From: Cohnella thermotolerans DSM 17683
GTDB taxonomy: Bacteria; Bacillota; Bacilli; Paenibacillales; Paenibacillaceae
NCBI RefSeq assembly: GCF_000429825.1
Contig: NZ_KE386957.1
Span: 8,186-72,185 of the forward strand
Length of the DNA stretch: 64,000 nucleotides
Direction: 5' to 3'
Shown here: piece by piece, positions 1 to 64,000 of the stretch
Layout of the letters: each line of letters starts with the position of its first letter
How positions within the stretch are numbered: position 1 is the first letter of the stretch
Notes under the pieces: model-generated
What the model was told of the DNA's origin: nothing
What the model saw: only the letters and a program-made list of their open reading frames with translations
Database searches by the model: none
Position numbers and translations under genes: made by a program

Positions 1-102
1 CAGCCTCGGCTGCGGCTCGACGGCGCCCTGTAAGATCGAAAATCGATCTTGCAGCCTCGGCTGCGGCTCGGCGGCGCCCTGTAAGATCGAAAATCGATCT
101 TA
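1..102. repeat. Two tandem 51-bp palindrome-bearing units
   Basis: Units 1-51 and 52-102 differ only at unit positions 20 and 51. Each contains a perfect hairpin, AAGATCGA / AAA / TCGATCTT (32-50 and 83-101). A diverged inverted copy lies at 16333-16356. It starts at the window edge, so more units may lie to the left. It looks like a dispersed intergenic palindromic repeat rather than a terminator, since no T-run follows. Confidence 0.8.
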
Positions 103-165
103 CAGCCGGGACCGCTTGGAGGTCAGGCAGCGATCGCTCGTTCGCAAACTACGCTGGAAATGGAC

Positions 166-210
166 AAAAAACGGCGGCGCAGGGAGCTTCCTCTCTGCAC
201 CGCCGTTTTT
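166..210 (-). terminator. Rho-independent terminator after the TetR gene
   Basis: A 20-nt stem with one mismatch (166-185 with 191-210) encloses a five-base loop and is flanked by A5 and T5, so it can end transcription in either direction. It sits 49 bp past the stop of the minus-strand TetR gene. Confidence 0.75.
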
Positions 211-258
211 ATGCTGCCACGCTAATCAACCCGCCTGTTATCGAGCCAGCCTCCTGCG

Positions 259-1068
259 TTATTTTCCCGATGCCGGCTCCGGCTTCTCCGCTTGCTTGCC
301 TTGCAGATAGACTTCGATGCCGTCCAGGATGCGCTCCAGCCCGAATAGAAAGTCGTCGCCTACCGTATTCCCTTCCGCGCTCTCTTCGGTGTATACGCCG
401 GATTGAACGAGCGGATGCAAGTACGGATAACGGTCCGGCCCGACCAGAAGCTTAAGCTCCTTCGTATAGCCCCGTCCGCTGAACGAATCGGGCGCGGTTC
501 CGGCCTTCAGCGCGCGGTCCATATCCCGCAGGACGATGCCTACGTTGCGGGCATATCCGCTCAGGAGCAGAACGAAAGACATTTTCTCGTAACCGTTCAG
601 AGGAAGATTCCGCATCGTCCGAAGCCCCCAGTCCACGATCCGAAGATGATTGGGCGTTAGCGGAACGCTCGTGATCGGGATGTCGACGAACCAGGGATGG
701 TCCCGGATAAATTGAATGGTCGCGTTGACGTAATCTCTCATTTCTTGCCGCCAATCCTCGTCCGGCCGCTCGGGCGGGAGCGGAATGTCGCACGCGGCGT
801 CCATCATCAGCACCAGCAGATCGTCCTTGCTGTCCACGTATCGGTAAAGCGACATCGTCGTAAAACCTAGCGACTGCGCGACCCGGCTCATCGACACCGC
901 GCCCAGCCCGTCCCGATCGGCGATCGCAATGGCCGCTTCGACGATTTGGGGAATGCTGAGCTCGCCCTTCGGCCCCCGCTTCGGCTGCTTGACCTTTCCC
1001 CAGCTGAGCCGCACGGCGTTCGGCAGATTCCGGAAAGCTTCGTCGTCCCCAATGTCTTCATTCGGCAT
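259..1068 (-). CDS. TetR/AcrR family transcriptional regulator
   Basis: A 269-residue cytoplasmic repressor-type protein. An N-terminal TetR helix-turn-helix (about residues 35-90) shows the pattern of two short helices, then SLYRYVDSKDDLL. The C-terminal all-helical domain resembles the TetR_C class that binds small ligands and dimerises. The frame is open upstream to 1131, but the ATG at 1068 has GGAGG eight bases ahead and is preferred. It is divergent from the membrane-protein gene at 1264, so that gene or a gene outside the window is a possible target. The ligand is unknown. Confidence 0.85.
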   Translation of the reverse strand: MPNEDIGDDEAFRNLPNAVRLSWGKVKQPKRGPKGELSIPQIVEAAIAIADRDGLGAVSMSRVAQSLGFTTMSLYRYVDSKDDLLVLMMDAACDIPLPPERPDEDWRQEMRDYVNATIQFIRDHPWFVDIPITSVPLTPNHLRIVDWGLRTMRNLPLNGYEKMSFVLLLSGYARNVGIVLRDMDRALKAGTAPDSFSGRGYTKELKLLVGPDRYPYLHPLVQSGVYTEESAEGNTVGDDFLFGLERILDGIEVYLQGKQAEKPEPASGK

Positions 1069-1263
1069 AATTGCGTCCTCCATCATCATTTCGTCGTCAC
1101 GAAAATGTATATTCAATAAACAGTATATCACGCTTCGCTGCGCCGCAAAACACCGTCCCCCGACCTAAGTCGGGCAACCGCCTTCCCCCGAGCAGGAGGC
1201 CGCCCTTGGCCGTTCGTGGTAAGGTTAACAGTAGATAAGCTTAAATTGTGAAGAGGTGACGTT

Positions 1264-1790
1264 ATGAGTATCAATCGGAACGCCTTCATCGGCTTCCTGC
1301 TGCTGGCGCTTGGATCCATGATCGCGTTCAAAGTCCACGGTTCCTGGTCGACCGGCTCGGTTTTCGAGTATTTCTGGCCCACGCTGTTTGTCGTCCCGGC
1401 CGGCGTCTTTTTCCATTGGCTGTATTTCTTCCTGAATCAGAGAGGCGTCGGTCTTCTCGTGCCGGGGGCATCGTGCTGTCCGTCGGCATCTTGTGCCAGA
1501 TCGCCACGCTGTTCGACAGCTGGGAGACGATGTGGCCCGGCTTCATTCTCGCGGTTGCGGTCGGCCTGCTCGAGCTGTATCTGTTCGGCAGCCGCAACCG
1601 TTGGCTGCTTATTCCGATCTTCATTCTGACCGGACTGTCCGGCCTGTTCTTCGCCGCTTATGCGGTCGGGGCGCTTCTGGGCAAGCTGTCCCACCTGCAG
1701 CCGCTTATCGTGCTGGCCTTCATTGCCGCCGGCATCGGCCTTCTCCTATTCCGGAAGAAGGAGAACGTCTATCGCCAGCCTTGGGAGTAA
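1264..1790 (+). pseudogene. LiaF/DUF5668-like membrane protein, frameshifted in a G-run
   Basis: The ATG at 1264 follows GAGGTG. Frame 1 encodes hydrophobic segments up to ...GLLVPG near 1466, and the family-like continuation GIVLSVGILCQ... is in frame 3 and runs to 1790. The switch falls at a run of five G (1464-1468). One more G would restore a single 175-residue protein with about five membrane segments and a short charged tail (RKKENVYRQPWE). The pattern of paired transmembrane helices with a conserved GLLVPGG turn resembles the LiaI/LiaF-like transmembrane domain. It is either a real frameshift, phase variation, or a base-calling error in the homopolymer. Confidence 0.7.
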
Positions 1791-2143
1791 AGCTGCCCGC
1801 CAGGCAATCCAGCCCGTCTCCGATCGCAGAGGCGGGTTTTCTTCGTTCCGCCCGAGCCCGGCTGTTTCCCGCAAGCTGCTTCGCCGATGGTCATGCGGCT
1901 TTTTCGCTCTGAGGTTCCCGGCGAACGGAAGCTCCGGATCCTGCAGCAGCGCAAGCGTCTGGTCGGCGACCGCTTTCTCGTGCTGCAGACGGGCTTGCTC
2001 CCGTTTGATGAGCCAGAAGGCGGCGTCCTGACCGGCCCTTCGACCGACGCGGGCCGCGCCGGTTTTACGCCGATGCGGCCCAACTCCTGAGCTGCATTCC
2101 CCGGCGCGGGTCTGAACTCTCGGCAAACGGCCAGCACCCTATG
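1791..2143. other. Intergenic stretch with no confident gene
   Basis: An open minus-strand frame here includes a helical-looking stretch (FWLIKREQARLQHEKAV near 1970-2020), but no ribosome site or recognisable family supports it. I treat it as non-coding or a remnant. Confidence 0.3.
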
Positions 2144-2167
2144 CAAAAAAGCACCCCTAAGGGTGCT
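2144..2167 (-). terminator. Terminator of the xyl operon
   Basis: On the minus strand AGCACCC-TTAG-GGGTGCT is followed by T6. It lies about 70 bp past the xylH stop at 2236 and closes the minus-strand block. Confidence 0.85.
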
Positions 2168-2235
2168 CAGCCTGCCGGAGAAGCTCGGCCTGGACGCGGC
2201 AACAAAGCGTTGCCGCATCTTCCGCTTGCCGCTCC

Positions 2236-3414
2236 TTAACTCTGCGCCTTCTTCCGCTTCCGGCTGTAAATATCGACATAAACGGCCAGCACCAGAATGC
2301 CTCCCTTGACGATATACTGCCAGAATGACTCCATGTTCATCAGGCTCATCCCGTTGTCGAGGCTGCCCATGACAAGCGCGCCGATGAGCGCGCCGACAAT
2401 CGTGCCCGAGCCGCCGACGAGGCTGGTGCCCCCGATGACGCAGGCGGCGATCGCGTCGAGCTCGTAGTTCTGGCCGGCGCTCATCGTCGCCGCGTTGAGA
2501 CGGGCCGTCAGCACGAGCGCGGCGACGGCGGCGAGGGTGTTGCACAGGACGAACACGAGCAGCACCTTGCGCCTGATGTTGATGCCGGACAGCCGCGCCG
2601 CCTCGGCGTTGCCTCCAATGGCGTACACCTGGCGCCCGAACGTCGTATTTTTCGAGATGAATGTGAACACAAGCGCCAGAACGACGACCATGACGAACGG
2701 GACCGGAATCCCCTTGTAGCTGTTCATCACCGCGACGAAGCCCAGAATGAGCGCTCCGACCAGAATCATCCGCAGCAGGCTGATCGCCAGCGGCTCGACG
2801 TCGAAGCCGTACTTCCGGCGCGAGGCCCTTTTGAGGATAACGAGATAGGCCGCGACAAGCAAGCCGGCGATGCCGAAAATCCACCCGACGACGTCGGACG
2901 TGTAGGACTGTCCGATCGACTTCAGCGACGGCGACAGCGGAGCGACGGTCACGCTGCCCGTCGAACCAAACAGCAAGCCCCGGAAAACCAGCATCCCGCC
3001 CAGCGTGACGATAAAGGCCGGAACCGCCTTGTAGGCGATAATCCACCCCTGAACCAAACCGGCGGCCGCCCCGATCGCGACCGTCACGACGATGACGGGA
3101 ATCGTGCTCCAGTCGTACCAGACGTTCAGCATGGCCGCGACGCCCCCGGTGAAGCCGACGAGCGAACCGATCGACAGATCGATGTGGCCGGCGACGATGA
3201 CGAGCACCATGCCGATGGCCAGAATGGCGGTCACCGACATTTGCAGGAACAGGTTGGACAAGTTCGTCGCCGTCAGGAACCGTTCGTGCAGCAGCGAAAA
3301 CAACACCCATATCGCCAGCAAAGCGCCGATCATCGTATAGGCGCGGGCGTCGAATTTGAACCAATTCGCCCGGCGCGCCTGTTTGGTCGTTACCGTATCC
3401 ATCGTTGCGTTCAT
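2236..3414 (-). CDS. xylH: D-xylose ABC transporter permease XylH
   Basis: A 392-residue polytopic inner-membrane permease of the BPD_transp_2 (ribose/xylose/galactose) family with about ten hydrophobic segments. Typical are the early ...[13 protein letters not shown] block and the late [20 protein letters not shown] block of this family. A cytoplasmic insertion (around 195-215, [14 protein letters not shown]) makes it as long as XylH/GguB rather than RbsC. Its ATG overlaps the xylG stop (ATGA, 3411-3414), indicating translational coupling. It forms the membrane channel for XylF and XylG. Galactose or glucose could also be carried. Confidence 0.9.
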
Positions 3415-4934
3415 CCGCCTTTTCCCCCCGTTGCCGCCGTCATAATCCGCTCCTGCGTCGCGTCCTTCGCGCGAAATTCCGCCACCCGCTTGCCTTCCGC
3501 GATGACCATGATGCGGTGGCTCATCCCCAGCAGCTCGGGCAGCTCCGAAGAGACCATGATGATGGCCACCCCTTGGCGGATCAATTCGTTCATCATGTTA
3601 TAGATTTCGAACTTGGCCCCGACGTCGATGCCGCGCGTCGGCTCGTCCAGAATAAGAATTTTCGGCTTCGTCAACAGCCATTTGCCAAGCACCACCTTCT
3701 GCTGGTTGCCCCCGCTCAGCGTGCCGACGACGGTCTCCACCGAGCCGGCTTTGATCCGCAGGGCGCGTATCGACTCGTTGCCGCTCGCCACTTCGCGATT
3801 CGGATCGAGGACGCCGCCGGCCGCGAACATCGGCAAGCTGGCGAGCGTCAGATTGCTCTTAATGTCCATGCCCAGCACCAGGCCGAATTTCTTCCGGTCC
3901 TCCGAGACGAGCGCCATGCCTTCCCGGATAGCCTGCTCCGTGTTCCGGATGCGCACCGGCTTGCCGTCGATCTCCACCAGTCCGACGCTTTCTCCGGGGT
4001 AAGAGCCGAACAAGCTCATGACGAGCTCGGTCCGTCCCGCTCCCATTAAGCCCGCGATGCCGAAAATTTCTCCCTTGCGCACTTCGAACGTGATGTTGTC
4101 GATCACCTTCTTGCCCGCGAACTGCGGATGCAGGACCGAATAGTCCTCCACCCTCAGTACGACGTCCCCCGGCTTCGCCTCGATCCGCGGGAACAGCTCC
4201 TTCAATTCCCGCCCCACCATCAGCGAGATCACCTTCTCCTCGTTGATTTCCCTGGCGGGATACGTGCCGATCGTCCGGCCGTCGCGCAGCACCGTGATCG
4301 AGTCCGCGATGCTGAACACCTCATTCAGCTTGTGCGAGATATAGATGCAGGTGACGCCGCGCTTCCGGAATTCCCTCAGGATGTCGAGCAGAATGGCGAC
4401 TTCCTGTTCGGTCAGAGCGGCCGTCGGCTCGTCGAGAATGAGAATGCCCGCGTTCTTCGACAGCGCCTTGGCAATCTCCACCTGCTGCTGCTTGCCGATG
4501 CCGAGCGTCCCCGTCGGCGTCTCGGGACTGACATCGGTCAGCCCGACCTCGGCGAGCCACCGCTCGCTCTCCTTAAATACGCGCTCCCAATTGATGATGC
4601 CGAACCGGGCCTTCTCCTTGCCGAGAAAAAGATTCTCCGCGATCGACAGATCCTTCACCAGCGCAAGCTCCTGATAAATGATGGCGATGCCCGCTTCCTC
4701 CGCATCCTTGATGCCGGAGAACCGCTTCTCCTCGCCGTTAATCAGAATGTGGCCGTCGTAGCTCCCCGTGGGATACAGCCCGCTCAGCACCTTCATCAAC
4801 GTCGACTTGCCGGCTCCGTTCTCCCCGCAGAGGGCGTGAATCTCTCCCTTCTTCACCGTGAACGTCACGTCGTCGAGCGCCTTGACGCCGGGGAACTCCT
4901 TCGTAATATTCCGCATCTCCAACGCTGCCGTCAT
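3411..4934 (-). CDS. xylG: D-xylose ABC transporter ATP-binding protein XylG
   Basis: A 507-residue tandem ABC ATPase of the sugar CUT2 class. The first half has Walker A GENGAGKST (about 37-45), signature LGIGKQQQVEIAKAL and Walker B ILILDEPTAAL. The second half has the usual degenerate Walker A, GLMGAGRTE, with signature LSGGNQQKVVLGKWL and Walker B ILDEPTRGID. It energises import through XylH. The start has AGGTGG upstream. A 99-bp gap separates it from xylF, and its stop overlaps xylH. It equals MmsA/GguA/XylG in length. Confidence 0.92.
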   Translation of the reverse strand: MTAALEMRNITKEFPGVKALDDVTFTVKKGEIHALCGENGAGKSTLMKVLSGLYPTGSYDGHILINGEEKRFSGIKDAEEAGIAIIYQELALVKDLSIAENLFLGKEKARFGIINWERVFKESERWLAEVGLTDVSPETPTGTLGIGKQQQVEIAKALSKNAGILILDEPTAALTEQEVAILLDILREFRKRGVTCIYISHKLNEVFSIADSITVLRDGRTIGTYPAREINEEKVISLMVGRELKELFPRIEAKPGDVVLRVEDYSVLHPQFAGKKVIDNITFEVRKGEIFGIAGLMGAGRTELVMSLFGSYPGESVGLVEIDGKPVRIRNTEQAIREGMALVSEDRKKFGLVLGMDIKSNLTLASLPMFAAGGVLDPNREVASGNESIRALRIKAGSVETVVGTLSGGNQQKVVLGKWLLTKPKILILDEPTRGIDVGAKFEIYNMMNELIRQGVAIIMVSSELPELLGMSHRIMVIAEGKRVAEFRAKDATQERIMTAATGGKGG

Positions 4935-5033
4935 GCCATGCCCACCTCTCGATCGCCTCTCGAATCGGGAACAAGGGAAGCCCGCAAGCTACGGGCTTCG
5001 CCTTCTTTTATCCGGATCGTCCCTCGCCTGCGG

Positions 5034-6116
5034 CTATTTCGCGTTTTTGTAGACGTCTTCTTTCGAGTGGAAGCCGTCGGCGATAATCGTGGAATCGATA
5101 TTGTCTTTCGTGACCGCGATCGGCTCAAGCAGCACGGAAGGAACGTCGATCTTGCCGTTGTTGACTTTCTTGTCGGCCCCCGGGTCTTCGCCCTTCGCCA
5201 GCTTGATCGCAAGCTCGGCGGCTTTCTCCGCGAGCGACTTGATCGGCTTGTAGACGGTCATCGTCTGCGTGCCCTCGACGATTCGCTGGGCTGCGGCCAA
5301 CTCGGCGTCCTGGCCGGACACCGGAATTTTGCCCGCGAGCCCTTGGGCCGTCAGCGCCTGCACAACGCCGCCCGCGGTGCCGTCGTTCGCCGCGATGACC
5401 GCGTCGATCTGGTTGTTGTTCGCCGTCAGGGCGTTCTCCATGTTGGCGAGGGCGTTGGCCGGGCTCCAGTCTTTCGTCCATTGGTCGTACACGATCTGGA
5501 TGTCGCCGCTGTCGATATACTTCTGCAGAACGTCCATGGCGCCTTTCTTGAACAAGTGGGCGTTGTTGTCGGCTTCGGAGCCGCCGATGTAGACGTACTT
5601 GCCCTTCGGCGCCTTCGCGACGATCGCTTCCGCCTGCATCTGCCCGACCTTCTCGTTATCGAACGAGACGTACAGGTCGACGTCGGAGTTTTTGATCAAG
5701 CGGTCGTAGGCGAGTACCTTGATTCCCGCTTCGTGCGCTTTCTCGACGATCGCCGCGGTCGCTTCCGCGTTGTGGGGAACGACGACCAGCACGTCGACGC
5801 CCTGGGAAATCAACGACTCGGCTTGCGCGATCTGCTTGGCGTCGTCGCTGTTCGCCGCCTGCACGTCGACCGTAGCGCCCAACTTCTCCGCCGCCGCCTT
5901 GAACAGGTCGCGGTCCTTCTGCCAGCGCTCCTCCTGAAGCGTATCCAAGGAGAAGCCGATCTTGATTTTGCCGTCTCCGGATGCTGTCGCTTCGGAGCCG
6001 GATTCGCCCGCGGCGCTGCTGCCGTTCCCGTTGCCGTTCTTGCCGCATGCGGCCATGGCGAGCAGCAAGGCGACGAGGAGAATGGCGACCCCGCTTCTTT
6101 TCAACCCTATCTTCAT
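5034..6116 (-). CDS. xylF: D-xylose-binding lipoprotein XylF
   Basis: A 360-residue extracellular sugar-binding lipoprotein. The signal peptide ends in a lipobox (LAMAAC, Cys about 24), followed by a Ser/Gly-rich linker. The mature part follows E. coli XylF closely: RWQKDRD near the start, GVDVLVVVPHN, KVLAYDRLI, YVSFDNEKVG, ENALTANNNQIDAV, SGQDAEL and GTQTMTVYKPI. These are ligand-pocket and hinge segments of xylose-binding proteins, so xylose is the best-supported substrate. GGGAGAG precedes the ATG. It is the first gene of xylFGH and directly follows the sensory genes. Confidence 0.92.
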   Translation of the reverse strand: MKIGLKRSGVAILLVALLLAMAACGKNGNGNGSSAAGESGSEATASGDGKIKIGFSLDTLQEERWQKDRDLFKAAAEKLGATVDVQAANSDDAKQIAQAESLISQGVDVLVVVPHNAEATAAIVEKAHEAGIKVLAYDRLIKNSDVDLYVSFDNEKVGQMQAEAIVAKAPKGKYVYIGGSEADNNAHLFKKGAMDVLQKYIDSGDIQIVYDQWTKDWSPANALANMENALTANNNQIDAVIAANDGTAGGVVQALTAQGLAGKIPVSGQDAELAAAQRIVEGTQTMTVYKPIKSLAEKAAELAIKLAKGEDPGADKKVNNGKIDVPSVLLEPIAVTKDNIDSTIIADGFHSKEDVYKNAK

Positions 6117-6141
6117 CCTGCGTCTCTCCCTTTCTCATTAA

Positions 6142-6155
6142 TGTAACAGCTTACA
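6142..6155 (-). promoter_or_regulatory. cre-like palindrome upstream of xylF
   Basis: On the minus strand TGTAAGCTGTTACA lies 26-39 bp ahead of the xylF ATG. It differs from the catabolite-responsive consensus TGWNANCGNTNWCA at one central base. It could be a CcpA site or the operator of the neighbouring YesN-type regulator. Confidence 0.4.
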
Positions 6156-6268
6156 TTTCGAGAATAACACGCCGTTCTCGCCGGAAGAGGACGCATATTC
6201 TGGAATATCTTGCGGCGTTCTGCACTTTTTTGGTTCCGCTCGGAACCGGGTCGAGCCGCGGCGCGGCT

Positions 6269-7819
6269 CTATCCTTTTTTGCCGATCAGCGCCTTCCGGT
6301 AATCCGTCGGCGACGTTCCGCAGCATTTTTTGAACACCTTGCTGAAGTAGTTCGGGTCCCGGTAGCCGACCTCGTAGGCGATCTCCTTGAGGCTGCGCTC
6401 CCCGTCCGAGAGCAGCGCCTTCGCCCGCTCGACGCGGCATTCGGTCAGATAGTCGATGTAATTGACGCCGAACTGCTCCTTGAAACTTTTGCTGATATAG
6501 AACGGGCTCATGCCGGCCTCCTGCGCAATCGTCTCCAGGGAGATGTCCCGATGGGAATTCTGAGCGATATACTGCTTGATCCGATGAATAACGTCCGGCT
6601 CCAGACGGTTCTTGTACTTCTCCGCCTCCTGCCTGAGCTTCTTCAGCAGACACTCGGCCTCCGTCCGAAGCTGGCGGTAATCCTCAATCCGGAAGGAGAA
6701 GTAGGGAGGTTCCGTCTCGATTCCCATCTCCGTCAGCACCCGGAACGAGAGCCATATCGATTCCAGCGCCCGCTGCTGTGCCCGGTGAATGTTCAGGCCC
6801 GACCGTTCGCTCTGTTCGATCGCTTGCCGGATCGTCTCCCACGCTTCGTCCCAGCGTCCGAAGCGGATCTGGTCGGCCAGCTGCCGCTCTCTGCGCTGCG
6901 CCGCCGGATCGTTCGCCCCCGTCCCCGTTCCGGAGGGAAGATCTTCGTAGAGCCGGTATCTGGCCGGCAGAGAAGTATCCGAAGTCGCCGTCAGTGCTTC
7001 CTGATACGAGAAGCGGATATGCTCCAGCGAGGCGTACGGGCTTCCTACGCCGATGAAGCCGTTCAGGCCGTGCGAGCTGTCCAGCAAGCCGAGCAGTTGG
7101 CGCACCGTCGACGCCGCCTGCGCCCGGTAAGACTTGCCCGCTTCCAGGAAGATGACGATCGGAATTTGCCGGCCGGACATCGCGCCCACCCAGCCGTTCG
7201 CCATCCGCCTCACCTTCTCCTTGACCGTCCCGTAGAACGATTCCGCCGCCGCCCCGCCCTCGATCCGAATGACGAGCACGAAGGCTTCGCCCGTCGTGTC
7301 CCCTCCCAGCAAGCCGACCAGCTCGTTCAGATGAACCTCGTGAACGTGATCGAACAACAGCTGCGTCACGACATCCGCCTCGACGACGGACAGCATCCGC
7401 TCGATCGCGTTGCGTTCCCGGATTCGCAACTGGGAGTCGCTGCGTTCCTCCTCGATCTCCTTCACGACGCGGGCGACCGTCTCCTGAATCTCGCTCGCCT
7501 TGCTGGGCTTCAGCAAATAATCCTTCACGCCGAGCTTGATCGCGGAGCGGGCGTATTCGAACGTATCATAGGCCGTCACCATAATGAACTTCGTGGCGGG
7601 ATAGTCGGCGCCGATCCGCTCGATCGCCTCCAGGCCGTTCATGCCCGGCATTTTGATATCCATCAGAACGAGATCGGGCCGGAATTGCGGCACCAGCTCG
7701 ACCGCAAGCTTCCCGTTCTTCGCCTGCATAAGCTCCATGTCCGGGAACTTGTTGCGAAGGATGGCGGCCATTCCTTCCCGTTCGATCTGTTCATCGTCAA
7801 CGATGAGCAGCTTAATCAT
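6269..7819 (-). CDS. YesN-type response regulator (REC + AraC HTH)
   Basis: A 516-residue cytoplasmic regulator. The N-terminal receiver domain (1-120) has acidic residues VDDE, phospho-acceptor Asp54 (LMDIKMPG) and the switch Lys (LLKPSKA). A long middle region of about 280 residues is typical of YesN relatives. The C-terminal AraC domain (about 410-510) has both helix-turn-helices (ISLETIAQEAGMSPFYISKSFK and LKEIAYEVGYRDPNYFSKVFK). It overlaps the kinase gene by 8 bp and lies 152 bp upstream of xylF, so the xylFGH operon is the expected target. Confidence 0.9.
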   Translation of the reverse strand: MIKLLIVDDEQIEREGMAAILRNKFPDMELMQAKNGKLAVELVPQFRPDLVLMDIKMPGMNGLEAIERIGADYPATKFIMVTAYDTFEYARSAIKLGVKDYLLKPSKASEIQETVARVVKEIEEERSDSQLRIRERNAIERMLSVVEADVVTQLLFDHVHEVHLNELVGLLGGDTTGEAFVLVIRIEGGAAAESFYGTVKEKVRRMANGWVGAMSGRQIPIVIFLEAGKSYRAQAASTVRQLLGLLDSSHGLNGFIGVGSPYASLEHIRFSYQEALTATSDTSLPARYRLYEDLPSGTGTGANDPAAQRRERQLADQIRFGRWDEAWETIRQAIEQSERSGLNIHRAQQRALESIWLSFRVLTEMGIETEPPYFSFRIEDYRQLRTEAECLLKKLRQEAEKYKNRLEPDVIHRIKQYIAQNSHRDISLETIAQEAGMSPFYISKSFKEQFGVNYIDYLTECRVERAKALLSDGERSLKEIAYEVGYRDPNYFSKVFKKCCGTSPTDYRKALIGKKG

Positions 7820-9266
7820 AGGCTTTGACCTCCCTTGTTTTCGGAAGCGTAAGCGTCACCTTCGTGCCCGTTCCTTCCCCGCTTTGAATCTCGATCACGT
7901 CCTCGCGGCCGTAGAACAACCGGAGCCTCCGGACGACGTTGCCGAAGCCGATTCCCGTCGAATGGCCGCCTCCCTGCTGCGCGGCGGCTCTCTCCTCGAG
8001 AATTGCCCGGATCCGCTCCTCCGGCATGCCCGTGCCGTCGTCCTCGATGTCCACGACGACCCGTTCCCCCTCGTCCCGAACCCGGAAGCGGATCGTCCCT
8101 CCTTCCTCCAGCGGCTCGACGGCGTGAATGACCGCGTTCTCGACGATCGGTTGCAGCGTCAGCCCCGGAATGGACGCCGCCAGCGCGCCTTCGTCCACGT
8201 CGAACTCGTATTTCAGCCGATCGGTAAACCTGGCTTTCTGAATGCCCAAATATTCCTTCAGAACGCGAATCTCGTCATACAGCGTCACGGGCCGGTCGAG
8301 CCGCTTCAAGTTGTAACGCAGCAGTCCGGCGACGCTCGCCAGCAGGTCGCTCGTCTCCTCCGAGCCTTCCAGATAAGCCTTCTTGGACAGCGTATCCAGC
8401 GTGTTGAACAGGAAGTGAGGGTTGATCTGGCTCTGCAGGCTGCGAAGCTGACTCTCCTTCAGCAGCAGCTTGCTCTCCTTCAGCTCGCTCTCGAGCTGGG
8501 CCTTGTGCTGAATTTCGGAGATGAGATTGTTGATGTTGATCCGCATCCGGTCGAACGTGCGGGCGAGGAAAGAGATTTCGTCGCTTGCCGGCGCCTCGAT
8601 CGGCGTGTCGAACCGGCCCCGCGACAGCTCCCGGGCGGCCTGGGTCAGCTTCTGGATCGGCCTCGTAATGCTCAGAGAGAACCAATAGGTGAAGAGAAGG
8701 AGAATGACGGTGATCAGAGCCAGCATCCAGAAGCCGAGCTTCTTCAGCTCGTTGGACTGCCGGATCATGCCCCGATAGAAATGGTCGTATGTCTTCAGAT
8801 CGGTATCCAGGAGCGTGAGCGTCATTTCGGAGATGTACTTGGACAGCCTCGTCGCTTCCGTGAAGTCATTGAGCGATTCTTCGTTGTTTTTCTCTTCCAG
8901 AAACCTCACGGAACGGTTCGTCGAATCGACCAGCGAATCGATCAGGCTCAGATAGTTGGTCAGGGTGAAATGATTGCCGTCGTTGCGCAAGGCCGCGATT
9001 CTGTGCTTGGCGTCGGTCAGCCTCTTCACGCCCGCCTCCACCCCGAGCTTTCCTTCCGCATCGGGAGTCTGCAGATAGTTGTTGAGCGAAGTGACAAGCT
9101 GCTGGCTGGACGCCGTCACTTCGTTCATCTGCAGGTATCGTTGCAAAATCTGGTTATATTGGCCTTGCATCTTCTGGTTGTAATAGGTCAGCACGACCCA
9201 GATAGACACCATGATAAAGAGAACGATGGCGGTGAACGACAAAATTTTCTTCTGAATCGTATTCAT
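7812..9266 (-). CDS. YesM-type sensor histidine kinase
   Basis: A 484-residue membrane kinase. It has TM1 (about 10-32), an extracytoplasmic helical sensor of about 150 residues, TM2 (about 185-205), then HAMP, the His_kinase block QINPHFLFNTLD with the phospho-His, and an HATPase with N-box ENAVIHAVEP and DDGTGM. The frame opens further upstream, but the ATG at 9266 overlaps the preceding stop (ATGA, 9263-9266) and fits the family N terminus. Its sensor is likely instructed by the adjacent anchored sugar-binding protein and its partner is the YesN-type regulator. Confidence 0.9.
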   Translation of the reverse strand: MNTIQKKILSFTAIVLFIMVSIWVVLTYYNQKMQGQYNQILQRYLQMNEVTASSQQLVTSLNNYLQTPDAEGKLGVEAGVKRLTDAKHRIAALRNDGNHFTLTNYLSLIDSLVDSTNRSVRFLEEKNNEESLNDFTEATRLSKYISEMTLTLLDTDLKTYDHFYRGMIRQSNELKKLGFWMLALITVILLLFTYWFSLSITRPIQKLTQAARELSRGRFDTPIEAPASDEISFLARTFDRMRININNLISEIQHKAQLESELKESKLLLKESQLRSLQSQINPHFLFNTLDTLSKKAYLEGSEETSDLLASVAGLLRYNLKRLDRPVTLYDEIRVLKEYLGIQKARFTDRLKYEFDVDEGALAASIPGLTLQPIVENAVIHAVEPLEEGGTIRFRVRDEGERVVVDIEDDGTGMPEERIRAILEERAAAQQGGGHSTGIGFGNVVRRLRLFYGREDVIEIQSGEGTGTKVTLTLPKTREVKAYD

Positions 9267-10240
9267 GACGTTCCATCCGCCTTCAACAGCCGAATGTCGG
9301 TGTAATAGCCTTCGTAATTGAGCGGAAAAGCCTCCCGCTTGAGCCATTTGATCATCAACTCGACGCTGAGCTCGCCCATCTTCCCGGGGGATTGCTCGAT
9401 GATGGCGTTCATCTTCTTCTCCCGAAGCAGCGTCTTGATCTCCGAGCTGTCGTCGAAGGAATAAAGGCGGAACTTGCTGAGCGTCGCCCGCTTCGAGATT
9501 TCCTGCACCATGGCGCCGGCGTTGTTCGCCGTCACCGCGACAAATGCGCTTACATTCGGCTGCTGGTTCATGACGTCGTTGATTTTCGCCACGACCTTCT
9601 CCCTCGTATTCCCCGCCGCAGCGATAATCGGCCGAATGCCGGGATACGACCCGAGCACGCTCAAAATGCCGTCAAGACGTTTGCTCTGAAAATCTTCCCG
9701 GCGATCCGACACCATCAGCACGACGTTGCCCGAACCGCCGATATCGAGGGCGAGCTGCTTGCCGATCATCTCGCCCGCCTTCCGATGATCCGAACCGATA
9801 TACGTACGGCGCAGACTCTTCTGGATCGGGACGTCGTTGGCGACGGTGAACACCGGAATCCCGTTGCCTGCCGCCTTCACCGTCGCCAGCTTGTTGAACT
9901 CGTCGGTGTCCAGCCCCTGAACGATGATTCCGTCCACTTTGGAGGCGATGGCGATCTCCATGTTTTTGAGGAAATCCTCCTCATTCGTTCCGTAGCTGCC
10001 CCAGACCGCCAGCTCCGCTCCGTAACGTTCGGCGGCCTCGGCCGCCCCTTTCTCCACCTCGTCCCAGAACGGGGTGTCCGTCTCCTGCGTAATGAGCACC
10101 AGACGGTATCCCGAACGCCGGTCGTCGATCTCCGCGGGCACCATCAAATCGTCGCGGAAAAGTCGGATTAACGAAGACAGCGTAAAGCCGAGCAGCACGA
10201 GACAACCGGCGGCAACGACAGCGATCAGCAGCTTTCTCAT
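9263..10240 (-). CDS. Membrane-anchored XylF/RbsB-like sugar-sensing protein
   Basis: A 325-residue protein with an N-terminal hydrophobic anchor (about 5-25) and no good lipobox, followed by a Peripla_BP_4 sugar-binding fold (TQETDTPFWDEVEKGA, DGIIVQGLD, GSDHRKAGEMIG). The start at ATG 10240 has GGAGGAG at good spacing, while the upstream in-frame ATGs lack one. It is first in a three-gene run with the kinase and regulator, and it lacks its own permease. In Clostridium, XylFII-type proteins of this design bind xylose and activate a LytS/YesM-like kinase. I infer the same role here. Confidence 0.82.
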   Translation of the reverse strand: MRKLLIAVVAAGCLVLLGFTLSSLIRLFRDDLMVPAEIDDRRSGYRLVLITQETDTPFWDEVEKGAAEAAERYGAELAVWGSYGTNEEDFLKNMEIAIASKVDGIIVQGLDTDEFNKLATVKAAGNGIPVFTVANDVPIQKSLRRTYIGSDHRKAGEMIGKQLALDIGGSGNVVLMVSDRREDFQSKRLDGILSVLGSYPGIRPIIAAAGNTREKVVAKINDVMNQQPNVSAFVAVTANNAGAMVQEISKRATLSKFRLYSFDDSSEIKTLLREKKMNAIIEQSPGKMGELSVELMIKWLKREAFPLNYEGYYTDIRLLKADGTS

Positions 10241-10274
10241 GGGATCGACTCCTCCGATCACGGCTCGGCGCATA

Positions 10275-10288
10275 TGTAATCGCTTGCA
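10275..10288 (-). promoter_or_regulatory. cre-like site upstream of the sensor operon
   Basis: TGTAATCGCTTGCA on the plus strand matches TGWNANCGNTNWCA except at one position. It lies 35-48 bp ahead of the start at 10240, where CcpA binding could repress the xylose sensor operon. Confidence 0.45.
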
Positions 10289-10444
10289 AAACAAGCGGCG
10301 CATCGGAACCGGACCGTATCGTGAAATGGCTTGCACTACCATTTTTACCTGGCCGTCCGGCCCGAAGTCAAGCGTTTTCCGCCGACACTCCGGCGCTTAT
10401 GTGAAAATATAATAATGCAGCCCAACAGGAAAGGGACTTTCGCC

Positions 10445-10753
10445 ATGATCGATGTGTTTCTCGACGATACCCGGCCGAATCCGCCCGGATTCAAGTTGGC
10501 CCGAACCGCGGAGGAAGCGATACGCTATTTGAGAACGAAGAAAGTGAACGTTCTGTCGCTCGATTACGATCTGAGCTCGTCGCCGAAAACCGGTTACGAC
10601 GTCGTCCGCTTCATGGTCAACAACCGGATTTATCCGCAGCTCATCGTCATTCATTCGGCCAACCCTTACGGAAGAAGAAGAATGCTGAACTTATTGCTGG
10701 CCCGCAAGCCCGAGTCGGTGAAGGTGACGGTCAATCCCCTTCCGTGGATCTAG
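10445..10753 (+). CDS. Stand-alone cyclic-phosphate processing receiver (cREC-type) protein
   Basis: A 102-residue cytoplasmic protein. The N terminus FLDDTRPNP and the later LSLDYDLSS give the paired-Asp pattern of receiver-like folds. FLDDxR is the hallmark of the cREC family, predicted from genome context to act in cyclic-nucleotide-linked systems. A late HSANPYGRRRM segment occupies the region of the receiver alpha4-beta5 face. GGAAAGGG precedes the ATG at 10445, and in-frame starts at 10331 and 10415 are less supported. It is transcribed alone, divergently from the sensor operon. No partner effector is next to it. Confidence 0.7.
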   Translation: MIDVFLDDTRPNPPGFKLARTAEEAIRYLRTKKVNVLSLDYDLSSSPKTGYDVVRFMVNNRIYPQLIVIHSANPYGRRRMLNLLLARKPESVKVTVNPLPWI

Positions 10754-10766
10754 GTGCAAATGGATA

Positions 10767-10811
10767 GGGGCTGTCTCCATCCGGTCTATTACGACCGTCT
10801 GGGACAGCCCC
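10767..10811. terminator. Hairpin between convergent genes
   Basis: GGGGCTGTC (10767-10775) pairs with GACAGCCCC (10803-10811) around a 27-nt loop with an internal GGTC/GACC stem. No T-run follows, so termination is only likely from position between two convergent genes. Confidence 0.45.
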
Positions 10812-10870
10812 GGTGCATCAGGCGCAAGTCCTGGAATGATCGGCCGGCGAGCCGATCCGCCTTGCTTCGG

Positions 10871-11809
10871 TCAAGCGCTCTCCGCGCTCAGGTCCAGCCA
10901 AGCCAGCTCTTCCCGCGTCAGCCGGATGCGCGAACCCTCGTCGCAGGAGCGCAGCTCCTCGAGCGACTGGGCGCCGATCAGGGCGCAGGTCGGAAAAGGC
11001 TGATTCTGCACGTACGCCAGCGCAATCTGAATCATCGTGACCTTCTTCTCCGCCGCGAGCCGCTTGGCCCGCTCCAGCCTCTCCCAATTGCCGTCGCTGT
11101 AGAAGACGCGCACGAGATCGGCATTGTCGCGGACATCCGGCGAGAATCTCCCCGTGAAAAAGCCTCTCGCCTGGGACGACCAGGAGAGCAGCGGCATTTG
11201 CGTCCGTTCGTGCCAGGCGCAAGTCTCGGCGTCCGCGGACACGCAGCCGGCCCAGAACGGCTCGTTCGGTTTGGCCAGGCTCAGATTCGGGCTGCTGAAC
11301 GCAAAGCCGGTCAACCCGTTCGCCGCCGCGTAATCGTTCGCCTCTTGGATGCGCTGCCATGTCCAGTTCGACACGCCGATCGCCCCGACGGTGCCGGCCC
11401 GAATGGGCTCATTCAACGCTTCGACGATCGGGCCCACCGGCACAGACGGATCGTCGCGGTGCAGCGCGTACATATCGATGTAGTCCGTCTGCAGCCGCTC
11501 GAAGCTGACGCTCAAATCGTGGCGGATCGCCTCCGGGGTAACGCGGGGCCCCCGCGCGTCATGATGCGCTCCTTTGGTCAGAATGACGAGCTGGTCCCTG
11601 TTGCCCCGCTCTCTCATATAGCGGCCGATCACTTCCTCACTCTGGCCGCCGCAGTAGACGTGCGCGGAATCGAGGGAATTGCCGCCGATGGCGAGAAATG
11701 CGTCCAGATTGGCCGCCGCTTTCTCGTACGAATCGTGTTTGAAATAATCCGTTCCTTTCATCAAACGGGACACGGGCTTGCGTACCCCCGGAATCGAAAT
11801 GTATTCCAC
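10871..11809 (-). CDS. Aldo/keto reductase
   Basis: A 312-residue NADPH-dependent oxidoreductase with the AKR (beta/alpha)8 barrel. It shows LDSAHVYCGGQSEEVIG (catalytic Asp/Tyr region), LTKGAH (catalytic Lys), YIDMYALHRDD (catalytic His) and GVSNWTWQRIQEA, the family signature before the cofactor loop. It begins 22 bp after the stop of the upstream Gfo/Idh/MocA gene and has GGAGAGGTGG at its start, so the two are cotranscribed. The substrate is probably a sugar or sugar-derived aldehyde or ketone, given the partner gene and divergent AraC regulator. Confidence 0.88.
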   Translation of the reverse strand: MEYISIPGVRKPVSRLMKGTDYFKHDSYEKAAANLDAFLAIGGNSLDSAHVYCGGQSEEVIGRYMRERGNRDQLVILTKGAHHDARGPRVTPEAIRHDLSVSFERLQTDYIDMYALHRDDPSVPVGPIVEALNEPIRAGTVGAIGVSNWTWQRIQEANDYAAANGLTGFAFSSPNLSLAKPNEPFWAGCVSADAETCAWHERTQMPLLSWSSQARGFFTGRFSPDVRDNADLVRVFYSDGNWERLERAKRLAAEKKVTMIQIALAYVQNQPFPTCALIGAQSLEELRSCDEGSRIRLTREELAWLDLSAESA

Positions 11810-11831
11810 CTCTCCCCAGCCCCCTTCGCTC

Positions 11832-12833
11832 TTATCCGAGCACGACTCGCGTCCGCTCGCGGGCGGACTTCAGACAAGCGTCGATCACTTTCATGTTCCG
11901 CACGGCGTCGGAAGGCTCGAAGCGCTGCTCCGTCTCTCCCTTGATCACGCGGGCCAGATGGTCCGCCTGCTCCGTGTACGCGTTAACGTGCGGGACCTCC
12001 ACTTCCCTTCGGACCCCATTTGAAGTGACAAAAAAGTTGCCGCTGCCCGGGGTGGGCGTAATGTACGCGGACGGCACCTCGATGATCCCCTCCGACCCCA
12101 GCACCTCGAGCGTATTGCGGGGAGCCGCCCACATGCCGCAGTCGAACGCAAGCGCTACCGATCCGGGGAACTCGATCAGCCCAGACGCCATCATATCGAC
12201 GTCGTCATGCTCGGGGGAGAACAGCGCGCTCACCGTCGCCGCTTCCGGCTCCCGCCCGAGCAGCAGTCGGGCCGCGCTGATCGGATAGCAGCCGACGTCG
12301 TAAATCGAACCGCCTCCCCAGTCTTTACGATACCGGACATTCTTCTTGTCGCCGGCATTGTTGAAGGTGAAGGCTCCCCGAATGCCCCGTATCTCTCCGA
12401 TCTCGCCGGAAGCGATTATCTCCTTGATCGTGTCGTAGCGGGGATGGTGGCGGTACATGAAGGCTTCGGCCAGCCGAACGCCCGCCTTGGCCGCCGCTTC
12501 GGCCATTTCCGCCGCTTCCCGCTCCGTCAGCGCGAGCGGCTTCTCGCACAAGATGTGCTTGCCCGCCTCCGCGGCGCGGATCGCCCATTCCCGGTGCAAA
12601 TGGTTGGGAAGGGGAATGTAGACGACATCGATCGAATCGTCCGCGAGCAGCGCTTCATAGCTGTCGTACGCCACGGGGATGTTCAGCTCCTCCGCGGTGC
12701 GCTTGGCCTTGTCCGCATCCCGGCTCGCAATGGCGGCCGCCTCGTTCAGCCCGGACAAATGCAGCCCCGGGATGACCGCCCTTCTCGCGATGTTGGCGCA
12801 GCCCAATATGCCCCATTTCAGCTTCTTCTTCAT
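11832..12833 (-). CDS. Gfo/Idh/MocA family oxidoreductase
   Basis: A 333-residue NAD(P)-dependent dehydrogenase. The Rossmann fold starts at residue 6 (GILGCANIARRAV), and the diagnostic CEKPLALT block (about 95-102) holds the catalytic Lys of EKP. The C-terminal GFO_IDH_MocA_C domain includes the DVGCYPI segment (Asp with downstream pocket residues). It is likely to oxidise or epimerise a cyclic sugar. It forms a two-gene operon with the aldo/keto reductase and is divergent from the AraC regulator. Confidence 0.9.
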   Translation of the reverse strand: MKKKLKWGILGCANIARRAVIPGLHLSGLNEAAAIASRDADKAKRTAEELNIPVAYDSYEALLADDSIDVVYIPLPNHLHREWAIRAAEAGKHILCEKPLALTEREAAEMAEAAAKAGVRLAEAFMYRHHPRYDTIKEIIASGEIGEIRGIRGAFTFNNAGDKKNVRYRKDWGGGSIYDVGCYPISAARLLLGREPEAATVSALFSPEHDDVDMMASGLIEFPGSVALAFDCGMWAAPRNTLEVLGSEGIIEVPSAYITPTPGSGNFFVTSNGVRREVEVPHVNAYTEQADHLARVIKGETEQRFEPSDAVRNMKVIDACLKSARERTRVVLG

Positions 12834-12880
12834 CGTGCGCTCCTCACCTCTAAATCGAAGTTATATGACTATATTGCGAT

Positions 12881-12886
12881 TATAAT
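12881..12886 (+). promoter_or_regulatory. Candidate -10 for the AraC gene
   Basis: A perfect TATAAT lies in the AT-rich divergent region between the two sugar-metabolism transcripts, 72 bp before the AraC start. No good -35 is visible, which would suit an activator-dependent promoter. Confidence 0.3.
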
Positions 12887-12957
12887 GAAGGCGATTTAAA
12901 ATGAAAATGACATTATTTTGCATTCGATTAGAACGATATTGTCGCCGAGGGGAGCCC

Positions 12958-13800
12958 ATGCCCATGATGCGCCAAAGCCACCTGCTCACGCTGCCGCAGA
13001 TGCCGTTCTTCTGCTTCCCCGAATCGGTGGGTTATTACTGGGACTATCCGACGCACAGCGTCTACCGGGAAGCCGGGGCGCTGAACAATTTCAACATCCA
13101 TTACGTCGTTGCCGGGAAAGGGTACGTGGAGATCGACGGGGAGGTGCATACGCTGGGGCCCGGCGAAGCCGTGCTTTACTTTCCGCTCCAGAGACAGCGC
13201 TACTACAGCAGCGAGGACGATCCGTGGAAGATCCGATGGGTTCATTTTTACGGCAGCGGGTTGCAAGACTACCTGATCGAGCGGGGACTGCATCAAAGCC
13301 CTCTGTGGACGCTCCGGCAGCCGGACTTGTGGGAACAGACGCACGAAGCGCTCCTGACGGAAGCCGAGAACTATCGCATGCTCCGTCCGGTACAACTGTC
13401 GACCTTGACCTACGGGTTGCTGGCCGCGTTCGTCGAGCAGGCCGTTCCGCTGACCGGAGCCAGGTCGGGAACGGCGGGCAACCGCATTTTGGAGCTCCTG
13501 CCCTTGATGCAGCAGAATGCCGTCAAGCCGTTTCTGCTGGAGGAATGGGCCCGGCTGGCGGGCGTCAGCCCCTACTATTTCTGCAAGCTGTTCCGCAGCG
13601 TCATGAAGATGACGCCGATGGACTTCGTCACGCGGTGCCGTCTCCAGATGGCCAAGCAGTGGCTGCTGGAACGCAAAGAAGCCAACATCGGCCAAATTGC
13701 GGCGGATGCGGGCTACCCGAGCGTCAGCTATTTCAACAAGCGGTTTATGGAGCACGAAGGCATGACCCCGACGGCTTACCGGCGCCTATACGGGGGATGA
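12958..13800 (+). CDS. AraC family regulator with cupin N domain
   Basis: A 280-residue one-component regulator. The N-terminal half is an AraC_binding cupin-like sugar sensor (NFNIHYVVAGKGYVEI, LGPGEAVLYFP). The C-terminal 100 residues hold the two HTH motifs (EEWARLAGVSPYYFCKLFR and IGQIAADAGYPSVSYFNKRF). GAGGGGA precedes ATG 12958, and the longer frame from 12901 has no ribosome site. It is divergent from the Gfo/Idh/MocA-AKR operon, its most probable target. Confidence 0.88.
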   Translation: MPMMRQSHLLTLPQMPFFCFPESVGYYWDYPTHSVYREAGALNNFNIHYVVAGKGYVEIDGEVHTLGPGEAVLYFPLQRQRYYSSEDDPWKIRWVHFYGSGLQDYLIERGLHQSPLWTLRQPDLWEQTHEALLTEAENYRMLRPVQLSTLTYGLLAAFVEQAVPLTGARSGTAGNRILELLPLMQQNAVKPFLLEEWARLAGVSPYYFCKLFRSVMKMTPMDFVTRCRLQMAKQWLLERKEANIGQIAADAGYPSVSYFNKRFMEHEGMTPTAYRRLYGG

Positions 13801-14450
13801 TCGACGGTCCGTTAAGAACGCAAGACCGAGTCCGCTGCCGCCCGTCTCCTTGTTCCTCGACGGCTCGGCCCGGTAGAAACGGTCGAAAATATGAGGCAGC
13901 GCTTTGCTGTCGATGCCCGATCCGTTGTCCCGCACGACGATCGTCGCCTCTCGGTCGGCGACGACGCGCACGGGCTCCTCCCCGGCATAGTCGAAGATCA
14001 CCGAGAAACCTTCCATCCGCGGATCGAGACGCAGCTCGCTCGCGCAATCGCGCAAATAAGCCGCAAGATCGATCGGTTCGAGATGGAACGGAAGCCGCTT
14101 CAGATCGAGCTTGGAAAATAAAAAGAGCTCATCGATCAACCGATCCATTTCGTTCGTCTTTTTCGCGATCATGCCGATATATTTGTCCCGCATCGTCTGC
14201 GTATCGGCGATGCCGTCCTGAAGACCTTCGACGCACGCTTTAATGCCGGCGGTCGGCGTCTTCAGATCGTGGGAGATGTTCGAGATCAGTTCCTTGCGTT
14301 TTTCCTCGTACTGCATTTGCAGGCGAATCGATTCGCCCAGCCGGACGCGCATTTCTTCGAACGCCGAGCCCACTTTGCCGATCTCGTCCTTGCGCTTCAG
14401 CTTCACCTCGCGGCTTAAATCCCCGTCCTTGATCTGTTCGGCGGCACGAC
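13786..14450 (-). pseudogene. Decayed sensor histidine kinase
   Basis: The minus frame encodes a HAMP tail (EQIKDGDLSREVKLKRKDE), an intact HisKA box (SNISHDLKTP) and part of the HATPase. The sequence jumps from VVADRE directly to ATIVVRDNGSGID, so the N-box (about 45 residues) is deleted in frame. After GGSGLGLA the frame runs into unrelated sequence and stops at 13786, overlapping the 3' end of the convergent AraC gene by 15 bp. The N-terminal membrane sensor is missing upstream of about 14450. Without an N-box it cannot bind ATP, so I call a pseudogene. Confidence 0.85.
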
Positions 14451-14597
14451 CGCGTTGACGAGAGACTCGTCCTCCCATTCGGGAAAGAGCTAAAATTTTT
14501 AGGTGAAAATCAAAAGAATAGTGGGCTTTCTTCGGGGCTATTGTCTGATAAGATAGAAGGGATAACGTTAGTGGGGACTTGACGAGGAGGAAACGAG

Positions 14598-15581
14598 ATG
14601 GCCAATCCGGCAAAACGCAACGAGCCTTTGGTAACCCATATTTATACGGCTGACCCTTCCGCTCACGTATTCGAAGGCAAGCTTTACATTTACCCGTCGC
14701 ACGACCTCGATCACGACAAAGTGTCGAACGACAACGGCGACCAGTACGATATGGAAGACTATCACGTTCTGTCCATGGAAGACGAGAACGCTCCTTGCAT
14801 CGATCACGGGGAAGCGCTTCATTTGCGGGATATTCCGTGGGCCAAGCAGCAGCTTTGGGCGCCGGACGCCGCTTACAAGAACAATACGTATTACTTGTTT
14901 TTCCCGGCCCGGGATCATGACGGCATCTTCCGCATCGGCGTCGCCACCAGCCCGTCGCCTGCCGGACCGTTCACGCCGCAGCCGAATTACATTCCGGGGA
15001 GCTTCAGCATCGACCCCGCCGTTCTCGTCGACGACGACGGCAAGTCCTATGTTTACTTCGGCGGTCTGTGGGGCGGACAGTTGGAGAAATGGCAGACCGG
15101 CACGTTTCAACCGGATGCCGAGGGACCCGCGGCCGACGAGCCGGCGCTGGGGCCGCGAGTCGCGGAGCTGAACGACGATATGCTGAGCTTCAAGGAATCG
15201 CCGCAGGAAATTTCCATCGTGGACGAGGACGGCAAGCCGATTCTGGCCGGCGACGAGGACAGAAGGTATTTCGAAGGTCCTTGGGTGCATAAGTACAACG
15301 GTTTGTATTATCTCTCCTATTCGACCGGCACGACGCATCGCATCGTCTACGCCGTCAGCGACAATCCGAAGGGTCCGTATGTGTTCAAAGGCACGATCCT
15401 GACGCCCGTCGTCGGCTGGACGACGCATCATTCCATCGTTCAATTCAAGGACAAATGGTATTTGTTCTACCATGACAGCTCCCTGTCCGGCGGGGCCGAC
15501 AACAAGCGGTGCGTCAAGTTTACCGAGCTCCATTACAACGACGACGGCACGATCCGGACGATCGACCCTTACGACAATTAA
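14598..15581 (+). CDS. GH43 family glycoside hydrolase
   Basis: A 327-residue five-bladed propeller enzyme, probably a beta-xylosidase or alpha-L-arabinofuranosidase. The general base Asp is in TADPSAHVF (about 19), the pKa-modulating Asp in FSIDPAVLV (about 138) and the acid Glu in YFEGPWVHK (about 225). There is no signal peptide, so it acts inside the cell on imported oligosaccharides. GAGGAGG precedes the ATG. It is monocistronic, bounded by the terminator at 15595. With xylFGH nearby it suggests xylan or arabinoxylan use. Confidence 0.9.
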   Translation: MANPAKRNEPLVTHIYTADPSAHVFEGKLYIYPSHDLDHDKVSNDNGDQYDMEDYHVLSMEDENAPCIDHGEALHLRDIPWAKQQLWAPDAAYKNNTYYLFFPARDHDGIFRIGVATSPSPAGPFTPQPNYIPGSFSIDPAVLVDDDGKSYVYFGGLWGGQLEKWQTGTFQPDAEGPAADEPALGPRVAELNDDMLSFKESPQEISIVDEDGKPILAGDEDRRYFEGPWVHKYNGLYYLSYSTGTTHRIVYAVSDNPKGPYVFKGTILTPVVGWTTHHSIVQFKDKWYLFYHDSSLSGGADNKRCVKFTELHYNDDGTIRTIDPYDN

Positions 15582-15594
15582 AATAAATATGCCG

Positions 15595-15625
15595 GCCGGC
15601 TCGAAAGCGATCGAGCCGGCTTTCC
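15595..15625 (+). terminator. Terminator after the GH43 gene
   Basis: GCCGGCTCGA (15595-15604) and TCGAGCCGGC (15611-15620) form a perfect 10-bp stem with a six-base loop, followed by TTT. Confidence 0.75.
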
Positions 15626-15636
15626 GCATGGGACGT

Positions 15637-15714
15637 TTAGTCGTCCATCTGATTCGCGAGTCTCTTGAACACGTCGTTCAGGTTCCGCATCCGTTCCTCG
15701 ACTTCCGGCTTCAC
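15637..15714 (-). pseudogene. C-terminal gene remnant
   Basis: On the minus strand 25 codons (VKPEVEERMRNLNDVF... to NQMDD and a stop) look like a genuine charged helical C terminus. No start or upstream domain remains, and a different remnant abuts it at 15719. I do not recognise the family. Confidence 0.35.
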
Positions 15715-15718
15715 GCAT

Positions 15719-15880
15719 CTATACCGGTGCTTTTAGCGACTTCACTGCTTTCATGACGGCTTCCGGATGATTTTGCGGGATCATGTGGGCGACGCCGGGC
15801 ATAACGATAAGCGTCGAGTTCGGCAGTTGTTCGTGCAACCGGAAGCTGTGCTCCCTTGTCTCGAAAGGGTCGCCCGCTCG
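15719..15880 (-). pseudogene. Alpha/beta hydrolase C-terminal remnant
   Basis: Minus-strand residues GDPFETREHSFRLHEQ... followed by VMPGVAHMIPQNHPEAV match the last strand, catalytic His (GVAHMIP) and C-terminal helix of alpha/beta hydrolases. The nucleophile elbow and everything upstream are absent, and no start exists. Confidence 0.6.
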
Positions 15881-15924
15881 CTTTGATTTCTTGATATCTC
15901 CCCATGATCTCTTTAACGGACGAT

Positions 15925-16209
15925 TCAGTGATTCGGATTTTGCTCCACGATCAGAACGGAGCGCGCCAGCTCCTGAATGACGTCCGACAGCATCTGCGAA
16001 TTCATGTACAGCGCTTTGATATAGGCCTCGCCGACCTGAGTGGACGTATAATGGGGCTGCACGCGGTTCAACGTAAGAAGGATGATATCGAGCTTGCACT
16101 TGTTGCAATCGCACTTCAAAGTACGATTCGGAAGAACGTGCTCCTCGAAAATGTTAATGACGATCGGTTCCATCGCATTCAATATGGTTTTATCTTGGGT
16201 GAGCTCCAT
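15925..16209 (-). CDS. Late competence protein ComFB family
   Basis: A 94-residue protein matching ComFB-like proteins: LNAMEPIVINIFEEHV at the N terminus, then a Cys triad KCDCNKCKLDI (Cys about 33, 35, 38) suited to metal binding, and LNRVQPHYTSTQVGEAY. ComFB relatives in other phyla bind cyclic dinucleotides, and the role in Firmicutes is unsettled. It is a solo gene here, not beside comFA/comFC, with decayed genes just downstream. Confidence 0.72.
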   Translation of the reverse strand: MELTQDKTILNAMEPIVINIFEEHVLPNRTLKCDCNKCKLDIILLTLNRVQPHYTSTQVGEAYIKALYMNSQMLSDVIQELARSVLIVEQNPNH

Positions 16210-16332
16210 ACTTCTTCTCCTTGCTTCTACCGGCTGTTTTCCTTAAAGGATACCATAACCTCCCATGGAACATAAGCAGGCCGAACGGTCTATTTCCATG
16301 TCATGGCTCAGAACCGACGGGAACCTCGGGCA

Positions 16333-16356
16333 CAAGATCGATTTTCGATCTTACAG
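16333..16356. repeat. Inverted copy of the 51-bp palindromic repeat
   Basis: The same AAGATCGA / TTT / TCGATCTT hairpin and trailing ACAG as the units at 1-102, in opposite orientation, with weaker similarity continuing to about 16385. It lies between convergent or unrelated genes. Confidence 0.65.
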
Positions 16357-16446
16357 CGCCCTATCGCGCCGAAGCCCCGGCTCTAAGAACGAATCTCTGC
16401 CACGACACCGTGCTCGGCGATCAACGCTCCTATCATGGCGTCCCGT

Positions 16447-17253
16447 CTAGGTCCGGCGCATATAGGCTCGTACCGTAAGCGGTGCGAAGACCGCTACGAT
16501 AACCGCGGCGCCGATGAGGGAGAAGGCAAGGTCCCTGCCGATCGTTCCGGCATTGGCAAGATCGCGGACGGCCGTGACGAGATGCGAGATCGGGTTAATG
16601 TTCACGAACCACTGAAGCCATTTGGGCATCGTCTCGACCGGTACGAAAGCGTTGGAGAGAAAAGTGAGCGGGAACAACGCAAGCATGGAGATCCCCTGCA
16701 CGCTGGAAGCCGTGCGAGCAATGACGCCGAAGAAGGCGAAAATCCAGCTAATCGCCCAGGAACACGCGATGACGAGCACCGCGGCGACAACGACATTCCC
16801 CAAACCGCCGTCGGGCCGATAACCCATAATATACCCCATGGTCAGGGTGAGCACGGTCGCAATGGCATACCGGATCGTATCGGCCAGCAGAGCTCCTGCC
16901 AACGGGGCGATCCGGGCGATCGGCAACGACTTGAACCGGTCGAATACGCCCTTGTCCATGTCTTCGCGCAGTTGGACGCCGGTGACGATGGAGGTTGTGA
17001 TGACGGTCTGCACGAGAATTCCGGGAATGATCACCGGCAAATAATTGTGTACGTTGCCGGAGATGGCGCCGCCAAAAATATAGGTAAACATCAAGGTGAA
17101 AATGATCGGCTGCAGCGTAACGTCAAACAGTTGCTCGGGGGTGCGGCGAATCTTCAATAGACCCCGGTAGGCCATCGTCAAGGAGTTGCGTACCGATTGG
17201 CCGAAGCCCGTGTAATTTTTCAATTGGCGACCGGGCGCTGCTGTACTTCTCAT
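16447..17253 (-). CDS. ABC-2 type (DrrB-like) permease
   Basis: A 268-residue membrane protein with six hydrophobic segments and the ABC-2 family pattern (RTPEQLFDVTLQPIIFTLMFTYIFGG, LLADTIRYAIATVLTLTMGY, FLSNAFVPVETMPKWLQWFVNINP). It belongs to the daunorubicin-exporter permease class and pairs with the ATPase whose stop overlaps its start (ATGA). It probably exports a hydrophobic drug or metabolite. The substrate cannot be read from sequence. Confidence 0.88.
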   Translation of the reverse strand: MRSTAAPGRQLKNYTGFGQSVRNSLTMAYRGLLKIRRTPEQLFDVTLQPIIFTLMFTYIFGGAISGNVHNYLPVIIPGILVQTVITTSIVTGVQLREDMDKGVFDRFKSLPIARIAPLAGALLADTIRYAIATVLTLTMGYIMGYRPDGGLGNVVVAAVLVIACSWAISWIFAFFGVIARTASSVQGISMLALFPLTFLSNAFVPVETMPKWLQWFVNINPISHLVTAVRDLANAGTIGRDLAFSLIGAAVIVAVFAPLTVRAYMRRT

Positions 17254-18254
17254 ACTCTCATCTCCTCCGCTGCGTTCGATGGCTCGGTCTCCGGTGACGC
17301 ATTCTCTTTGACCCCGTGGCCGGTAATCGTCAGAAACACCTCGTCAAGCGTCGGCTTCTGCACACTGATCTCAGCCAGACGAATCCCCCCGGTCCGAAGG
17401 GCGATAAGCAGATCGGTGACCCGGTCGGCTTCCGCCATCGGTGCCGTAATCTTTCCGGCTTCAGCCGACACGTTGGAGCGGACCTTCAGCACCTGTTCGA
17501 CAATCTCGCGCGCGTTCCGGATATCTTCCGAATTCTGAACTCTCAATTGCAGCGACGAATTGCCGACCGATGCTTTCAGCTCATCCACCGTTCCTTCGGC
17601 GACGACCCGGCCGCGGTCGATAACCGCGATTCGGTCCGCCAGTTGATCCGCTTCATCGAGATACTGCGTCGTTAACAGGACGGTCGATCCCGTTTTCACC
17701 AATCGGCGGATCGTCTCCCACATCTGCGCACGCGTGCGCGGATCCAGTCCGGTCGTCGGCTCGTCCAGGAAGATGAGCGGCGGCTGTGCAATCAAGCTTG
17801 CGGCCAGATCCAGCCGGCGGCGCATGCCTCCGGAGAAATTTTTTAGCGGACGCTTCGCCGCTTCGGTCAAACCGAATTCCTCCAGCAGCTCCGCTGCCTT
17901 GCGCCGCGCCTCGGCACGCCCCAACCCAAGCAGTCTGGAGAAAATGATCAGGTTCTCGGTAGCGCTCAAGGATTCGTCGACCGACGCATATTGGCCTGTC
18001 ACCCCGATTAATTGACGCACGATCTGCGGCTCCTTCACCGCATCGTACCCGAAAATGCGCGCCGTCCCCGCATCCGGCCTCAGCAAAGTGGCCAACATTC
18101 GAATGGTTGTGGTCTTGCCCGCTCCATTCGGGCCGAGCACGCCGTAGATCGTACCGGCGCGGACGTTCAAATCGACGCCGTTCACTGCATGGTTGTCGCC
18201 AAACGTTTTTTTGAGTCCACGGGCCTCAACGGCCCATTCCTCCTTATCCGGCAT
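17250..18254 (-). CDS. DrrA-like ABC transporter ATPase
   Basis: A 334-residue ATP-binding subunit with Walker A GPNGAGKTTT, signature FSGGMRRRLDLAASL, Walker B LIFLDEPTTGLDPRTR and the DUF4162/DrrA-type C-terminal extension. The start at ATG 18254 follows GGAGGG, while the longer frame from 18341 lacks a ribosome site. It drives the permease encoded immediately downstream. The pair is a two-gene operon. Confidence 0.9.
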   Translation of the reverse strand: MPDKEEWAVEARGLKKTFGDNHAVNGVDLNVRAGTIYGVLGPNGAGKTTTIRMLATLLRPDAGTARIFGYDAVKEPQIVRQLIGVTGQYASVDESLSATENLIIFSRLLGLGRAEARRKAAELLEEFGLTEAAKRPLKNFSGGMRRRLDLAASLIAQPPLIFLDEPTTGLDPRTRAQMWETIRRLVKTGSTVLLTTQYLDEADQLADRIAVIDRGRVVAEGTVDELKASVGNSSLQLRVQNSEDIRNAREIVEQVLKVRSNVSAEAGKITAPMAEADRVTDLLIALRTGGIRLAEISVQKPTLDEVFLTITGHGVKENASPETEPSNAAEEMRV

Positions 18255-18539
18255 TGCAATCCCTCCTCGTAATCGCTCATTACATGGGAATGATAGCTCC
18301 CGATTATGAACTGAGTTTGAACGACGAAATCGTCCGACCATGCGAAGGAGGACGTTGTTCCGGCTGCTGCGTTGTCTCCGGGAGCTAGTGCGCTCACCGG
18401 CTCGTCGAGCAGGCCCGGCTCCGGAACGCCGATCATCGCCCTACGCGGTGCATTCGCACTTTAATTGCATTGTAAGGATTTCAGAGGAGTTGTTGAACCT
18501 GCCGGAGAACGGTTTGACGATCGGTCTCCGGGCGGAGTC

Positions 18540-19121
18540 CTATTTTAGCCAATGCGTAACTCCGATCATCACCAGCAATCCGAGAATAAAAGAAAAGGTG
18601 GATGCCCGCTCATTCCCGTCGCCATGACTCTCCGGAATCAATTTTTTATAAACGACAAACAGCATGGCTCCCGCGGCAAAAGCAAGACCGTAAGGAACGG
18701 TCGCCGCAAAGCCGCCTGTAAATGCATAACCGATCCAGCAGAACAACAATTCTACCAGAACGGTCATTGCGGCCGCCCAAAATGCCGCCCCCTTGCTCAT
18801 TCCATGAGTGATCAGAAACAAGGCCGTCAAAAATCCTTCGGGAATATTCTGCAAACCAATGCTCAATGCGACGATGGCACCCAAGCTCTGGCTTGTACTA
18901 CCGTAACTGACACCTACGGAAAGACCTTCGGGAAGATTATGAAGGGCCATCGCAATCAGGAAAAAAAAGGAACCGGTTTTTAACGCGGGTTCTGTGACCG
19001 AATGTCCGGGGTCCTCGTGCGGAACATACCGTTCCACCAACGTCAAGATGGCCGTCCCCATCAAAATCCCGAAGGACAGCACGAACAGATTGGACAGCTT
19101 TAAAGCGGAAGGAATAAGCCC
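18540..19121 (-). pseudogene. N-terminally truncated ZIP family metal transporter
   Basis: About 190 residues of a ZIP (ZupT/GufA-like) transporter are intact, including both metal-site helices (AMALHNLPEGLSVGV and GLQNIPEGF). Reading upstream of the first in-frame CTG, homology continues (YGLIPSALKLSNLFVLSFG) to a TAA at about 19125, with no ATG, GTG or ribosome site at a suitable place. The first two or so membrane helices are missing. It was probably inactivated by a deletion at the AT-rich segment 19120-19230. Confidence 0.65.
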
Positions 19122-19373
19122 GTAATTTTACCTAGGGAAACTTTTGGGGCAAAAAAAATTCAATAACCCTTTTAATTACGGATTATATATTACGATTGCA
19201 CGGGTATAAATCTTTTTTTAGATAGTCGACGCAAGGGTGAAGCACCGTAAAAAATATAGATATCGCAGCGCCTCGTGAACTCGACATAGATCGCTCGCGA
19301 GAACCTGAGCTTGTTCCTCGGGCTTTGTTTCGTAGTTCCATCCAATCTCATTTCCAGACAGAAATATTGCCGC

Positions 19374-19979
19374 TTACTTGAACCAGCCCTTTTCTCTGAA
19401 ACGTTTGATCGCTTCGATACGATTGCTCACGTTTAATTTGTCGAGAATGACCGATATGTAGTTTCGGACGGTCCCGTTGGTCAGGAACAGCTCGTCGGCG
19501 ATCTCCTTCGTATTCTTGCCGTCTGCGATCAGCCCGATCACTTCCGTCTCCCGTTCCGTAAGCGGATTCTCCTCGCTGTAAGCTTCATCCACCAGCTCGG
19601 CTGCGTATATCCGGCGGCCCGCCATAATGCTGCGAAGCGAATCGGCCAGTTCCTCGCTCGGGCTGTCCTTGAGCAAGTAGCCGTGCGCGCCGGCCTTGAT
19701 CGCGCGCTCGAAGTAACCGGCGCGGGCGAACGTCGTCAGAATGACCACTTTCACCTTGCTGCCCGCCTCTTTCAGTTCCTCGGCCGCGTCCAGTCCGTTC
19801 TTCAGGGGCATCTCGATATCCATGATGCATATATCCGGCTGATAGAGCTTAACCAGCTTAATCGCATCCGCGCCGTTGTCCGCTTTGCCGACCACTTCCA
19901 TATCCGCTTCCAGATCCAGCAGAGAGGCAAGCGCGCCGAGCAGCAGCCGCTGATCCTCCGCAACGACTATACGAATCAT
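19374..19979 (-). CDS. desR: DesR-type response regulator
   Basis: A 201-residue NarL/LuxR-type regulator with receiver domain (phospho-acceptor Asp54 in CIMDIEMP, as in B. subtilis DesR), the Lys switch in LLKDSPSEEL, and a C-terminal LuxR HTH (NTKEIADELFLTNGTVRNYIS). It overlaps desK by four bases. It controls membrane-lipid desaturation in response to cold through the des promoter, where a paired operator is visible at 22328-22362. Confidence 0.88.
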   Translation of the reverse strand: MIRIVVAEDQRLLLGALASLLDLEADMEVVGKADNGADAIKLVKLYQPDICIMDIEMPLKNGLDAAEELKEAGSKVKVVILTTFARAGYFERAIKAGAHGYLLKDSPSEELADSLRSIMAGRRIYAAELVDEAYSEENPLTERETEVIGLIADGKNTKEIADELFLTNGTVRNYISVILDKLNVSNRIEAIKRFREKGWFK

Positions 19980-21112
19980 AACGCCGCCTCACCTTCAGAC
20001 TGAATCGATACGTTCGGGACTTTCATTATAATTTCCGTCCCCTCCCTTGACACGATCCCCAGGCTGCCGTTGACAAACTCGAGACGTTCCCTCATCCCGC
20101 GCAGCCCGTTCCCTCTAAAATAAGGAGCCGGGCCGGCGAGTCCGATCCCGTTGTCCCGCACCCGGATCTGCAGCTCGGCCGGCGTCTGCTCGATCTCAAT
20201 GGAACAAGCGGTAGCCGAGCTGTGCTTGACGATATTCGTCACCGCTTCCTTCAGGCACATGCTTACGACATTTTCGCTAAGCAGGGAGGTATACGCGAGC
20301 CTGGGCTCTCCCTTCAAGGTGAACTCGATGTTCGCCGCCTTCAATATTTGCCGCAAGCGGTAGATCTCGTCCTCCACATGCGTCCCTCGCATCTGCGTCA
20401 CCAGCTCGCGCAGCTCTTTTAGCGCGATTCTGGCCGTCTGCCGCACATCGTCGATCTCGGACTCGGCCCGCCGCGGGTTTTGCGTGATCAGCTTGCCGGC
20501 CAGATCGCTCTTGAGGCCGATCAAAGCCAGCTTCTGACCGAGCGTATCGTGCAGATCGCGGGCGATGCGCTGCCGCTCCTCCAGCTTGACGAGCTCGGAT
20601 ATCCGCTTGTTCGCATCGTTCAGCTCGCCCTGCAACAGCTCCCTTTTATTGCGGGTGTAAGTTGTAACCGGAAGCAGCGTCACCGCGATCAGGCAGACGA
20701 ATACGAACGGCGCCTGGGTAATCAGCACCGAGCTGGCGTGCATATAGCCGACATAGACCATCAATATCGTCGCGGTCAGATGGATCGTATACAGCGTGAT
20801 AAATCCGGCGAATTTCCGAATGTTCCCGATAAAGAAAGCCAGAAAAAGCGAAAAATAGACGTAACCGAACATCAGCGTCATGGCAATCGAGAATAAAATC
20901 TGCACCCCGGTCCAAAAATAAACGAGCAAGCCTTTCGAACTGAACGAGAGCAGGTAACAAACGAAAAAACCGAGAATCATGCCGATGCCGATGACCACCT
21001 GGTACATCGTCGATGAGCGGAAGACAAAATAAAACGGGAGGATATAGAAGACGACCCACACATACGGACTTAGCCCCGTACTTCTCTGAAAAATCTGATA
21101 CCACTTCTGCAT
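19976..21112 (-). CDS. desK: DesK-type thermosensor histidine kinase
   Basis: A 378-residue membrane kinase with four to five N-terminal hydrophobic segments (about 17-150), a coiled linker, HisKA_3 with ARDLHDTLGQ (His188, the same number as B. subtilis DesK) and HATPase_c (KEAVTNIVKHS, RDNGIG). In Bacillus it senses membrane thickness and fluidity and phosphorylates or dephosphorylates DesR. It lies 93 bp downstream of des and overlaps desR, giving the canonical des-desK-desR order. Confidence 0.88.
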   Translation of the reverse strand: MQKWYQIFQRSTGLSPYVWVVFYILPFYFVFRSSTMYQVVIGIGMILGFFVCYLLSFSSKGLLVYFWTGVQILFSIAMTLMFGYVYFSLFLAFFIGNIRKFAGFITLYTIHLTATILMVYVGYMHASSVLITQAPFVFVCLIAVTLLPVTTYTRNKRELLQGELNDANKRISELVKLEERQRIARDLHDTLGQKLALIGLKSDLAGKLITQNPRRAESEIDDVRQTARIALKELRELVTQMRGTHVEDEIYRLRQILKAANIEFTLKGEPRLAYTSLLSENVVSMCLKEAVTNIVKHSSATACSIEIEQTPAELQIRVRDNGIGLAGPAPYFRGNGLRGMRERLEFVNGSLGIVSREGTEIIMKVPNVSIQSEGEAAL

Positions 21113-21205
21113 ACGGCCCCTCCGTCTTTTATTCCGAGTCCGCTCTCCTTATATTGTAACCTATTCCGGCCCACCGCATCGCAGTTATTTCTTCGCGAAT
21201 CGCAC

Positions 21206-22246
21206 CTACTTGCCCAGCTTGCCCCGTGCGCATGCGGCGCGCCGCTCCGCGGCCGTGAGCCGGATTTTCCGGTAGCCGACGAATGTCTTGCTCTCCTCAT
21301 CCCATAGGCGGAAACGAAGCGACTGCAAGCTGGTGCCGATCGTGATCGTAGCCGCCTTTTGCAGCGGGGGAGTGGCCAAGTGCGCTTTTTCGAGATTGTA
21401 GTTGGGCACCTTCGGATTCAGATGATGCACATGATGGAAGCCGATGTTGCCGGTGATCCACTGCAGAAGCCGCGGAAGCTTGTAATACGAGCTGCCCTCT
21501 ACGGCGGCCCGGACGTAGCTCCACTCGGCCTCGTTCTCGAAGTACGAATCCTCGAACTGATGCTGGACGTAAAAGAGCCAGATGCCTAGCAGGCCGGATA
21601 CGAAGAAGATCGGTCCCTGAATGAGGAGGAAATCCTGCCAGCCGATCGCCCAGATCATCAGCACGTACAGGGCGGCAATCAGCAGATTGGTCAGGTAGGT
21701 GTTCATTCGCTCCTTGCGCCGTGCGCCCTTGGCATTAAAGCGATACTGGATCAGGAAGACGAAGATCGGACCGAGTCCGAACATAATGAGCGGATTGCGA
21801 TAGAAGCGGTAAGCCAGCCTGCGCCACCTGGGGGCGGCGGCATACTCGTCCACGGTAAGAATCCACATGTCGCCTACGCCTCTTTTGTCGAGGTTGCCGC
21901 TGGTGGCATGATGCTTGGCATGACTGTTTTTCCACTGCCTGTACGGCACATGGGTCAGGATGCCCAGAATCGTACCTATCATATCATTGGCCCGCTTGCT
22001 CTTGAAGAACGATCCGTGGCAGCAGTCATGGAACAGAATGAAAGTACGGATCAGGAATCCCGATGCCGCGATCAGAAGCGGTAGCGTCAGCCAATACGAC
22101 ACGGACAAGCCGGCGTAGCCGGCTAACCATAGCAGGATCAGGGGCACAAGCGTATTGGCCATCTGCACGAGGCTCGACTTCGAATCGTTTTTTTCAAAAG
22201 GAAGCGTGCTTTGCTTCAGTTGGGCGATTTCTTTTGTTGCTTTCAA
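21206..22246 (-). CDS. des: Acyl-lipid fatty acid desaturase
   Basis: A 346-residue integral membrane desaturase with the three His boxes HDCCHG, HAKHH and HHVHH that bind the di-iron centre, and four or more membrane helices. It inserts cis double bonds into phospholipid acyl chains to restore fluidity in the cold. The start is TTG at 22246 with AAGGGGG eight bases ahead, and no in-frame ATG fits. It is the first gene of des-desK-desR, with activator-type operators upstream. Confidence 0.9.
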   Translation of the reverse strand: MKATKEIAQLKQSTLPFEKNDSKSSLVQMANTLVPLILLWLAGYAGLSVSYWLTLPLLIAASGFLIRTFILFHDCCHGSFFKSKRANDMIGTILGILTHVPYRQWKNSHAKHHATSGNLDKRGVGDMWILTVDEYAAAPRWRRLAYRFYRNPLIMFGLGPIFVFLIQYRFNAKGARRKERMNTYLTNLLIAALYVLMIWAIGWQDFLLIQGPIFFVSGLLGIWLFYVQHQFEDSYFENEAEWSYVRAAVEGSSYYKLPRLLQWITGNIGFHHVHHLNPKVPNYNLEKAHLATPPLQKAATITIGTSLQSLRFRLWDEESKTFVGYRKIRLTAAERRAACARGKLGK

Positions 22247-22297
22247 TGCCGTGTCCCCCTTGACGTTTGCGGATGTTCTCCCCGCAACGTTATCTTC

Positions 22298-22362
22298 ATT
22301 GTAAAGAACGCCGAAAAAGTATCGTAGTCACAAACGTCAATTCGAGGGGATGACAAATGTCA
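22298..22362 (-). promoter_or_regulatory. des promoter with two DesR-like operators
   Basis: On the minus strand a -10 TACAAT (22303-22298) has no good -35. Two related dyads, TGACATTTGTCA (22362-22351) and TGACGTTTGTGA (22339-22328), are centred near -66 and -43, 23 bp apart. This matches activation by cooperative DesR dimers at two adjacent non-identical sites, as known for Bacillus. Confidence 0.6.
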
Positions 22363-22473
22363 TATCGATCAGGGTGGAACTGTTCTAGCGAGCATTCTTC
22401 ACCGGAATTGTAAATCTCAGTAACGACAAATCGCAATAAGCTTTCTAAGCCCCAGTCAAACTGGGTTTAATGT

Positions 22474-22512
22474 ACAAAAAAACGGCATCGCTGCCAGCGA
22501 TGCGCTCTCCCA
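22474..22512 (-). terminator. Terminator built from a tRNA-Ala fragment
   Basis: Minus-strand GCATCGCTG/GCAGCGATGC hairpin (22503-22485) followed by CGT7. It ends the gene at 22592. The hairpin plus the next nine bases are identical to the anticodon arm and D-loop side of tRNA-Ala(GGC) at 35776-35802. Confidence 0.7.
22486..22512 (-). repeat. 27-bp tRNA-Ala fragment (left direct repeat)
   Basis: Perfect 27-bp match, same orientation, to 35776-35802 inside the intact tRNA-Ala(GGC) gene. Possible att scar or microhomology-mediated deletion relic. Confidence 0.8.
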
Positions 22513-22591
22513 CCATTGTCCTGTGAAAAAGAAAAGCTGATTATCCAGTTACCTCAGGTCTTGCTGAAAATAAAGTTTTAGGGGCCGTCCC

Positions 22592-23020
22592 TCACTTTCT
22601 TCGGTACTTTTTCACCTTTCTCTTTGGTTTTGGCTTCTTAAATAGAAACCGAATCGTTGAATCGATTAAACGTTCGAAGGGTATCTTTTCTATGATGAGA
22701 CCTAAGGCTTGATCTAACGATGGAGGCGACGACGTCTCTTTGTGCGTACGATCCCGCCCCGCTTTTTCCAGGTTCCGTATGCTCTCGAGTTCTTGCTGGA
22801 CGAACTGTCTCCACTCCGGGTCAGCTTCCGCAGCTGCCTCCGATATCTCCACCGATTTATTTTCTCCGATAGTAGTATTGTCTTCCCTAGCTGAAGGAAG
22901 ATAAGTATGATCTTTGCTTACTTCCTTCAATTCCTCCTCCTTGTTCAGATTGGAGTTCGGAAGCTCCGTGGAATCGGTTTGCCTGTGATCAGACTCAAGT
23001 TTACTTTGACTATAATCCAT
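22592..23020 (-). CDS. Hypothetical charged protein
   Basis: A 142-residue protein I do not recognise. Residues 1-70 are polar and probably disordered. About 70-100 is predicted helical (WRQFVQQELESIRNLEKAG). Residues 105-128 (DQALGLIIEKIPFERLIDSTIRFLF) form an amphipathic or weakly hydrophobic stretch, and the tail is strongly basic (KKPKPKRKVKKYRRK). This layout suits peripheral binding to membrane or nucleic acid. GGGAGGAG precedes the ATG. Divergent from the TPR-like gene at 23332 and ended by the tRNA-derived terminator. Confidence 0.6.
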   Translation of the reverse strand: MDYSQSKLESDHRQTDSTELPNSNLNKEEELKEVSKDHTYLPSAREDNTTIGENKSVEISEAAAEADPEWRQFVQQELESIRNLEKAGRDRTHKETSSPPSLDQALGLIIEKIPFERLIDSTIRFLFKKPKPKRKVKKYRRK

Positions 23021-23331
23021 AGTTACTCCTCCCAGTATAAGTCAACAACAACGCTCCGGTCCTGGACAACCCCACGAGCAGTACGACCTCTCTATCAGCT
23101 CTTTCCTTCATATGTTTATGTGCCGCTCTGCATCTCGTAATGGACTGAAGCGGAATTTATCCGAACAATGTGCGAGTACCCATATAATCGCAGATATCTA
23201 TACATATACTGAACTCAAAATGGTTGATTATAACAGATTGGAACTTGCACTTTCAGACGGAAGTTGATTTATCGTGTATCATGGCCGAAAGCATCGATGC
23301 AGGTAAGCATAATAAGACAGAGGGAGCGAGA
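23021..23331. other. Divergent intergenic region
   Basis: This 311-bp AT-rich stretch must hold the promoters of the genes at 23020 (minus) and 23332 (plus). A CATATAAT block near 23180 could be a -10 element. I see no other structure. Confidence 0.3.
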
Positions 23332-23838
23332 ATGAAATTGAATACCAAGAACATGGGATTTGCAGACAAAATGCTATTTATTCTTGGATTAACATTAAGC
23401 GGTGTAATTGCTTTTGTTCTTGTGGTGGGCGTAATTGTTGCGGTGATTAAATTATATATGGACGACAAAATGCGTACTGTACAAGTTCATTCCGCCCCCA
23501 TGCTGGATGATGAGCAGGAGCCGGAGCTCATCGCTGCTCCGTTTGAGCAAAGACTGGCTGAGGCGGTTCGACATCATGAAGAAGCCGTAGCCGGAAATAG
23601 AGACGCCGTACGGGAAGCGAATCGTGTCATCGGACGATTGCGTCTGGATCATCCGGGCCACCCGATAGTGGACGCGTATCACGGAAGCGTGATGGTGCTG
23701 CTGGCAAGGACTATGCATGACCCGATGGAACGGCGAAAGTGGACGAGGCGCGGACTTAAGCTTCTCCATGAAGCTGCCGCTTCTTCTCCCCAAGATCGTA
23801 CGATCCGCATGCTTCGCGACACCATTGCATCCCGATAG
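23332..23838 (+). CDS. Membrane-anchored TPR-like protein (paralogue A)
   Basis: A 168-residue protein. One membrane segment near the N terminus (about 12-38, LFILGLTLSGVIAFVLVVGVIVAVI) precedes an acidic linker and a helical domain. The domain (EANRVIGRLRLDHPGHPIVDAYHGSVM..., RRGLKLLHEAAASSP) is plainly homologous to the gene at 29850 (EANQLLERLRLDYPDHPLAEAYHGSIM), and less so to that at 29302. The helix-turn-helix repeats look TPR-like. Start chosen at ATG 23332 with AGGGAG. The next gene, 35 bp on, is a small helical protein also paired with the paralogues downstream. Confidence 0.65.
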   Translation: MKLNTKNMGFADKMLFILGLTLSGVIAFVLVVGVIVAVIKLYMDDKMRTVQVHSAPMLDDEQEPELIAAPFEQRLAEAVRHHEEAVAGNRDAVREANRVIGRLRLDHPGHPIVDAYHGSVMVLLARTMHDPMERRKWTRRGLKLLHEAAASSPQDRTIRMLRDTIASR

Positions 23839-23873
23839 ACTGAACGCTTGGCTTTCATAAGGGGGTGAAGCAA

Positions 23874-24152
23874 ATGCCAGAGGGTAGTCAGGATCTCTCG
23901 AGGATTTTTCGCGAAATCAAGCGAGAATTCTTCCGTTTCGCCGACAGCTATGCAAAGGCTGTTAGTGGCGGTGCGAATGTGACCGGCAAGAAAATCATGG
24001 AGGCTGTAAAAAAATCGGATCAACCCTCCGATATTTCTATAGCGAAATTGATATCGACCGTTAAAAGCGGTGTACAATATGCCGGTGAACAAATGATAAA
24101 GTCTGGAGCGGATTTAGTCGAACAAATGAAAGAAAAAGCAAAAAAACAATAA
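23874..24152 (+). CDS. Small helical protein, family copy 1
   Basis: A 92-residue protein of unknown family. It is helical with a basic C terminus and the core FADSYAKAVSGGANVTGK, then QPSDISI and VKSGVQYAGEQM. The second copy at 31062 shares K(R/K)E, FAD, G-A-x-x-V-x-K, QPSD, KSG and AG-(E/Q). Glycines at the same places suggest a short helical bundle. GGGGG precedes ATG 23874. It forms a pair with the TPR-like gene upstream and ends in a terminator. No catalytic motif is visible. Confidence 0.65.
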   Translation: MPEGSQDLSRIFREIKREFFRFADSYAKAVSGGANVTGKKIMEAVKKSDQPSDISIAKLISTVKSGVQYAGEQMIKSGADLVEQMKEKAKKQ

Positions 24153-24209
24153 CGTGCCCGTAAGAAAAGCTCCTTTCGGACGTATTCAACGAAGGGGTAT
24201 GGTAAATAT

Positions 24210-24250
24210 GGCTGACTCTTAGGGACAGCACCTTTTGAGTCAGCCTTTTC
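24210..24250 (+). terminator. Terminator after the small helical gene
   Basis: GGCTGACTC (24210-24218) pairs with GAGTCAGCC (24237-24245), followed by TTTTCC on the plus strand. It lies between convergent transcripts. Confidence 0.7.
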
Positions 24251-24285
24251 CACTACTCTTCTTACGGTTCGTTACTCTGTACTTC

Positions 24286-24456
24286 TTAATTCCCTTTCCG
24301 CGCTTGTTTCTCGAGGTGCTTCTGTTCTTTTGCTTTTGCTTTATCCGCTTTGTGAGTTTGTTTCTCGAGGTGCTTCTGTTCTTTGGCTTTTGTTTTTTCC
24401 GCTTTCTTTAATTGCTTTCTTGCTTGCTTCTGCTCTTTCGTTTCTTTGTCACTCAT
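24286..24456 (-). CDS. 56-residue Lys/Glu-rich repeat protein
   Basis: A short gene easily missed. ATG 24456 follows GGAGGG and overlaps the stop of the DUF98 gene by 8 bp, so it is translationally coupled. The product is almost only K, E, Q, A, T and H and contains KAKEQKHLEKQ twice at an 18-residue interval, predicting a single charged helix or coiled coil. No family is recognised. Last gene of the minus-strand aromatic operon. Confidence 0.7.
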   Translation of the reverse strand: MSDKETKEQKQARKQLKKAEKTKAKEQKHLEKQTHKADKAKAKEQKHLEKQARKGN

Positions 24457-25057
24457 GATTCATCCCTCCGATAGATTGGTTCAAACGTTGTCTGATGATA
24501 TTCGGATTAAAATATTCAAGCATCTGAATTCCCGGCGCAGGTCCGAAATAAATCGAGTATTTTTTATATGGCACTTTATCGCGCAGCTCCGGAAAACGAA
24601 GCCGGATCGGCTTTTGAAACAGATCCACCGCTTCTTCCTCATTTTTCGCCCCGGAGTCAAGCACTTTTCTGAACGTTTGCAAACCCAATGTGTTGATTGA
24701 TTTTCCTATCCCCTCCTTTCGGTGTGCTATCTTCTCAAACAAAGAAGGCGGCACATGCTTCGAGTAAACCAGCGCAAGATTGTGAGATACCAGAAAGCGG
24801 CTCTTTTCGATCATCAAGAGAGATTCTCTTATATAATACGGAGCACCGGAGAACTCGCTAAAAAGATCGGCATGTTCTTCATCTATTTGTTCTTGCCGAA
24901 TGACATGAACTACCATTTTTTCGTTCAACAGAGTTTCCAGCATCTCTGTTGTCCGTCCGTCCGTCACCAGTAACATTTTAAATATCAACCCATGCAATAA
25001 ATCAAACGCCCTTCCCGCATCATGCGAATCCATGTCGAAAGAGTTTATATCTGTCAT
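24449..25057 (-). CDS. Chorismate lyase-like (DUF98) protein
   Basis: A 202-residue cytoplasmic protein that reads as a UbiC/DUF98 family enzyme, which cleaves chorismate to 4-hydroxybenzoate and pyruvate (as mycobacterial Rv2949c). Seen: TDGRTTEMLETLLNEKMVVHVIRQ at the N terminus, YIRESLLMIEKSRFLVSHNLALV (Arg of the substrate pocket) and PPSLFEKIAHRKEGIGKSI (Gly-x-x-Ile turn), with a late Glu in QMLEYFNP. Start at ATG 25057 with GGAGGTG, while the longer frame is a shadow of the gene upstream. Operon position right after a DAHP synthase supports a chorismate-consuming role. The lyase assignment is from motif reading only. Confidence 0.6.
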   Translation of the reverse strand: MTDINSFDMDSHDAGRAFDLLHGLIFKMLLVTDGRTTEMLETLLNEKMVVHVIRQEQIDEEHADLFSEFSGAPYYIRESLLMIEKSRFLVSHNLALVYSKHVPPSLFEKIAHRKEGIGKSINTLGLQTFRKVLDSGAKNEEEAVDLFQKPIRLRFPELRDKVPYKKYSIYFGPAPGIQMLEYFNPNIIRQRLNQSIGGMNHE

Positions 25058-25103
25058 ACACTCACCTCCGTTAGCGAATGTCTGCCCGTGATGCTTCGTC
25101 ACT

Positions 25104-26168
25104 TTAGAAAAAACCCGAATCGCGGAGTCCCTTCCAGAACGTATGAAATTCGTCAATATTGATCTGCTGCTTCGCATCGGAACGTGCAGACTGCGGATTC
25201 GGATGCACCTCGACCATAACCCCATCGGCGCCCGCAGCAAGTACTGCCTTCGCGCAGGACAGCAGAATATCCTTTCGGCCGGTGGAATGGCTGACATCCA
25301 CGAGCACCGGAAGATGAGTCTCCTGTTTCAATAGCGGAACTGCCGAAATATCGAGCGTGTTTCTCGTCCATTTTTCGAAAGTGCGTATTCCGCGCTCGAT
25401 CAACATGACCCGGTCATTCCCGTTATACAGGATATATTCTGCCGCAAGAATGAACTCCTCCAATGTGGCGGAAAGGCCTCGCTTCAGAAGAATAGGCAGG
25501 CCGGTTTGGCCGACGGCTTTCAGCAGATCGAAGTTCTGCATGTTGCGGGCGCCGATCTGAAAGATATCGACATAACGGGCTGCCGTATCGATTTGTGAAG
25601 GGCTCATGATTTCGCTGATGGTCACCATGCCGACTTCGTCGGCCACTTCCTTCATGATTTTCAAACCTTCCACACCGAGCCCTTGAAAGTCGTATGGAGA
25701 GGTTCTCGGCTTGAACGCGCCCCCGCGCAAGACGGTAACACCGGCATTCTTCAACGCGGCCGCAACCGTCAGGAGCTGGTCTCTCGATTCGATTGAGCAG
25801 GGACCCGCGATCATGACGTGCGAGGCGCCTCCAAATTCGGCATGCTTGACCCGAATAATCGTATCCTCGCTCTTGTGGTGGCGGCTCACTAGGAGCTTTC
25901 GTTCATTTTTGGTATTTTTCTTCATTTTTGAACGAAAAATCTCCGTAAATAAGTACATGACCGTGTCGTTATCAATGGGTCCCGGATTATGACTGGTAAG
26001 CTCATTCACCATTTGCTGGACACCAATCGGATCCGCTTCCGATATCCCTTGTTTTTCCTTTATCCGAACAATTTCATCGGCCGTACGCGCCTGTTCATTC
26101 AGCAGATGAAGCAATTGTCGGTTTATCCCGTTCAATTGGAATTGTAATTGTTGCAATTGTTCACTCAT
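25104..26168 (-). CDS. aroA: Chorismate mutase-DAHP synthase (type I beta)
   Basis: A 354-residue bifunctional enzyme of the Bacillus AroA type. Residues 1-85 are an AroQ chorismate mutase domain (INRQLLHLLNEQARTADEIVRIK). From about 105 the DAHP synthase barrel carries IAGPCSIES, GGAFKPRTSPYDFQG, IGARNMQN and LPVLVDVSHSTGRKD with metal and PEP ligands. It commits PEP and erythrose 4-phosphate to the shikimate pathway, and the mutase domain usually confers feedback control. Its position inside an aromatic operon suggests a cluster-dedicated copy. Confidence 0.9.
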   Translation of the reverse strand: MSEQLQQLQFQLNGINRQLLHLLNEQARTADEIVRIKEKQGISEADPIGVQQMVNELTSHNPGPIDNDTVMYLFTEIFRSKMKKNTKNERKLLVSRHHKSEDTIIRVKHAEFGGASHVMIAGPCSIESRDQLLTVAAALKNAGVTVLRGGAFKPRTSPYDFQGLGVEGLKIMKEVADEVGMVTISEIMSPSQIDTAARYVDIFQIGARNMQNFDLLKAVGQTGLPILLKRGLSATLEEFILAAEYILYNGNDRVMLIERGIRTFEKWTRNTLDISAVPLLKQETHLPVLVDVSHSTGRKDILLSCAKAVLAAGADGVMVEVHPNPQSARSDAKQQINIDEFHTFWKGLRDSGFF

Positions 26169-26289
26169 ACGAGCACTCCCATCTTTTCGGCCAATGACGG
26201 GAACCTTTTCCTGGCCAACTTATGCTTACACTCCTAAATCCCCTTCCGCCCGCCTCAGCCAGTAACTCTCGAGCTTGTTCATGTTCACT

Positions 26290-27525
26290 TCAAATGAATT
26301 TATGAACATATACCGGCTTTGTCGACGGGACGTTCTTCACAAGCTCGACACGGTCAAGCAACCTGGAGTCCGCGACGATCTCTACGGTGACAGGCACATG
26401 CAGCTTCCCGGATAAATGAGAACGGACAACCTCCTCCGACCATTTCCCGGAATCATGCGAATCAAGAAGAAAGTGCAGCCCATTCTCCAGCTCCAGCGTC
26501 TTCCAGGAATCCGGAACAGGAGATAACGAATATACGGCTTCTTGTATATCCGCACCGTCCAGAACGATATCGCCATAACGAATTCGCTCTTTACTCCTGC
26601 CGTAATGTACGAGCTTGCCCCCCGTTCGGCCGCAAGCACACAAGGAAGGTTCGACAGAGATGATGTCTTCATTAAAGTATCGCAGCAGAGGAGATCCCTG
26701 ATGGGAAAGCGTTGAAATCGCTGCAAACCCCCTCTCTCCTTGAGCAACGGGACCTGAACCGTCTTCATGCAGCACTTCCACGAAAAAATCCTGTTCCGCG
26801 ATATGCATCGCGCCGTATTCGCACATCGTAGCGATATTAGCGGTTTCCGTCGAGCCATACATATTAAATACAGGCACGCCCCACAGCTTCTCTATATGCT
26901 CCCTACGCTTGTCGCTCATTAATTCTCCGGCAACGCATATGGCCCGTAATGCCGGAAAATTGTTGCTCGGAGTCGAACCGATCAGACGCGCTGTTTCGGC
27001 CAGGAGCTCAAACTCTCGCGGGAGCCCGGCGGCTACCGTGACACGAAGACGCTCCATGAGCTGCAGCACTCTTGGGTATGGCGTAATTACGGTGCGTCCG
27101 CTTGCAGGAACAATCCCTGCTCCCGACAGCCATGCCGCTTGCTGCATCAGGAACGCGGGCAATGACATCGCGTATGGATAGCGGATCAGCACAAAATCTT
27201 CGGCTGTCAACCGAACCCCGCATTCCTTCAGCTGTCTTCCGCCAGTCTTCAAGTCCTCTTGGGTGAACCAGGAGGAGGAAGGCTCTCCGGTCGTGCCGGT
27301 AGATTCGTGGTATTGCGCAATCTCTTTCATTTCGACGGCAAGGTGACCGAAAGCGCCGGCTTTCCGGAGATCTTCTTTTGTTGTAAGCGGCAGTGTTTGG
27401 ATGTGGTCTAATCCGATGCCATTCAGGTTATATTTCGATAATTTTTCCTTGTACAAAGGAGATTTTAGAATGCGTGCCAACAAATCCTTGAACTTTCGCT
27501 CCCGCTCCCGATCGTTGTCAGTCAT
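26290..27525 (-). CDS. PaaK-like adenylate-forming enzyme 2
   Basis: A 411-residue member of the phenylacetate-CoA ligase/F390 synthetase branch of AMP-forming ligases. The phosphate loop is ESTGTTGEPSS (about 75-85), NMYGSTETA is the aromatic/adenine motif, and the C-terminal small domain (about 310-411) is present. It probably activates an aromatic acid as acyl-AMP, with CoA or another acceptor. GAGGAGGTG precedes the ATG. It lies 36 bp after the first ligase gene. The two ligases share only modest similarity and presumably differ in substrate or acceptor. Confidence 0.8.
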   Translation of the reverse strand: MTDNDRERERKFKDLLARILKSPLYKEKLSKYNLNGIGLDHIQTLPLTTKEDLRKAGAFGHLAVEMKEIAQYHESTGTTGEPSSSWFTQEDLKTGGRQLKECGVRLTAEDFVLIRYPYAMSLPAFLMQQAAWLSGAGIVPASGRTVITPYPRVLQLMERLRVTVAAGLPREFELLAETARLIGSTPSNNFPALRAICVAGELMSDKRREHIEKLWGVPVFNMYGSTETANIATMCEYGAMHIAEQDFFVEVLHEDGSGPVAQGERGFAAISTLSHQGSPLLRYFNEDIISVEPSLCACGRTGGKLVHYGRSKERIRYGDIVLDGADIQEAVYSLSPVPDSWKTLELENGLHFLLDSHDSGKWSEEVVRSHLSGKLHVPVTVEIVADSRLLDRVELVKNVPSTKPVYVHKFI

Positions 27526-27561
27526 AACGCAGCACCTCCTCTCCTGTTTAAGAGGTTTTGA

Positions 27562-28905
27562 CTAATTGAACACTCGGGTCACTTTGCCGAAAGTACGGGG
27601 GATGTCGTGTCTGATTTCGACCTGGCAGTCAATCCCGATCCGATCAGCCATATGCTTTCGGATTTTCTCCGCCAATTGCTCGTCGCTTAATTTCGTCCGG
27701 AACGGCTCGGCTTCGATCTTCAGAACTCCGTTATTCAGCTTGAAATAATACCACATGCCCACATCGGGAATTTCCATAAGGAAGTGTTCCAACAAGAACG
27801 GGGAATAATCCTCACCATTCAATTGCAGCATATTTTCCTTTCTGCCTCTCAGCTGCAAAACGTCCATGGTGTTCCCGCAAACGCATCTGGCCTTTTGCAA
27901 ATAACCGATATCCCCGGTTCTGTAACGCACCATCGGCATTCCTTCGCGCAGCAGCGTCGTTACGATGATCTCTCCGGTTTTGCCGTACGGAAGCGGCTTC
28001 TCCGAAACAGGATCAATAATTTCTACCTTTACATGTCCTTCCATGACGTGATACCCTTTGTGTTCGCTGCATTCAACACCAACACCCCCGCACTCTGTCG
28101 AGCCGTAGAAGAATGACACTTCGCAGCCCCACCATTTCTCCAGCCGGTCGCGGAAGGTAGAGGAGCACCCTTCGCCGGTAAGCCAAATCTTCTTAAGTCG
28201 GATATCTTCACCTATTTTGATACTATACTTCTCGCTTTCTTCCACCAAAAGCGCTGCATAGGAAGGAGTGGTAGCGAGTACCGTGGCTTGGTATTCCTTC
28301 ATCAGCTCCAATGACTTATCGACGGGAGCCATGTATCCGCCTTTGCCGAGCGACAGCACCGCCGTTCCGAACGCAAACTGGAACAAACGTTGAAAACCGA
28401 GACCGGGTAGTGCAAACTCATACGGCAGCGCAATGGCCGCAACATCCTCGTCCGACTCCTTGAATATTTCCGAATATTTGGGCAGCAAATCGTATATATA
28501 CTGATCAGCTAACGTGTAGGCGGTATAAATCGGCTTCCCCGAAGTTCCGCTTGTAAGGTGAACCTGACCGATTTCTTTCGGATCGACGCATAAGACCTTC
28601 TGCTTATCTCCTCGTATAACGTCTTTCTTGAGCAGCGGTACTGAAGCTAATTGCTCCAGGCTTTCGATTTTCGGTTCCGTGAAGCCCGCTTCTTCCAGCT
28701 TCGAACGGTAATATTCGTTGTTGTTCCAGACATGAGCAAGCGTAGCGTTAATGGCTTTCACCTGATAGTCTTCAATTCTTTGCCGAGGTAGCTTTTCAAT
28801 GGTTATTCCTTCTTCGTCCAATTGCTTAAAAAAATCCTTGAATTGTTCCAGATGGGACGAATGCTGGTCAATGGAAACCATCATCTTATGGGATTGCAAT
28901 TTCAT
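27562..28905 (-). CDS. PaaK-like adenylate-forming enzyme 1
   Basis: A 447-residue phenylacetate-CoA-ligase-like enzyme. It has phosphate loop HLTSGTSGKPIYTA, adenine/aromatic motif FFYGSTECGGVG, TGEIIVTTL and the hinge YRTGDIGYL, then a C-terminal small domain ending at KVTRVFN. Family members make aryl-CoA via aryl-AMP. ATG 28905 with AGGAGG is preferred over the in-frame start at 28926. It leads the operon of two ligases, DAHP synthase and the DUF98 protein, so 4-hydroxybenzoate is a natural substrate guess. Confidence 0.8.
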   Translation of the reverse strand: MKLQSHKMMVSIDQHSSHLEQFKDFFKQLDEEGITIEKLPRQRIEDYQVKAINATLAHVWNNNEYYRSKLEEAGFTEPKIESLEQLASVPLLKKDVIRGDKQKVLCVDPKEIGQVHLTSGTSGKPIYTAYTLADQYIYDLLPKYSEIFKESDEDVAAIALPYEFALPGLGFQRLFQFAFGTAVLSLGKGGYMAPVDKSLELMKEYQATVLATTPSYAALLVEESEKYSIKIGEDIRLKKIWLTGEGCSSTFRDRLEKWWGCEVSFFYGSTECGGVGVECSEHKGYHVMEGHVKVEIIDPVSEKPLPYGKTGEIIVTTLLREGMPMVRYRTGDIGYLQKARCVCGNTMDVLQLRGRKENMLQLNGEDYSPFLLEHFLMEIPDVGMWYYFKLNNGVLKIEAEPFRTKLSDEQLAEKIRKHMADRIGIDCQVEIRHDIPRTFGKVTRVFN

Positions 28906-28915
28906 AAAAAACCTC

Positions 28916-29047
28916 CTAAGAAGCAATGGCCGATTCTTTTATGGTAAAGTGTGACAAACTTACTACAATAACCATGTGCACGATTAAGTGAAATGAACGC
29001 CGTAACGGATTCCCGCATCGATGCCACGTTATTTTTCTTTCCGACAA
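28916..29047 (-). CDS. Possible 43-residue leader ORF
   Basis: A TTG start at 29047 has a very strong GGAGGAGGG site. The short product has one hydrophobic stretch (FHLIVHMVIVVSLSHFTI) and stops 11 bp before the first ligase start. It could be a small membrane peptide or translational leader. No homologue is recognised. Confidence 0.35.
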   Translation of the reverse strand: MSERKITWHRCGNPLRRSFHLIVHMVIVVSLSHFTIKESAIAS

Positions 29048-29301
29048 GTTCTGCCCTCCTCCGTAATTACTGTTATGAAATGCACGACTGTAAAGAATTG
29101 ACTCGGACAAACGTACATTTTTAATAAATGAGTATTTCATCCAACCTCTATATGAGGATCGCACATATCGTAACAAGTAAGCTGGAAATGCAAGGAGGGG
29201 ATTTATCTGCGTTGCTTTTACGTATTGGAAAAGGACCAAGATTTTCAATATCTCAATATACCAGGTTTTCCGCCGGATTTATCATTGGGAGGGCGATAGG
29301 A
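29048..29301. other. Divergent promoter region of the aromatic operon
   Basis: AT-rich segment between the minus-strand ligase operon and the plus-strand TPR-like pair. Both promoters should be here. I cannot place convincing -35/-10 pairs. Confidence 0.3.
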
Positions 29302-29853
29302 ATGGCAGATCAAAGCGTCCATATGAAACAATTCGAGGAAGCCAAAACACTCCATAATCATGGGGTGAACGGAGACAAAAAAGCGGTGATAAAAGCAAAC
29401 GAGATGCTCTTAAAGATTCGTGAGTCCGAGCCTGATAATGCACTAATTGAAGCCTATTACGGCAGTACTCTCGTTCTATTAGGCCGGGATGCCGTTAAAA
29501 TTCTGGAAAAAGCGGATAAGGCGCAGGAGGGATTAGACGCATTGAATCAGGCCGTTTCTTTAGACTCAAACCATAAAGAAATTCGGTTGTTACGCGGTAA
29601 CATTTGTGTGAGGCTGCCAGAATCCTTTTTCCATTGCTCGGAAACGGCAATCGAGGACTTCACCTTCCTGCTTGACCACTATAAAGAGAATTCCAGCTAC
29701 CTTACTCAAAAGCAAGTACGCGAAGTACTGCGAAACCTAAGTTTAGCTTACCAAAATGTAGGAAAACCTGACAAAGCAGATGCAGTCTTGCAGCGTCTCG
29801 TTCAATTGGAACGGAAGAAAAATCATAAGAAAAGAGAGGGAGTAGACCATTGA
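29302..29853 (+). CDS. TPR-like protein (paralogue B)
   Basis: A 183-residue soluble helical protein. The N-terminal part (KQFEEAKTLHNHGVNGDKKAVIKANEMLLKIRESEPDNALIEAYYGSTLVLLGRD) corresponds to the repeat region of the 23332 and 29850 products. The C-terminal half adds SSYLTQKQVREVLRNLSLAYQNVGKPDKADAVLQRLV, a classical TPR pair. Start at ATG 29302 with GGAGGG; the frame opens earlier (29128) without a ribosome site. Its stop overlaps the start of the next paralogue, so the two are coupled. Function unknown, probably a scaffold. Confidence 0.65.
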   Translation: MADQSVHMKQFEEAKTLHNHGVNGDKKAVIKANEMLLKIRESEPDNALIEAYYGSTLVLLGRDAVKILEKADKAQEGLDALNQAVSLDSNHKEIRLLRGNICVRLPESFFHCSETAIEDFTFLLDHYKENSSYLTQKQVREVLRNLSLAYQNVGKPDKADAVLQRLVQLERKKNHKKREGVDH

Positions 29854-30728
29854 CATTCGATGAGAGACTCGACAAGATTAAATCGCTGTATAAGGAGGGC
29901 GCGAAAGACAATGTAACCGCCGTTCAGGAAGCGAATCAGCTGTTAGAACGGTTGCGACTCGATTATCCGGATCACCCTCTTGCGGAAGCTTACCATGGCA
30001 GCATCATGCTTTTAATCGCTCGGGATAAAACGAACTCGCTCGATAGGTTAAGATGGGCGAAAAACGGCTTAAAGCTTCTCGACAAAGCGGTAGCAGCCGC
30101 TCCGCACGACAGCAGGATCCGATATCTTCGCGGCAGGTCCGTATACAGGCTGCCAGAGAAGTATTTCCAACGGACGCAGACGGTGATTGAAGATTATACC
30201 TTCGTGATCGATCAGGAGTTCCTTCAAGAGGGCCAACTTGAGAACATTAACTACTCGAAACTAACCTATGAGCTCGGCGAGGCGTATCGCAGAATCGGTC
30301 GGAACGACGATGCGGCCAGATGCTGGACAAAGCTGGAGCAGCAAACGCAGGATCCGGAATTCAGGCAGCTTCTCAGGCAAAAGCTGCAATCCTTGGAAGG
30401 CAAACCTGCGATTGAACACATCCAAGCCAACGAAAGCATGAAATCGATCTTGATAGGAAGAGCCGCTCGCGCCGTCGGCAATGTACTCCTCAAATGGGTG
30501 GAAGAGGAGGAGGAAAAAGAAGCTCGAGGTAAGCGTCACGAAGAAGAGATGAAAAAAGAAACTCGCCGTAAGCGTTACGAAGAGGAGATGAAAAAAGAAA
30601 CTCGCCGTAAGCGTCACGATGAGGAGATGAAAAAAGAAACTCGCCGTAAGCGTCACGATGAGGAGATGAAAAAGAAACGCGCCGTAAGTCGAAATCGCAT
30701 ATTGAAAAGACGCCCTAAGTCAATATAA
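29850..30728 (+). CDS. TPR-like protein with Lys/Glu repeat tail (paralogue C)
   Basis: A 292-residue protein starting at TTG 29850 (GAGGGAG eight bases ahead), overlapping the previous stop. Residues 1-195 are TPR-like, with EANQLLERLRLDYPDHPLAEAYHGSIM and the repeat KLTYELGEAYRRIGRNDDAARCWTKLEQQ. From about 228 the chain becomes a charged helix made of four 13-residue repeats (KRHDEEMKKETRR), reminiscent of the KEQKHLEKQ protein at 24286. It is likely an extended coiled coil. No enzyme motif is seen. It pairs in context with the small helical protein at 31062. Confidence 0.65.
   Translation: MTFDERLDKIKSLYKEGAKDNVTAVQEANQLLERLRLDYPDHPLAEAYHGSIMLLIARDKTNSLDRLRWAKNGLKLLDKAVAAAPHDSRIRYLRGRSVYRLPEKYFQRTQTVIEDYTFVIDQEFLQEGQLENINYSKLTYELGEAYRRIGRNDDAARCWTKLEQQTQDPEFRQLLRQKLQSLEGKPAIEHIQANESMKSILIGRAARAVGNVLLKWVEEEEEKEARGKRHEEEMKKETRRKRYEEEMKKETRRKRHDEEMKKETRRKRHDEEMKKKRAVSRNRILKRRPKSI
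30531..30686 (+). repeat. Four tandem 39-bp coding repeats
   Basis: Units start at 30531, 30570, 30609 and 30648. Units 2-4 are nearly identical and unit 4 decays at its end. The period is a multiple of three, so copy number can change without breaking the frame. Confidence 0.85.
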
Positions 30729-31061
30729 TTGTTGAAAATCTTTTGTGGAAAAGACAACACGAAACCAAGGGGTGCAAGAAGTCGGTTATCACACCCCCTC
30801 TTCATTCGGTCCAGAATGTACCCGCAGCTTAGCCTGAAGGAAGATTGCCGGGTCATAGCAAGTACGCTTTCGCCAAATGGCAACCCTAACGATCGTCAAA
30901 CCGGTAGAAGAATCTTTTCGGGGGATTGGTCTTTCCAAGCAATGATGGTTCATCTCGCTAGGAGGTGAGGAATCTCCCCGAAAAACATGACTTCCCCTTA
31001 GGGTAGCCGAGGCTTTATGCCTTGTCTATAAACCATATTAATCTACGAGGAGGTGAGGCAC
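30729..31061. other. Intergenic leader before the second small helical gene
   Basis: Contains a weak hairpin (GGGGTG 30770-30775 with CACCCC 30793-30798) after the TPR gene and then about 260 bp with several G- and C-rich blocks (for example GCTAGGAGGTGAGG near 30958 and CCCCTTAGGG near 30995). It may be a structured leader, but I cannot match a known riboswitch class. Confidence 0.3.
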
Positions 31062-31349
31062 ATGTCAGATCACATAAAAAAGGTCTTCAAGGGAGTAAAG
31101 AAAGAGATCCTATATTTCGCCGATGTTGCTTTGAAAAGCGGCGCTACCAACGTCGGCAAAGAACTTGCGAATGTGACGCGCGATGTAAATCAACCGTCCG
31201 ATTTAAATTTAGGAACGATCGCCAATTCCTTGAAGAGCGGTATAATGGCGGCTGGCCAAGAATTAATGAGGGTTGGACTGGAGCGCGTGAATGCACTCTC
31301 CCCAACGGATCAGAAATCGAAAATGTCCGAGGAATCCACGTGGACATAA
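31062..31349 (+). CDS. Small helical protein, family copy 2
   Basis: A 95-residue paralogue of the product at 23874: KKEILYFADVALKSGATNVGKE, then NQPSDLNL and LKSGIMAAGQELM, with glycines and QPSD aligned. The C terminus (SPTDQKSKMSEESTWT) is acidic-polar instead of basic. GGAGGTGAGG precedes ATG 31062. It lies downstream of the two TPR-like genes, repeating the TPR-then-small-protein order of copy 1. Unknown function. Confidence 0.65.
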   Translation: MSDHIKKVFKGVKKEILYFADVALKSGATNVGKELANVTRDVNQPSDLNLGTIANSLKSGIMAAGQELMRVGLERVNALSPTDQKSKMSEESTWT

Positions 31350-31385
31350 CAATCTGAGAAAGAGGATTAAAACAGGAGTTCTACA

Positions 31386-31427
31386 CAAAAAGGCTCTAGC
31401 CGTCAATCGGCTGAGGGCCTTTCCCTT
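31386..31427 (+). terminator. Terminator after small helical copy 2
   Basis: An imperfect stem (GGCTCTAGCCG with CGGCTGAGGGCC) with A5 before and TTTCCCTTT after, 37 bp past the stop. Confidence 0.6.
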
Positions 31428-31517
31428 TCATCCTCACTCTATTCCCTTCCGTAGAATATATTGATCTTGGATATCGTTCAGGCGGCAAGAGATTACGAAA
31501 CTGGAGTGTGGGTAATT

Positions 31518-32300
31518 TTGAAAAAAGCATTCGTCAACGGCGTTAACATTTGTTATGAATGGATCGGGGAAGGATTTCCTTTGATCGGACTTACAGGAAA
31601 AGACAGCGACATGGACTGGTGGAACCCGGCAATCAAGGCCGCGTTAAGCGAAAGGAACAGCTTCATCATGCTCGATCATCGAGGTACAGGCCGGAGCGAC
31701 GCTCCGACAGAAGCGTACGACATCTCGGATATGGCCAAGGATGTCATTGGGCTAATGAACGCGCTCGATATCGAAAAGGCACATATTTTAGGCCAATCCA
31801 TGGGGGGAATGATTGCGCAGGAGCTTGCAATCGAATTCCCCAGCCGCGTGTCGAAATTAATCTTATGCTCCACGACCTGCGGGGTCAAACGGGTGCCGCC
31901 TTCTTTTCGGATGATCAAGTGGCTGATGCGAAAGAACGCTGCATTTTCCCCGCAAGACACGCTAAATATGCTTTACTCCAAAGTCTATATCCGGGAGAAT
32001 CCGGACTTGATCGCTTCGCTCGTGGAACGGATGCAGATCGCGCCTTCGAACCCTAGAAGCATGGAGATTCATCATGAGGCGAGCAAGAATTTCGATTCGT
32101 ACCATCGGCTCGGGCGAATTTCGGCACCAACGCTTATTATTCACGGCGAGGATGATTGGGTCTTCAGTCCGAAGCATGCCAAGATTCTGAACCGTCGTAT
32201 TCCGGGCTCCAAGCTGATTCTATTTCCCCATGCGGGCCACGGTGTCTTTTCACAGGAGCATCGCAAGGTGTTGGAGGAGATCCATCGTTTCGTCGATTGA
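31518..32300 (+). CDS. Alpha/beta hydrolase
   Basis: A 260-residue hydrolase of the fold family that includes esterases, thioesterases and C-C hydrolases. Nucleophile elbow GQSMGG (Ser about 96), acid in HGEDDWVF and His in HAGHGVF complete the triad. The early DHRGTGRSD is the oxyanion-side block. TTG 31518 with GGAG nine bases ahead gives the standard N terminus KKAFVNGVNICYE, and a TTG at 31461 is the alternative. It sits beside the aromatic cluster, where a thioesterase or ester hydrolase would fit. This link is only positional. Confidence 0.8.
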   Translation: MKKAFVNGVNICYEWIGEGFPLIGLTGKDSDMDWWNPAIKAALSERNSFIMLDHRGTGRSDAPTEAYDISDMAKDVIGLMNALDIEKAHILGQSMGGMIAQELAIEFPSRVSKLILCSTTCGVKRVPPSFRMIKWLMRKNAAFSPQDTLNMLYSKVYIRENPDLIASLVERMQIAPSNPRSMEIHHEASKNFDSYHRLGRISAPTLIIHGEDDWVFSPKHAKILNRRIPGSKLILFPHAGHGVFSQEHRKVLEEIHRFVD

Positions 32301-32316
32301 TCGGCATTAACGAAAC

Positions 32317-32360
32317 AAAAAGACGACTCTTATTCATTTTGAATGAGTAGTCGTCTTTTC
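32317..32360 (+). terminator. Strong terminator after the hydrolase
   Basis: AAAAGACGACTCTTATTC pairs with GAATGAGTAGTCGTCTTTT (32341-32359) with minimal mismatch, ending in T4. Confidence 0.85.
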
Positions 32361-32363
32361 CAT

Positions 32364-32558
32364 TCAGTCTAACATTGCGGCATGTCGTTTGAACTGATCC
32401 TCCAAAACGAGACATGCCATGGCCTCTACGACCGGCACGATTCTCGGGCAAATGCACGGATGCCGGCCTTCTATGCGAATCTGCTGATCTTCTCCTTTAA
32501 TGTTGAGCTCCCCCCTAGGAGCATCGGCCTCGCTGTCCGCCTTGACATCAAGTTGTCG
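32364..32558 (-). pseudogene. Chorismate synthase (aroC) C-terminal remnant
   Basis: The last 60 or so codons of a chorismate synthase-like frame remain. [25 protein letters not shown] corresponds to the conserved GRHDPC-x-x-PRAVPV-x-EAM end of AroC, although the Asp after His is lost. Upstream the frame meets TAA at 32559. No start or FMN-binding region is left. It suggests that a further shikimate gene once lay near the DAHP synthase operon. Confidence 0.72.
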
Positions 32559-32574
32559 TTAGCGGCTGATCGTT

Positions 32575-32673
32575 TCACCCGAATGCTCCTTTCTCAGAGC
32601 GAGTAGTTTGCATAAGCTCATTCAATGGCCAGCTTTGTTCCCCAGCCGCCGCATGTCCAGCTTCGTTCGTCAT
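32575..32673 (-). CDS. Short ORF downstream of mtnK
   Basis: ATG 32673 with AGGAGCC, 15 bp after the mtnK stop, encodes 32 residues (MTNEAGHAAAGEQSWPLNEL... to GAFG). The good start suggests the 5' end of a former second gene of the mtn operon, cut off by the deletion that also left the aroC remnant. Family not recognised. Confidence 0.35.
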   Translation of the reverse strand: MTNEAGHAAAGEQSWPLNELMQTTRSEKGAFG

Positions 32674-32688
32674 GATAAGTTCGGCTCC

Positions 32689-33894
32689 TTAGTTTACAGC
32701 TTTTAAAGCAATATCCAACACTTCCTCAATAGAGCGGGCGGAGCGGTTCCGTTTGATCAGCGCCACGCCGATCTGCAGCGCGATCCGCTGTGCCCGTTCG
32801 CGGGCAGCCGCATCTTCGATGTGGTCGATGTCCGCGACGTGGATAAAACCATGGACGCGGCACAACATTATCGCCCCGGCAAATCCGATTGTGTCCTGCA
32901 GCAGTCTTGCCACATACAAATCCTGATATCCTCGGGTCTTCGCCATCCGGTCGGCGGCATGCCCGTTCCAAAGCTCGCGGAACTGAAGCTCGAATTGTGT
33001 CCATAAGTCGTGCACGGTATCCAGCAGGTAACGGCGGTAATCGGTGCGCTCCAGCGCATCCGTGCTCCAGCCCTCTTGGCCTGAATAGTTCAGCAGCAGA
33101 TTGGCGATAACCGTCCCGATATCAAAGCCCATCGGACCGTAATAAGCAAATTCGGGATCAATGACCTTCGTCGAATCCGGCTTGATGAAGATATTATCTG
33201 TATGCAAATCGCCATGCAGCAGGGCCTGTGCTTTCGTCAGAAATTTCTCCCTCAGCAGCGTGACCTCGAGATGCAGCTCCTTATCCGCCCAAATGCGCTC
33301 AACGGCATCTCGGATATGAGGCTCGAAGATATTCATCCGGGACTTTGTATAAGGAGCGTATAAGATGAGATCCTCGGTGATATTGCAAAGCTCCGGATTG
33401 ATGAACGCTTTCACCCGCAGTTTCTTCTCCTGTTGGTCCATGGCCAGGTCCGAGGTGAAGAACAACGTCCGCGCCAAGAATGATCCGATATGCTCGGCGA
33501 ACAACGGATAACGGCCCCGCTCCATCAGTCCGCGGCGCATGACGATGTGATCACTCAAATCCTCCATGACCATCAACGCCAAATCCGGCTCGTACGCGTA
33601 TACCTTTGGCGTCAGATCAGGACAAAGCTCCCCTTGAATGCGCAATGCTTCGCATTCAATGCGTACTCTGTCCAGCGTCAAGGGAACCGATTCGCCGATT
33701 ACCTTGGCGTAAGGCAGCGCCTGCTTCAGAATTAAGGCCCGCCCTGATGCCGGATCCGATATATGAACCACAAGGTTAAGATTACCGTCGCCGACCTCCC
33801 GTGACTTCAGCTGCGCACCATCCGGGAATACATCCTCGATGCCGCGTGCATACTCGACCGCTTCCGCTTGCGTTAAGGCGTGATAATTTGTCAT
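32689..33894 (-). CDS. mtnK: 5-methylthioribose kinase MtnK
   Basis: A 401-residue kinase of the APH fold. It phosphorylates methylthioribose to methylthioribose 1-phosphate in methionine salvage. Seen: the N-lobe ([21 protein letters not shown] with the ATP Lys), [10 protein letters not shown], catalytic [12 protein letters not shown] and metal-binding [23 protein letters not shown] lies before the ATG. The usual partner isomerase gene mtnA is not intact here: only an internal fragment lies just upstream on the other strand. Confidence 0.93.
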
Positions 33895-33938
33895 TTCCGC
33901 ATCCCTCCGAATACCGATTCCTATTTAGCCTAGCATAT

Positions 33939-34025
33939 ATCGGCGAGCACGGGCTGGAGCTGTTCCGTGACGGCAAGGGCGTATTGACGCACTGCAATGC
34001 CGGCGGCTTGGCGACAGCCCGCTAA
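33939..34025 (+). pseudogene. Internal fragment of mtnA (methylthioribose-1-P isomerase)
   Basis: Twenty-eight codons, [20 protein letters not shown] followed by AGGLATAR and a stop, match the conserved catalytic-Cys region of MtnA (LTHCNAGxLAT). Nothing of the rest of the gene is adjacent. Opposite orientation to mtnK shows a rearrangement at this boundary. Confidence 0.75.
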
Positions 34026-34192
34026 GAAAAACTGCGTAAACTCAATATATTAATATGCATAGTGATTCTTGATCACCTAAACACTTGCGTAGAAAACATT
34101 GCCAATGGAGGCTTGTTTAAGCATTTCATCGTTCCACGTTGCCTCTTACGGATTTCGCAACAGCGTTAGCAAGGTGAAACAATAATCATTAA
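34026..34192. other. Non-coding segment
   Basis: AT-rich sequence between two gene remnants; no gene, repeat or RNA seen. Confidence 0.3.
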
Positions 34193-34363
34193 ATGAAAAA
34201 AGGGGAAGTGCGAGATTTCAACAATGGCTATCGCTATCTGGATCTGGCTTATATGCCAAGCGGAGATGTAAAGGGAGGAATCGAAAATCAAGGCTACGGA
34301 TCTCACGCAAGAGATCTCGACGTGAGACGTTTTAAGGACTTATGTTGGCCGCTCATCGGCTAA
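34193..34363 (+). pseudogene. Endonuclease-like domain fragment
   Basis: A 56-codon frame with YLDLAYMPSGDVKGGIENQG followed by YGSHARDLDVRRF resembles the central acidic core of a family of small endonuclease-like proteins common in Paenibacillaceae (pattern D-x-A ... I-E-x-x-GYG-x-H-x-R-D). Both ends of the usual 250-residue protein are absent, so it is probably a remnant. A small AAAACACC/GGTGTTTT hairpin follows. Confidence 0.45.
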
Positions 34364-34525
34364 AACACCAGGGTGTTTTTCCAATGTCCACTATAAGGGG
34401 TGCACTTCAGTAGGAGGGGGTGTTATTTATTAGACATATTCGTCACTTTAGCTTGTCAAATGTCATAAAAAGAATCTTTACTTCAATACATATAATAATA
34501 TGGTTTTTTTGGGGGAGTGAATGAA

Positions 34526-35341
34526 ATGTCGAATGGATTTGTCGTTCGTTCCTTAGACGAAATAAGGTTTTGGTCGCGTATTATGAAGGAACATTCACTT
34601 TTTTTGAAACTTGGTTTTAGATGTGAAGACACTCAACTGATTAGTGAAGCAAATCATTTTTATTCCACATTCGAAGCAATCGAAAGCAGAGCGCATACAT
34701 TTGACGCTGGAGCAGACCCGCAAACCATCCAACGTTTTAATCTTGAAGTTCATACCGCTGTCTCCCACATTTGGGCATTTAAAAGGAAAGTGCTTGGCTT
34801 AATTTTACAATGTCAGCTTCCGGGACAAAATAACTTCCCTTTGTTGGTAGATCATACAAGCAGAGAAGCATTTTACTTTAGAAATCGACTAGAACAACTC
34901 AATGCAGGGCGATTAGATCCTTTACCCGATGCCATTATCAACGAAAATGTGTTCTTCCTGAGAATAATGGCGGATCACGCAAAATTTATTGGTCATCTCC
35001 TTGACCCTTCCGAAAGGAAATTAGTAGACCAGGCAAGACAATTTAGCGAAGAATTTGACCAATTATTATTTCAGGCAAGGGACATAGATTCCATGCGCCC
35101 GCAATCCCAAACCGTTCCTTTACTAGACCAATTTTTAGACCAAAACAGAGTCTCGGTAAAATCATTGCGGGACTTCAAGAAAACCGCACGCGACTTAATT
35201 GAAGCTTGTCGAATAAAAAGTATCATCCATCCGTTATTAGCGGACCATGTTTTCCGCGAGGCTGAAAGATTTCTTTTCATCATCGACATGTTCGAAAATA
35301 CATTGACCGGAAAACCTGCCCAAAATGTTTACTTTGATTGA
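34526..35341 (+). CDS. DUF2935 domain protein
   Basis: A 271-residue all-helical protein with two DUF2935 repeats, each a four-helix bundle. Repeat 1 is SLDEIRFWSRIMKEHSLFLKLGF and repeat 2 is INENVFFLRIMADHAKFIGHLL. Both carry the E/H residues (FWxxIMxEH and FFLRIMADH) that suggest a metal-binding or ferritin-like bundle. GGGGGAG lies eight bases before ATG 34526. Bacillus homologues are uncharacterised or linked to the spore. It is monocistronic and lower in G+C than the downstream housekeeping genes. Confidence 0.82.
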   Translation: MSNGFVVRSLDEIRFWSRIMKEHSLFLKLGFRCEDTQLISEANHFYSTFEAIESRAHTFDAGADPQTIQRFNLEVHTAVSHIWAFKRKVLGLILQCQLPGQNNFPLLVDHTSREAFYFRNRLEQLNAGRLDPLPDAIINENVFFLRIMADHAKFIGHLLDPSERKLVDQARQFSEEFDQLLFQARDIDSMRPQSQTVPLLDQFLDQNRVSVKSLRDFKKTARDLIEACRIKSIIHPLLADHVFREAERFLFIIDMFENTLTGKPAQNVYFD

Positions 35342-35619
35342 TATTTCGGATAATCGAATGAGCCTGCAAATTAAGGTATATATAAGGAAATGAACTGCCT
35401 TTGTACGCGGTTAAGGGGTCAAGCCAGAATGGCTTCATCGGTTACTTGCTGTCCCTCTTGCAAAGGGACAAAAATCACGGCGGCGGAGACAATCCGCGTT
35501 ACCGAAATTTTTTACCGGGCAATCCTTAAGAAGGAAGGGCTTGACACTTCATGTCATTGTCCTTCCGAACTAACAGTGAACAGCACTCCACATGTGTGGA
35601 ATGTAGGATATATTGAAAC
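35342..35619. other. Non-coding stretch before the tRNA operon terminator
   Basis: A plus-strand frame from 35390 contains TCCPSCKGTK, but there is no ribosome site and the frame runs through the tRNA terminator, so I do not call a gene. CCACATGTGTGG at 35588-35599 is a short perfect palindrome. Confidence 0.3.
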
Positions 35620-35643
35620 AAAAAAACGGCATCTCTGCCGTTT
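35620..35643 (-). terminator. Terminator of the tRNA operon
   Basis: Minus-strand AAACGGCA-GAGA-TGCCGTTT stem followed by a T-run, 14 bp past the CCA end of tRNA-Lys. Confidence 0.85.
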
Positions 35644-35656
35644 CATGTCTAAAAGC

Positions 35657-35732
35657 TGGTGGGTTCTCAGGGACTCGAACCCTGGACCAGATGATTAAGA
35701 GTCACCTGCTCTACCAACTGAGCTAAGAACCC
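35657..35732 (-). tRNA. tRNA-Lys (CUU)
   Basis: A 76-nt cloverleaf with encoded CCA. Acceptor GGGTTCT/AGAACCC, D-arm AGCTCAGTTGGTAGAGC, anticodon loop CTCTTAA giving CUU, and T-loop GTTCGAGTC. Confidence 0.95.
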
Positions 35733-35742
35733 GAATGAAGTT

Positions 35743-35818
35743 TGGTGGAGAATAGGGGGATCGAACCCCTGACCTCATCGCTGCCAGCGATGCGCTCTCC
35801 CAGCTGAGCTAATTCCCC
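35743..35818 (-). tRNA. tRNA-Ala (GGC)
   Basis: A 76-nt cloverleaf with encoded CCA. Acceptor GGGGAAT/ATTCTCC with one G-U pair, anticodon stem CATCG/CGATG with GGC in the loop, and T-loop GTTCGATCC. Transcribed ahead of tRNA-Lys with a 10-bp spacer. Its middle part is duplicated at 22486-22512. Confidence 0.95.
35776..35802 (-). repeat. 27-bp direct repeat within tRNA-Ala (right copy)
   Basis: Identical to 22486-22512 in the same orientation. Covers the anticodon arm and the 3' side of the D-arm. Confidence 0.8.
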
Positions 35819-35968
35819 AGGAGCTTGTCGTTCTCTTGACGACAAGATTGAGTTTATCACAGCGGCGACGGTGCTGTCAACGTCCTTTTTGCCGTCTGAG
35901 TCCGAAGGAAGAAGCGGTTGCGATTTTGACTAATTTTGTGCAAATCCCGCTTCCCCCTTCCCGCTTCA

Positions 35969-36430
35969 TTAAATCCCGTGCTTGTTGATGAGCGAATTGA
36001 GCTCCTTCAGAAACATGTTAATGTCCTTGAATTGCCTATATACGGACGCAAACCGGACATAGGCGACTTCATCGACGGCGTACAGCTGCTCCATGAGCAG
36101 TTCGCCGATAACGCGGCTCTCGATCTCCGGATTCGCCGTGTTGCGCAGCTCCCGCTCCACGTTGGAGACGATCACTTCCAACTGCTCGATCGATACGGGC
36201 CTCTTCTCGCAGGAACGGAGCAATCCGCGCAGCACCTTGTCCCGGCTAAACTCCTCCCGCCCCCCGTCCTTCTTGATGACGATCAGCGGCGTCTCCTCGA
36301 CCATCTCGAACGTCGTAAATCGGCGGCTGCACTGCTCGCATTCCCGGCGTCGGCGGATCGATTTGTTGTCGTTGGCCGGACGCGAATCCAGCACTTTCGT
36401 GCCGTTATAATCGCAATAAGGGCATTTCAC
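35969..36430 (-). CDS. nrdR: Transcriptional repressor NrdR
   Basis: A 153-residue repressor of ribonucleotide reductase genes that senses ATP/dATP. An N-terminal zinc ribbon (CPYCDY ... CEQCSRRF, four Cys) is followed by RRRRECEQC-type basic residues, then an ATP-cone ([25 protein letters not shown]). Full family length. The order nrdR, coaE, ytaF, mutM and polA is conserved in Bacilli. Confidence 0.95.
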
Positions 36431-36551
36431 GCGCGTATCATCTCCTTCCCGAAATCGATGGATTGTAGCCTGATTTTCCCATGCTATCCCTTACATGAAG
36501 CTTGCTGCAATGCACATAATACTTGTACCAACCGCAAGGAGGTGAACAACA

Positions 36552-36773
36552 ATGGGCGCAGGATCCCGCAGCAGCAATCAGCTGGTCGTCCCTCAAGCGT
36601 TCGGCGCGCTGGACCAACTGAAGTATGAAGTGGCGCAAGAACTCGGTATTACCCTTCCGCAAGACGGTTACTATGGCAACATCGTAACGCGCGACACGGG
36701 CCATATCGGGGGCCAAATCACGAAACGTTTGGTTCAGATCGCCGAGCAGCAACTTGCCGGTCAATTCAAGTAA
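36552..36773 (+). CDS. Alpha/beta-type small acid-soluble spore protein
   Basis: A 73-residue DNA-binding spore protein. ALDQLKYEVAQELGI contains the GPR protease cleavage-type motif region (K-x-E-x-A), and YYGNIVTRDTGHIGGQITKRLV matches the second SASP helix. It coats spore DNA and protects it from UV and heat. AGGAGGTG precedes the ATG. Its presence shows the host forms endospores. Confidence 0.93.
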   Translation: MGAGSRSSNQLVVPQAFGALDQLKYEVAQELGITLPQDGYYGNIVTRDTGHIGGQITKRLVQIAEQQLAGQFK

Positions 36774-36793
36774 TGGTCAGTAACCGATAAACG

Positions 36794-36826
36794 GAAAGCT
36801 TTGAAGCCCCAAGGCTTCAAGGCTTT
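36794..36826 (+). terminator. Terminator after the SASP gene
   Basis: TTGAAGCC-CCAA-GGCTTCAA with outer AAAGC/GCTTT pairs, then TCTCTTGTTT. It also lies at the end of the convergent minus-strand operon. Confidence 0.75.
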
Positions 36827-36851
36827 CTCTTGTTTGCGGAACACGGACGAA

Positions 36852-37430
36852 TTATAAGTTCTTATGCACCTGCTTGTACTTATTGTAATAATAAAGAACC
36901 TTCTGAACGTATTGCCTCGTCTCCCCGAACGGAATGTCGCGAACGGTCTCCTCCTTGCCGTCCCACTTCTTGCTCTTGAGCCATTCGCGAACGTTGCCGG
37001 GACCGGCGTTATAAGCTGCCAGGGAGACGACCAGGTTGCCGTCAAATTGCCGCAGCAGCTCCTGGATGTACCAGGTGCCGACCCGAATGCCGGCCTCCGG
37101 CTCCCGCCCGATGTCGTCCATGGTCAGGGTTCCGAAATTTTTCTCCCGCTTCAAAATCCACTGCGCCGTGTCCGGCATCACCTGCATAATTCCGATGGCG
37201 CCCTTCGGAGACACCGCTTCCGGCTTGTAGTTCGATTCCACCCGGATGATGGAGGCGATGAGCAGCGGATCGATCTTGTAAAGCTCGGCGGTGCGTTTGA
37301 TTTCCTCTTTATAGTATATCGGATAAATCGTTCTGCCAAGCCACTCGGACCGGATAAACAAAATTCCGATGACGACGACGAGAAGCAGCAGGACGGCTCG
37401 GGTCCGTTTGTTTTTCCGCTTCCCCTTCAT
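36852..37430 (-). CDS. Lytic transglycosylase (SLT domain)
   Basis: A 192-residue cell-wall enzyme. One N-terminal membrane anchor (about 11-28) is followed by an SLT domain with catalytic Glu in IIRVESNYKPEAVSPKGAIGIMQVMP, the G-x-x-Q-xMP motif and the AAYNAGPGNV block. It cleaves peptidoglycan between MurNAc and GlcNAc, leaving anhydro ends. Start overlaps the coaE stop (ATGA). Confidence 0.92.
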   Translation of the reverse strand: MKGKRKNKRTRAVLLLLVVVIGILFIRSEWLGRTIYPIYYKEEIKRTAELYKIDPLLIASIIRVESNYKPEAVSPKGAIGIMQVMPDTAQWILKREKNFGTLTMDDIGREPEAGIRVGTWYIQELLRQFDGNLVVSLAAYNAGPGNVREWLKSKKWDGKEETVRDIPFGETRQYVQKVLYYYNKYKQVHKNL

Positions 37431-38023
37431 GCCAGTCCCATATCCCGCCAGAACCGGTCGACCTGCTCCACGGTATGCTCAAGGCTGGAACCGTTGTCGA
37501 TGACGATATCGGCCAGCCTTCTTTTCTCTTCGATGTCCATCTGCGCGTTGATGCGCTGCATCGCCTCTTCCTCGGACAGCGCGTTGCGCTTCATCAGCCT
37601 TTCCAACTGAACGGCGCGCGGCGCGTAAACGACCATGACCCGTTCGAAAAAGGGCTGCAGCCCCGACTCGTACAGAAGCGGAACGTCGACGACGACGAGA
37701 CGGTCCGGCCGTTCGCGCTGCAACGCTTCCATCTGGTCGCGCATCGATGCCCGGATGGCGGGATGCGTAATCGCTTCGAGCGCTTTGCGTTCGGCTTCGT
37801 TCGAGAAGACGATCGCGCCCAGCTTGCTCCGGTTCAGCGTTCCGTCCTCGTTCAGGACGGCTTGTCCGAACCGCTGGACGATCTGACGAAGCGGAGCCTG
37901 CCCGGGCTCCACTACTTCCCGGGCGATCCGATCCAAATCGACAAGGGCCGCTCCCCGTTCCGTCAGCAGGCGGCTGACGGTGCTTTTGCCGGTGGCGATC
38001 CCTCCGGTCAGTCCGATATTCAT
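37427..38023 (-). CDS. coaE: Dephospho-CoA kinase
   Basis: A 198-residue P-loop kinase with GLTGGIATGKST, DLDRIAREVVEPG, and VDVPLLYESGLQPFFERVMVVYAP of the CoaE family. It phosphorylates the 3'-OH of dephospho-CoA, the last step of CoA synthesis. Overlaps the transglycosylase gene and follows ytaF after 18 bp. Confidence 0.95.
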   Translation of the reverse strand: MNIGLTGGIATGKSTVSRLLTERGAALVDLDRIAREVVEPGQAPLRQIVQRFGQAVLNEDGTLNRSKLGAIVFSNEAERKALEAITHPAIRASMRDQMEALQRERPDRLVVVDVPLLYESGLQPFFERVMVVYAPRAVQLERLMKRNALSEEEAMQRINAQMDIEEKRRLADIVIDNGSSLEHTVEQVDRFWRDMGLA

Positions 38024-38041
38024 GCTGCACCTCTTCTTTAT

Positions 38042-38761
38042 CTATAACAGCTTCATGATTCCCATTACGATCAGGATAATGCCTGGAAGAACGGTTAAAC
38101 GCCGAACCCAGCGCCATCCCGCGACGACGAAGCCGACTCTCATGCCGAGCCACAGAAACGTTCCGCTCGCCAGGGAGATGAGCCCGGCGGTAAGAAGCGG
38201 CGGAAACCCGACCAGCGCCGCCCCGATGCCCGCACCGAACGCGTCCAGCGACAAGGCCATGCCGAGCAGAAACGCTTCGCCGGCCGTAATAATGCCCGAA
38301 CGGTCGACGTCTGCTGCGGACGGCGTCCGCAAAATTTGAATAATGATGCCCATGCGCCGCAGTTCCAAAGTGAGCACCGCACGTTCGGCCGAGGCCGAAG
38401 CGGAGAGCGGAACGGAAGCCGAAGCGGAGACCGAAGCCTTATGCTCATCGCTTCTCTCCTCGGCAGGAGAGGGACCTTCCTTCTCCCGGTTGCGAAAAAA
38501 CTGCACCAACGCCCAAATCCCGATGCAGATCAGAATGCCGGCGCCGACCGCCGACGCTCCATGCGGCGACAGCCAGCGGGACAGCGCGACTCCGACCATC
38601 ATCGATGTCAGGATGATCAGTCCGGAACAGAGCGAAATAATGGCGACGGACAGCAGCGGAATGCGGATTTTGCGCAGGCCGTAGGTGATGCCGACGCCGA
38701 ACCCGTCAAGACTGACCGCCATGGCGAGCAAAATCAAAGACATCAAGCTGTAAGGATGCAT
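38042..38761 (-). CDS. ytaF: Sporulation membrane protein YtaF
   Basis: A 239-residue polytopic membrane protein of the MntP/YtaF (cation efflux-like) family. It has two repeats of three helices with AMAVSLDGFGVGITYGLR and GMALSLDAFGAGIGAAL, each with the intramembrane Asp. The cytoplasmic linker between them (about 108-150) is Ser/Ala/Glu-rich and partly repetitive. Start at ATG 38761 with AGGAGG. Sporulation-associated in B. subtilis and a conserved neighbour of mutM and coaE. Confidence 0.88.
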   Translation of the reverse strand: MHPYSLMSLILLAMAVSLDGFGVGITYGLRKIRIPLLSVAIISLCSGLIILTSMMVGVALSRWLSPHGASAVGAGILICIGIWALVQFFRNREKEGPSPAEERSDEHKASVSASASVPLSASASAERAVLTLELRRMGIIIQILRTPSAADVDRSGIITAGEAFLLGMALSLDAFGAGIGAALVGFPPLLTAGLISLASGTFLWLGMRVGFVVAGWRWVRRLTVLPGIILIVMGIMKLL

Positions 38762-38866
38762 GGCCGTTCCTCCTGCATGGCGAAACATCGTCGTTCCCGT
38801 CGCCTTGGGCGCAGGAACGCCTCTGAATCCATCCTATGCAGGGCGGAGGCGAATGCCCCCTTCGAT

Positions 38867-39805
38867 TTATTTCGCCTTGAAGGGCCGATTGTCTCCATCA
38901 AGCCGCAGCTTGACCGCGTTCGTTCGCGCCTTGCGAACTCCCGGACTGTCTGCGCCTGCCGGCGCCGCGCTTCCCTTCGGGGGTTTCTGGCACTTCGGGC
39001 AGACGTGCGTGCCCCGTCCTCCGACCGTAAATTTGACGATGGGAGAGCCGCATCGGTCGCAAGGTTCGCCCGTTCGGCCGTACACGCGAAGCTGATGCTG
39101 GAACATCCCCATCTCGCCTTGTCCGTTGACGTAGGACTTGATCGAGGAGCCTCCGGCTTCCACGGCGGAGCCGAGCGTGGCCCGAATGGACGCATACAGC
39201 CGGTTCCGCTCCGCTCCCGTCAGCGTGTCGGCCGGCCGTTCCGGATGGATACGCGCAGCGTGAAGCGCTTCGTCCACGTAGATGTTGCCGAGACCGACGA
39301 CGATCTCCTGATTGAGCAGCAGCGGTTTGATCTTCGTCGTCCGGCTGCCGAGCGCCTTGCGGAACGCCTCCGTCGTGAACGTATCGTCCAGCGGCTCGAG
39401 CCCGAGCTTGTTGAGCGGCGGGGAGCGGAATTCCTCTCCGGGCGCGAACAGATGCATCGTGCCGAATTGGCGGACGTCTTTGTATCGTAAAGCGGTACCG
39501 TCGGTAAAATGGAAAATGACGTGCGTATGCGGTTCAACGGGATCTTCTTCGCGGTACAAGCCGTATCGGCCCTCCATGCGCAGATGGGAGACCAGCACGA
39601 GTCCGTCGAGGAGAAGCCGCAAAAACTTGCCGCGCCGCTCGACGCCTTGGAACGTGCGGCCTTCGAGCATGGCCGCAAACGCCGCCGGATCGTCCGGCTT
39701 CTGCAAGATGCGGGGCAGACTGACGGTTACGCTCCGGATCGTCTTGCCGGTGATCAAGCTTGTCAAGGTGCGGCGCACGGTTTCGACCTCCGGAAGTTCC
39801 GGCAC
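38867..39805 (-). CDS. mutM: Formamidopyrimidine-DNA glycosylase
   Basis: A 312-residue base-excision enzyme for 8-oxoguanine. GTG start after GGAGGA, then PELPEVETVRR with the catalytic N-terminal Pro and Glu, conserved LLNQEIVVGLGNIYVDEALHAARIHPERPA, and a C-terminal zinc finger (CDRCGSPI ... HVCPKCQ). About 35 extra basic residues follow the finger (AVKLRLDGDNRPFKAK at the end), longer than usual. Confidence 0.95.
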   Translation of the reverse strand: MPELPEVETVRRTLTSLITGKTIRSVTVSLPRILQKPDDPAAFAAMLEGRTFQGVERRGKFLRLLLDGLVLVSHLRMEGRYGLYREEDPVEPHTHVIFHFTDGTALRYKDVRQFGTMHLFAPGEEFRSPPLNKLGLEPLDDTFTTEAFRKALGSRTTKIKPLLLNQEIVVGLGNIYVDEALHAARIHPERPADTLTGAERNRLYASIRATLGSAVEAGGSSIKSYVNGQGEMGMFQHQLRVYGRTGEPCDRCGSPIVKFTVGGRGTHVCPKCQKPPKGSAAPAGADSPGVRKARTNAVKLRLDGDNRPFKAK

Positions 39806-39860
39806 AATTTGTTCCTCCTTTACAGCCTATGAGCTTTATTCGTTATATAGGATAGGTAAA

Positions 39861-39883
39861 GGCCCGAACCGCCGGTTCAGGCC
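39861..39883 (-). terminator. Hairpin between polA and mutM
   Basis: GAACCG/CGGTTC stem with outer GGCC/GGCC pairs and TTTACC on the minus-strand side, right after the polA stop. Probably a weak terminator or attenuator. Confidence 0.45.
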
Positions 39884-39891
39884 GATTGGTT

Positions 39892-42579
39892 TTATTTCGC
39901 TTCGTACCAGTTGACGCCGACGTTGACGTCCGCCTTCAGCGGAACGTCGAGCGGGAACGCGCCCGCCATCACTTCGGGCACGAGCGCCGTCATCGTCTCC
40001 AGCTCGTCCGGCGGAACCTCGAAGACGAGTTCGTCGTGCACCTGAAGCAGCATGCGGCTTTGCAGGCCGCGAGCTTTCAGCGTCTCGTCCATTCTGACCA
40101 TCGCGAGCTTGATAATGTCGGCGGCCGTTCCCTGGATCGGCGTGTTCATCGCCGTCCGCTCCGCGAACGACCGGAGATTGTAGTTCGAGGCGCGAATGTC
40201 AGGCAAGTAGCGGCGCCGGCCGAGCAGCGTCGCCACGTAACCATCCTGCCTCGCTTGCGCTACGATGTCGTCCATATATTTGCGCACGCCGGGGAAGGCG
40301 TTGAAGTATTGCTCGATGAACGCGGCGGCGTCCTTCCGCGTAATGTTCAGGTTCTGCGACAGGCCGTAGTCGCTGATGCCGTACACGATGCCGAAGTTGA
40401 CGGCCTTCGCCTGCCGCCGCATATTCGAATCCACCTGATCCGCCGGGACGCCGAACACGTCCATCGCCGTCTTCGTATGAACGTCCATCTCGTTGCGGAA
40501 CGCTTCCTTGAGCCCTTCGTCGCCGGATATATGGGCCAGCACCCGAAGCTCGATCTGCGAATAGTCGGCCGCGAGGATATGCCAGCCCGGCTCGGAAGGC
40601 ACGAACGCCTTGCGGATCTGGCGGCCCTCCTCCAGCCGGATCGGAATGTTCTGCAGGTTCGGGAACTGGCTGCTCAGCCGCCCCGTCGCCGCGATCGTCT
40701 GCCGGTAATACGTATGGATTTTGCCGTCTTCCGGCCGGATTTCCTTGAGGAGTCCTTCGATGTAAGTCGATTGCAGCTTCGTCAGCGTCCGGTAATGGAG
40801 AATGAGGCGCACGATCTCGTGATACGGCTCCAGCTTCTCCAGCACTTCCGCGTCGGTGGAATAACCGGTCTTCGTCTTCTTGATGACGGGAAGGCCGAGC
40901 TTGTCGAACAGCACTTCCCCGAGCTGCTTGGTCGAGCCGATGTTGAACTCGAAGCCCGCAAGCCGGTATATCTCGCCCATCGTCCGCTCGATGCCGCTCT
41001 GGAACTCCTTGCCCAGCTCCTCCAGCGCCTCCGCCTTGACGGTAATGCCTTGCTTCTCCATCCCGGCGAGAATGACCGACAGCGGTTGCTCCAGCTCGTA
41101 ATAGAGCGTCCGCATGCCCGCTTTGTCCAGCTCTTCGGCTAGCGGCCCCGCGAGCCTGCGGACGGCGTCCGCCTTGGCCGCCAGATGGGCGGCCAGCGCT
41201 TCGTCGTCCGGCACGCGGAATTTCGCGCCCTTGCCGAAGACGGCTTCGTCCGTGGCGATGGCGGGCAGCCCCTGCCGCGCCAGCAGCCCCGCGAGCGACG
41301 GGTCGGCATCCGTCGGATCCAGCAAATAAGCGGCCAGCTGCACGTCGAACGCCAGGCCGCGCAGCGCGATGCCGGAACGGGCCAGCACCAGCTCCGCCCG
41401 ATGCAAGTCGCAGCCGGTCTTCGCGGCATCGGCATCCGCCAGCCAATCGCGCAGCGGCCCGGCCTCTTCCGCCGTCAGCGAAGCGTACGGCAAGGCGAAG
41501 ACGCGGCCGCCCGCTGCGATCGCAAGCCCTATGCCTTCGCTCTCGTGCGGGTTGTCGCCGTGCGACTCGACGAGCAGCGCTTCCGCCTGCGGCAGCGCCT
41601 CGTTCAGCGCCTTCCAATCGGCCGGCCCGCGCACCCAGACCGTCTCATAGGCGGCGGCTGCCCGGGCGGCCTCCGCGTCGTCCGTCTCCGCCGCGCCGGC
41701 CGCCGCGGACGACAGGTCGAGCCGCTCGATCAGCGACTTGAACTCGAGCTTGCGGAAAGCGGCGGCAAGCTCGGCCGCGTTGTAGCCTTTCCACTCCAGC
41801 TCGTCCAGCGTCCGCTCCAGCGGCACTTCCCGGAAGATCGTCGCCAGCCGCTTGCTCATGCGCGCGTCCTCGTGGTGGCTGCGAATATTTTCCCCGAGCT
41901 TGCCCTTAATCTCGCCCATATGCTCCAGCACGTTCTCGACCGTGCCGTACTCGGCCAGCAGCTTCAGCGCCGTCTTCTCCCCGACGCCCGGCACGCCCGG
42001 GATGTTGTCGGACGCGTCGCCCATCAAGCCCTTCAGATCGATGATCTGCTCGGGCCTCAGGCCGTATTTCTCCCCGATCTCGTCCGGCGTATAGCGCTCC
42101 ACCTCGCTGACACCTTTGCGGGTGAGCAGCACCGTCACCCGCTCCGAAGCGAGCTGCAGCATATCCTTGTCGCCGGAGACGACGACCGCCTCGTGCCCTT
42201 GCTCTTCCGCCAGGCGGGTCAAGGTGCCGATAATGTCGTCGGCTTCGTAGCCCGGCAGCTCGAACTGCGCGATCGAGAACGAGACCAGCAGCTCCTTGAG
42301 CAGCGGGAACTGCTCCGACAGCTCCGGAGGCGTCTTCTGCCGGCCCCCTTTGTACTCGCTGTAGCCTTCGTGGCGGAACGTCGTCTTGCCCGCGTCGAAA
42401 GCGACGAGCAGGTGAGTCGGCTTCTCCTCCTCGAGCACCTTCAGCAGCATGGTCGTAAAGCCGAAAACCGCGTTTGTATGTAATCCGCTGCTGTTCGTAA
42501 GCGGAGGCATCGCGTAGAAAGCCCGGTTCACGATGCTGTTGCCGTCGATCAGCAGCACTTTGCGCTTCTTGTCGCCCAT
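39892..42579 (-). CDS. polA: DNA polymerase I
   Basis: An 895-residue repair polymerase. Residues 1-290 form the 5'-3' exonuclease with metal-site motifs (VAFDAGKTTFRH, YEADDIIGTL, VSGDKDMLQL, GLMGDASDNIPGVPGVGEKTA). The 3'-5' exonuclease region (about 310-470) lacks the DxE pair, as in Bacillus enzymes, so proofreading is predicted absent. The polymerase domain carries DYSQIELRVLAHIS, RRQAKAVNFGIVYG and LLQVHDELVFEVP. Usual neighbour of mutM. Confidence 0.96.
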   Translation of the reverse strand: MGDKKRKVLLIDGNSIVNRAFYAMPPLTNSSGLHTNAVFGFTTMLLKVLEEEKPTHLLVAFDAGKTTFRHEGYSEYKGGRQKTPPELSEQFPLLKELLVSFSIAQFELPGYEADDIIGTLTRLAEEQGHEAVVVSGDKDMLQLASERVTVLLTRKGVSEVERYTPDEIGEKYGLRPEQIIDLKGLMGDASDNIPGVPGVGEKTALKLLAEYGTVENVLEHMGEIKGKLGENIRSHHEDARMSKRLATIFREVPLERTLDELEWKGYNAAELAAAFRKLEFKSLIERLDLSSAAAGAAETDDAEAARAAAAYETVWVRGPADWKALNEALPQAEALLVESHGDNPHESEGIGLAIAAGGRVFALPYASLTAEEAGPLRDWLADADAAKTGCDLHRAELVLARSGIALRGLAFDVQLAAYLLDPTDADPSLAGLLARQGLPAIATDEAVFGKGAKFRVPDDEALAAHLAAKADAVRRLAGPLAEELDKAGMRTLYYELEQPLSVILAGMEKQGITVKAEALEELGKEFQSGIERTMGEIYRLAGFEFNIGSTKQLGEVLFDKLGLPVIKKTKTGYSTDAEVLEKLEPYHEIVRLILHYRTLTKLQSTYIEGLLKEIRPEDGKIHTYYRQTIAATGRLSSQFPNLQNIPIRLEEGRQIRKAFVPSEPGWHILAADYSQIELRVLAHISGDEGLKEAFRNEMDVHTKTAMDVFGVPADQVDSNMRRQAKAVNFGIVYGISDYGLSQNLNITRKDAAAFIEQYFNAFPGVRKYMDDIVAQARQDGYVATLLGRRRYLPDIRASNYNLRSFAERTAMNTPIQGTAADIIKLAMVRMDETLKARGLQSRMLLQVHDELVFEVPPDELETMTALVPEVMAGAFPLDVPLKADVNVGVNWYEAK

Positions 42580-42921
42580 CTCTCATCCACCTTGTCCGGT
42601 AGCGTGCGTTCTAGTCCATCATACCATAAACACGCCCCTCTCCGCGACGAACCGGGAATGGGAAAAAGCGGTCTACCCGTCGGGCAGGCAGGATAAAAAC
42701 TCCATACGGAGTCGAACCACCTGAAGCGCTGTGGACCAAACATGCAGAAGGAACCGAGTTGAGGGGATAAGCATCCAAATAGGATGAAAAAGGGGCCATT
42801 CGGTGTCGAAAGTCTGAAGAAGGGTGAAGACGCAGAAACGTGAAGACGCAAAAAGACGGGGCCGATATTCGCCTTCAGCCCCGCCTTCCACCTGTCTGCA
42901 TTGCCTCCGATGCCGCCGCCG
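42580..42921. other. Intergenic region between polA and phoU
   Basis: No gene seen. Holds a short repeat GTGAAGACGCA (about 42824 and 42840) and the phoU terminator at 42850-42884. Confidence 0.4.
42850..42884 (-). terminator. Terminator of the pst-phoU operon
   Basis: Minus-strand CGGGGC ... GCCCCG stem with T5 following, 38 bp after the phoU stop. Confidence 0.65.
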
Positions 42922-43581
42922 TTACTGGTTCAGATCCGGGCGCTTGCCCATAACGAGGAACACGACGCTCTCGCCGATGTTCGTCGCGTGGTCGGCGATC
43001 CGCTCGATATAGCGCCCGACGAAGCTGAGATGCATCGCCTGCGTCACCGTCTTCGGATTTTCCGCCATCAGCGAGAACATCTCGCGCAAAATTTGCGAAT
43101 ACAGCGCGTCCACCTGATCGTCGTCCTTGGCCATCTTGTACGCCAAGTCGATGTTCTCGTCGATGTACGATTGGATCGACTCGACGATCATCGTGCGCAC
43201 GATCAGCGCCATTCTCGGCAGATCGTGCAGCGGCTTCATCAGCGTCTGGCCTTCCAGACGCAGCACGACCTTCGCGATGTCGACGGACAAGTCGCCCATC
43301 CGCTCCAGATCGGACGAAATTTTGAGCGCCACGAGAATGCGGCGCAAATCTTTGGCTACCGGCTGCTGCGTGGCGATCAGCTTCGCGCCCAGATCGGAGA
43401 TGTTCTCCTCAATCCGGTTGATGAGCGGATCGTTCTTCACGATCTCCCGCGCCGCGGCCGTGTCCAGTTGGCCAAGCGCGGCCATTGCATCCGCCAACGC
43501 GCGCTCGACGCGTTCTCCCATTTCCACCAGCATGTTTTGCAATTGCTCAAGCCCGATATCGAACTCCTTGCGCGTCACCAT
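42922..43581 (-). CDS. phoU: Phosphate uptake regulator PhoU
   Basis: A 219-residue cytoplasmic protein of two three-helix PhoU bundles (start EFDIGLEQLQNMLVEMGERVERAL, later MGDLSVDIAKV and ERIADHATNIGESVVFLV with metal-site E/D residues). It links Pst transporter activity to PhoR signalling. ATG 43581 lies 17 bp after the pstB stop. The longer open frame is a shadow of pstB. Confidence 0.93.
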   Translation of the reverse strand: MVTRKEFDIGLEQLQNMLVEMGERVERALADAMAALGQLDTAAAREIVKNDPLINRIEENISDLGAKLIATQQPVAKDLRRILVALKISSDLERMGDLSVDIAKVVLRLEGQTLMKPLHDLPRMALIVRTMIVESIQSYIDENIDLAYKMAKDDDQVDALYSQILREMFSLMAENPKTVTQAMHLSFVGRYIERIADHATNIGESVVFLVMGKRPDLNQ

Positions 43582-43598
43582 CGCCGCTCCCGGCCCCC

Positions 43599-44348
43599 TT
43601 ATCCGAATCTTCCCGAAATATAGTCTTCCGTGCGTTGATCGACCGGCGAAGAGAACAAAGTCTGCGTGTCCGCCGCCTCCACCACTTCTCCGTTCAGGAA
43701 AAACACCGTCCGGTCCGAGATGCGGGCCGCCTGATGCATGTTGTGGGTCACCATGACGATCGTGTATTTTTTGCTGAGCTCGCGCGTCAGTTCCTCGATT
43801 TTCGTCGTTGAGATCGGATCGAGCGCCGACGTCGATTCGTCCATGAGCAGAATGTCCGGCTCGACCGCAAGCGCCCGCGCGATGCAAAGCCGCTGCTGCT
43901 GTCCGCCCGACAGGCTCCACGCCGACTTCTTCAGCACGTCCTTCACTTCATTCCACAAGGACGCCGCGCGCAAGCTTCGCTCGACCAGTTCGTCCAGCTC
44001 CGCCTTCTTCATCCGGCCGTGGAGCTTCGGTCCGTAAGCGACGTTGTCGTAGATCGATTTGGGAAAAGGATTCGGCTGCTGGAACACCATGCCGACCCGC
44101 TTCCGCAAAACTTCGACCTCCGTCTCCGAAGCGTAAATGTTCCGCCCCTGAATCGTGACGTCACCCTCGATTCGCACGCCCGGTATCGTGTCGTTCATCC
44201 GGTTGAGCGTGCGGAGCAGCGTCGACTTGCCGCAGCCCGACGGGCCGATGAACGCCGTTACGCTGCGCTCCGGGATGGACAGATTCACGTTCTTCAGCGC
44301 GTGAAAATCGCCGTAGTACAAATTCAATTTGTCGATTTCGATAATCAT
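43599..44348 (-). CDS. pstB: Phosphate ABC transporter ATPase PstB (copy 1)
   Basis: A 249-residue ATPase with Walker [10 protein letters not shown], PstB-typical [16 protein letters not shown], signature [15 protein letters not shown] and Walker [16 protein letters not shown]. The Ser in DEST replaces the usual Pro of DEPT. It lies downstream of a second pstB, as in the B. subtilis pstBA-pstBB pair. Confidence 0.95.
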
Positions 44349-44378
44349 AGGCTCGAATTCCCTCCCGGGGCCCCGGCG

Positions 44379-45137
44379 TCAGCCGAACCGGCCGGAGATA
44401 TAGTCGTCCGTCGATTTCTTGGACGGGTTCGTGAACATCTTCTGCGTATCGTCGTATTCGATCAAGTCCCCGAGGAAGAAGAACGCCGTCTTGTCCGAGA
44501 TGCGGGCCGCCTGCTGCATGTTGTGCGTGACGATGACGATCGAATATTCCTTCTTCAGCTCGGCGATCAGCTCTTCGATTTTGGAAGTGGACACCGGGTC
44601 GAGCGCCGACGCCGGTTCGTCCATCAGCAGAATGCTCGGCCGAACGGCCAGCGAGCGGGCGATGCAGAGCCGCTGCTGCTGCCCGCCGGACAGGGCGAGC
44701 GCGGACTGATGAAGGCGATCCTTCACTTCGTCCCACAATGCCGTCTTGCGCAGACACTCCTCGACGATCTCGTCCAGCGCTTTCTTGCCGCGGATTCCGT
44801 GGTAGCGGGGACCGAACGCGACATTTTCGTAGATCGACTTATGAAAAGGATTCGGACGCTGCCAGACCATGCCGATCCGCTGGCGAAGGCTGACTACGTC
44901 GGTTCCGGGATCGCAAATGTTCCGGCCTTCGATCCATACCTCGCCTTCGATCCGGGCGCCCGGAATGAGATCGTTCATCCGGTTGAGCGAGCGGAGGAAG
45001 GTCGATTTGCCGCAGCCCGACGGTCCGATCAGGGCCACGACCTCGCGGGCGGGAAATTCCATGCTGATCTTCTTGACCGCCTGCTTCTCGCCGTAATAGA
45101 CCGACAGATCCTTCGTATAAAAAGCGTGCTTGCTCAT
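44379..45137 (-). CDS. pstB: Phosphate ABC transporter ATPase PstB (copy 2)
   Basis: A 252-residue ATPase with [50 protein letters not shown] and [15 protein letters not shown]. Paralogue of the next gene, 30 bp apart. Duplicate ATPases may form a heterodimer or alternate under the same PstCA channel. Confidence 0.95.
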
Positions 45138-45149
45138 AGCTGGCTCCTC

Positions 45150-46037
45150 CTACTTGCTCGCGGTTAGTTTGCGGTACAGGACGCGTCCGAACCAGCGGGC
45201 GCCGAGATTGAACAGCAGCACCATAATGACCAGCACGGCGGAGGCGCCGGCCGCGATCTCCGGCGCGTCGGGCGCAAGCCCTTCGCTGTTGATCTTCCAA
45301 ATATGCACCGCCAGCGTCTCCGCGGGACGGAGCGGATTGAGCGGCGAAGTCGGATGCAGCGGGTTCCAGTCGGTGAAGTCGAGCCGCGGCGAGCTCATGC
45401 CCGCCGTGAAGAGCAGCGCGGCGGCTTCGCCGAACACGCGGCCGGCGGCCAGAATCGAGCCCGTCACAATGGACGGCAGGGCAACCGGCAGCATGACCGA
45501 CGTGATCGTTTTCCACTTGGACATGCCGAGCGCAAGCCCCGCTTCCTTCTGCTCCCGGGGCACGGCCCTCAGCGATTGTTCGGTGAGCCGGACCATCATC
45601 GGCAGGTTGAACACCGTCAGCGCCAAGGCGCCCGACAGCAGCGAATAGCCGAGGTTGAACGTATTGACGATGACGAGCAGGCCGAACAGGCCGACGACGA
45701 TGGAAGGGAACGAGGACAGCACTTCCACCACGAGGCGGATAAAGTCCGTCAGACGGTTCTGCTTGGCGTACTCGCTCATATAGATGCCCGCGCCGAGGCC
45801 GAGCGGGATCGTAATGATCATCGTCAGCACGAGCAGGAACAGCGAATTGAACAGCTGCGGCCCGATGCCCCCGCCGGTCTTGATCGCCTGCGGGAAAGAC
45901 GTAAGGAAGTGAAAATCGATATGCCGGACGCCCCGCACGAGCAAAAACCCGAGCAAGGCGGCGAGCACCGCCATAATGAGCACGGCTACGCCGATGATGA
46001 CGCTGGTGGCGATCCGGTCGACCGTCTTGGCTCTCAT
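45150..46037 (-). CDS. pstA: Phosphate ABC transporter permease PstA
   Basis: A 295-residue permease with six membrane segments and the EAA-like loop EQKEAGLALGMSKWKTITSVMLP. Start at ATG 46037 (GAGGAGAG before it) overlaps the pstC stop by four bases, while the longer frame lacks support. Pairs with PstC to form the channel. Confidence 0.94.
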   Translation of the reverse strand: MRAKTVDRIATSVIIGVAVLIMAVLAALLGFLLVRGVRHIDFHFLTSFPQAIKTGGGIGPQLFNSLFLLVLTMIITIPLGLGAGIYMSEYAKQNRLTDFIRLVVEVLSSFPSIVVGLFGLLVIVNTFNLGYSLLSGALALTVFNLPMMVRLTEQSLRAVPREQKEAGLALGMSKWKTITSVMLPVALPSIVTGSILAAGRVFGEAAALLFTAGMSSPRLDFTDWNPLHPTSPLNPLRPAETLAVHIWKINSEGLAPDAPEIAAGASAVLVIMVLLFNLGARWFGRVLYRKLTASK

Positions 46038-46963
46038 CGCTTCACTCTCCTCTCCAATACGCGGACGACGAATACGAACACGAAGGTCATCAGCAGCAAA
46101 ATAAGCGCAAGGCTCCACAGCGCGTTGTTATGAAGCGAGCCGGAGGTCGTGTTGCCCATCTCCAGCGTAATGATGCTGGTCAGCGTCGTCGCCGATTCGA
46201 ACAGCGAGTGCGGGATATGCGGAGCGTTGCCGATGACCATCTGTACCGCCAGCGCCTCGCCGAACGCTCTCGCGATGCCGAGCACGACGCCGGTCAGCAG
46301 AGAGGGCAGCGTCGTCGGCAGAATGATCCGGGAGATCGTCTGCCAGCGCGTCGCGCCGAGCGCATAGGAGCCTTCCTTCAAGCCGCTGGGCAAGCTGCGC
46401 AGCGCGTCGGTCGCGATCGTCGTGATCGTCGGCAGGATCATGACCGACAGCACAAGCGCACCGGCCAGAATCCCGATTCCTTGACCCGGGAACGTATCGC
46501 GCAGAAAGGGCACAATAACCGACAAGCCGACGAAGCCGTAAACGACCGACGGAATGCCGGCCAGCAGCTCGATGGCGGGCTGAAGAAGCGTTTTCCCGAA
46601 CTTCGGCATAATTTCCGTCATAAAGACGGACGCGCAGAAGCCAAGCGGAGCCGCGATGACGGCCGCCAGCAGCGAAGTGGCGAACGAGCCGAACAGGAAC
46701 GGAAGCGCCCCGAACGCTGCAGGGTCTCCTTCCGGATTCCATTTGAGTCCGAACAGCATCTCCTTCACGCTGACGCCGTTCGCAATAAACGGCGCAAGTC
46801 CGCGCGAAGCGATAAAGTAGACGATGGAGAAGATGATGACGATCATCAGCAGCACGCAGAAATAAACGTAAAATTTCCCGCGAAACTCCTCGGCGATATG
46901 CCGCTGGCGTTTAGGGGCCTTCTCCGCGGGCGCGGTGCGAATATCGGTCGCTGGTAAATTCAT
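46034..46963 (-). CDS. pstC: Phosphate ABC transporter permease PstC
   Basis: A 309-residue permease with six membrane segments, the SVVYGFVGLSVIVPFLR block and the EAA loop KEGSYALGATRWQTISRIILP. The cytoplasmic N terminus is basic. Separated from pstS by a stem-loop and coupled to pstA. Confidence 0.95.
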   Translation of the reverse strand: MNLPATDIRTAPAEKAPKRQRHIAEEFRGKFYVYFCVLLMIVIIFSIVYFIASRGLAPFIANGVSVKEMLFGLKWNPEGDPAAFGALPFLFGSFATSLLAAVIAAPLGFCASVFMTEIMPKFGKTLLQPAIELLAGIPSVVYGFVGLSVIVPFLRDTFPGQGIGILAGALVLSVMILPTITTIATDALRSLPSGLKEGSYALGATRWQTISRIILPTTLPSLLTGVVLGIARAFGEALAVQMVIGNAPHIPHSLFESATTLTSIITLEMGNTTSGSLHNNALWSLALILLLMTFVFVFVVRVLERRVKR

Positions 46964-46987
46964 GCAAGGCTCTCCTTTAACGGCAAG

Positions 46988-47013
46988 GAGAGGCGCACGT
47001 ATGTCCGCCTCTC
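46988..47013 (-). terminator. pstS-pstC intercistronic stem-loop
   Basis: GAGAGGCG/CGCCTCTC perfect stem with a 10-nt loop and no long T-run. Such structures after a binding-protein gene usually lower downstream expression or stabilise the pstS message. Confidence 0.55.
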
Positions 47014-47052
47014 GCCGCTTGAGATCATTCGATCTGCAAGGTGCTTATGATG

Positions 47053-48012
47053 TTATTTGTTCGTGACGTTGCCGGCCGCGTCGCGTTCGACTTGCATTTC
47101 CGACACCGGCACGAAGCCTTGCTCGACGACGACGCCGCTTTGAACCGCATCGCTCAGGATGTAGTCCAGGAAAGCTTTGACTTCCGGAGTCGGCTCGCCT
47201 TTCGTGTACATGTGCTCGTAAGCCCATACCGGATATTTGTTCGTCTTGACGTTGTCGGCCGTCGGCTCGACGCCGTCGTATTTCAGAGCCGTAATCGAAT
47301 CGTCCAGGTAGGACAGAGCCAGATAACCGATGGCGCCCGGCGTTTCCTTTACCAACTTCTTAACCGTGCCGGAGGAATCTTCTTGGATGGAGCCCTGCAG
47401 GTCTTCCGTCTTCGTGCCGAGCGCGTATTTCTCAAACGTTGCGCGGGTGCCGGAGCTGGCCGGACGGTTGACGATGACGATCTTCTGATCGGCGCCGCCG
47501 ACGTCTTTCCAGTTCGTGATTTTGCCGGTGAAAATATCGACGAGCTGCTGCTTGGTCAGGTTGTCGACGCCGACCGCCTTGTTGGCGACCGCGGCCATCG
47601 CGACGACCGCAACTTTGTGGTCGACCAGTTCCTTCGCCTTATCGGCATCCAGCTTCTCTTCCGCGAAGATGTCGGAGTTGCCGATGTTGGCTTGGCCGTC
47701 GGACACTTGGGACAGCCCCGTGCCGCTGCCGCCCGGTTGAACTTGAACCGAGATGCCTTTATATTGATCTTCCGCCATGAACTTGTCGGCTACCGCTTGA
47801 GCGAGCGGTTGAAGCGCGGTGGAACCGACGGCGAGGACGTTGCCGCTCAGCTTCTCGCCTCCAGCGCTGTCGCTTGGGCTTGCGGAGGAGCTTTCGCTTG
47901 CGCTCGGGCTGGCGCTGCTTGCGTTATCGGAGCCGTTGGAGCTGTTGTTGCCGCAAGCGGCAAGAGCTAAAGCAAACACTAACGTCAGCAGCATGACAAA
48001 AGACTTTTTCAT
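47053..48012 (-). CDS. pstS: Phosphate-binding lipoprotein PstS
   Basis: A 319-residue high-affinity phosphate receptor. Lipoprotein signal (LALAAC, Cys about 19) and a Ser-rich linker precede the PBP-like domain with phosphate-contacting segments AVGSTALQPL, GSGTGLSQV and RPASSGTRATFEK. ATG 48012 gives a normal signal peptide with AAAGGGGA upstream, and 48036 is an alternative start. Under a four-box PhoP promoter. Confidence 0.94.
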   Translation of the reverse strand: MKKSFVMLLTLVFALALAACGNNSSNGSDNASSASPSASESSSASPSDSAGGEKLSGNVLAVGSTALQPLAQAVADKFMAEDQYKGISVQVQPGGSGTGLSQVSDGQANIGNSDIFAEEKLDADKAKELVDHKVAVVAMAAVANKAVGVDNLTKQQLVDIFTGKITNWKDVGGADQKIVIVNRPASSGTRATFEKYALGTKTEDLQGSIQEDSSGTVKKLVKETPGAIGYLALSYLDDSITALKYDGVEPTADNVKTNKYPVWAYEHMYTKGEPTPEVKAFLDYILSDAVQSGVVVEQGFVPVSEMQVERDAAGNVTNK

Positions 48013-48071
48013 TTCGACAGGTTTCCCCTTTCCCATTGGCCAATCTCGTTATTTGTTGTCTTGCATCTCTG

Positions 48072-48125
48072 ATTCTATCTGCCGTGCGTCAATGGCATGT
48101 TTTCGTTTTGTTAACGCAATGTAAA
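48072..48125 (-). promoter_or_regulatory. PhoP-box promoter of the pst operon
   Basis: Reading the minus strand: TTTACA-N5-TTAACA-N5-AAAACA-N5-TTGACG, then 9 bases and a -10 TAGAAT (48077-48072). Exact 11-bp periodicity of TTAACA-like boxes is the known PhoP signature in Bacilli. Confidence 0.75.
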
Positions 48126-48177
48126 ATCTAACGGCCGTTAACACATTCAGGAGGGGGCGGGGCGGCGAAGCCGGCGG

Positions 48178-49419
48178 TTACGCTTCGACGCCGTTCAACT
48201 GCGCGGCCAGCTTCGCGATCTGCTCCCGAATCTGCTCGGAGACGGCGCTGGCTTCGCGGGAAGCCTCCGTCAAGCGGGCCGCCGCCGCCAGGTTGTCCGA
48301 GCTGATCTCCCACAGCTTGCCGAACGTCGATTCCGCGTTCTGAACGCGGCGAACGCCCTCGTCCGATCCCTTCTTGCCTTCGCGAACCGACTCGGCCGCT
48401 TGCTCCGCCGCATCGGACATGTCGCGGAGCTGCCGGTTGATTCGCTCGGTCGATTGCTTCGTCTGGTCGGCGAGCGCCCTTACTTCCTGGGCGACGACGG
48501 CGAAGCCCCGGCCGTGCTCCCCGGCTCTCGCCGCCTCGATCTGGGCGTTGATCGCAAGCAGGTTGCAGCGGTCCGCCAGCTCCGAGATCAGCTTCGCAAT
48601 GCCGGACGCCTCCGCCGTCCGCGCAAGCAGCTCCGCGACGGATTCCTCCTGCCGGCGCGCCGTATCGCTCCACAAGCGGAACAGCTCAAGCATATGCGCC
48701 AGCTCCTTGCGGCCGCTCTCCGCGACGGCGGAGAACCGCTCGCTGCTTTGGCGGGAATGATCCGCCGCGCCCTCCACCTTCTCCACCGCCGCGTGCACGT
48801 TCCGGGTCATGCTATCCGCCACCCGAATCGTCCGGATTTGACGCTCGGCCGCCTCCCGTTGGAGCAGGCGGGAGATGTGAAGCAGATCGCCGATCGTGAG
48901 CAAGCCGGCCGTCTTGCCGCCCTTGGTGACGACGATCGAATCGTACAGCGTCTCGTCGGGTCTCGACATCGCCCGGTCGATCAACGTCTGCGGCGGTACG
49001 TCCAGCTCGGCAACGAGCGGCTCCGCGTCCATGAGCAGGGTGATCGGCTTGTCTCCGAACAGCGCGACGCCGAATTGCGAAGCGAGAGAGCGGAAGAACC
49101 GATGCTTCATGACGAGTCCGATCGGACGGCGGTCTTCGCCGGCGATCGCCACTCCTTCCAGATCGGTTCGCTGCTTGAACAAATCCATCACTTGACCGCA
49201 TGTTTGCTCCGGGGACACGACCGGACCGCTGCGGACCCATTCCGACAAGTCCAGTGAGTGGAACGTCTCCCGCACCTCCGGGGACCTGGCGGCGGCGCCT
49301 TGTTTCTTAACGGCGTCTTCCTTCTTATGCCGATGCGTGTCGGCGGGTTCGGCCTGTGTTGACGCGGCGGAATGTTCTGCGGACGGTTCTGCAGGCGGAT
49401 TTATCAAAGCGATGCTCAT
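48178..49419 (-). CDS. Soluble CBS-domain chemoreceptor-like protein
   Basis: A 413-residue cytoplasmic protein without membrane segments. A polar N-terminal tail (to about 60) leads to a CBS pair (about 75-210; [16 protein letters not shown] ... [20 protein letters not shown]), then an MCP signalling coiled coil with hairpin tip near [40 protein letters not shown] domains usually bind adenine nucleotides, so it may couple energy state to chemotaxis kinases. ATG 49419 with GGGAGG. Upstream TTAACA-type boxes hint at phosphate control. Confidence 0.87.
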
Positions 49420-49454
49420 CGGTTTATCCTCCCGGACTCCCTGTCGGAGCGTTA

Positions 49455-49482
49455 AACTTCTGTTGCGTAAATCCAATGTTAA
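49455..49482 (-). promoter_or_regulatory. Possible PhoP boxes upstream of the CBS-MCP gene
   Basis: Minus strand TTAACA-N5-TTTACG, then 9 bases and TTTAAC as a weak -10. This is the same spacing as the pstS and phoP promoters but with only two clear boxes. Confidence 0.45.
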
Positions 49483-49579
49483 CAAAAGCTTGTCAATTCT
49501 CCGTTCGGGCATTGTTGTCCGAGTGTTAAATGTTGGGCGGAAAGACCTATATCCCCGTAAAAGCCCGAAGACGACAGAT

Positions 49580-49606
49580 AACCGGACGGCCCAATGCCGT
49601 CCGGTT
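49580..49606 (-). terminator. Hairpin after the HTH regulator
   Basis: AACCGGACGGC/GCCGTCCGGTT perfect 11-bp stem with five-base loop, 21 bp beyond the stop at 49627. No T-run. Confidence 0.5.
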
Positions 49607-49626
49607 CGCTTCAACGTTGCAGGCAA

Positions 49627-50292
49627 CTATTCGTTTCGGTCCGATTCGCCGCTCTCTTCTTCGTTTTCCGAAGCGTCCAAAAGTCCCAACCGCTCCGCGT
49701 CCTCGATTCTGTAGCTGACCAGCACGTATTGATAAGAGCCAACTTCATCCTCCCGCCCGTCGCTCGGGAACATCGGGTCGGGCGGCGCTTCGGAACGCGT
49801 GATGCTCTGGATCAATCGGCTGAGCGATTCCTCCCACTCCTTGCCCGTCACCCGGCTCGTCGCGCTGGTGACGACGACGTGGTAGGGTAGCCGGCCGAAT
49901 TTGGCGCCCTTGGGAGTTTCCTCGCGGACGAGTTCCAGCCCCTTCCGGTAAAGCCTCAAGCCGGGATCGAGCCGGCGGTGAACGAGCGCCATGATCGTCT
50001 CCAGGTGCTCCGCATTTTCTTCGAGGTTGCTATTGTAAACCACTTCGCTCAAATCGACGGCTTGATAGTAGTGCTCCGTCAAATTGCCGTGCTGGCGCGT
50101 CTCCTTGATCTCCAGGAGCTCAGCCTTGACCATTTTCTTGACATGATAGTAAAGGCGCAGCGGGTCCTCGCCCATCTGTTCCGCCAGCATTTTGACGGTG
50201 ACGGGACGATCGGCGGCCAGATGCAAAATGCGGCTGCGGCGCGGGTCGGCCAAAATTTTGAGCAATTCCAGATTGCTGTTCTTCCATTTCAC
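49627..50292 (-). CDS. ArsR-like HTH regulator
   Basis: A 221-residue cytoplasmic regulator. The N-terminal winged helix (ILADPRRSRILHLAADRPVTVKMLAEQMGEDPLRLYYHVKKMVKAELL) is the HTH_20 type, followed by a helical effector domain of about 130 residues of unknown ligand and an acidic tail. It lies directly downstream of, and on the same strand as, an MFS exporter and probably regulates it. Confidence 0.82.
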   Translation of the reverse strand: MKWKNSNLELLKILADPRRSRILHLAADRPVTVKMLAEQMGEDPLRLYYHVKKMVKAELLEIKETRQHGNLTEHYYQAVDLSEVVYNSNLEENAEHLETIMALVHRRLDPGLRLYRKGLELVREETPKGAKFGRLPYHVVVTSATSRVTGKEWEESLSRLIQSITRSEAPPDPMFPSDGREDEVGSYQYVLVSYRIEDAERLGLLDASENEEESGESDRNE

Positions 50293-50370
50293 CGGATTCC
50301 AATGCCTCCCGACGTTGTATCGATGAGCCTAGCATAGCATAGAATCCGCTCCTTCTGCAGTCCGGGCCGT

Positions 50371-51618
50371 TCAGCCGGCGCTTCTGACGACCTTGACGGC
50401 GGCCAGGATGAACAGGACGTAAACGAACAACCCGATGCCGGAGGCAAGCAAAACCGCCGAAATCGACGCCCCGGCGGACAGCAAAACGGAGACGATGGCA
50501 TACGAGACCGGCACGAGCCCCATGGATGCGGTGGACAGAACGCCTTGAACGCGCCCCATCATGTCCCTCTCTACCATTTGTTGAATGAGCGTGGAAGTCA
50601 GGTTGTTGCTGAATGCGACGAACAGGCCGATCGCGAACATGAGTCCGACGCCCTGCCAGACCGCGGCGATTCCGCTGAGCAGCGCGGTGGCGACGCCGAG
50701 CAGCGCGATGAGCGCCAGCGCGATCAACGCCCTCCTTCGCTTCAGATTCAGAATGCCTGCGATGGACGAGCCCGCCATCATGCCGACCGCAATCGAGATT
50801 TCCATATAGCTGAGCGCCAGCACGTCCCCGTTCAGGGAACGGTTCACCAATACGGGCAAGCCGGCGTTCAAGGGGCCCGCAAACAGCAAGTTGACGACCA
50901 TGGACACGCCCATAAGCACAACCAAGTAACGAAAGCTTCTAATATAAGCGATGCCGTCCTTCCACTGCCGGAAGAACGGAGGCCGCTCCGCGGCATCGGC
51001 CGAACCGTCATCCCGAACGAGCCGGACGGCCGCTGCGGCCGCGAACAGGAAGAGGGAGCTTGCCGCGAAAGCCGCTTCGAACGATATGAATTTTAATAAG
51101 TAACCCCCGAGTGCGGGTCCGAGCAGAAAGCATAGCTGATTGGTCGTCTGAAGGATGGAATTGCCGCGGGCGAGCTGATCTTTGTCGATGATATTGGGGA
51201 GCATCGAGCCGTTGGCCGGCCAATAAAATCCGTCGAGCGCTCCGAAAGCGAGCGCGAAGCCGAGCAGCCCCCAAATGGACAGGGATCGTTCGAAGACGAG
51301 AACCACGAGCAGCATGATCAGCACCGCCCGGATGCCATTGGAGAAAAACAAGAGGACGGATCTTCGCATTCGGTCCGCCAGCACTCCGGCGAACGGCATC
51401 AGGAGCACGCGAGGAACGGTCGTGGCCGCCATCACGATGCCGATCCAGCTTTCGCGATCCAGCCGCTGCACGACGAACCAGGATTCGGAGAGAAGGTACA
51501 CCGAGAAAGCCATGCTCGTACACGCGGATGCCAGCCACAGCGCGAGAAAGTTCCCGTTCGTCCACACTTGCCGCCTCGGCCTCGCCGCCGGCAGCGCCCC
51601 TTGCCGTTCCAATTCCAT
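50371..51618 (-). CDS. MFS transporter (macrolide-efflux type)
   Basis: A 415-residue exporter with 12 predicted membrane helices and the MFS_3 features GVLADRMRRSVLLFF (motif A) and NSILQTTNQLCFLLGPALGGYLL. It resembles the MefA/EntS group that extrudes antibiotics or siderophores by proton antiport. The next gene is an ArsR-like regulator 78 bp away. Confidence 0.88.
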   Translation of the reverse strand: MELERQGALPAARPRRQVWTNGNFLALWLASACTSMAFSVYLLSESWFVVQRLDRESWIGIVMAATTVPRVLLMPFAGVLADRMRRSVLLFFSNGIRAVLIMLLVVLVFERSLSIWGLLGFALAFGALDGFYWPANGSMLPNIIDKDQLARGNSILQTTNQLCFLLGPALGGYLLKFISFEAAFAASSLFLFAAAAAVRLVRDDGSADAAERPPFFRQWKDGIAYIRSFRYLVVLMGVSMVVNLLFAGPLNAGLPVLVNRSLNGDVLALSYMEISIAVGMMAGSSIAGILNLKRRRALIALALIALLGVATALLSGIAAVWQGVGLMFAIGLFVAFSNNLTSTLIQQMVERDMMGRVQGVLSTASMGLVPVSYAIVSVLLSAGASISAVLLASGIGLFVYVLFILAAVKVVRSAG

Positions 51619-51919
51619 CTTCCCTACACCGCCTTCTTCTCTTTAATAAATTTCATCGTTGTAATTTATTTTAATGATAAATTTGATTATAATGAGTTCC
51701 CGTATCGCTGTCGAGAACAAAATCGGAATTGCCGCCCGTTATGCCGCATAAAGCGCCGCCCGTTCCCCCGGCGATTGGCTAGCTAGTGCGAAAATCGATA
51801 TTCCAGCCAATACGGCGCCGTTCGCCGCATAGAACTTTTTAGGTTAAAACGGTCCCGGATAGGGTACTTTAAGATTGACGTAGGATGGGTGAAAAAGCGT
51901 GCATGAGGAGGAGTCAATT
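51619..51919. other. AT-rich divergent intergenic region
   Basis: Contains a strikingly AT-rich island (51645-51700) with the imperfect dyad AAATTTCATC ... GATAAATTT, a possible operator for the exporter gene. The remaining sequence carries the promoter of the plus-strand lipoprotein. Confidence 0.35.
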
Positions 51920-52339
51920 ATGAACAAGAAGTCTTGCCTGTTCTTGGCAATCGTTGCCATGGCAGCCGTGTTGGCGCTGAGCGCCTGCGGCGCCAGCAAA
52001 AACAACAATGCGGCGAACAGCCCGTCTCCGACCGCATCCGGTTCGGCATCGGCAGGCGCTCCTGCGGCAGGCGGCGCGACCAAAGAAATTACCGTCGATG
52101 CGAAGAGCTTCGAATTCACGCCTGCGGACATCCAATTGCATGTCGGCGACACGGTCAAATTGACCCTGCATAATTCAAACGGCAACCATGGCCTGGAAAT
52201 TCCGGATTTGAACGTCAACCTCAAGAACGGCGAGTCGACCACCTTCACGGTTGACAAAGCCGGCACTTACGATTTCAACTGCTCCATCCAATGCGGCTCC
52301 GGCCACGACAACATGACCGGCAAGATCACCGTATCCTAA
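51920..52339 (+). CDS. CuA-type cupredoxin lipoprotein
   Basis: A 139-residue exported lipoprotein. The signal ends at LALSAC (Cys about 23), then a Ser/Ala/Gly linker and a cupredoxin domain. Metal ligands are NHGLEIP (His) and CSIQCGSGHDNM, that is Cys-x3-Cys-x3-His-x2-Met, the binuclear CuA pattern of cytochrome c oxidase subunit II and nitrous-oxide reductase. It has no membrane helices of a COX2 and no oxidase genes nearby. It may carry electrons, or donate copper to an oxidase. GGAGGAG before the ATG. Confidence 0.88.
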   Translation: MNKKSCLFLAIVAMAAVLALSACGASKNNNAANSPSPTASGSASAGAPAAGGATKEITVDAKSFEFTPADIQLHVGDTVKLTLHNSNGNHGLEIPDLNVNLKNGESTTFTVDKAGTYDFNCSIQCGSGHDNMTGKITVS

Positions 52340-52360
52340 GCAGAATCGGCGATAAAAGAA

Positions 52361-52385
52361 GGGCTCTCCTGCGAACGGAGAGCCC
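52361..52385. terminator. Bidirectional terminator between convergent genes
   Basis: GGGCTCTC/GAGAGCCC stem. The minus-strand side continues TTCTTTT, the plus side ATTACTT. It serves the lipoprotein gene and the converging dehydrogenase operon. Confidence 0.75.
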
Positions 52386-52417
52386 ATTACTTATGCCATT
52401 TAAACCTCTTCTGCCTT

Positions 52418-53584
52418 TTAAACCTCTTCGACGCTTACCCAGGTGCCGCGCTCGATCGACAGGTCGACCGCTTCGAGCACCTCCTGGCAGCGGACGCCGT
52501 CCAGGAACGTCGGCGCGAAAGGCGAATTCGCCGCAATATGCTGCACGAATTCGTACACGATATGGACGAAGCCGTGCTCGTAGCCGATAATGTGGCCGGT
52601 CGGCCACCAGTTGCCGGCGTATTTGTGCTGCGGCTCCGTCGCCAGAATGCGGCGGAAGCCCGCCAATTCCGGCTCGTCTTCGCGGAAATACACTTCAAGC
52701 TCGTTCAGCCGCTCCAGATCCCAGCGGATCGTGCCCTTGCTGCCGTGAATTTCGAACGTGTTGGCGTTTTTGCGTCCGGTAGCGAAGCGGCTGGCGACGA
52801 AAATGCCCATCGCGCCGTTCTTGAAGTCGGCGAGGAACGCCGTCGCGTCGTCGACCGTCACTTCGCCTTTCTCGGAAGAGCCGACCCCCGACAATCCGGA
52901 AGTCGATACCGGAATCGGACGTTCCTTGACGAACGTGCGGTTGTGGCCGACGACCCGGTCGAATTCGCCGATCAGGAACCGCGCCAGGTCGATGCTGTGC
53001 GCATTAATGTCGCCGTGCGCGCCGGAGCCCGCCACTTCTTTCTTCAGGCGCCACGCGAGCGGGGTTTCGGGGTCGACGAGCCAATCTTGCAGATAAGTCG
53101 CGCGATAATGGTGAATTTCCCCCAGCTTGCCGCTGTCGATGATCGACTTGGCAAGCTGTACGGCCGGAAGGAACCGGTAATTGAAGCAGATGCCGTGCTT
53201 CACGCCCGCCTTCTCGGCTGCGTCCAGCATCTCGCGTGCATCGGACAGGTTGAGCGCCAGCGGCTTCTCGCAGAAGACGTGCTTGCCCGCCGCAATCGCT
53301 TCAAGCGCGATTTCCTTGTGCGCGTCGCTCGGCGCGTTAATGTCGATGAAATCGATGTCGTCGCGCGCCACCAGCTTGCGCCAGTCGGTCTCGTAGCTCT
53401 CCCAGCCGAACTTGGCCGCCGCCGCCTTGACGCCTTCCTCGTCGCGGCCGCAAATCGCCTTCATGACGACGTCCGCGTCCATGTCGAAAAACATGCCGAC
53501 ATCTTTATAAGCGTGGCTGTGGGCTTTGCCCATAAACTTGTAGCCTACCATGCCGACGTTGATTTTTTTGCTTACGCCCACCAC
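52418..53584 (-). CDS. Gfo/Idh/MocA family oxidoreductase A
   Basis: A 388-residue NAD(P) dehydrogenase with N-terminal Rossmann fold (VGMVGYKFMGKAHSHAY), the FCEKPLALN catalytic block and SGAHGDINAHSIDLARFL in the C-terminal domain. GTG start at 53584 overlaps the end of the upstream isomerase gene by 13 bp. The sequence class resembles dehydrogenases that oxidise inositol- or keto-sugar-like substrates. It is last in the three-gene operon. Confidence 0.88.
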   Translation of the reverse strand: MVGVSKKINVGMVGYKFMGKAHSHAYKDVGMFFDMDADVVMKAICGRDEEGVKAAAAKFGWESYETDWRKLVARDDIDFIDINAPSDAHKEIALEAIAAGKHVFCEKPLALNLSDAREMLDAAEKAGVKHGICFNYRFLPAVQLAKSIIDSGKLGEIHHYRATYLQDWLVDPETPLAWRLKKEVAGSGAHGDINAHSIDLARFLIGEFDRVVGHNRTFVKERPIPVSTSGLSGVGSSEKGEVTVDDATAFLADFKNGAMGIFVASRFATGRKNANTFEIHGSKGTIRWDLERLNELEVYFREDEPELAGFRRILATEPQHKYAGNWWPTGHIIGYEHGFVHIVYEFVQHIAANSPFAPTFLDGVRCQEVLEAVDLSIERGTWVSVEEV

Positions 53585-54534
53585 ATTTCACCCGCCTTTT
53601 CGTTCAGGATCAGGTTGTTCAGGAAAGCGGCCGCCTTGCGGAAGCCTTCGTTCACGGACATGAGGCTGTCCTCGTGCTCGATGCTGATGGCGCCGTCGTA
53701 GCCGACGAGCCGCAGCGTGCTGACGAGATGCTTCCAGAAATCGTCGTCGTGACCGTAACCGACCGTCCGGAATATCCAGGACCGGTTGATCTCGTCGGCG
53801 TAAGGCTTCACGTCCAGCACGCCGTTAAGCGCGGTGTTGCGGGCGTCGATCTTCGTATCCTTCGCGTGCACATGGTAGATCGAATCGCCGAGCGCCTTCA
53901 CGCACTCGATCGGGTCCATCCCTTGCCAGAACAGGTGGGACGGGTCGAAGTTGACGCCGATATTGTCTCCCGCTTCGCGGCGCAGACGAAGCGCCGTCTC
54001 GGTGTTGTACACGAGGAAGCCCGGATGGGATTCGATGGCGACCTTCACGCCGTGCTTGCGGCAGAACGCGGACTGCTCCTTCCAATACGGAATAGCCACT
54101 TCGTTCCACTGCCATTCGAGCACCGTCAAGAAATCCGGCGGCCACGGGCAAGTCACCCAGGAAGGATATTTCGAATTCGGCGATTCGCCGGGACAGCCGG
54201 AGAACGTAATGACCGTGTCGACGCCGAGCTTCTCGGCGAGCTGGACGGTCGCGACGAAATCTTCATGATGCGCTTTGGCGACGCTCTCATCGGGGTGCAG
54301 CGGATTGCCGTGGCAGCTGAGCGCGCTGATCGTCAGGCCGCGGGATTCCACCGCCGTGCGGATGCGGTTGATGGCCGCTTCGTCGTTCAGAATCGCTTTG
54401 GCGTTGACGTGCGAGGTGCCGGGATACGCTCCCGTGCCGAGCTCGACGGCCTGAATGCCCGCCGATTTGGCGGTGTCCAGCGCTTGCTCGAGCGATTGCT
54501 GGCCGAACAGTACGAGGAAAATTCCAAGTTTCAC
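53572..54534 (-). CDS. Sugar phosphate isomerase/epimerase (IolE/TIM-barrel type)
   Basis: A 320-residue AP-endonuclease-2-like TIM barrel. Metal and substrate residues are seen in ALSCHGNPLHP, VAIESHPGFLVYN (Glu), NFDPSHLFWQG (Asp/His) and HAKDTKID, and a late Glu in AISIEHEDSLM. GTG 54534 with AGGTG gives the normal start VKLGIF, while the longer frame is not supported. It probably interconverts keto- and aldo-sugars or dehydrates an inosose together with the two oxidoreductases. Confidence 0.85.
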   Translation of the reverse strand: MKLGIFLVLFGQQSLEQALDTAKSAGIQAVELGTGAYPGTSHVNAKAILNDEAAINRIRTAVESRGLTISALSCHGNPLHPDESVAKAHHEDFVATVQLAEKLGVDTVITFSGCPGESPNSKYPSWVTCPWPPDFLTVLEWQWNEVAIPYWKEQSAFCRKHGVKVAIESHPGFLVYNTETALRLRREAGDNIGVNFDPSHLFWQGMDPIECVKALGDSIYHVHAKDTKIDARNTALNGVLDVKPYADEINRSWIFRTVGYGHDDDFWKHLVSTLRLVGYDGAISIEHEDSLMSVNEGFRKAAAFLNNLILNEKAGEMWWA

Positions 54535-54744
54535 TGCCTTCACCTGGCCTTTCGGGTAATGGAGGCGCCGCACGCGCACGCCGGGCCAAAGCGGATTGCC
54601 CGTTGCGCAACCGTCAGCTTCGGCGTGCGGTCGGCATCTTAGTTTAACGATCAAACTTAGTTTACTAGAAAAATGAAGCGCTGTCATCTGCCTCGGGAAC
54701 GATCTCCAGAATCGCAGAAGTCCCCTCGCATTTCCCGGGCAATG

Positions 54745-55815
54745 TCAGACGAAGGAGACGGCTTCTCCCTTGGCGGCGGATTCATAGATTGCTTCCAGAA
54801 TCTGCTGCACGACGTAGGCTTGCTTGGCCGTTACGACCGGAGCCTGATCGTTCAAAATCGCGTCGATCCACGCCCGGGCTTCGCGTTCGGCCGAATCGTT
54901 CGGAGCGGCCGGATTCCATTGGTCGCCGAGCACGATTTCCTTCGTATACAGACGGCCGTGCTCTTCGCCGTTGACGCGCAGGCCGTTCTTCATGTCGGCG
55001 CCCGCCTTCGTCCCGCTCAGCGTCACCTTCGCTTCGTCCACGTCCAGCGTATTGAGCGCCCAGCTCGATTCCAGCCATACGGTGGCGCCGTTCTTCATCG
55101 TGATCATGGCAAAGGCCGAATCTTCCACCGTAAACTTGGACGGATCCCAGTTGCCCCACGCGTTGGCCGGGCTGCCTTGCTCCGCCAGCTTGCGGTAGGT
55201 CGTGCCGAGAACGGTGCGCGGCTCGTAGTTGTCCATCATCCAGAGCGCGAGGTCGAGTGCGTGCGTGCCGATATCGATCAGCGGGCCGCCTCCCTGCTTC
55301 TCCAGATCGAGGAACACGCCCCACGTCGGTACCGCCCGGCGCCGAACGGCGTGCGCTTTCGCCAAATAAATTTCGCCAAGCTCGCCGTTCCGGCAAGCTT
55401 CCTTCAGCCAGCGGCTGTCCGCGCGGAAGCGGTTCTGGTACGCGATGCTCAGCTTGCGGCCCGTCCGCTCCGACACCTCGAGCATCCGGCGGGCGTCCGC
55501 GGACGTCTTCGCCATCGGCTTCTCGCACAGCACGTGCTTGCCGGCTTCCATCGCGGCAATTGAAATTTCGGCGTGCGTATCGTTCGGGGTGCAGACGTGC
55601 ACGACTTGAACGTCGGGATCGTTAAGCAGATCCTGAACGCTGCCGTACACTTTCGCGTCCGGCGTGCCGAACTTCGCTTTCGCGTCGTGCGCCCGTTCCG
55701 CGGATACGTCGAAAAACGCCGTCAGTTTTGCTTCCGGGATTTTGGCGAGCGAAGGCAAATGTTTGCCATAGGCGATGCCTCCGCAGCCGATCATGCCGAT
55801 ATTGACAGTGCTCAA
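54745..55815 (-). CDS. Gfo/Idh/MocA family oxidoreductase B
   Basis: A 356-residue dehydrogenase with GMIGCGGIAYGKHLP (dinucleotide site), LCEKPMAKT and DIGTHALDLALWMMDN. TTG start at 55815 with AAGGAGGG. It leads the operon B dehydrogenase, isomerase, A dehydrogenase, after which a 210-bp gap precedes the isomerase. Divergent from the AraC regulator at 55944. The substrate is likely a sugar or cyclitol. Confidence 0.88.
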   Translation of the reverse strand: MSTVNIGMIGCGGIAYGKHLPSLAKIPEAKLTAFFDVSAERAHDAKAKFGTPDAKVYGSVQDLLNDPDVQVVHVCTPNDTHAEISIAAMEAGKHVLCEKPMAKTSADARRMLEVSERTGRKLSIAYQNRFRADSRWLKEACRNGELGEIYLAKAHAVRRRAVPTWGVFLDLEKQGGGPLIDIGTHALDLALWMMDNYEPRTVLGTTYRKLAEQGSPANAWGNWDPSKFTVEDSAFAMITMKNGATVWLESSWALNTLDVDEAKVTLSGTKAGADMKNGLRVNGEEHGRLYTKEIVLGDQWNPAAPNDSAEREARAWIDAILNDQAPVVTAKQAYVVQQILEAIYESAAKGEAVSFV

Positions 55816-55943
55816 CCGGTTGCCCTCCTTGCGGGGATGATGAATTCCATCTACAATTCAAGTATAGCATGTGTTGTCCGGAATCCCATCACCGATCATG
55901 AGTCGTCATTATGCTATTTTGCTATATGGGGGGTTTTTTCGGC

Positions 55944-56813
55944 GTGCAAAACAATAAAGAAAAAATCGAATACGAGAACCCGCTGCTGTCCATTAAAGTC
56001 TGGCAAGCGCAGAGGAACAGCAGCTTTTCGGTAAAATGGCACCATCACCCGGAGTGCGAGATGATGCTCGTGCAGCGGGGCCGGCTGGACGTCGAGGTGG
56101 ACAACGAGATTTTCACGCTGCGCGAAGACGACGTCGTCGTGCTCGGCAGTTCGCAGCTTCACCGCGACCGCAGCTATGACGAGAAGCTCGAATATATCGT
56201 TTTGCAGTTCGATTTGCAAACGTTTTTCGATCAGAGCACGATCCCGTATCTTCAGTATTTTAACGAGACGAAAGTCCCGCTCAGCGCGATGAATTACATT
56301 TTCCGGGACAACCCCCAAGCAAGGCGCGGCGTGGCGGACTGCATCCGGGAAATTTACGACGAGGTGCTGCGCAAGGAAAGCGGTTACGAGCTGGCGGTCA
56401 ACTTGCTCATCAAGCGGATCTTGCTCATTCTGATCCGGAGCGACACGCTCGGCCTGCTGGCGGATCAGGACCGCGTCGAGCGGATTCGGCTCAAGCCGGT
56501 GCTCGATTACGTCGAGCACAACATCGGCGAACGGGTGACGGTCGAGGAAGCGTGCCGGTTGGCCAACATGAGCTACTATTATTTCGTTAAATTTTTCAAG
56601 AAAGCAATGGGCCTCAGTTTTACCGAATACGTCAACTTCCGCAAAATCAAGCGCGCCGAACAGCTTCTTCTGACCCGCGACCTGAGCGTCAGCGAGGTGG
56701 GAGACCAGACCGGCATGCCGAACATGGCGCATTTCTACAAAATGTTCAAGCGCTTCAATCACTGCTCGCCCAAAGAGTTTCAGCGCAGGATGCTGGCCTG
56801 GGGCCGGCGATAA
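55944..56813 (+). CDS. AraC family regulator of the sugar cluster
   Basis: A 289-residue AraC regulator. The cupin domain (WHHHPECEMMLVQRGRLDVEVDNEIFTLREDDVVVLGSSQLHRD) has the His-rich first strand, and the two C-terminal HTHs are VTVEEACRLANMSYYYFVKFFKK and VSEVGDQTGMPNMAHFYKMFK. GTG 55944 with a GGGGGG tract is favoured; ATGs at 55911 and 55926 have no ribosome site. Likely regulates the divergent operon. Confidence 0.86.
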   Translation: MQNNKEKIEYENPLLSIKVWQAQRNSSFSVKWHHHPECEMMLVQRGRLDVEVDNEIFTLREDDVVVLGSSQLHRDRSYDEKLEYIVLQFDLQTFFDQSTIPYLQYFNETKVPLSAMNYIFRDNPQARRGVADCIREIYDEVLRKESGYELAVNLLIKRILLILIRSDTLGLLADQDRVERIRLKPVLDYVEHNIGERVTVEEACRLANMSYYYFVKFFKKAMGLSFTEYVNFRKIKRAEQLLLTRDLSVSEVGDQTGMPNMAHFYKMFKRFNHCSPKEFQRRMLAWGRR

Positions 56814-56989
56814 GCCGGCCTCCGCTCTCCTCATCCGCCTCCCGCCCTCTACGTTCCGCCTATTTCCTCCTTTCGCCGCACGTCGTCCCATTAGGTATAA
56901 TTTCTTCATTGAACCATGCATTGCTTTTCGGTATATTAACATAGGCGCTTATTTACAAGCGTACAAAATTCATCTTTGGATGTGAAATC

Positions 56990-58447
56990 ATGCGCATTCC
57001 CAAATACGGGCGGATTCTGGCCTCGCTCGTCTGTCTGACCGCGCTTGCGGTCTGTTTCTTTGTTCCGGGGATCGGCCGCGACGCCGCGGCGGAACAGAAG
57101 ACGCTGACGATGGGCACGTCGCCCGACTACCCGCCCTATGAGAACGTCGACGCCGCAGGCAGCGGGGACATTGTCGGGCTCGACGTCGACATCGCGAACT
57201 ACATCGCCGACAAGCTCGGCTACAAGCTGGTGATCGCTCCTTCCGATTTCGACGGGCTGATCGCCGCCCTGCAGACGAAACGAGTCGATTTCGTCATGTC
57301 CGGCATGTCGGTTACCGACGAGCGGAAGAAGAGCGTCGACTTCTCCGACACGTACTATCAGGCGCGTAATACGATCGTCTCCTTGAACGATTCTCCCTAT
57401 GAAAATTTGGAAGAGTTGAAGGGCAAACGGGTCGGCGTCCAGCTCGGCTCCACGCAAGAAACCGTCGCGAACGGCTTGCCGGACGTTCAAGTGACCAAGC
57501 TGAACAAGATCCCCGATCTCATTCAGGCGCTGAAGGCGAATCGAATCGACGCGATTATCCTTGAAGATGCCGTCGCCGCCGGTTACGTCGGAGCGAACGC
57601 CGATTTGAAATTCGCCATGGTTCCCGCTTCGGGCGACGACGAAGGCTATGCGATCGCCTTCCCGAAAGGCTCCCCGCTCGTTCCGGAATTCAATACCGTC
57701 CTGAACCAGATGAAGCAAGACGGAACGCTTCAGACGATGATCGACAAGTGGTTTGGTACCCAAACGTCGACGGATCAAGGGGGCAAAGGCGGACTGAACT
57801 TCGCCAAGCTGCGGGATTACGCGGGCTACCTGTTCCGGGGCGTCTACGTGACCCTGCTGTTCACCCTCGTCTCCGCAGCGTTCGGCTTCGTCTGGGGAGC
57901 GATTTTGTCATTGTTCAAAATTTCCGGCATCGCCCCGTTAAGATGGTTTTCCACCGTCTACACGTCCGTCTTCCGGGGAACGCCTCTTCTGCTTCAGCTC
58001 TTGTTGTTTTACTATGCGATCCCGCAGTTGTTCCATTACAACATTCCGGCGCTGCTGGCGGCCGGTCTCGCTTTCGGCCTTAATTCGGCCGCCTACCTGT
58101 CGGAGACGATCCGCGGCGGCATCCTAGCCGTGGACAAGGGTCAGCGCGAAGCTTCGCTTGCGCTCGGCATTCCTTACCGGACGATGATGGTCAGCATCAT
58201 CATGCCCCAGGCGATCAAGAACATCCTGCCCGCCCTGGTGAACGAATGCGTCGCTCTCGTCAAGGAGTCTTCGCTCGTCTCGGTCATCGGCGTCGCGGAC
58301 TTGCTCCGGCGCGCCAACGTCGTGCAGGCGAACACGTTCCTCGCGTTCGAGCCGCTCATCGTCGTCGCCGCTATCTACTACGCGCTGGTGCTCGTGCTGA
58401 CGTCTCTGGCCCGGCTGCTTGAAAGGAGGATGCGTCGCAGTGATTAA
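56990..58447 (+). CDS. Amino-acid ABC transporter, fused binding protein and permease
   Basis: A 485-residue two-domain protein. After a signal or anchor (about 10-28), residues 35-265 form an SBP_bac_3 polar amino-acid-binding domain (GTSPDYPPYENVD, GLDVDIANYIADKLG, GKRVGVQLGSTQE). Residues 285-480 form the HisM/GlnP-type permease with the EAA loop QREASLALGIPYRTMMVSIIMPQAIKNILPAL. Fused receptors of this type occur in Gram-positives (GlnPQ-like). The ATPase follows with 8-bp overlap. Confidence 0.92.
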   Translation: MRIPKYGRILASLVCLTALAVCFFVPGIGRDAAAEQKTLTMGTSPDYPPYENVDAAGSGDIVGLDVDIANYIADKLGYKLVIAPSDFDGLIAALQTKRVDFVMSGMSVTDERKKSVDFSDTYYQARNTIVSLNDSPYENLEELKGKRVGVQLGSTQETVANGLPDVQVTKLNKIPDLIQALKANRIDAIILEDAVAAGYVGANADLKFAMVPASGDDEGYAIAFPKGSPLVPEFNTVLNQMKQDGTLQTMIDKWFGTQTSTDQGGKGGLNFAKLRDYAGYLFRGVYVTLLFTLVSAAFGFVWGAILSLFKISGIAPLRWFSTVYTSVFRGTPLLLQLLLFYYAIPQLFHYNIPALLAAGLAFGLNSAAYLSETIRGGILAVDKGQREASLALGIPYRTMMVSIIMPQAIKNILPALVNECVALVKESSLVSVIGVADLLRRANVVQANTFLAFEPLIVVAAIYYALVLVLTSLARLLERRMRRSD

Positions 58448-59162
58448 AGTCGAACATTTGTTTAAAAGCTACGGCAAGCATGAGGTGCTTCGGGACATCT
58501 CTACAACGGTGGAGAGCGGGGAGGTCGTCGCCGTTATCGGCCCCTCCGGCTCCGGCAAATCGACCTTTCTCCGCTGCCTTAATCTGCTCGAAACGCCGAC
58601 CTCCGGGAAAATCGTCGTGAACGGCGCAGATTTGACCGACCGGAAGACGGACATTACGAAGGTGCGCCAGCGCATCGGCATGGTGTTTCAGCACTTTCAC
58701 CTGTTTCCGCATATGACGGTCATGGAAAATCTCATTTTCGCGCCGACACGGGTGAAGGGGCTGTCCCGCGGCGAGGCGCAAGCCAAAGGGATGCAGCTGC
58801 TTGAGCGCGTCGGCTTGCGGGACAAAGCGGACGTGTTCCCGTCCAAGCTGTCCGGCGGCCAGAAGCAGCGCGTCGCCATCGCGCGCAGTCTTGCCATGGA
58901 CCCCGACATCATGCTGTTCGACGAGCCGACGTCCGCCCTCGACCCCGAGATGGTCAAGGAAGTGCTCGCGGTCATCCGCGATCTCGCTTCCTCGGGCATG
59001 ACGATGCTGATCGTCACCCACGAGATGAAGTTCGCCCGCGAGGCGGCGGATACGATCTACTTTCTCGACGGCGGCCGTCTGCTCGAGCGTTCCTCGCCGG
59101 ATCGCTTCTTCGCCCGGCCGGAAACCGAGCGCGCCGCGCGTTTCCTGGAGCAAGTGCTGTAG
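58440..59162 (+). CDS. Amino-acid ABC transporter ATP-binding protein
   Basis: A 240-residue GlnQ-type ATPase with Walker A GPSGSGKST, MVFQHFHLFPHMTVMEN, signature LSGGQKQRVAIARSL, Walker B IMLFDEPTSALDPE and the His switch VTHEM. GTG start at 58440 with AAAGGAGG inside the end of the upstream gene, overlapping its stop. Completes the importer with the fused receptor-permease. Confidence 0.94.
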   Translation: MIKVEHLFKSYGKHEVLRDISTTVESGEVVAVIGPSGSGKSTFLRCLNLLETPTSGKIVVNGADLTDRKTDITKVRQRIGMVFQHFHLFPHMTVMENLIFAPTRVKGLSRGEAQAKGMQLLERVGLRDKADVFPSKLSGGQKQRVAIARSLAMDPDIMLFDEPTSALDPEMVKEVLAVIRDLASSGMTMLIVTHEMKFAREAADTIYFLDGGRLLERSSPDRFFARPETERAARFLEQVL

Positions 59163-59244
59163 CGATACGCACCTTACTCGGTTTATAAAGGCGCAAGCCC
59201 GTAAGGTCGCAGCCGGATGTGGCCGGCCGCCCCGAATACCCGCC

Positions 59245-59280
59245 AAAGAGGCTCAACTGCTGAGCCTCTTTTGTTATTTC
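59245..59280 (+). terminator. Terminator of the amino-acid transporter operon
   Basis: AAGAGGCTCA/TGAGCCTCTT stem with five-base loop followed by TTGTTATTT. Confidence 0.85.
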
Positions 59281-59314
59281 CGCTGCCAATGCGCCTTTGC
59301 TGCATTCCTCGCGT

Positions 59315-59534
59315 CCCCCCTCCCACTATCCCGTGCGTTCAGGGAAGCAATCTTCGGCCTTCTATTCAGGAAGCGGATCGATTTCGTTCTGAAGGAAAGG
59401 GATAGTGGGACGGGCCGAAAATTTGCCGTTTAGCATCCCGATCGTCTTCTGAATCGAGGGGATAGTGGAACGAGTGGCTGAAAGAGAGGACGACGTAGCG
59501 AGGCGATCCTGAGGGAAGGGGATATGAGGACGGA
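59315..59534. repeat. 60-bp-period imperfect repeat with an inverted copy
   Basis: The core (T/C)CTGA...GGGATAGTGGGACG ends at about 59412, 59472 and 59532, exactly 60 bp apart, with decaying similarity in the third copy (GATATGAGGACG). An inverted copy of the core (CTCCCACTATCCC) lies at 59320-59332. Non-coding; a dispersed repeat family rather than a gene. Confidence 0.7.
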
Positions 59535-59562
59535 CTCGGCGTGCAGCCCGCCTAACAGCCAA

Positions 59563-59592
59563 TAAAAAAAGCTGCCCCAAACGAGCAGCTTC
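59563..59592 (-). terminator. Terminator of phoP
   Basis: Minus-strand AGCTGC ... GCAGCT stem followed by T7, four bases beyond the phoP stop region. Confidence 0.85.
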
Positions 59593-59595
59593 TTC

Positions 59596-60327
59596 CTACT
59601 TCGTTAGCGTCGAGCCGCTTTTGCGGCTGACCATCAGCTTGTAGCCGACGCCGCGGATCGATTCGATCTGCACGGTCTGCTGATTCAACTCCAGCTTTTT
59701 GCGCAGCGAGCTGACGTGCACGTCCACCGTCCGCTGGCCGCCGATGTAATCGAAGCCCCAGACGACGTTCATCAGGTCGTCGCGGGTAATGACGATGCCC
59801 GGACGTTCCGCCAAATACAGCAGCACCTCGAATTCCTTCGGCCGCAGCGTAATCCATTGGCCGTTCAGGAACACCTCGTACTTGTCGGGGTAAATCTGCA
59901 AATCCCCTAGCGTAATGACACGTTCCCCGCTCTCCGTACCCGCTTCCTTCGTCTCCTCGTTGCGGGAGCGGCGAAGCACCGCCGCAGTTCGGGCGAGCAG
60001 CTCCGCTACGCCGAAAGGCTTCGTAATATAGTCGTCGGCGCCCAGCTTGAGCCCTTGGACCACTTCTTCTTCCGCGTTGCGCGCCGTCAGAATAATCACC
60101 GGCGTCTTGACTCCGTTCTGTCTCAGCTTTTGCAGCACTTCGAAGCCGTTCATGCCCGGAAGCATCAGGTCGAGAAAAATAATGGCGTAATCCTCATGCA
60201 TCGCATGGTGCAGACCTTCCGCCCCGTTCCCGACAACCTCCGTCTCGTAGCCTTCGAGCGAGAGATTGTAGGTAACGAGCCGCGCAATGGTCGGTTCGTC
60301 TTCAATGATCAGCACTTTGTCCGACAT
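59596..60327 (-). CDS. phoP: PhoP-type response regulator
   Basis: A 243-residue OmpR/PhoB-family regulator. The receiver domain has IIEDE, phospho-acceptor Asp in IIFLDLMLPG and Lys in YITKPFG. The C-terminal winged helix (about 140-235) has LRPKEFEVLLYLAERPG and VDVHVSSLRKKLE. Start ATG 60327 with GGAGGA. A four-box PhoP array stands directly upstream, so it is autoregulated. The adjacent pst operon with the same boxes supports PhoP over YycF/WalR, which is the main alternative. Confidence 0.88.
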   Translation of the reverse strand: MSDKVLIIEDEPTIARLVTYNLSLEGYETEVVGNGAEGLHHAMHEDYAIIFLDLMLPGMNGFEVLQKLRQNGVKTPVIILTARNAEEEVVQGLKLGADDYITKPFGVAELLARTAAVLRRSRNEETKEAGTESGERVITLGDLQIYPDKYEVFLNGQWITLRPKEFEVLLYLAERPGIVITRDDLMNVVWGFDYIGGQRTVDVHVSSLRKKLELNQQTVQIESIRGVGYKLMVSRKSGSTLTK

Positions 60328-60380
60328 AGGTTCCTCCGGTCCGGCACAAAGTCTGCCGTTGTTGTGCTCTCCAAGCCAAT

Positions 60381-60431
60381 TTATCATGCCACTGTAAACC
60401 GGGCGTTATCCGATTGTTAGACGAGCGTAAA
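60381..60431 (-). promoter_or_regulatory. Four-box PhoP promoter of phoP
   Basis: Minus strand: TTTACG-N5-CTAACA-N5-ATAACG-N5-TTTACA (60431 to 60393), every box exactly 11 bp from the next, then nine bases and TAAATT as -10. It lies between phoR and phoP, so phoP has its own promoter. Confidence 0.8.
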
Positions 60432-60448
60432 ATTGACGCTCCGATAAC

Positions 60449-62248
60449 TTAAGGCTGCAGCAGCGGCAGCTCCAGAATGAACCGGGAGCCTACGCCGACA
60501 GTGCTCTCCACCCGGATGGAGCCGTGGTGCAGCTCCGCCAGGTGCTTGACGATCGAGAGCCCCAAGCCGGTGCCGCCCGAGCTTCGGGAACGGGCTTTGT
60601 CCACCCGGTAAAACCGTTCGAAGATCCGGGGAAGATCCTTCTTCGGAATGCCGATGCCCGTATCGGACACGGTGATGCGCACGCGGTCGTCGGCGCCTTC
60701 GGGGTCCGATCCTTCCAGAAGCTCGGCATGCACCTTGACCATGCCCCCGTCGGGCGTGTAATTGATGCCGTTCTGCAGCAAATTCAGAATAATCTGGCCG
60801 AGGCGGTCCTCGTCCGCTTCGACGAAAAGCCCTTCCTCGACCTCAAGGTCAAGCTTGATGTTTTTCTTCGTCGCTTCCGTCGACATAAACTCGATGAGCC
60901 GCTCCAGAAACGCATGCAGATCGACGGGAGAAAACTGCAGCGGGGAGCGGCGGGATTCGATTTTGGACAGCTCCAGAATGTCGCCGATCAGCCGGTTGAG
61001 CCGTTCGCTCTCGTCGTGAATGATCGTCAGGAACGATTGCGCCGTCTCCGGGTCGTTCATCGCCCCCGCGAGCAGCGTCTCCGCAAAGCCTTTGACCGCC
61101 GCGACCGGCGTCTTCAGCTCGTGCGAGACGTTGGCGACGAATTCGCTGCGCATCCGCTCCAGGCGGCGAATCGCCGTCACGTCCTGCAGAACGAGCAGCA
61201 GCCCCGGGTCCTCATGCTCGTTCATGCGCATCGGCACCAAATTCAGTTCAAGCAGCCGTTCTTCCGGAAAATAGACGGTCAACTCCTCGTGCCGCGGCTC
61301 GTGATCTTGCAGCGCCTCGCGCACGAGCTGCAGCAGCTCGTATTGCTGCTTTGCCTCGGTATAGCTGCGGCCGACCCTCTCCTTAGCCGTGCTTCCGAGC
61401 AGCCGCTCCGCGCCGCGGTTGTACAGCGTAATGCGTCCGTCGGTGTCGATCATGACGACGCCGCTCGTCATATTGTCGAGCACCGATTGCAGCCGCAACT
61501 CGTTCTGGCGGATCTCGTTCACGTGGCTCTGCAGGCTGGCGGCCATGGCGTTCAGCGCCCGGGCCAGCTCGCTCACCTCGTCCTTGCCTTCGGCCGGGAC
61601 CCGGATGCCGTAGTCCATGTCCGCCATCCGCTTCGCGGCGGACGTCATCCGCTCCAGCGGCCGCGTCACGTTCAGCGCGATGCGGTAGCTGACCGCGGCG
61701 GCGATGACGAACAGGACGATCAGCCCGAGCACGAGCGCCAGCCACATGTTGCCGAGGCTGCGCTCGACGTCCTTGAGGCTGACGGCGAGCCGGACGATGC
61801 CGACCGTCCGGTCGCCCGACTTCACGGCCATCGCTACGTACAGCATATTCTCGCCAAGCGTCGGGCTGTTCCGAATGCTGCTGCCGAGGCCGGCAGCGAG
61901 CGCTTCCTTCACTTCCTTGCGGTCCGAATGGTTGTTCATCGTCTTCGGATCGTGATCGGAGTCGCCCAGCACGAGGCCGTCGGGCCGGATGTACGTGACC
62001 CGCATGTCAGCCAACTTTTTGAACCGCTCAGCCTGGCTCTGCAAGTACGACGCCTGCTCGGCTTCCGGCTTCCCTTCGGGCCAGGGCGCTGCGGCGTTCA
62101 GCACGCGGATCTCCGCCACCATATGCTCCTTGAGCGCTTCCTGGTGGTTTTCCTTATACGATTGGCTCATCCAGAGCCCGGCCGCCAGGACGGTCAGCCC
62201 GATCAGCAGCATGAACAGAACGGTCAGCTTAATGCGAAATTTGTGCAT
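60449..62248 (-). CDS. phoR: PhoR-type sensor histidine kinase
   Basis: A 599-residue membrane kinase. TM1 (about 8-28), an extracellular sensor of about 130 residues, TM2 (about 170-192), HAMP, PAS (DNMTSGVVMIDTDGRITLYN), HisKA (ANVSHELKTPVAAVKGFAE) and HATPase_c (NLLQNGINYTPDG, GTGLGLSIVKHL). Phosphorylates PhoP under phosphate limitation. GGGGAG before the ATG. It precedes phoP, the reverse of the usual phoP-phoR order, and follows the fumarase gene by 44 bp. Confidence 0.87.
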   Translation of the reverse strand: MHKFRIKLTVLFMLLIGLTVLAAGLWMSQSYKENHQEALKEHMVAEIRVLNAAAPWPEGKPEAEQASYLQSQAERFKKLADMRVTYIRPDGLVLGDSDHDPKTMNNHSDRKEVKEALAAGLGSSIRNSPTLGENMLYVAMAVKSGDRTVGIVRLAVSLKDVERSLGNMWLALVLGLIVLFVIAAAVSYRIALNVTRPLERMTSAAKRMADMDYGIRVPAEGKDEVSELARALNAMAASLQSHVNEIRQNELRLQSVLDNMTSGVVMIDTDGRITLYNRGAERLLGSTAKERVGRSYTEAKQQYELLQLVREALQDHEPRHEELTVYFPEERLLELNLVPMRMNEHEDPGLLLVLQDVTAIRRLERMRSEFVANVSHELKTPVAAVKGFAETLLAGAMNDPETAQSFLTIIHDESERLNRLIGDILELSKIESRRSPLQFSPVDLHAFLERLIEFMSTEATKKNIKLDLEVEEGLFVEADEDRLGQIILNLLQNGINYTPDGGMVKVHAELLEGSDPEGADDRVRITVSDTGIGIPKKDLPRIFERFYRVDKARSRSSGGTGLGLSIVKHLAELHHGSIRVESTVGVGSRFILELPLLQP

Positions 62249-62292
62249 GGGTACTCCCCGGCGATGGTTGAATATTTAGTCGAAAAAGACGA

Positions 62293-63837
62293 TCAGGCAA
62301 ACACCGGATCTTTAAATTGGGCCAGCTTCTCTTTGGAGTCGCGATCGACGTCGGCGTGCAGGCTGTTGCCGTGCGAATCCATTGTGACGATGGCGGCGAA
62401 GCCTTCGACCTGCAGATGCCACATCGCCTCCGGAATGCCGAATTCCATGAAGTCGACGCCGTTCACTTTCTTGATGCATTCCGCGTAATATTGCGCCGCT
62501 CCGCCGACCGCATTCAAGTAGACGCCGCCGTGCTCCTTCAGCGCCGCGAGCGTTTTCGGCCCCATGCCGCCTTTGCCGATGACCGCGCGAATGCCGAACT
62601 TCTTCATAATGTCGCCTTGATACGGCTCCTCGCGAATGCTTGTCGTCGGGCCGGCCGCCTTGACGTGCCAGCCTTCGTCGTCCTTGAGCATGACGGGACC
62701 GCAATGGTAGATGACGCCGCCGTTCAAATCGATCGGCGCGTCGTGATCCATCAAATACTTGTGCAGCGCGTCGCGGCCGGTGTGTATCTCGCCGTTCAGG
62801 ATGACGACGTCCCCCACCTTCAGCGAACGGACCTGCTCTTCCGTCAGCGGAGCGGTCAACACGATCTCGCGGCGCTCCGCCGCCGGAGCCGCCTGCGCGG
62901 AAGCGGCCGCTTCGTCCGCCTCGTTCATTTTCACATTGGAGCCGGTCTCGTAAATCCATTCCTTGATCTCATGGCTCTGGCCGTCGAGCAGAACGCCCTG
63001 GCGACGGTACGCCCAGCAGTTGTATGCGACCGACACGAAGAAGCTGGCCGGCAGCCGGTTCATGACGCCGATTTTGCAGCCGAGCAGCGTGACGTTGCCG
63101 CCGAAGCCCATCGTACCGATGCCAAGCTGGTTCGCTTTGTCCATAATGTAATCTTCCAGCTTCGCCAGCTCCGGAATCGGATTGACGTCTTCGATATGGC
63201 GGAACAGCTGCTGCTTCGCCAGCTCGTAGCCCGTCGTCCGGTCGCCGCCGATGCCGACGCCGATGAAGCCCGCGCTGCAGCCCTGGCCTTGCGCCTGATA
63301 GACCGCGTGCAGGATGCACTTGCGGATGCCGTCGAGATCGCGCCCGGCTTTGCCGAGCGCTTCCAGCTCGCAGGGCAGGCTGTACTGGATGTTCTTGTTC
63401 TCGCAGCCGCCGCCCTTCAGAATGAGCCGGACGTCGATGTCGTCCTTCTCCCACTGCTCGAAGTGGATGACCGGCGTCCCCGGGCCCAGGTTGTCGCCCG
63501 TGTTGGCGCCCGTCAGCGAATCGACGGAATTCGTGCGCAGCTTGCCGTCCTTCGTGGCGCGGGCGACCGCCTGGCGAATCTCGCGCTTCATGACGATCTG
63601 GTTGGCGCCGACCGGCGTATGCACGATGAACGTCGGCATCCCCGTATCCTGGCAGATCGGCGAGACGTTGCATTCGGCCATCTCTATGTTTTGCGCGATC
63701 GTGGATAAGGACAGGCCGGCGCGGGTGGCGCGATCCTCGGCTTCGCGCGCCTTGGCGATCGTTCTCCTGACGTCGGCGGGCAGGTTCGTGGACGTCTCGA
63801 CGATGAGCTTGTAAATGCTTTCTTCGAATGTAGACAT
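62293..63837 (-). CDS. fumA: Class I fumarate hydratase (iron-sulfur)
   Basis: A 514-residue [4Fe-4S] hydro-lyase with fused alpha and beta domains, interconverting fumarate and malate. Cluster cysteines appear in SPICQDTGMPTF, GGGCENKN and GQGCSAGFIG. The C-terminal beta domain has GDVVILNGEIHTGRDALHKYL and GPTTSIREEPYQGDIM. Start at ATG 63837 with GAGGAG; the longer frame is unsupported. Likely cotranscribed with phoR. A tartrate dehydratase is a less likely alternative. Confidence 0.9.
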   Translation of the reverse strand: MSTFEESIYKLIVETSTNLPADVRRTIAKAREAEDRATRAGLSLSTIAQNIEMAECNVSPICQDTGMPTFIVHTPVGANQIVMKREIRQAVARATKDGKLRTNSVDSLTGANTGDNLGPGTPVIHFEQWEKDDIDVRLILKGGGCENKNIQYSLPCELEALGKAGRDLDGIRKCILHAVYQAQGQGCSAGFIGVGIGGDRTTGYELAKQQLFRHIEDVNPIPELAKLEDYIMDKANQLGIGTMGFGGNVTLLGCKIGVMNRLPASFFVSVAYNCWAYRRQGVLLDGQSHEIKEWIYETGSNVKMNEADEAAASAQAAPAAERREIVLTAPLTEEQVRSLKVGDVVILNGEIHTGRDALHKYLMDHDAPIDLNGGVIYHCGPVMLKDDEGWHVKAAGPTTSIREEPYQGDIMKKFGIRAVIGKGGMGPKTLAALKEHGGVYLNAVGGAAQYYAECIKKVNGVDFMEFGIPEAMWHLQVEGFAAIVTMDSHGNSLHADVDRDSKEKLAQFKDPVFA

Positions 63838-63924
63838 AATACCGATAAATCTCCTCTCTGTTCGCAAGGCTTCAACAATTATATAATAGCACACAGATAC
63901 GCATCGGGAGAAAAGGAGTCCGTC

Positions 63925-64000
63925 ATGCCCCACCATTTTCTCGCTTATTTGTACCGCCTGCAATATATCGAGCGTTGGAGCCTCATGCGCAAGACGACCG
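63925..64000 (+). CDS. YfbR-like HD-domain 5'-deoxynucleotidase (5' end only)
   Basis: The frame from ATG 63925 (AAAAGGAG six bases ahead) encodes HHFLAYLYRLQYIERWSLMRKT and runs off the window. This matches the start of YfbR nucleotidases (HF-x-A-x-LxRL-x-x-I-x-RWxLMR). The HD motif lies beyond the edge. Divergent from fumA. Confidence 0.75.
   Translation, partial: MPHHFLAYLYRLQYIERWSLMRKTT

Follow-up and report, generated by a model that had tools for sequence, protein, structure and literature searches.

A conserved short Lys/Glu-rich gene behind DUF98 in a putative aromatic-acid cluster of spore-forming Bacilli

The described systems closest to a 56-codon open reading frame (the small ORF) in Cohnella thermotolerans DSM 17683 and its neighbours are single alpha-helix (ER/K) domains, LEA group 3 proteins and hydrophilins, lysine-rich coat proteins and CotS-family coat clusters, the Rv2949c/UbiC chorismate lyase operons, and the bagremycin/ferroverdin (BagE/FevW) synthetases. 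The small ORF lies in a 64,000-nucleotide stretch of contig NZ_KE386957.1, hereafter the window. Like ER/K domains, its product is charged, K/E-rich and predicted to form one long straight helix; it differs in having more Lys than Glu, and in an Ala/Leu face with a significant 3.6-residue moment. Opposite charges at i,i+3/i+4 are not enriched in it (score -10 against a shuffle mean of -3.1, P = 0.93). An ER/K-type single alpha-helix was therefore rejected: the lone helix is predicted, but the salt-bridge pattern is missing. With LEA group 3 proteins and hydrophilins the peptide shares hydrophilicity, a K/E/A/Q-rich composition, short repeats and few large hydrophobics, but it differs in its 18-residue unit, its fixed place in an enzyme operon, and the lack of a LEA match in Pfam (none of 16 family members matches any family at E <= 0.1, LEA models included). 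The likeness to coat clusters lies in the basic repeats and tails of the surrounding genes and in a CotS fusion at a related locus, L061, whereas the peptide itself has no match in NCBIfam or Pfam, coat families included. Finally, the Rv2949c/UbiC operons and BagE/FevW synthetases resemble the neighbouring DUF98 and AMP1 genes; however, all matches of these two genes fall below curated cut-offs, and the NCBIfam and Pfam descriptions that we found do not include the cluster's TPR, TM and small helical partners.

Gene structure and neighbourhood

The sequence-only reading named no strand for 24286-24456; frame 1 of the plus strand is interrupted by a stop, and the small ORF lies on the minus strand, where it runs for 56 codons from an ATG and encodes MSDKETKEQKQARKQLKKAEKTKAKEQKHLEKQTHKADKAKAKEQKHLEKQARKGN. 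The ATG sits in ATGAGTGA, 8 nt of which are shared with the stop of DUF98, and the segment GGAGGGATGAATCATGAGTGA (24469..24449) comprises the Shine-Dalgarno (SD) sequence, a 7-nt spacer and this overlap. The ribosome site and 8-bp overlap described in the sequence-only reading were thus both recovered. In coupled genes the start runs into or adjoins the stop of the preceding gene, which also contains the SD; judged by this architecture, the small ORF is translationally coupled to DUF98, and we class its product with the small coupled accessory proteins. The proposed internal KAKEQKHLEKQ duplication also held, being encoded by a 54-nt direct tandem repeat (24285-24338 and 24339-24392, 85% identity). 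The protein consists of three 18-residue units, the third one shortened, and its self-identity is maximal at lag 18 (21/33).

In the common order of the cluster, phasB-TPRc-TPRb diverge from AMP2-AMP1-AroF-DUF98-(small ORF), which converges with phasA and a TM protein (Table 1). The DUF98 neighbour matches PF01947 with 20.4 bits (E = 0.00052), just under the 22-bit gathering cut-off. The structure model of phasA is poor (pLDDT 68). The inverted repeat between the convergent phasA and small ORF is likely to be a shared terminator.

A pattern search found the conserved block between TPRb and AMP2 in 22 related loci, and a genome-wide regulon search found one copy in the window's own genome, that of the cluster. 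Sigma-K promoters carry a -10 box like CATANNNTA, and this -10-like element, facing TPRb, is retained in nearly all block-bearing loci. A canonical sigma-K -35 was not found in the block at the usual spacing from CATANNNTA, and the -10 on the AMP2-operon side is imperfect. SpoIVA is present in 8/8 host genomes tested, which is weak evidence because the gene is general in these families. A gene at L061 (5077-7254, minus strand) encodes a CotS-family first part (TIGR02906, 1.2e-63) followed by a WRQFIQQEL motif resembling that of g142, together with a long, charged tail; the fusion was seen at a single locus, and the motif in common is short. At L080, YheC/D ATP-grasp genes lie nearby. These sequence features support, but do not prove, a spore-surface role for the cluster.

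Table 1. Features of the cluster in the window (window positions; a point marks features given without strand)
Feature	Position	Strand	Basis or remark
g142, EWRQFVQQEL motif protein with K/R-rich tail	22592..23020	-	motif fused to CotS domain in L061
TPRa, one-TM protein with TPR-like extension	23332..23838	+	
phasA, small helical protein, convergent to small ORF (name coined in this analysis)	23865..24152	+	
Inverted repeat, 9-bp stem ends, between phasA and small ORF	24210..24245	.	
Small ORF, 56-aa K/E/Q-rich protein, last gene of the operon	24286..24456	-	conservation, substitution tests, AlphaFold model
Shine-Dalgarno GGAGGG of small ORF, within the DUF98 gene end	24464..24469	-	sequence read; also at L033, L056-L058, L070, L076, L079 and others
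DUF98/Rv2949c-like chorismate pyruvate-lyase homologue (203 aa), its stop sharing 8 nt with the start of the small ORF	24449..25060	-	PF01947
AroF, fused chorismate mutase/DAHP synthase	25104..26168	-	PF00793, PF01817, NF009239
AMP1, adenylate-forming ligase of PaaK type; in NCBIfam closest to BagE/FevW (below cut-off)	26290..27525	-	
AMP2, second PaaK-like adenylate-forming ligase, ATG at 28905	27562..28905	-	
APS kinase gene remnant	28917..29047	-	intact at same place in L071, L076
Conserved promoter/regulatory block, divergent: minus strand TGTCCGAGTCAA..GCATTTCATA; plus strand CATATCGTA (sigma-K-like -10)	29070..29174	.	pattern
TPRb, TPR protein, likely start MADQ	29302..29853	+	
TPRc, TPR protein, K/E/R-rich C-terminal repeat tail	29850..30728	+	
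phasB, small helical protein, phasA paralogue (name coined in this analysis)	31053..31349	+	

Conservation, selection and distribution

DUF98 homologues were collected from family, order and genome collections, and the wider cluster regions were then extracted. A K/E/Q-rich ORF of 34-108 aa directly follows DUF98 in 16/35 related clusters. Most of these 16 start 8 nt inside the DUF98 stop or a few nt beyond it; nearly all have an SD site, usually the same one as in the window. Their alignment shows a conserved MS(D/E)E start and KEQxxLEK motifs, and length differs between relatives with the frame preserved. In several pairs, synonymous differences are more frequent than replacements (for L045/L046, pS 0.309 and pN 0.034). 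Because third-position transitions in K and E codons are silent, the substitution test was rerun with a transition-aware neutral model, built from the observed transition/transversion counts, and replacement changes were compared with its expectation. Amino-acid changes were far below neutral expectation in L045/L046 (P = 0.0003) and L006/L044 (P = 0.0007), and a deficit was also found in L005/L006 (P = 0.0037) and L005/L008 (P = 0.009). The signal was weaker among the window's near relatives (window/L032, P = 0.014; window/L003, P = 0.02), borderline in L006/L007 and L003/L032, and not significant in window/L020 (P = 0.66); with repeat proteins, the outcome of such pairwise tests depends on the alignment. 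Frame conservation and synonymous bias, the check proposed along with the original claim that a genuine short gene is coupled to DUF98, thus bear that claim out, and the outcome named as refuting it, loss of the frame in homologous operons, did not occur: as judged from 16 genomes, from in-frame length variation and from the substitution pattern, the small ORF is a real gene under purifying selection.

About half of the clusters have no small ORF behind DUF98. On the DUF98 tree its presence and absence require 4 changes, clustered well beyond shuffles. Four loci with none after DUF98 (L073, L084, L078 and L093) have a different but similar K/E-rich small ORF that opens the operon instead, between the conserved promoter block and AMP2. 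In 636 kb of locus sequence, 20/24 K/E-rich ORFs lie at either operon end (after DUF98 or as first gene), a count that is descriptive only because the loci were selected for the cluster. Given its in-frame length variation and occasional absence, we conclude that the small ORF is useful but dispensable. A search of a plasmid collection for an annotated copy returned only a distant DUF98 in Embleya, and a keyword search of open-licence papers found no published description of the cluster. The data point to an aromatic-acid cluster conserved among spore-forming Bacilli, in which a small K/E-rich gene recurs at one or the other end of the operon. They also illustrate that low-complexity short ORFs, which are poorly served by annotation and homology searches, can be validated through position, ribosome site and substitution pattern.

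Predicted helix and possible roles

AlphaFold models the small ORF protein as a single helix (residues 3-55, pLDDT 92.8); a Foldseek search of the PDB with this model gave no match, a single helix being an uninformative query. In 10/11 members the helical hydrophobic moment is maximal at 96-101 degrees, which corresponds to about 3.6 residues per turn, and in 9/11 its value at 100 degrees exceeds shuffles (P <= 0.004). At the heptad angle of 102.9 degrees the window protein also reaches P = 0.004, yet more weakly than its 100-degree signal, and the heptad (3.5-residue) period is not significant in the other ten of the 11 members tested. Large hydrophobics make up only 5% of the window protein. 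The TPRc tails have periods of 12/14 in the window and of 4 and 8 in several relatives; period analysis detected in them neither a heptad signal nor the period of the small ORF. At L058 (3634-4359) the TPRc tail seems to have lost its frame and to continue into the phasB ORF, by frameshift or assembly error.

These measurements bear on the earlier suggestion that the peptide forms a coiled coil with the TPR protein at 29850. The resemblance to the TPR tail stands as regards Lys/Glu composition, and fails as regards a common period. Pairing with the TPRc tail would fit two charged, K/E-rich sequences that co-occur within the same clusters. However, the 3.6-residue moment, with no heptad in the tails or in most members, leaves coiled-coil pairing unsupported, and the pairing was rejected on periodicity. 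Differing repeat lengths and few bulky hydrophobics also speak against it, and we regard it as very unlikely. Rather than a partner in a coiled coil, the product is probably a small, charged, helical protein with a helper or coat function.

Our preferred reading, to which we give a probability of roughly 0.35, is that the small ORF encodes an accessory charged helical protein of a cluster for aromatic modification of the spore surface. The product is small, built of in-frame repeat units, very hydrophilic, mostly basic and predicted to be alpha-helical; it would serve as an optional accessory subunit of a cluster conserved in spore-forming Bacilli. AroF and DUF98 are predicted to draw on chorismate, AMP1 and AMP2 to activate an aromatic acid, and the cluster as a whole to function inside the mother cell, at the surface of the spore. 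There the peptide may act as a charged filler or scaffold that keeps cluster proteins or the aromatic product on an anionic surface; alternatively, its lysines may be offered for acylation. The stop/start overlap would tie its amount to that of DUF98. Against the preferred reading, the gene is absent from many clusters, and a sequence of such low complexity could have arisen independently in different clusters. A more specific version, which we consider quite unlikely, is a mother-cell system that produces an aromatic acid from chorismate, activates it and attaches it to the spore surface; the lysine-rich small protein, or else the charged tails, would then be the acyl acceptor or the scaffold.

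The main rival to a spore-surface accessory is a plain enzyme-associated helper: in vegetative cells, and with no link to spores, the peptide would stabilise DUF98 or the ligases as a small cofactor or chaperone. Direct coupling to DUF98 and a location that is always at an end of the AMP2-DUF98 operon speak for such a helper. On the other hand, the DUF98 end is not exclusive, as the four loci with a first-gene copy show, many DUF98 clusters lack the small ORF, and the SpoIVA hosts and CotS fusion suggest a connection of the cluster to spores; we judge this helper possible, if somewhat unlikely. The peptide could instead be a LEA-like protectant or hydrophilin, shielding proteins or membranes in desiccation or sporulation, as its high hydrophilicity, K/E/Q/A composition, 18-residue (11+7) repeats and 3.6-residue amphipathic period might suggest, but the lack of a Pfam match in all 16 members and the confinement of the gene to one enzyme cluster make this improbable. 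That the frame is a low-complexity, purine-rich stretch open by chance is hardly credible: it is indeed short and of low complexity, and selection is weakly marked among the nearest relatives (L001/L020), but frame and start are kept in 16 genomes, nearly all with an SD, and selection is detected in more distant pairs.

Variation among the clusters

The cluster is spread over Paenibacillus relatives and three genomes from other families. In one of the latter (L093) it is again flanked by MtnK and alpha/beta-hydrolase genes, with 89% and 87% identity, and horizontal transfer is suggested as its origin there. At the operon head, L071 has an intact copy with an APS_kinase domain in place of the window's degraded gene. 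The AMP1 proteins of L061, L063, L067, L071 and L073 carry an extra C-terminal TPR domain of about 180 aa that is missing from the window copy, and in L061 and L073 a third adenylating enzyme lies between AMP1 and DUF98. The TPR-like stretch of TPRa is fused in the window and some near relatives; in most relatives the TM part stands alone.
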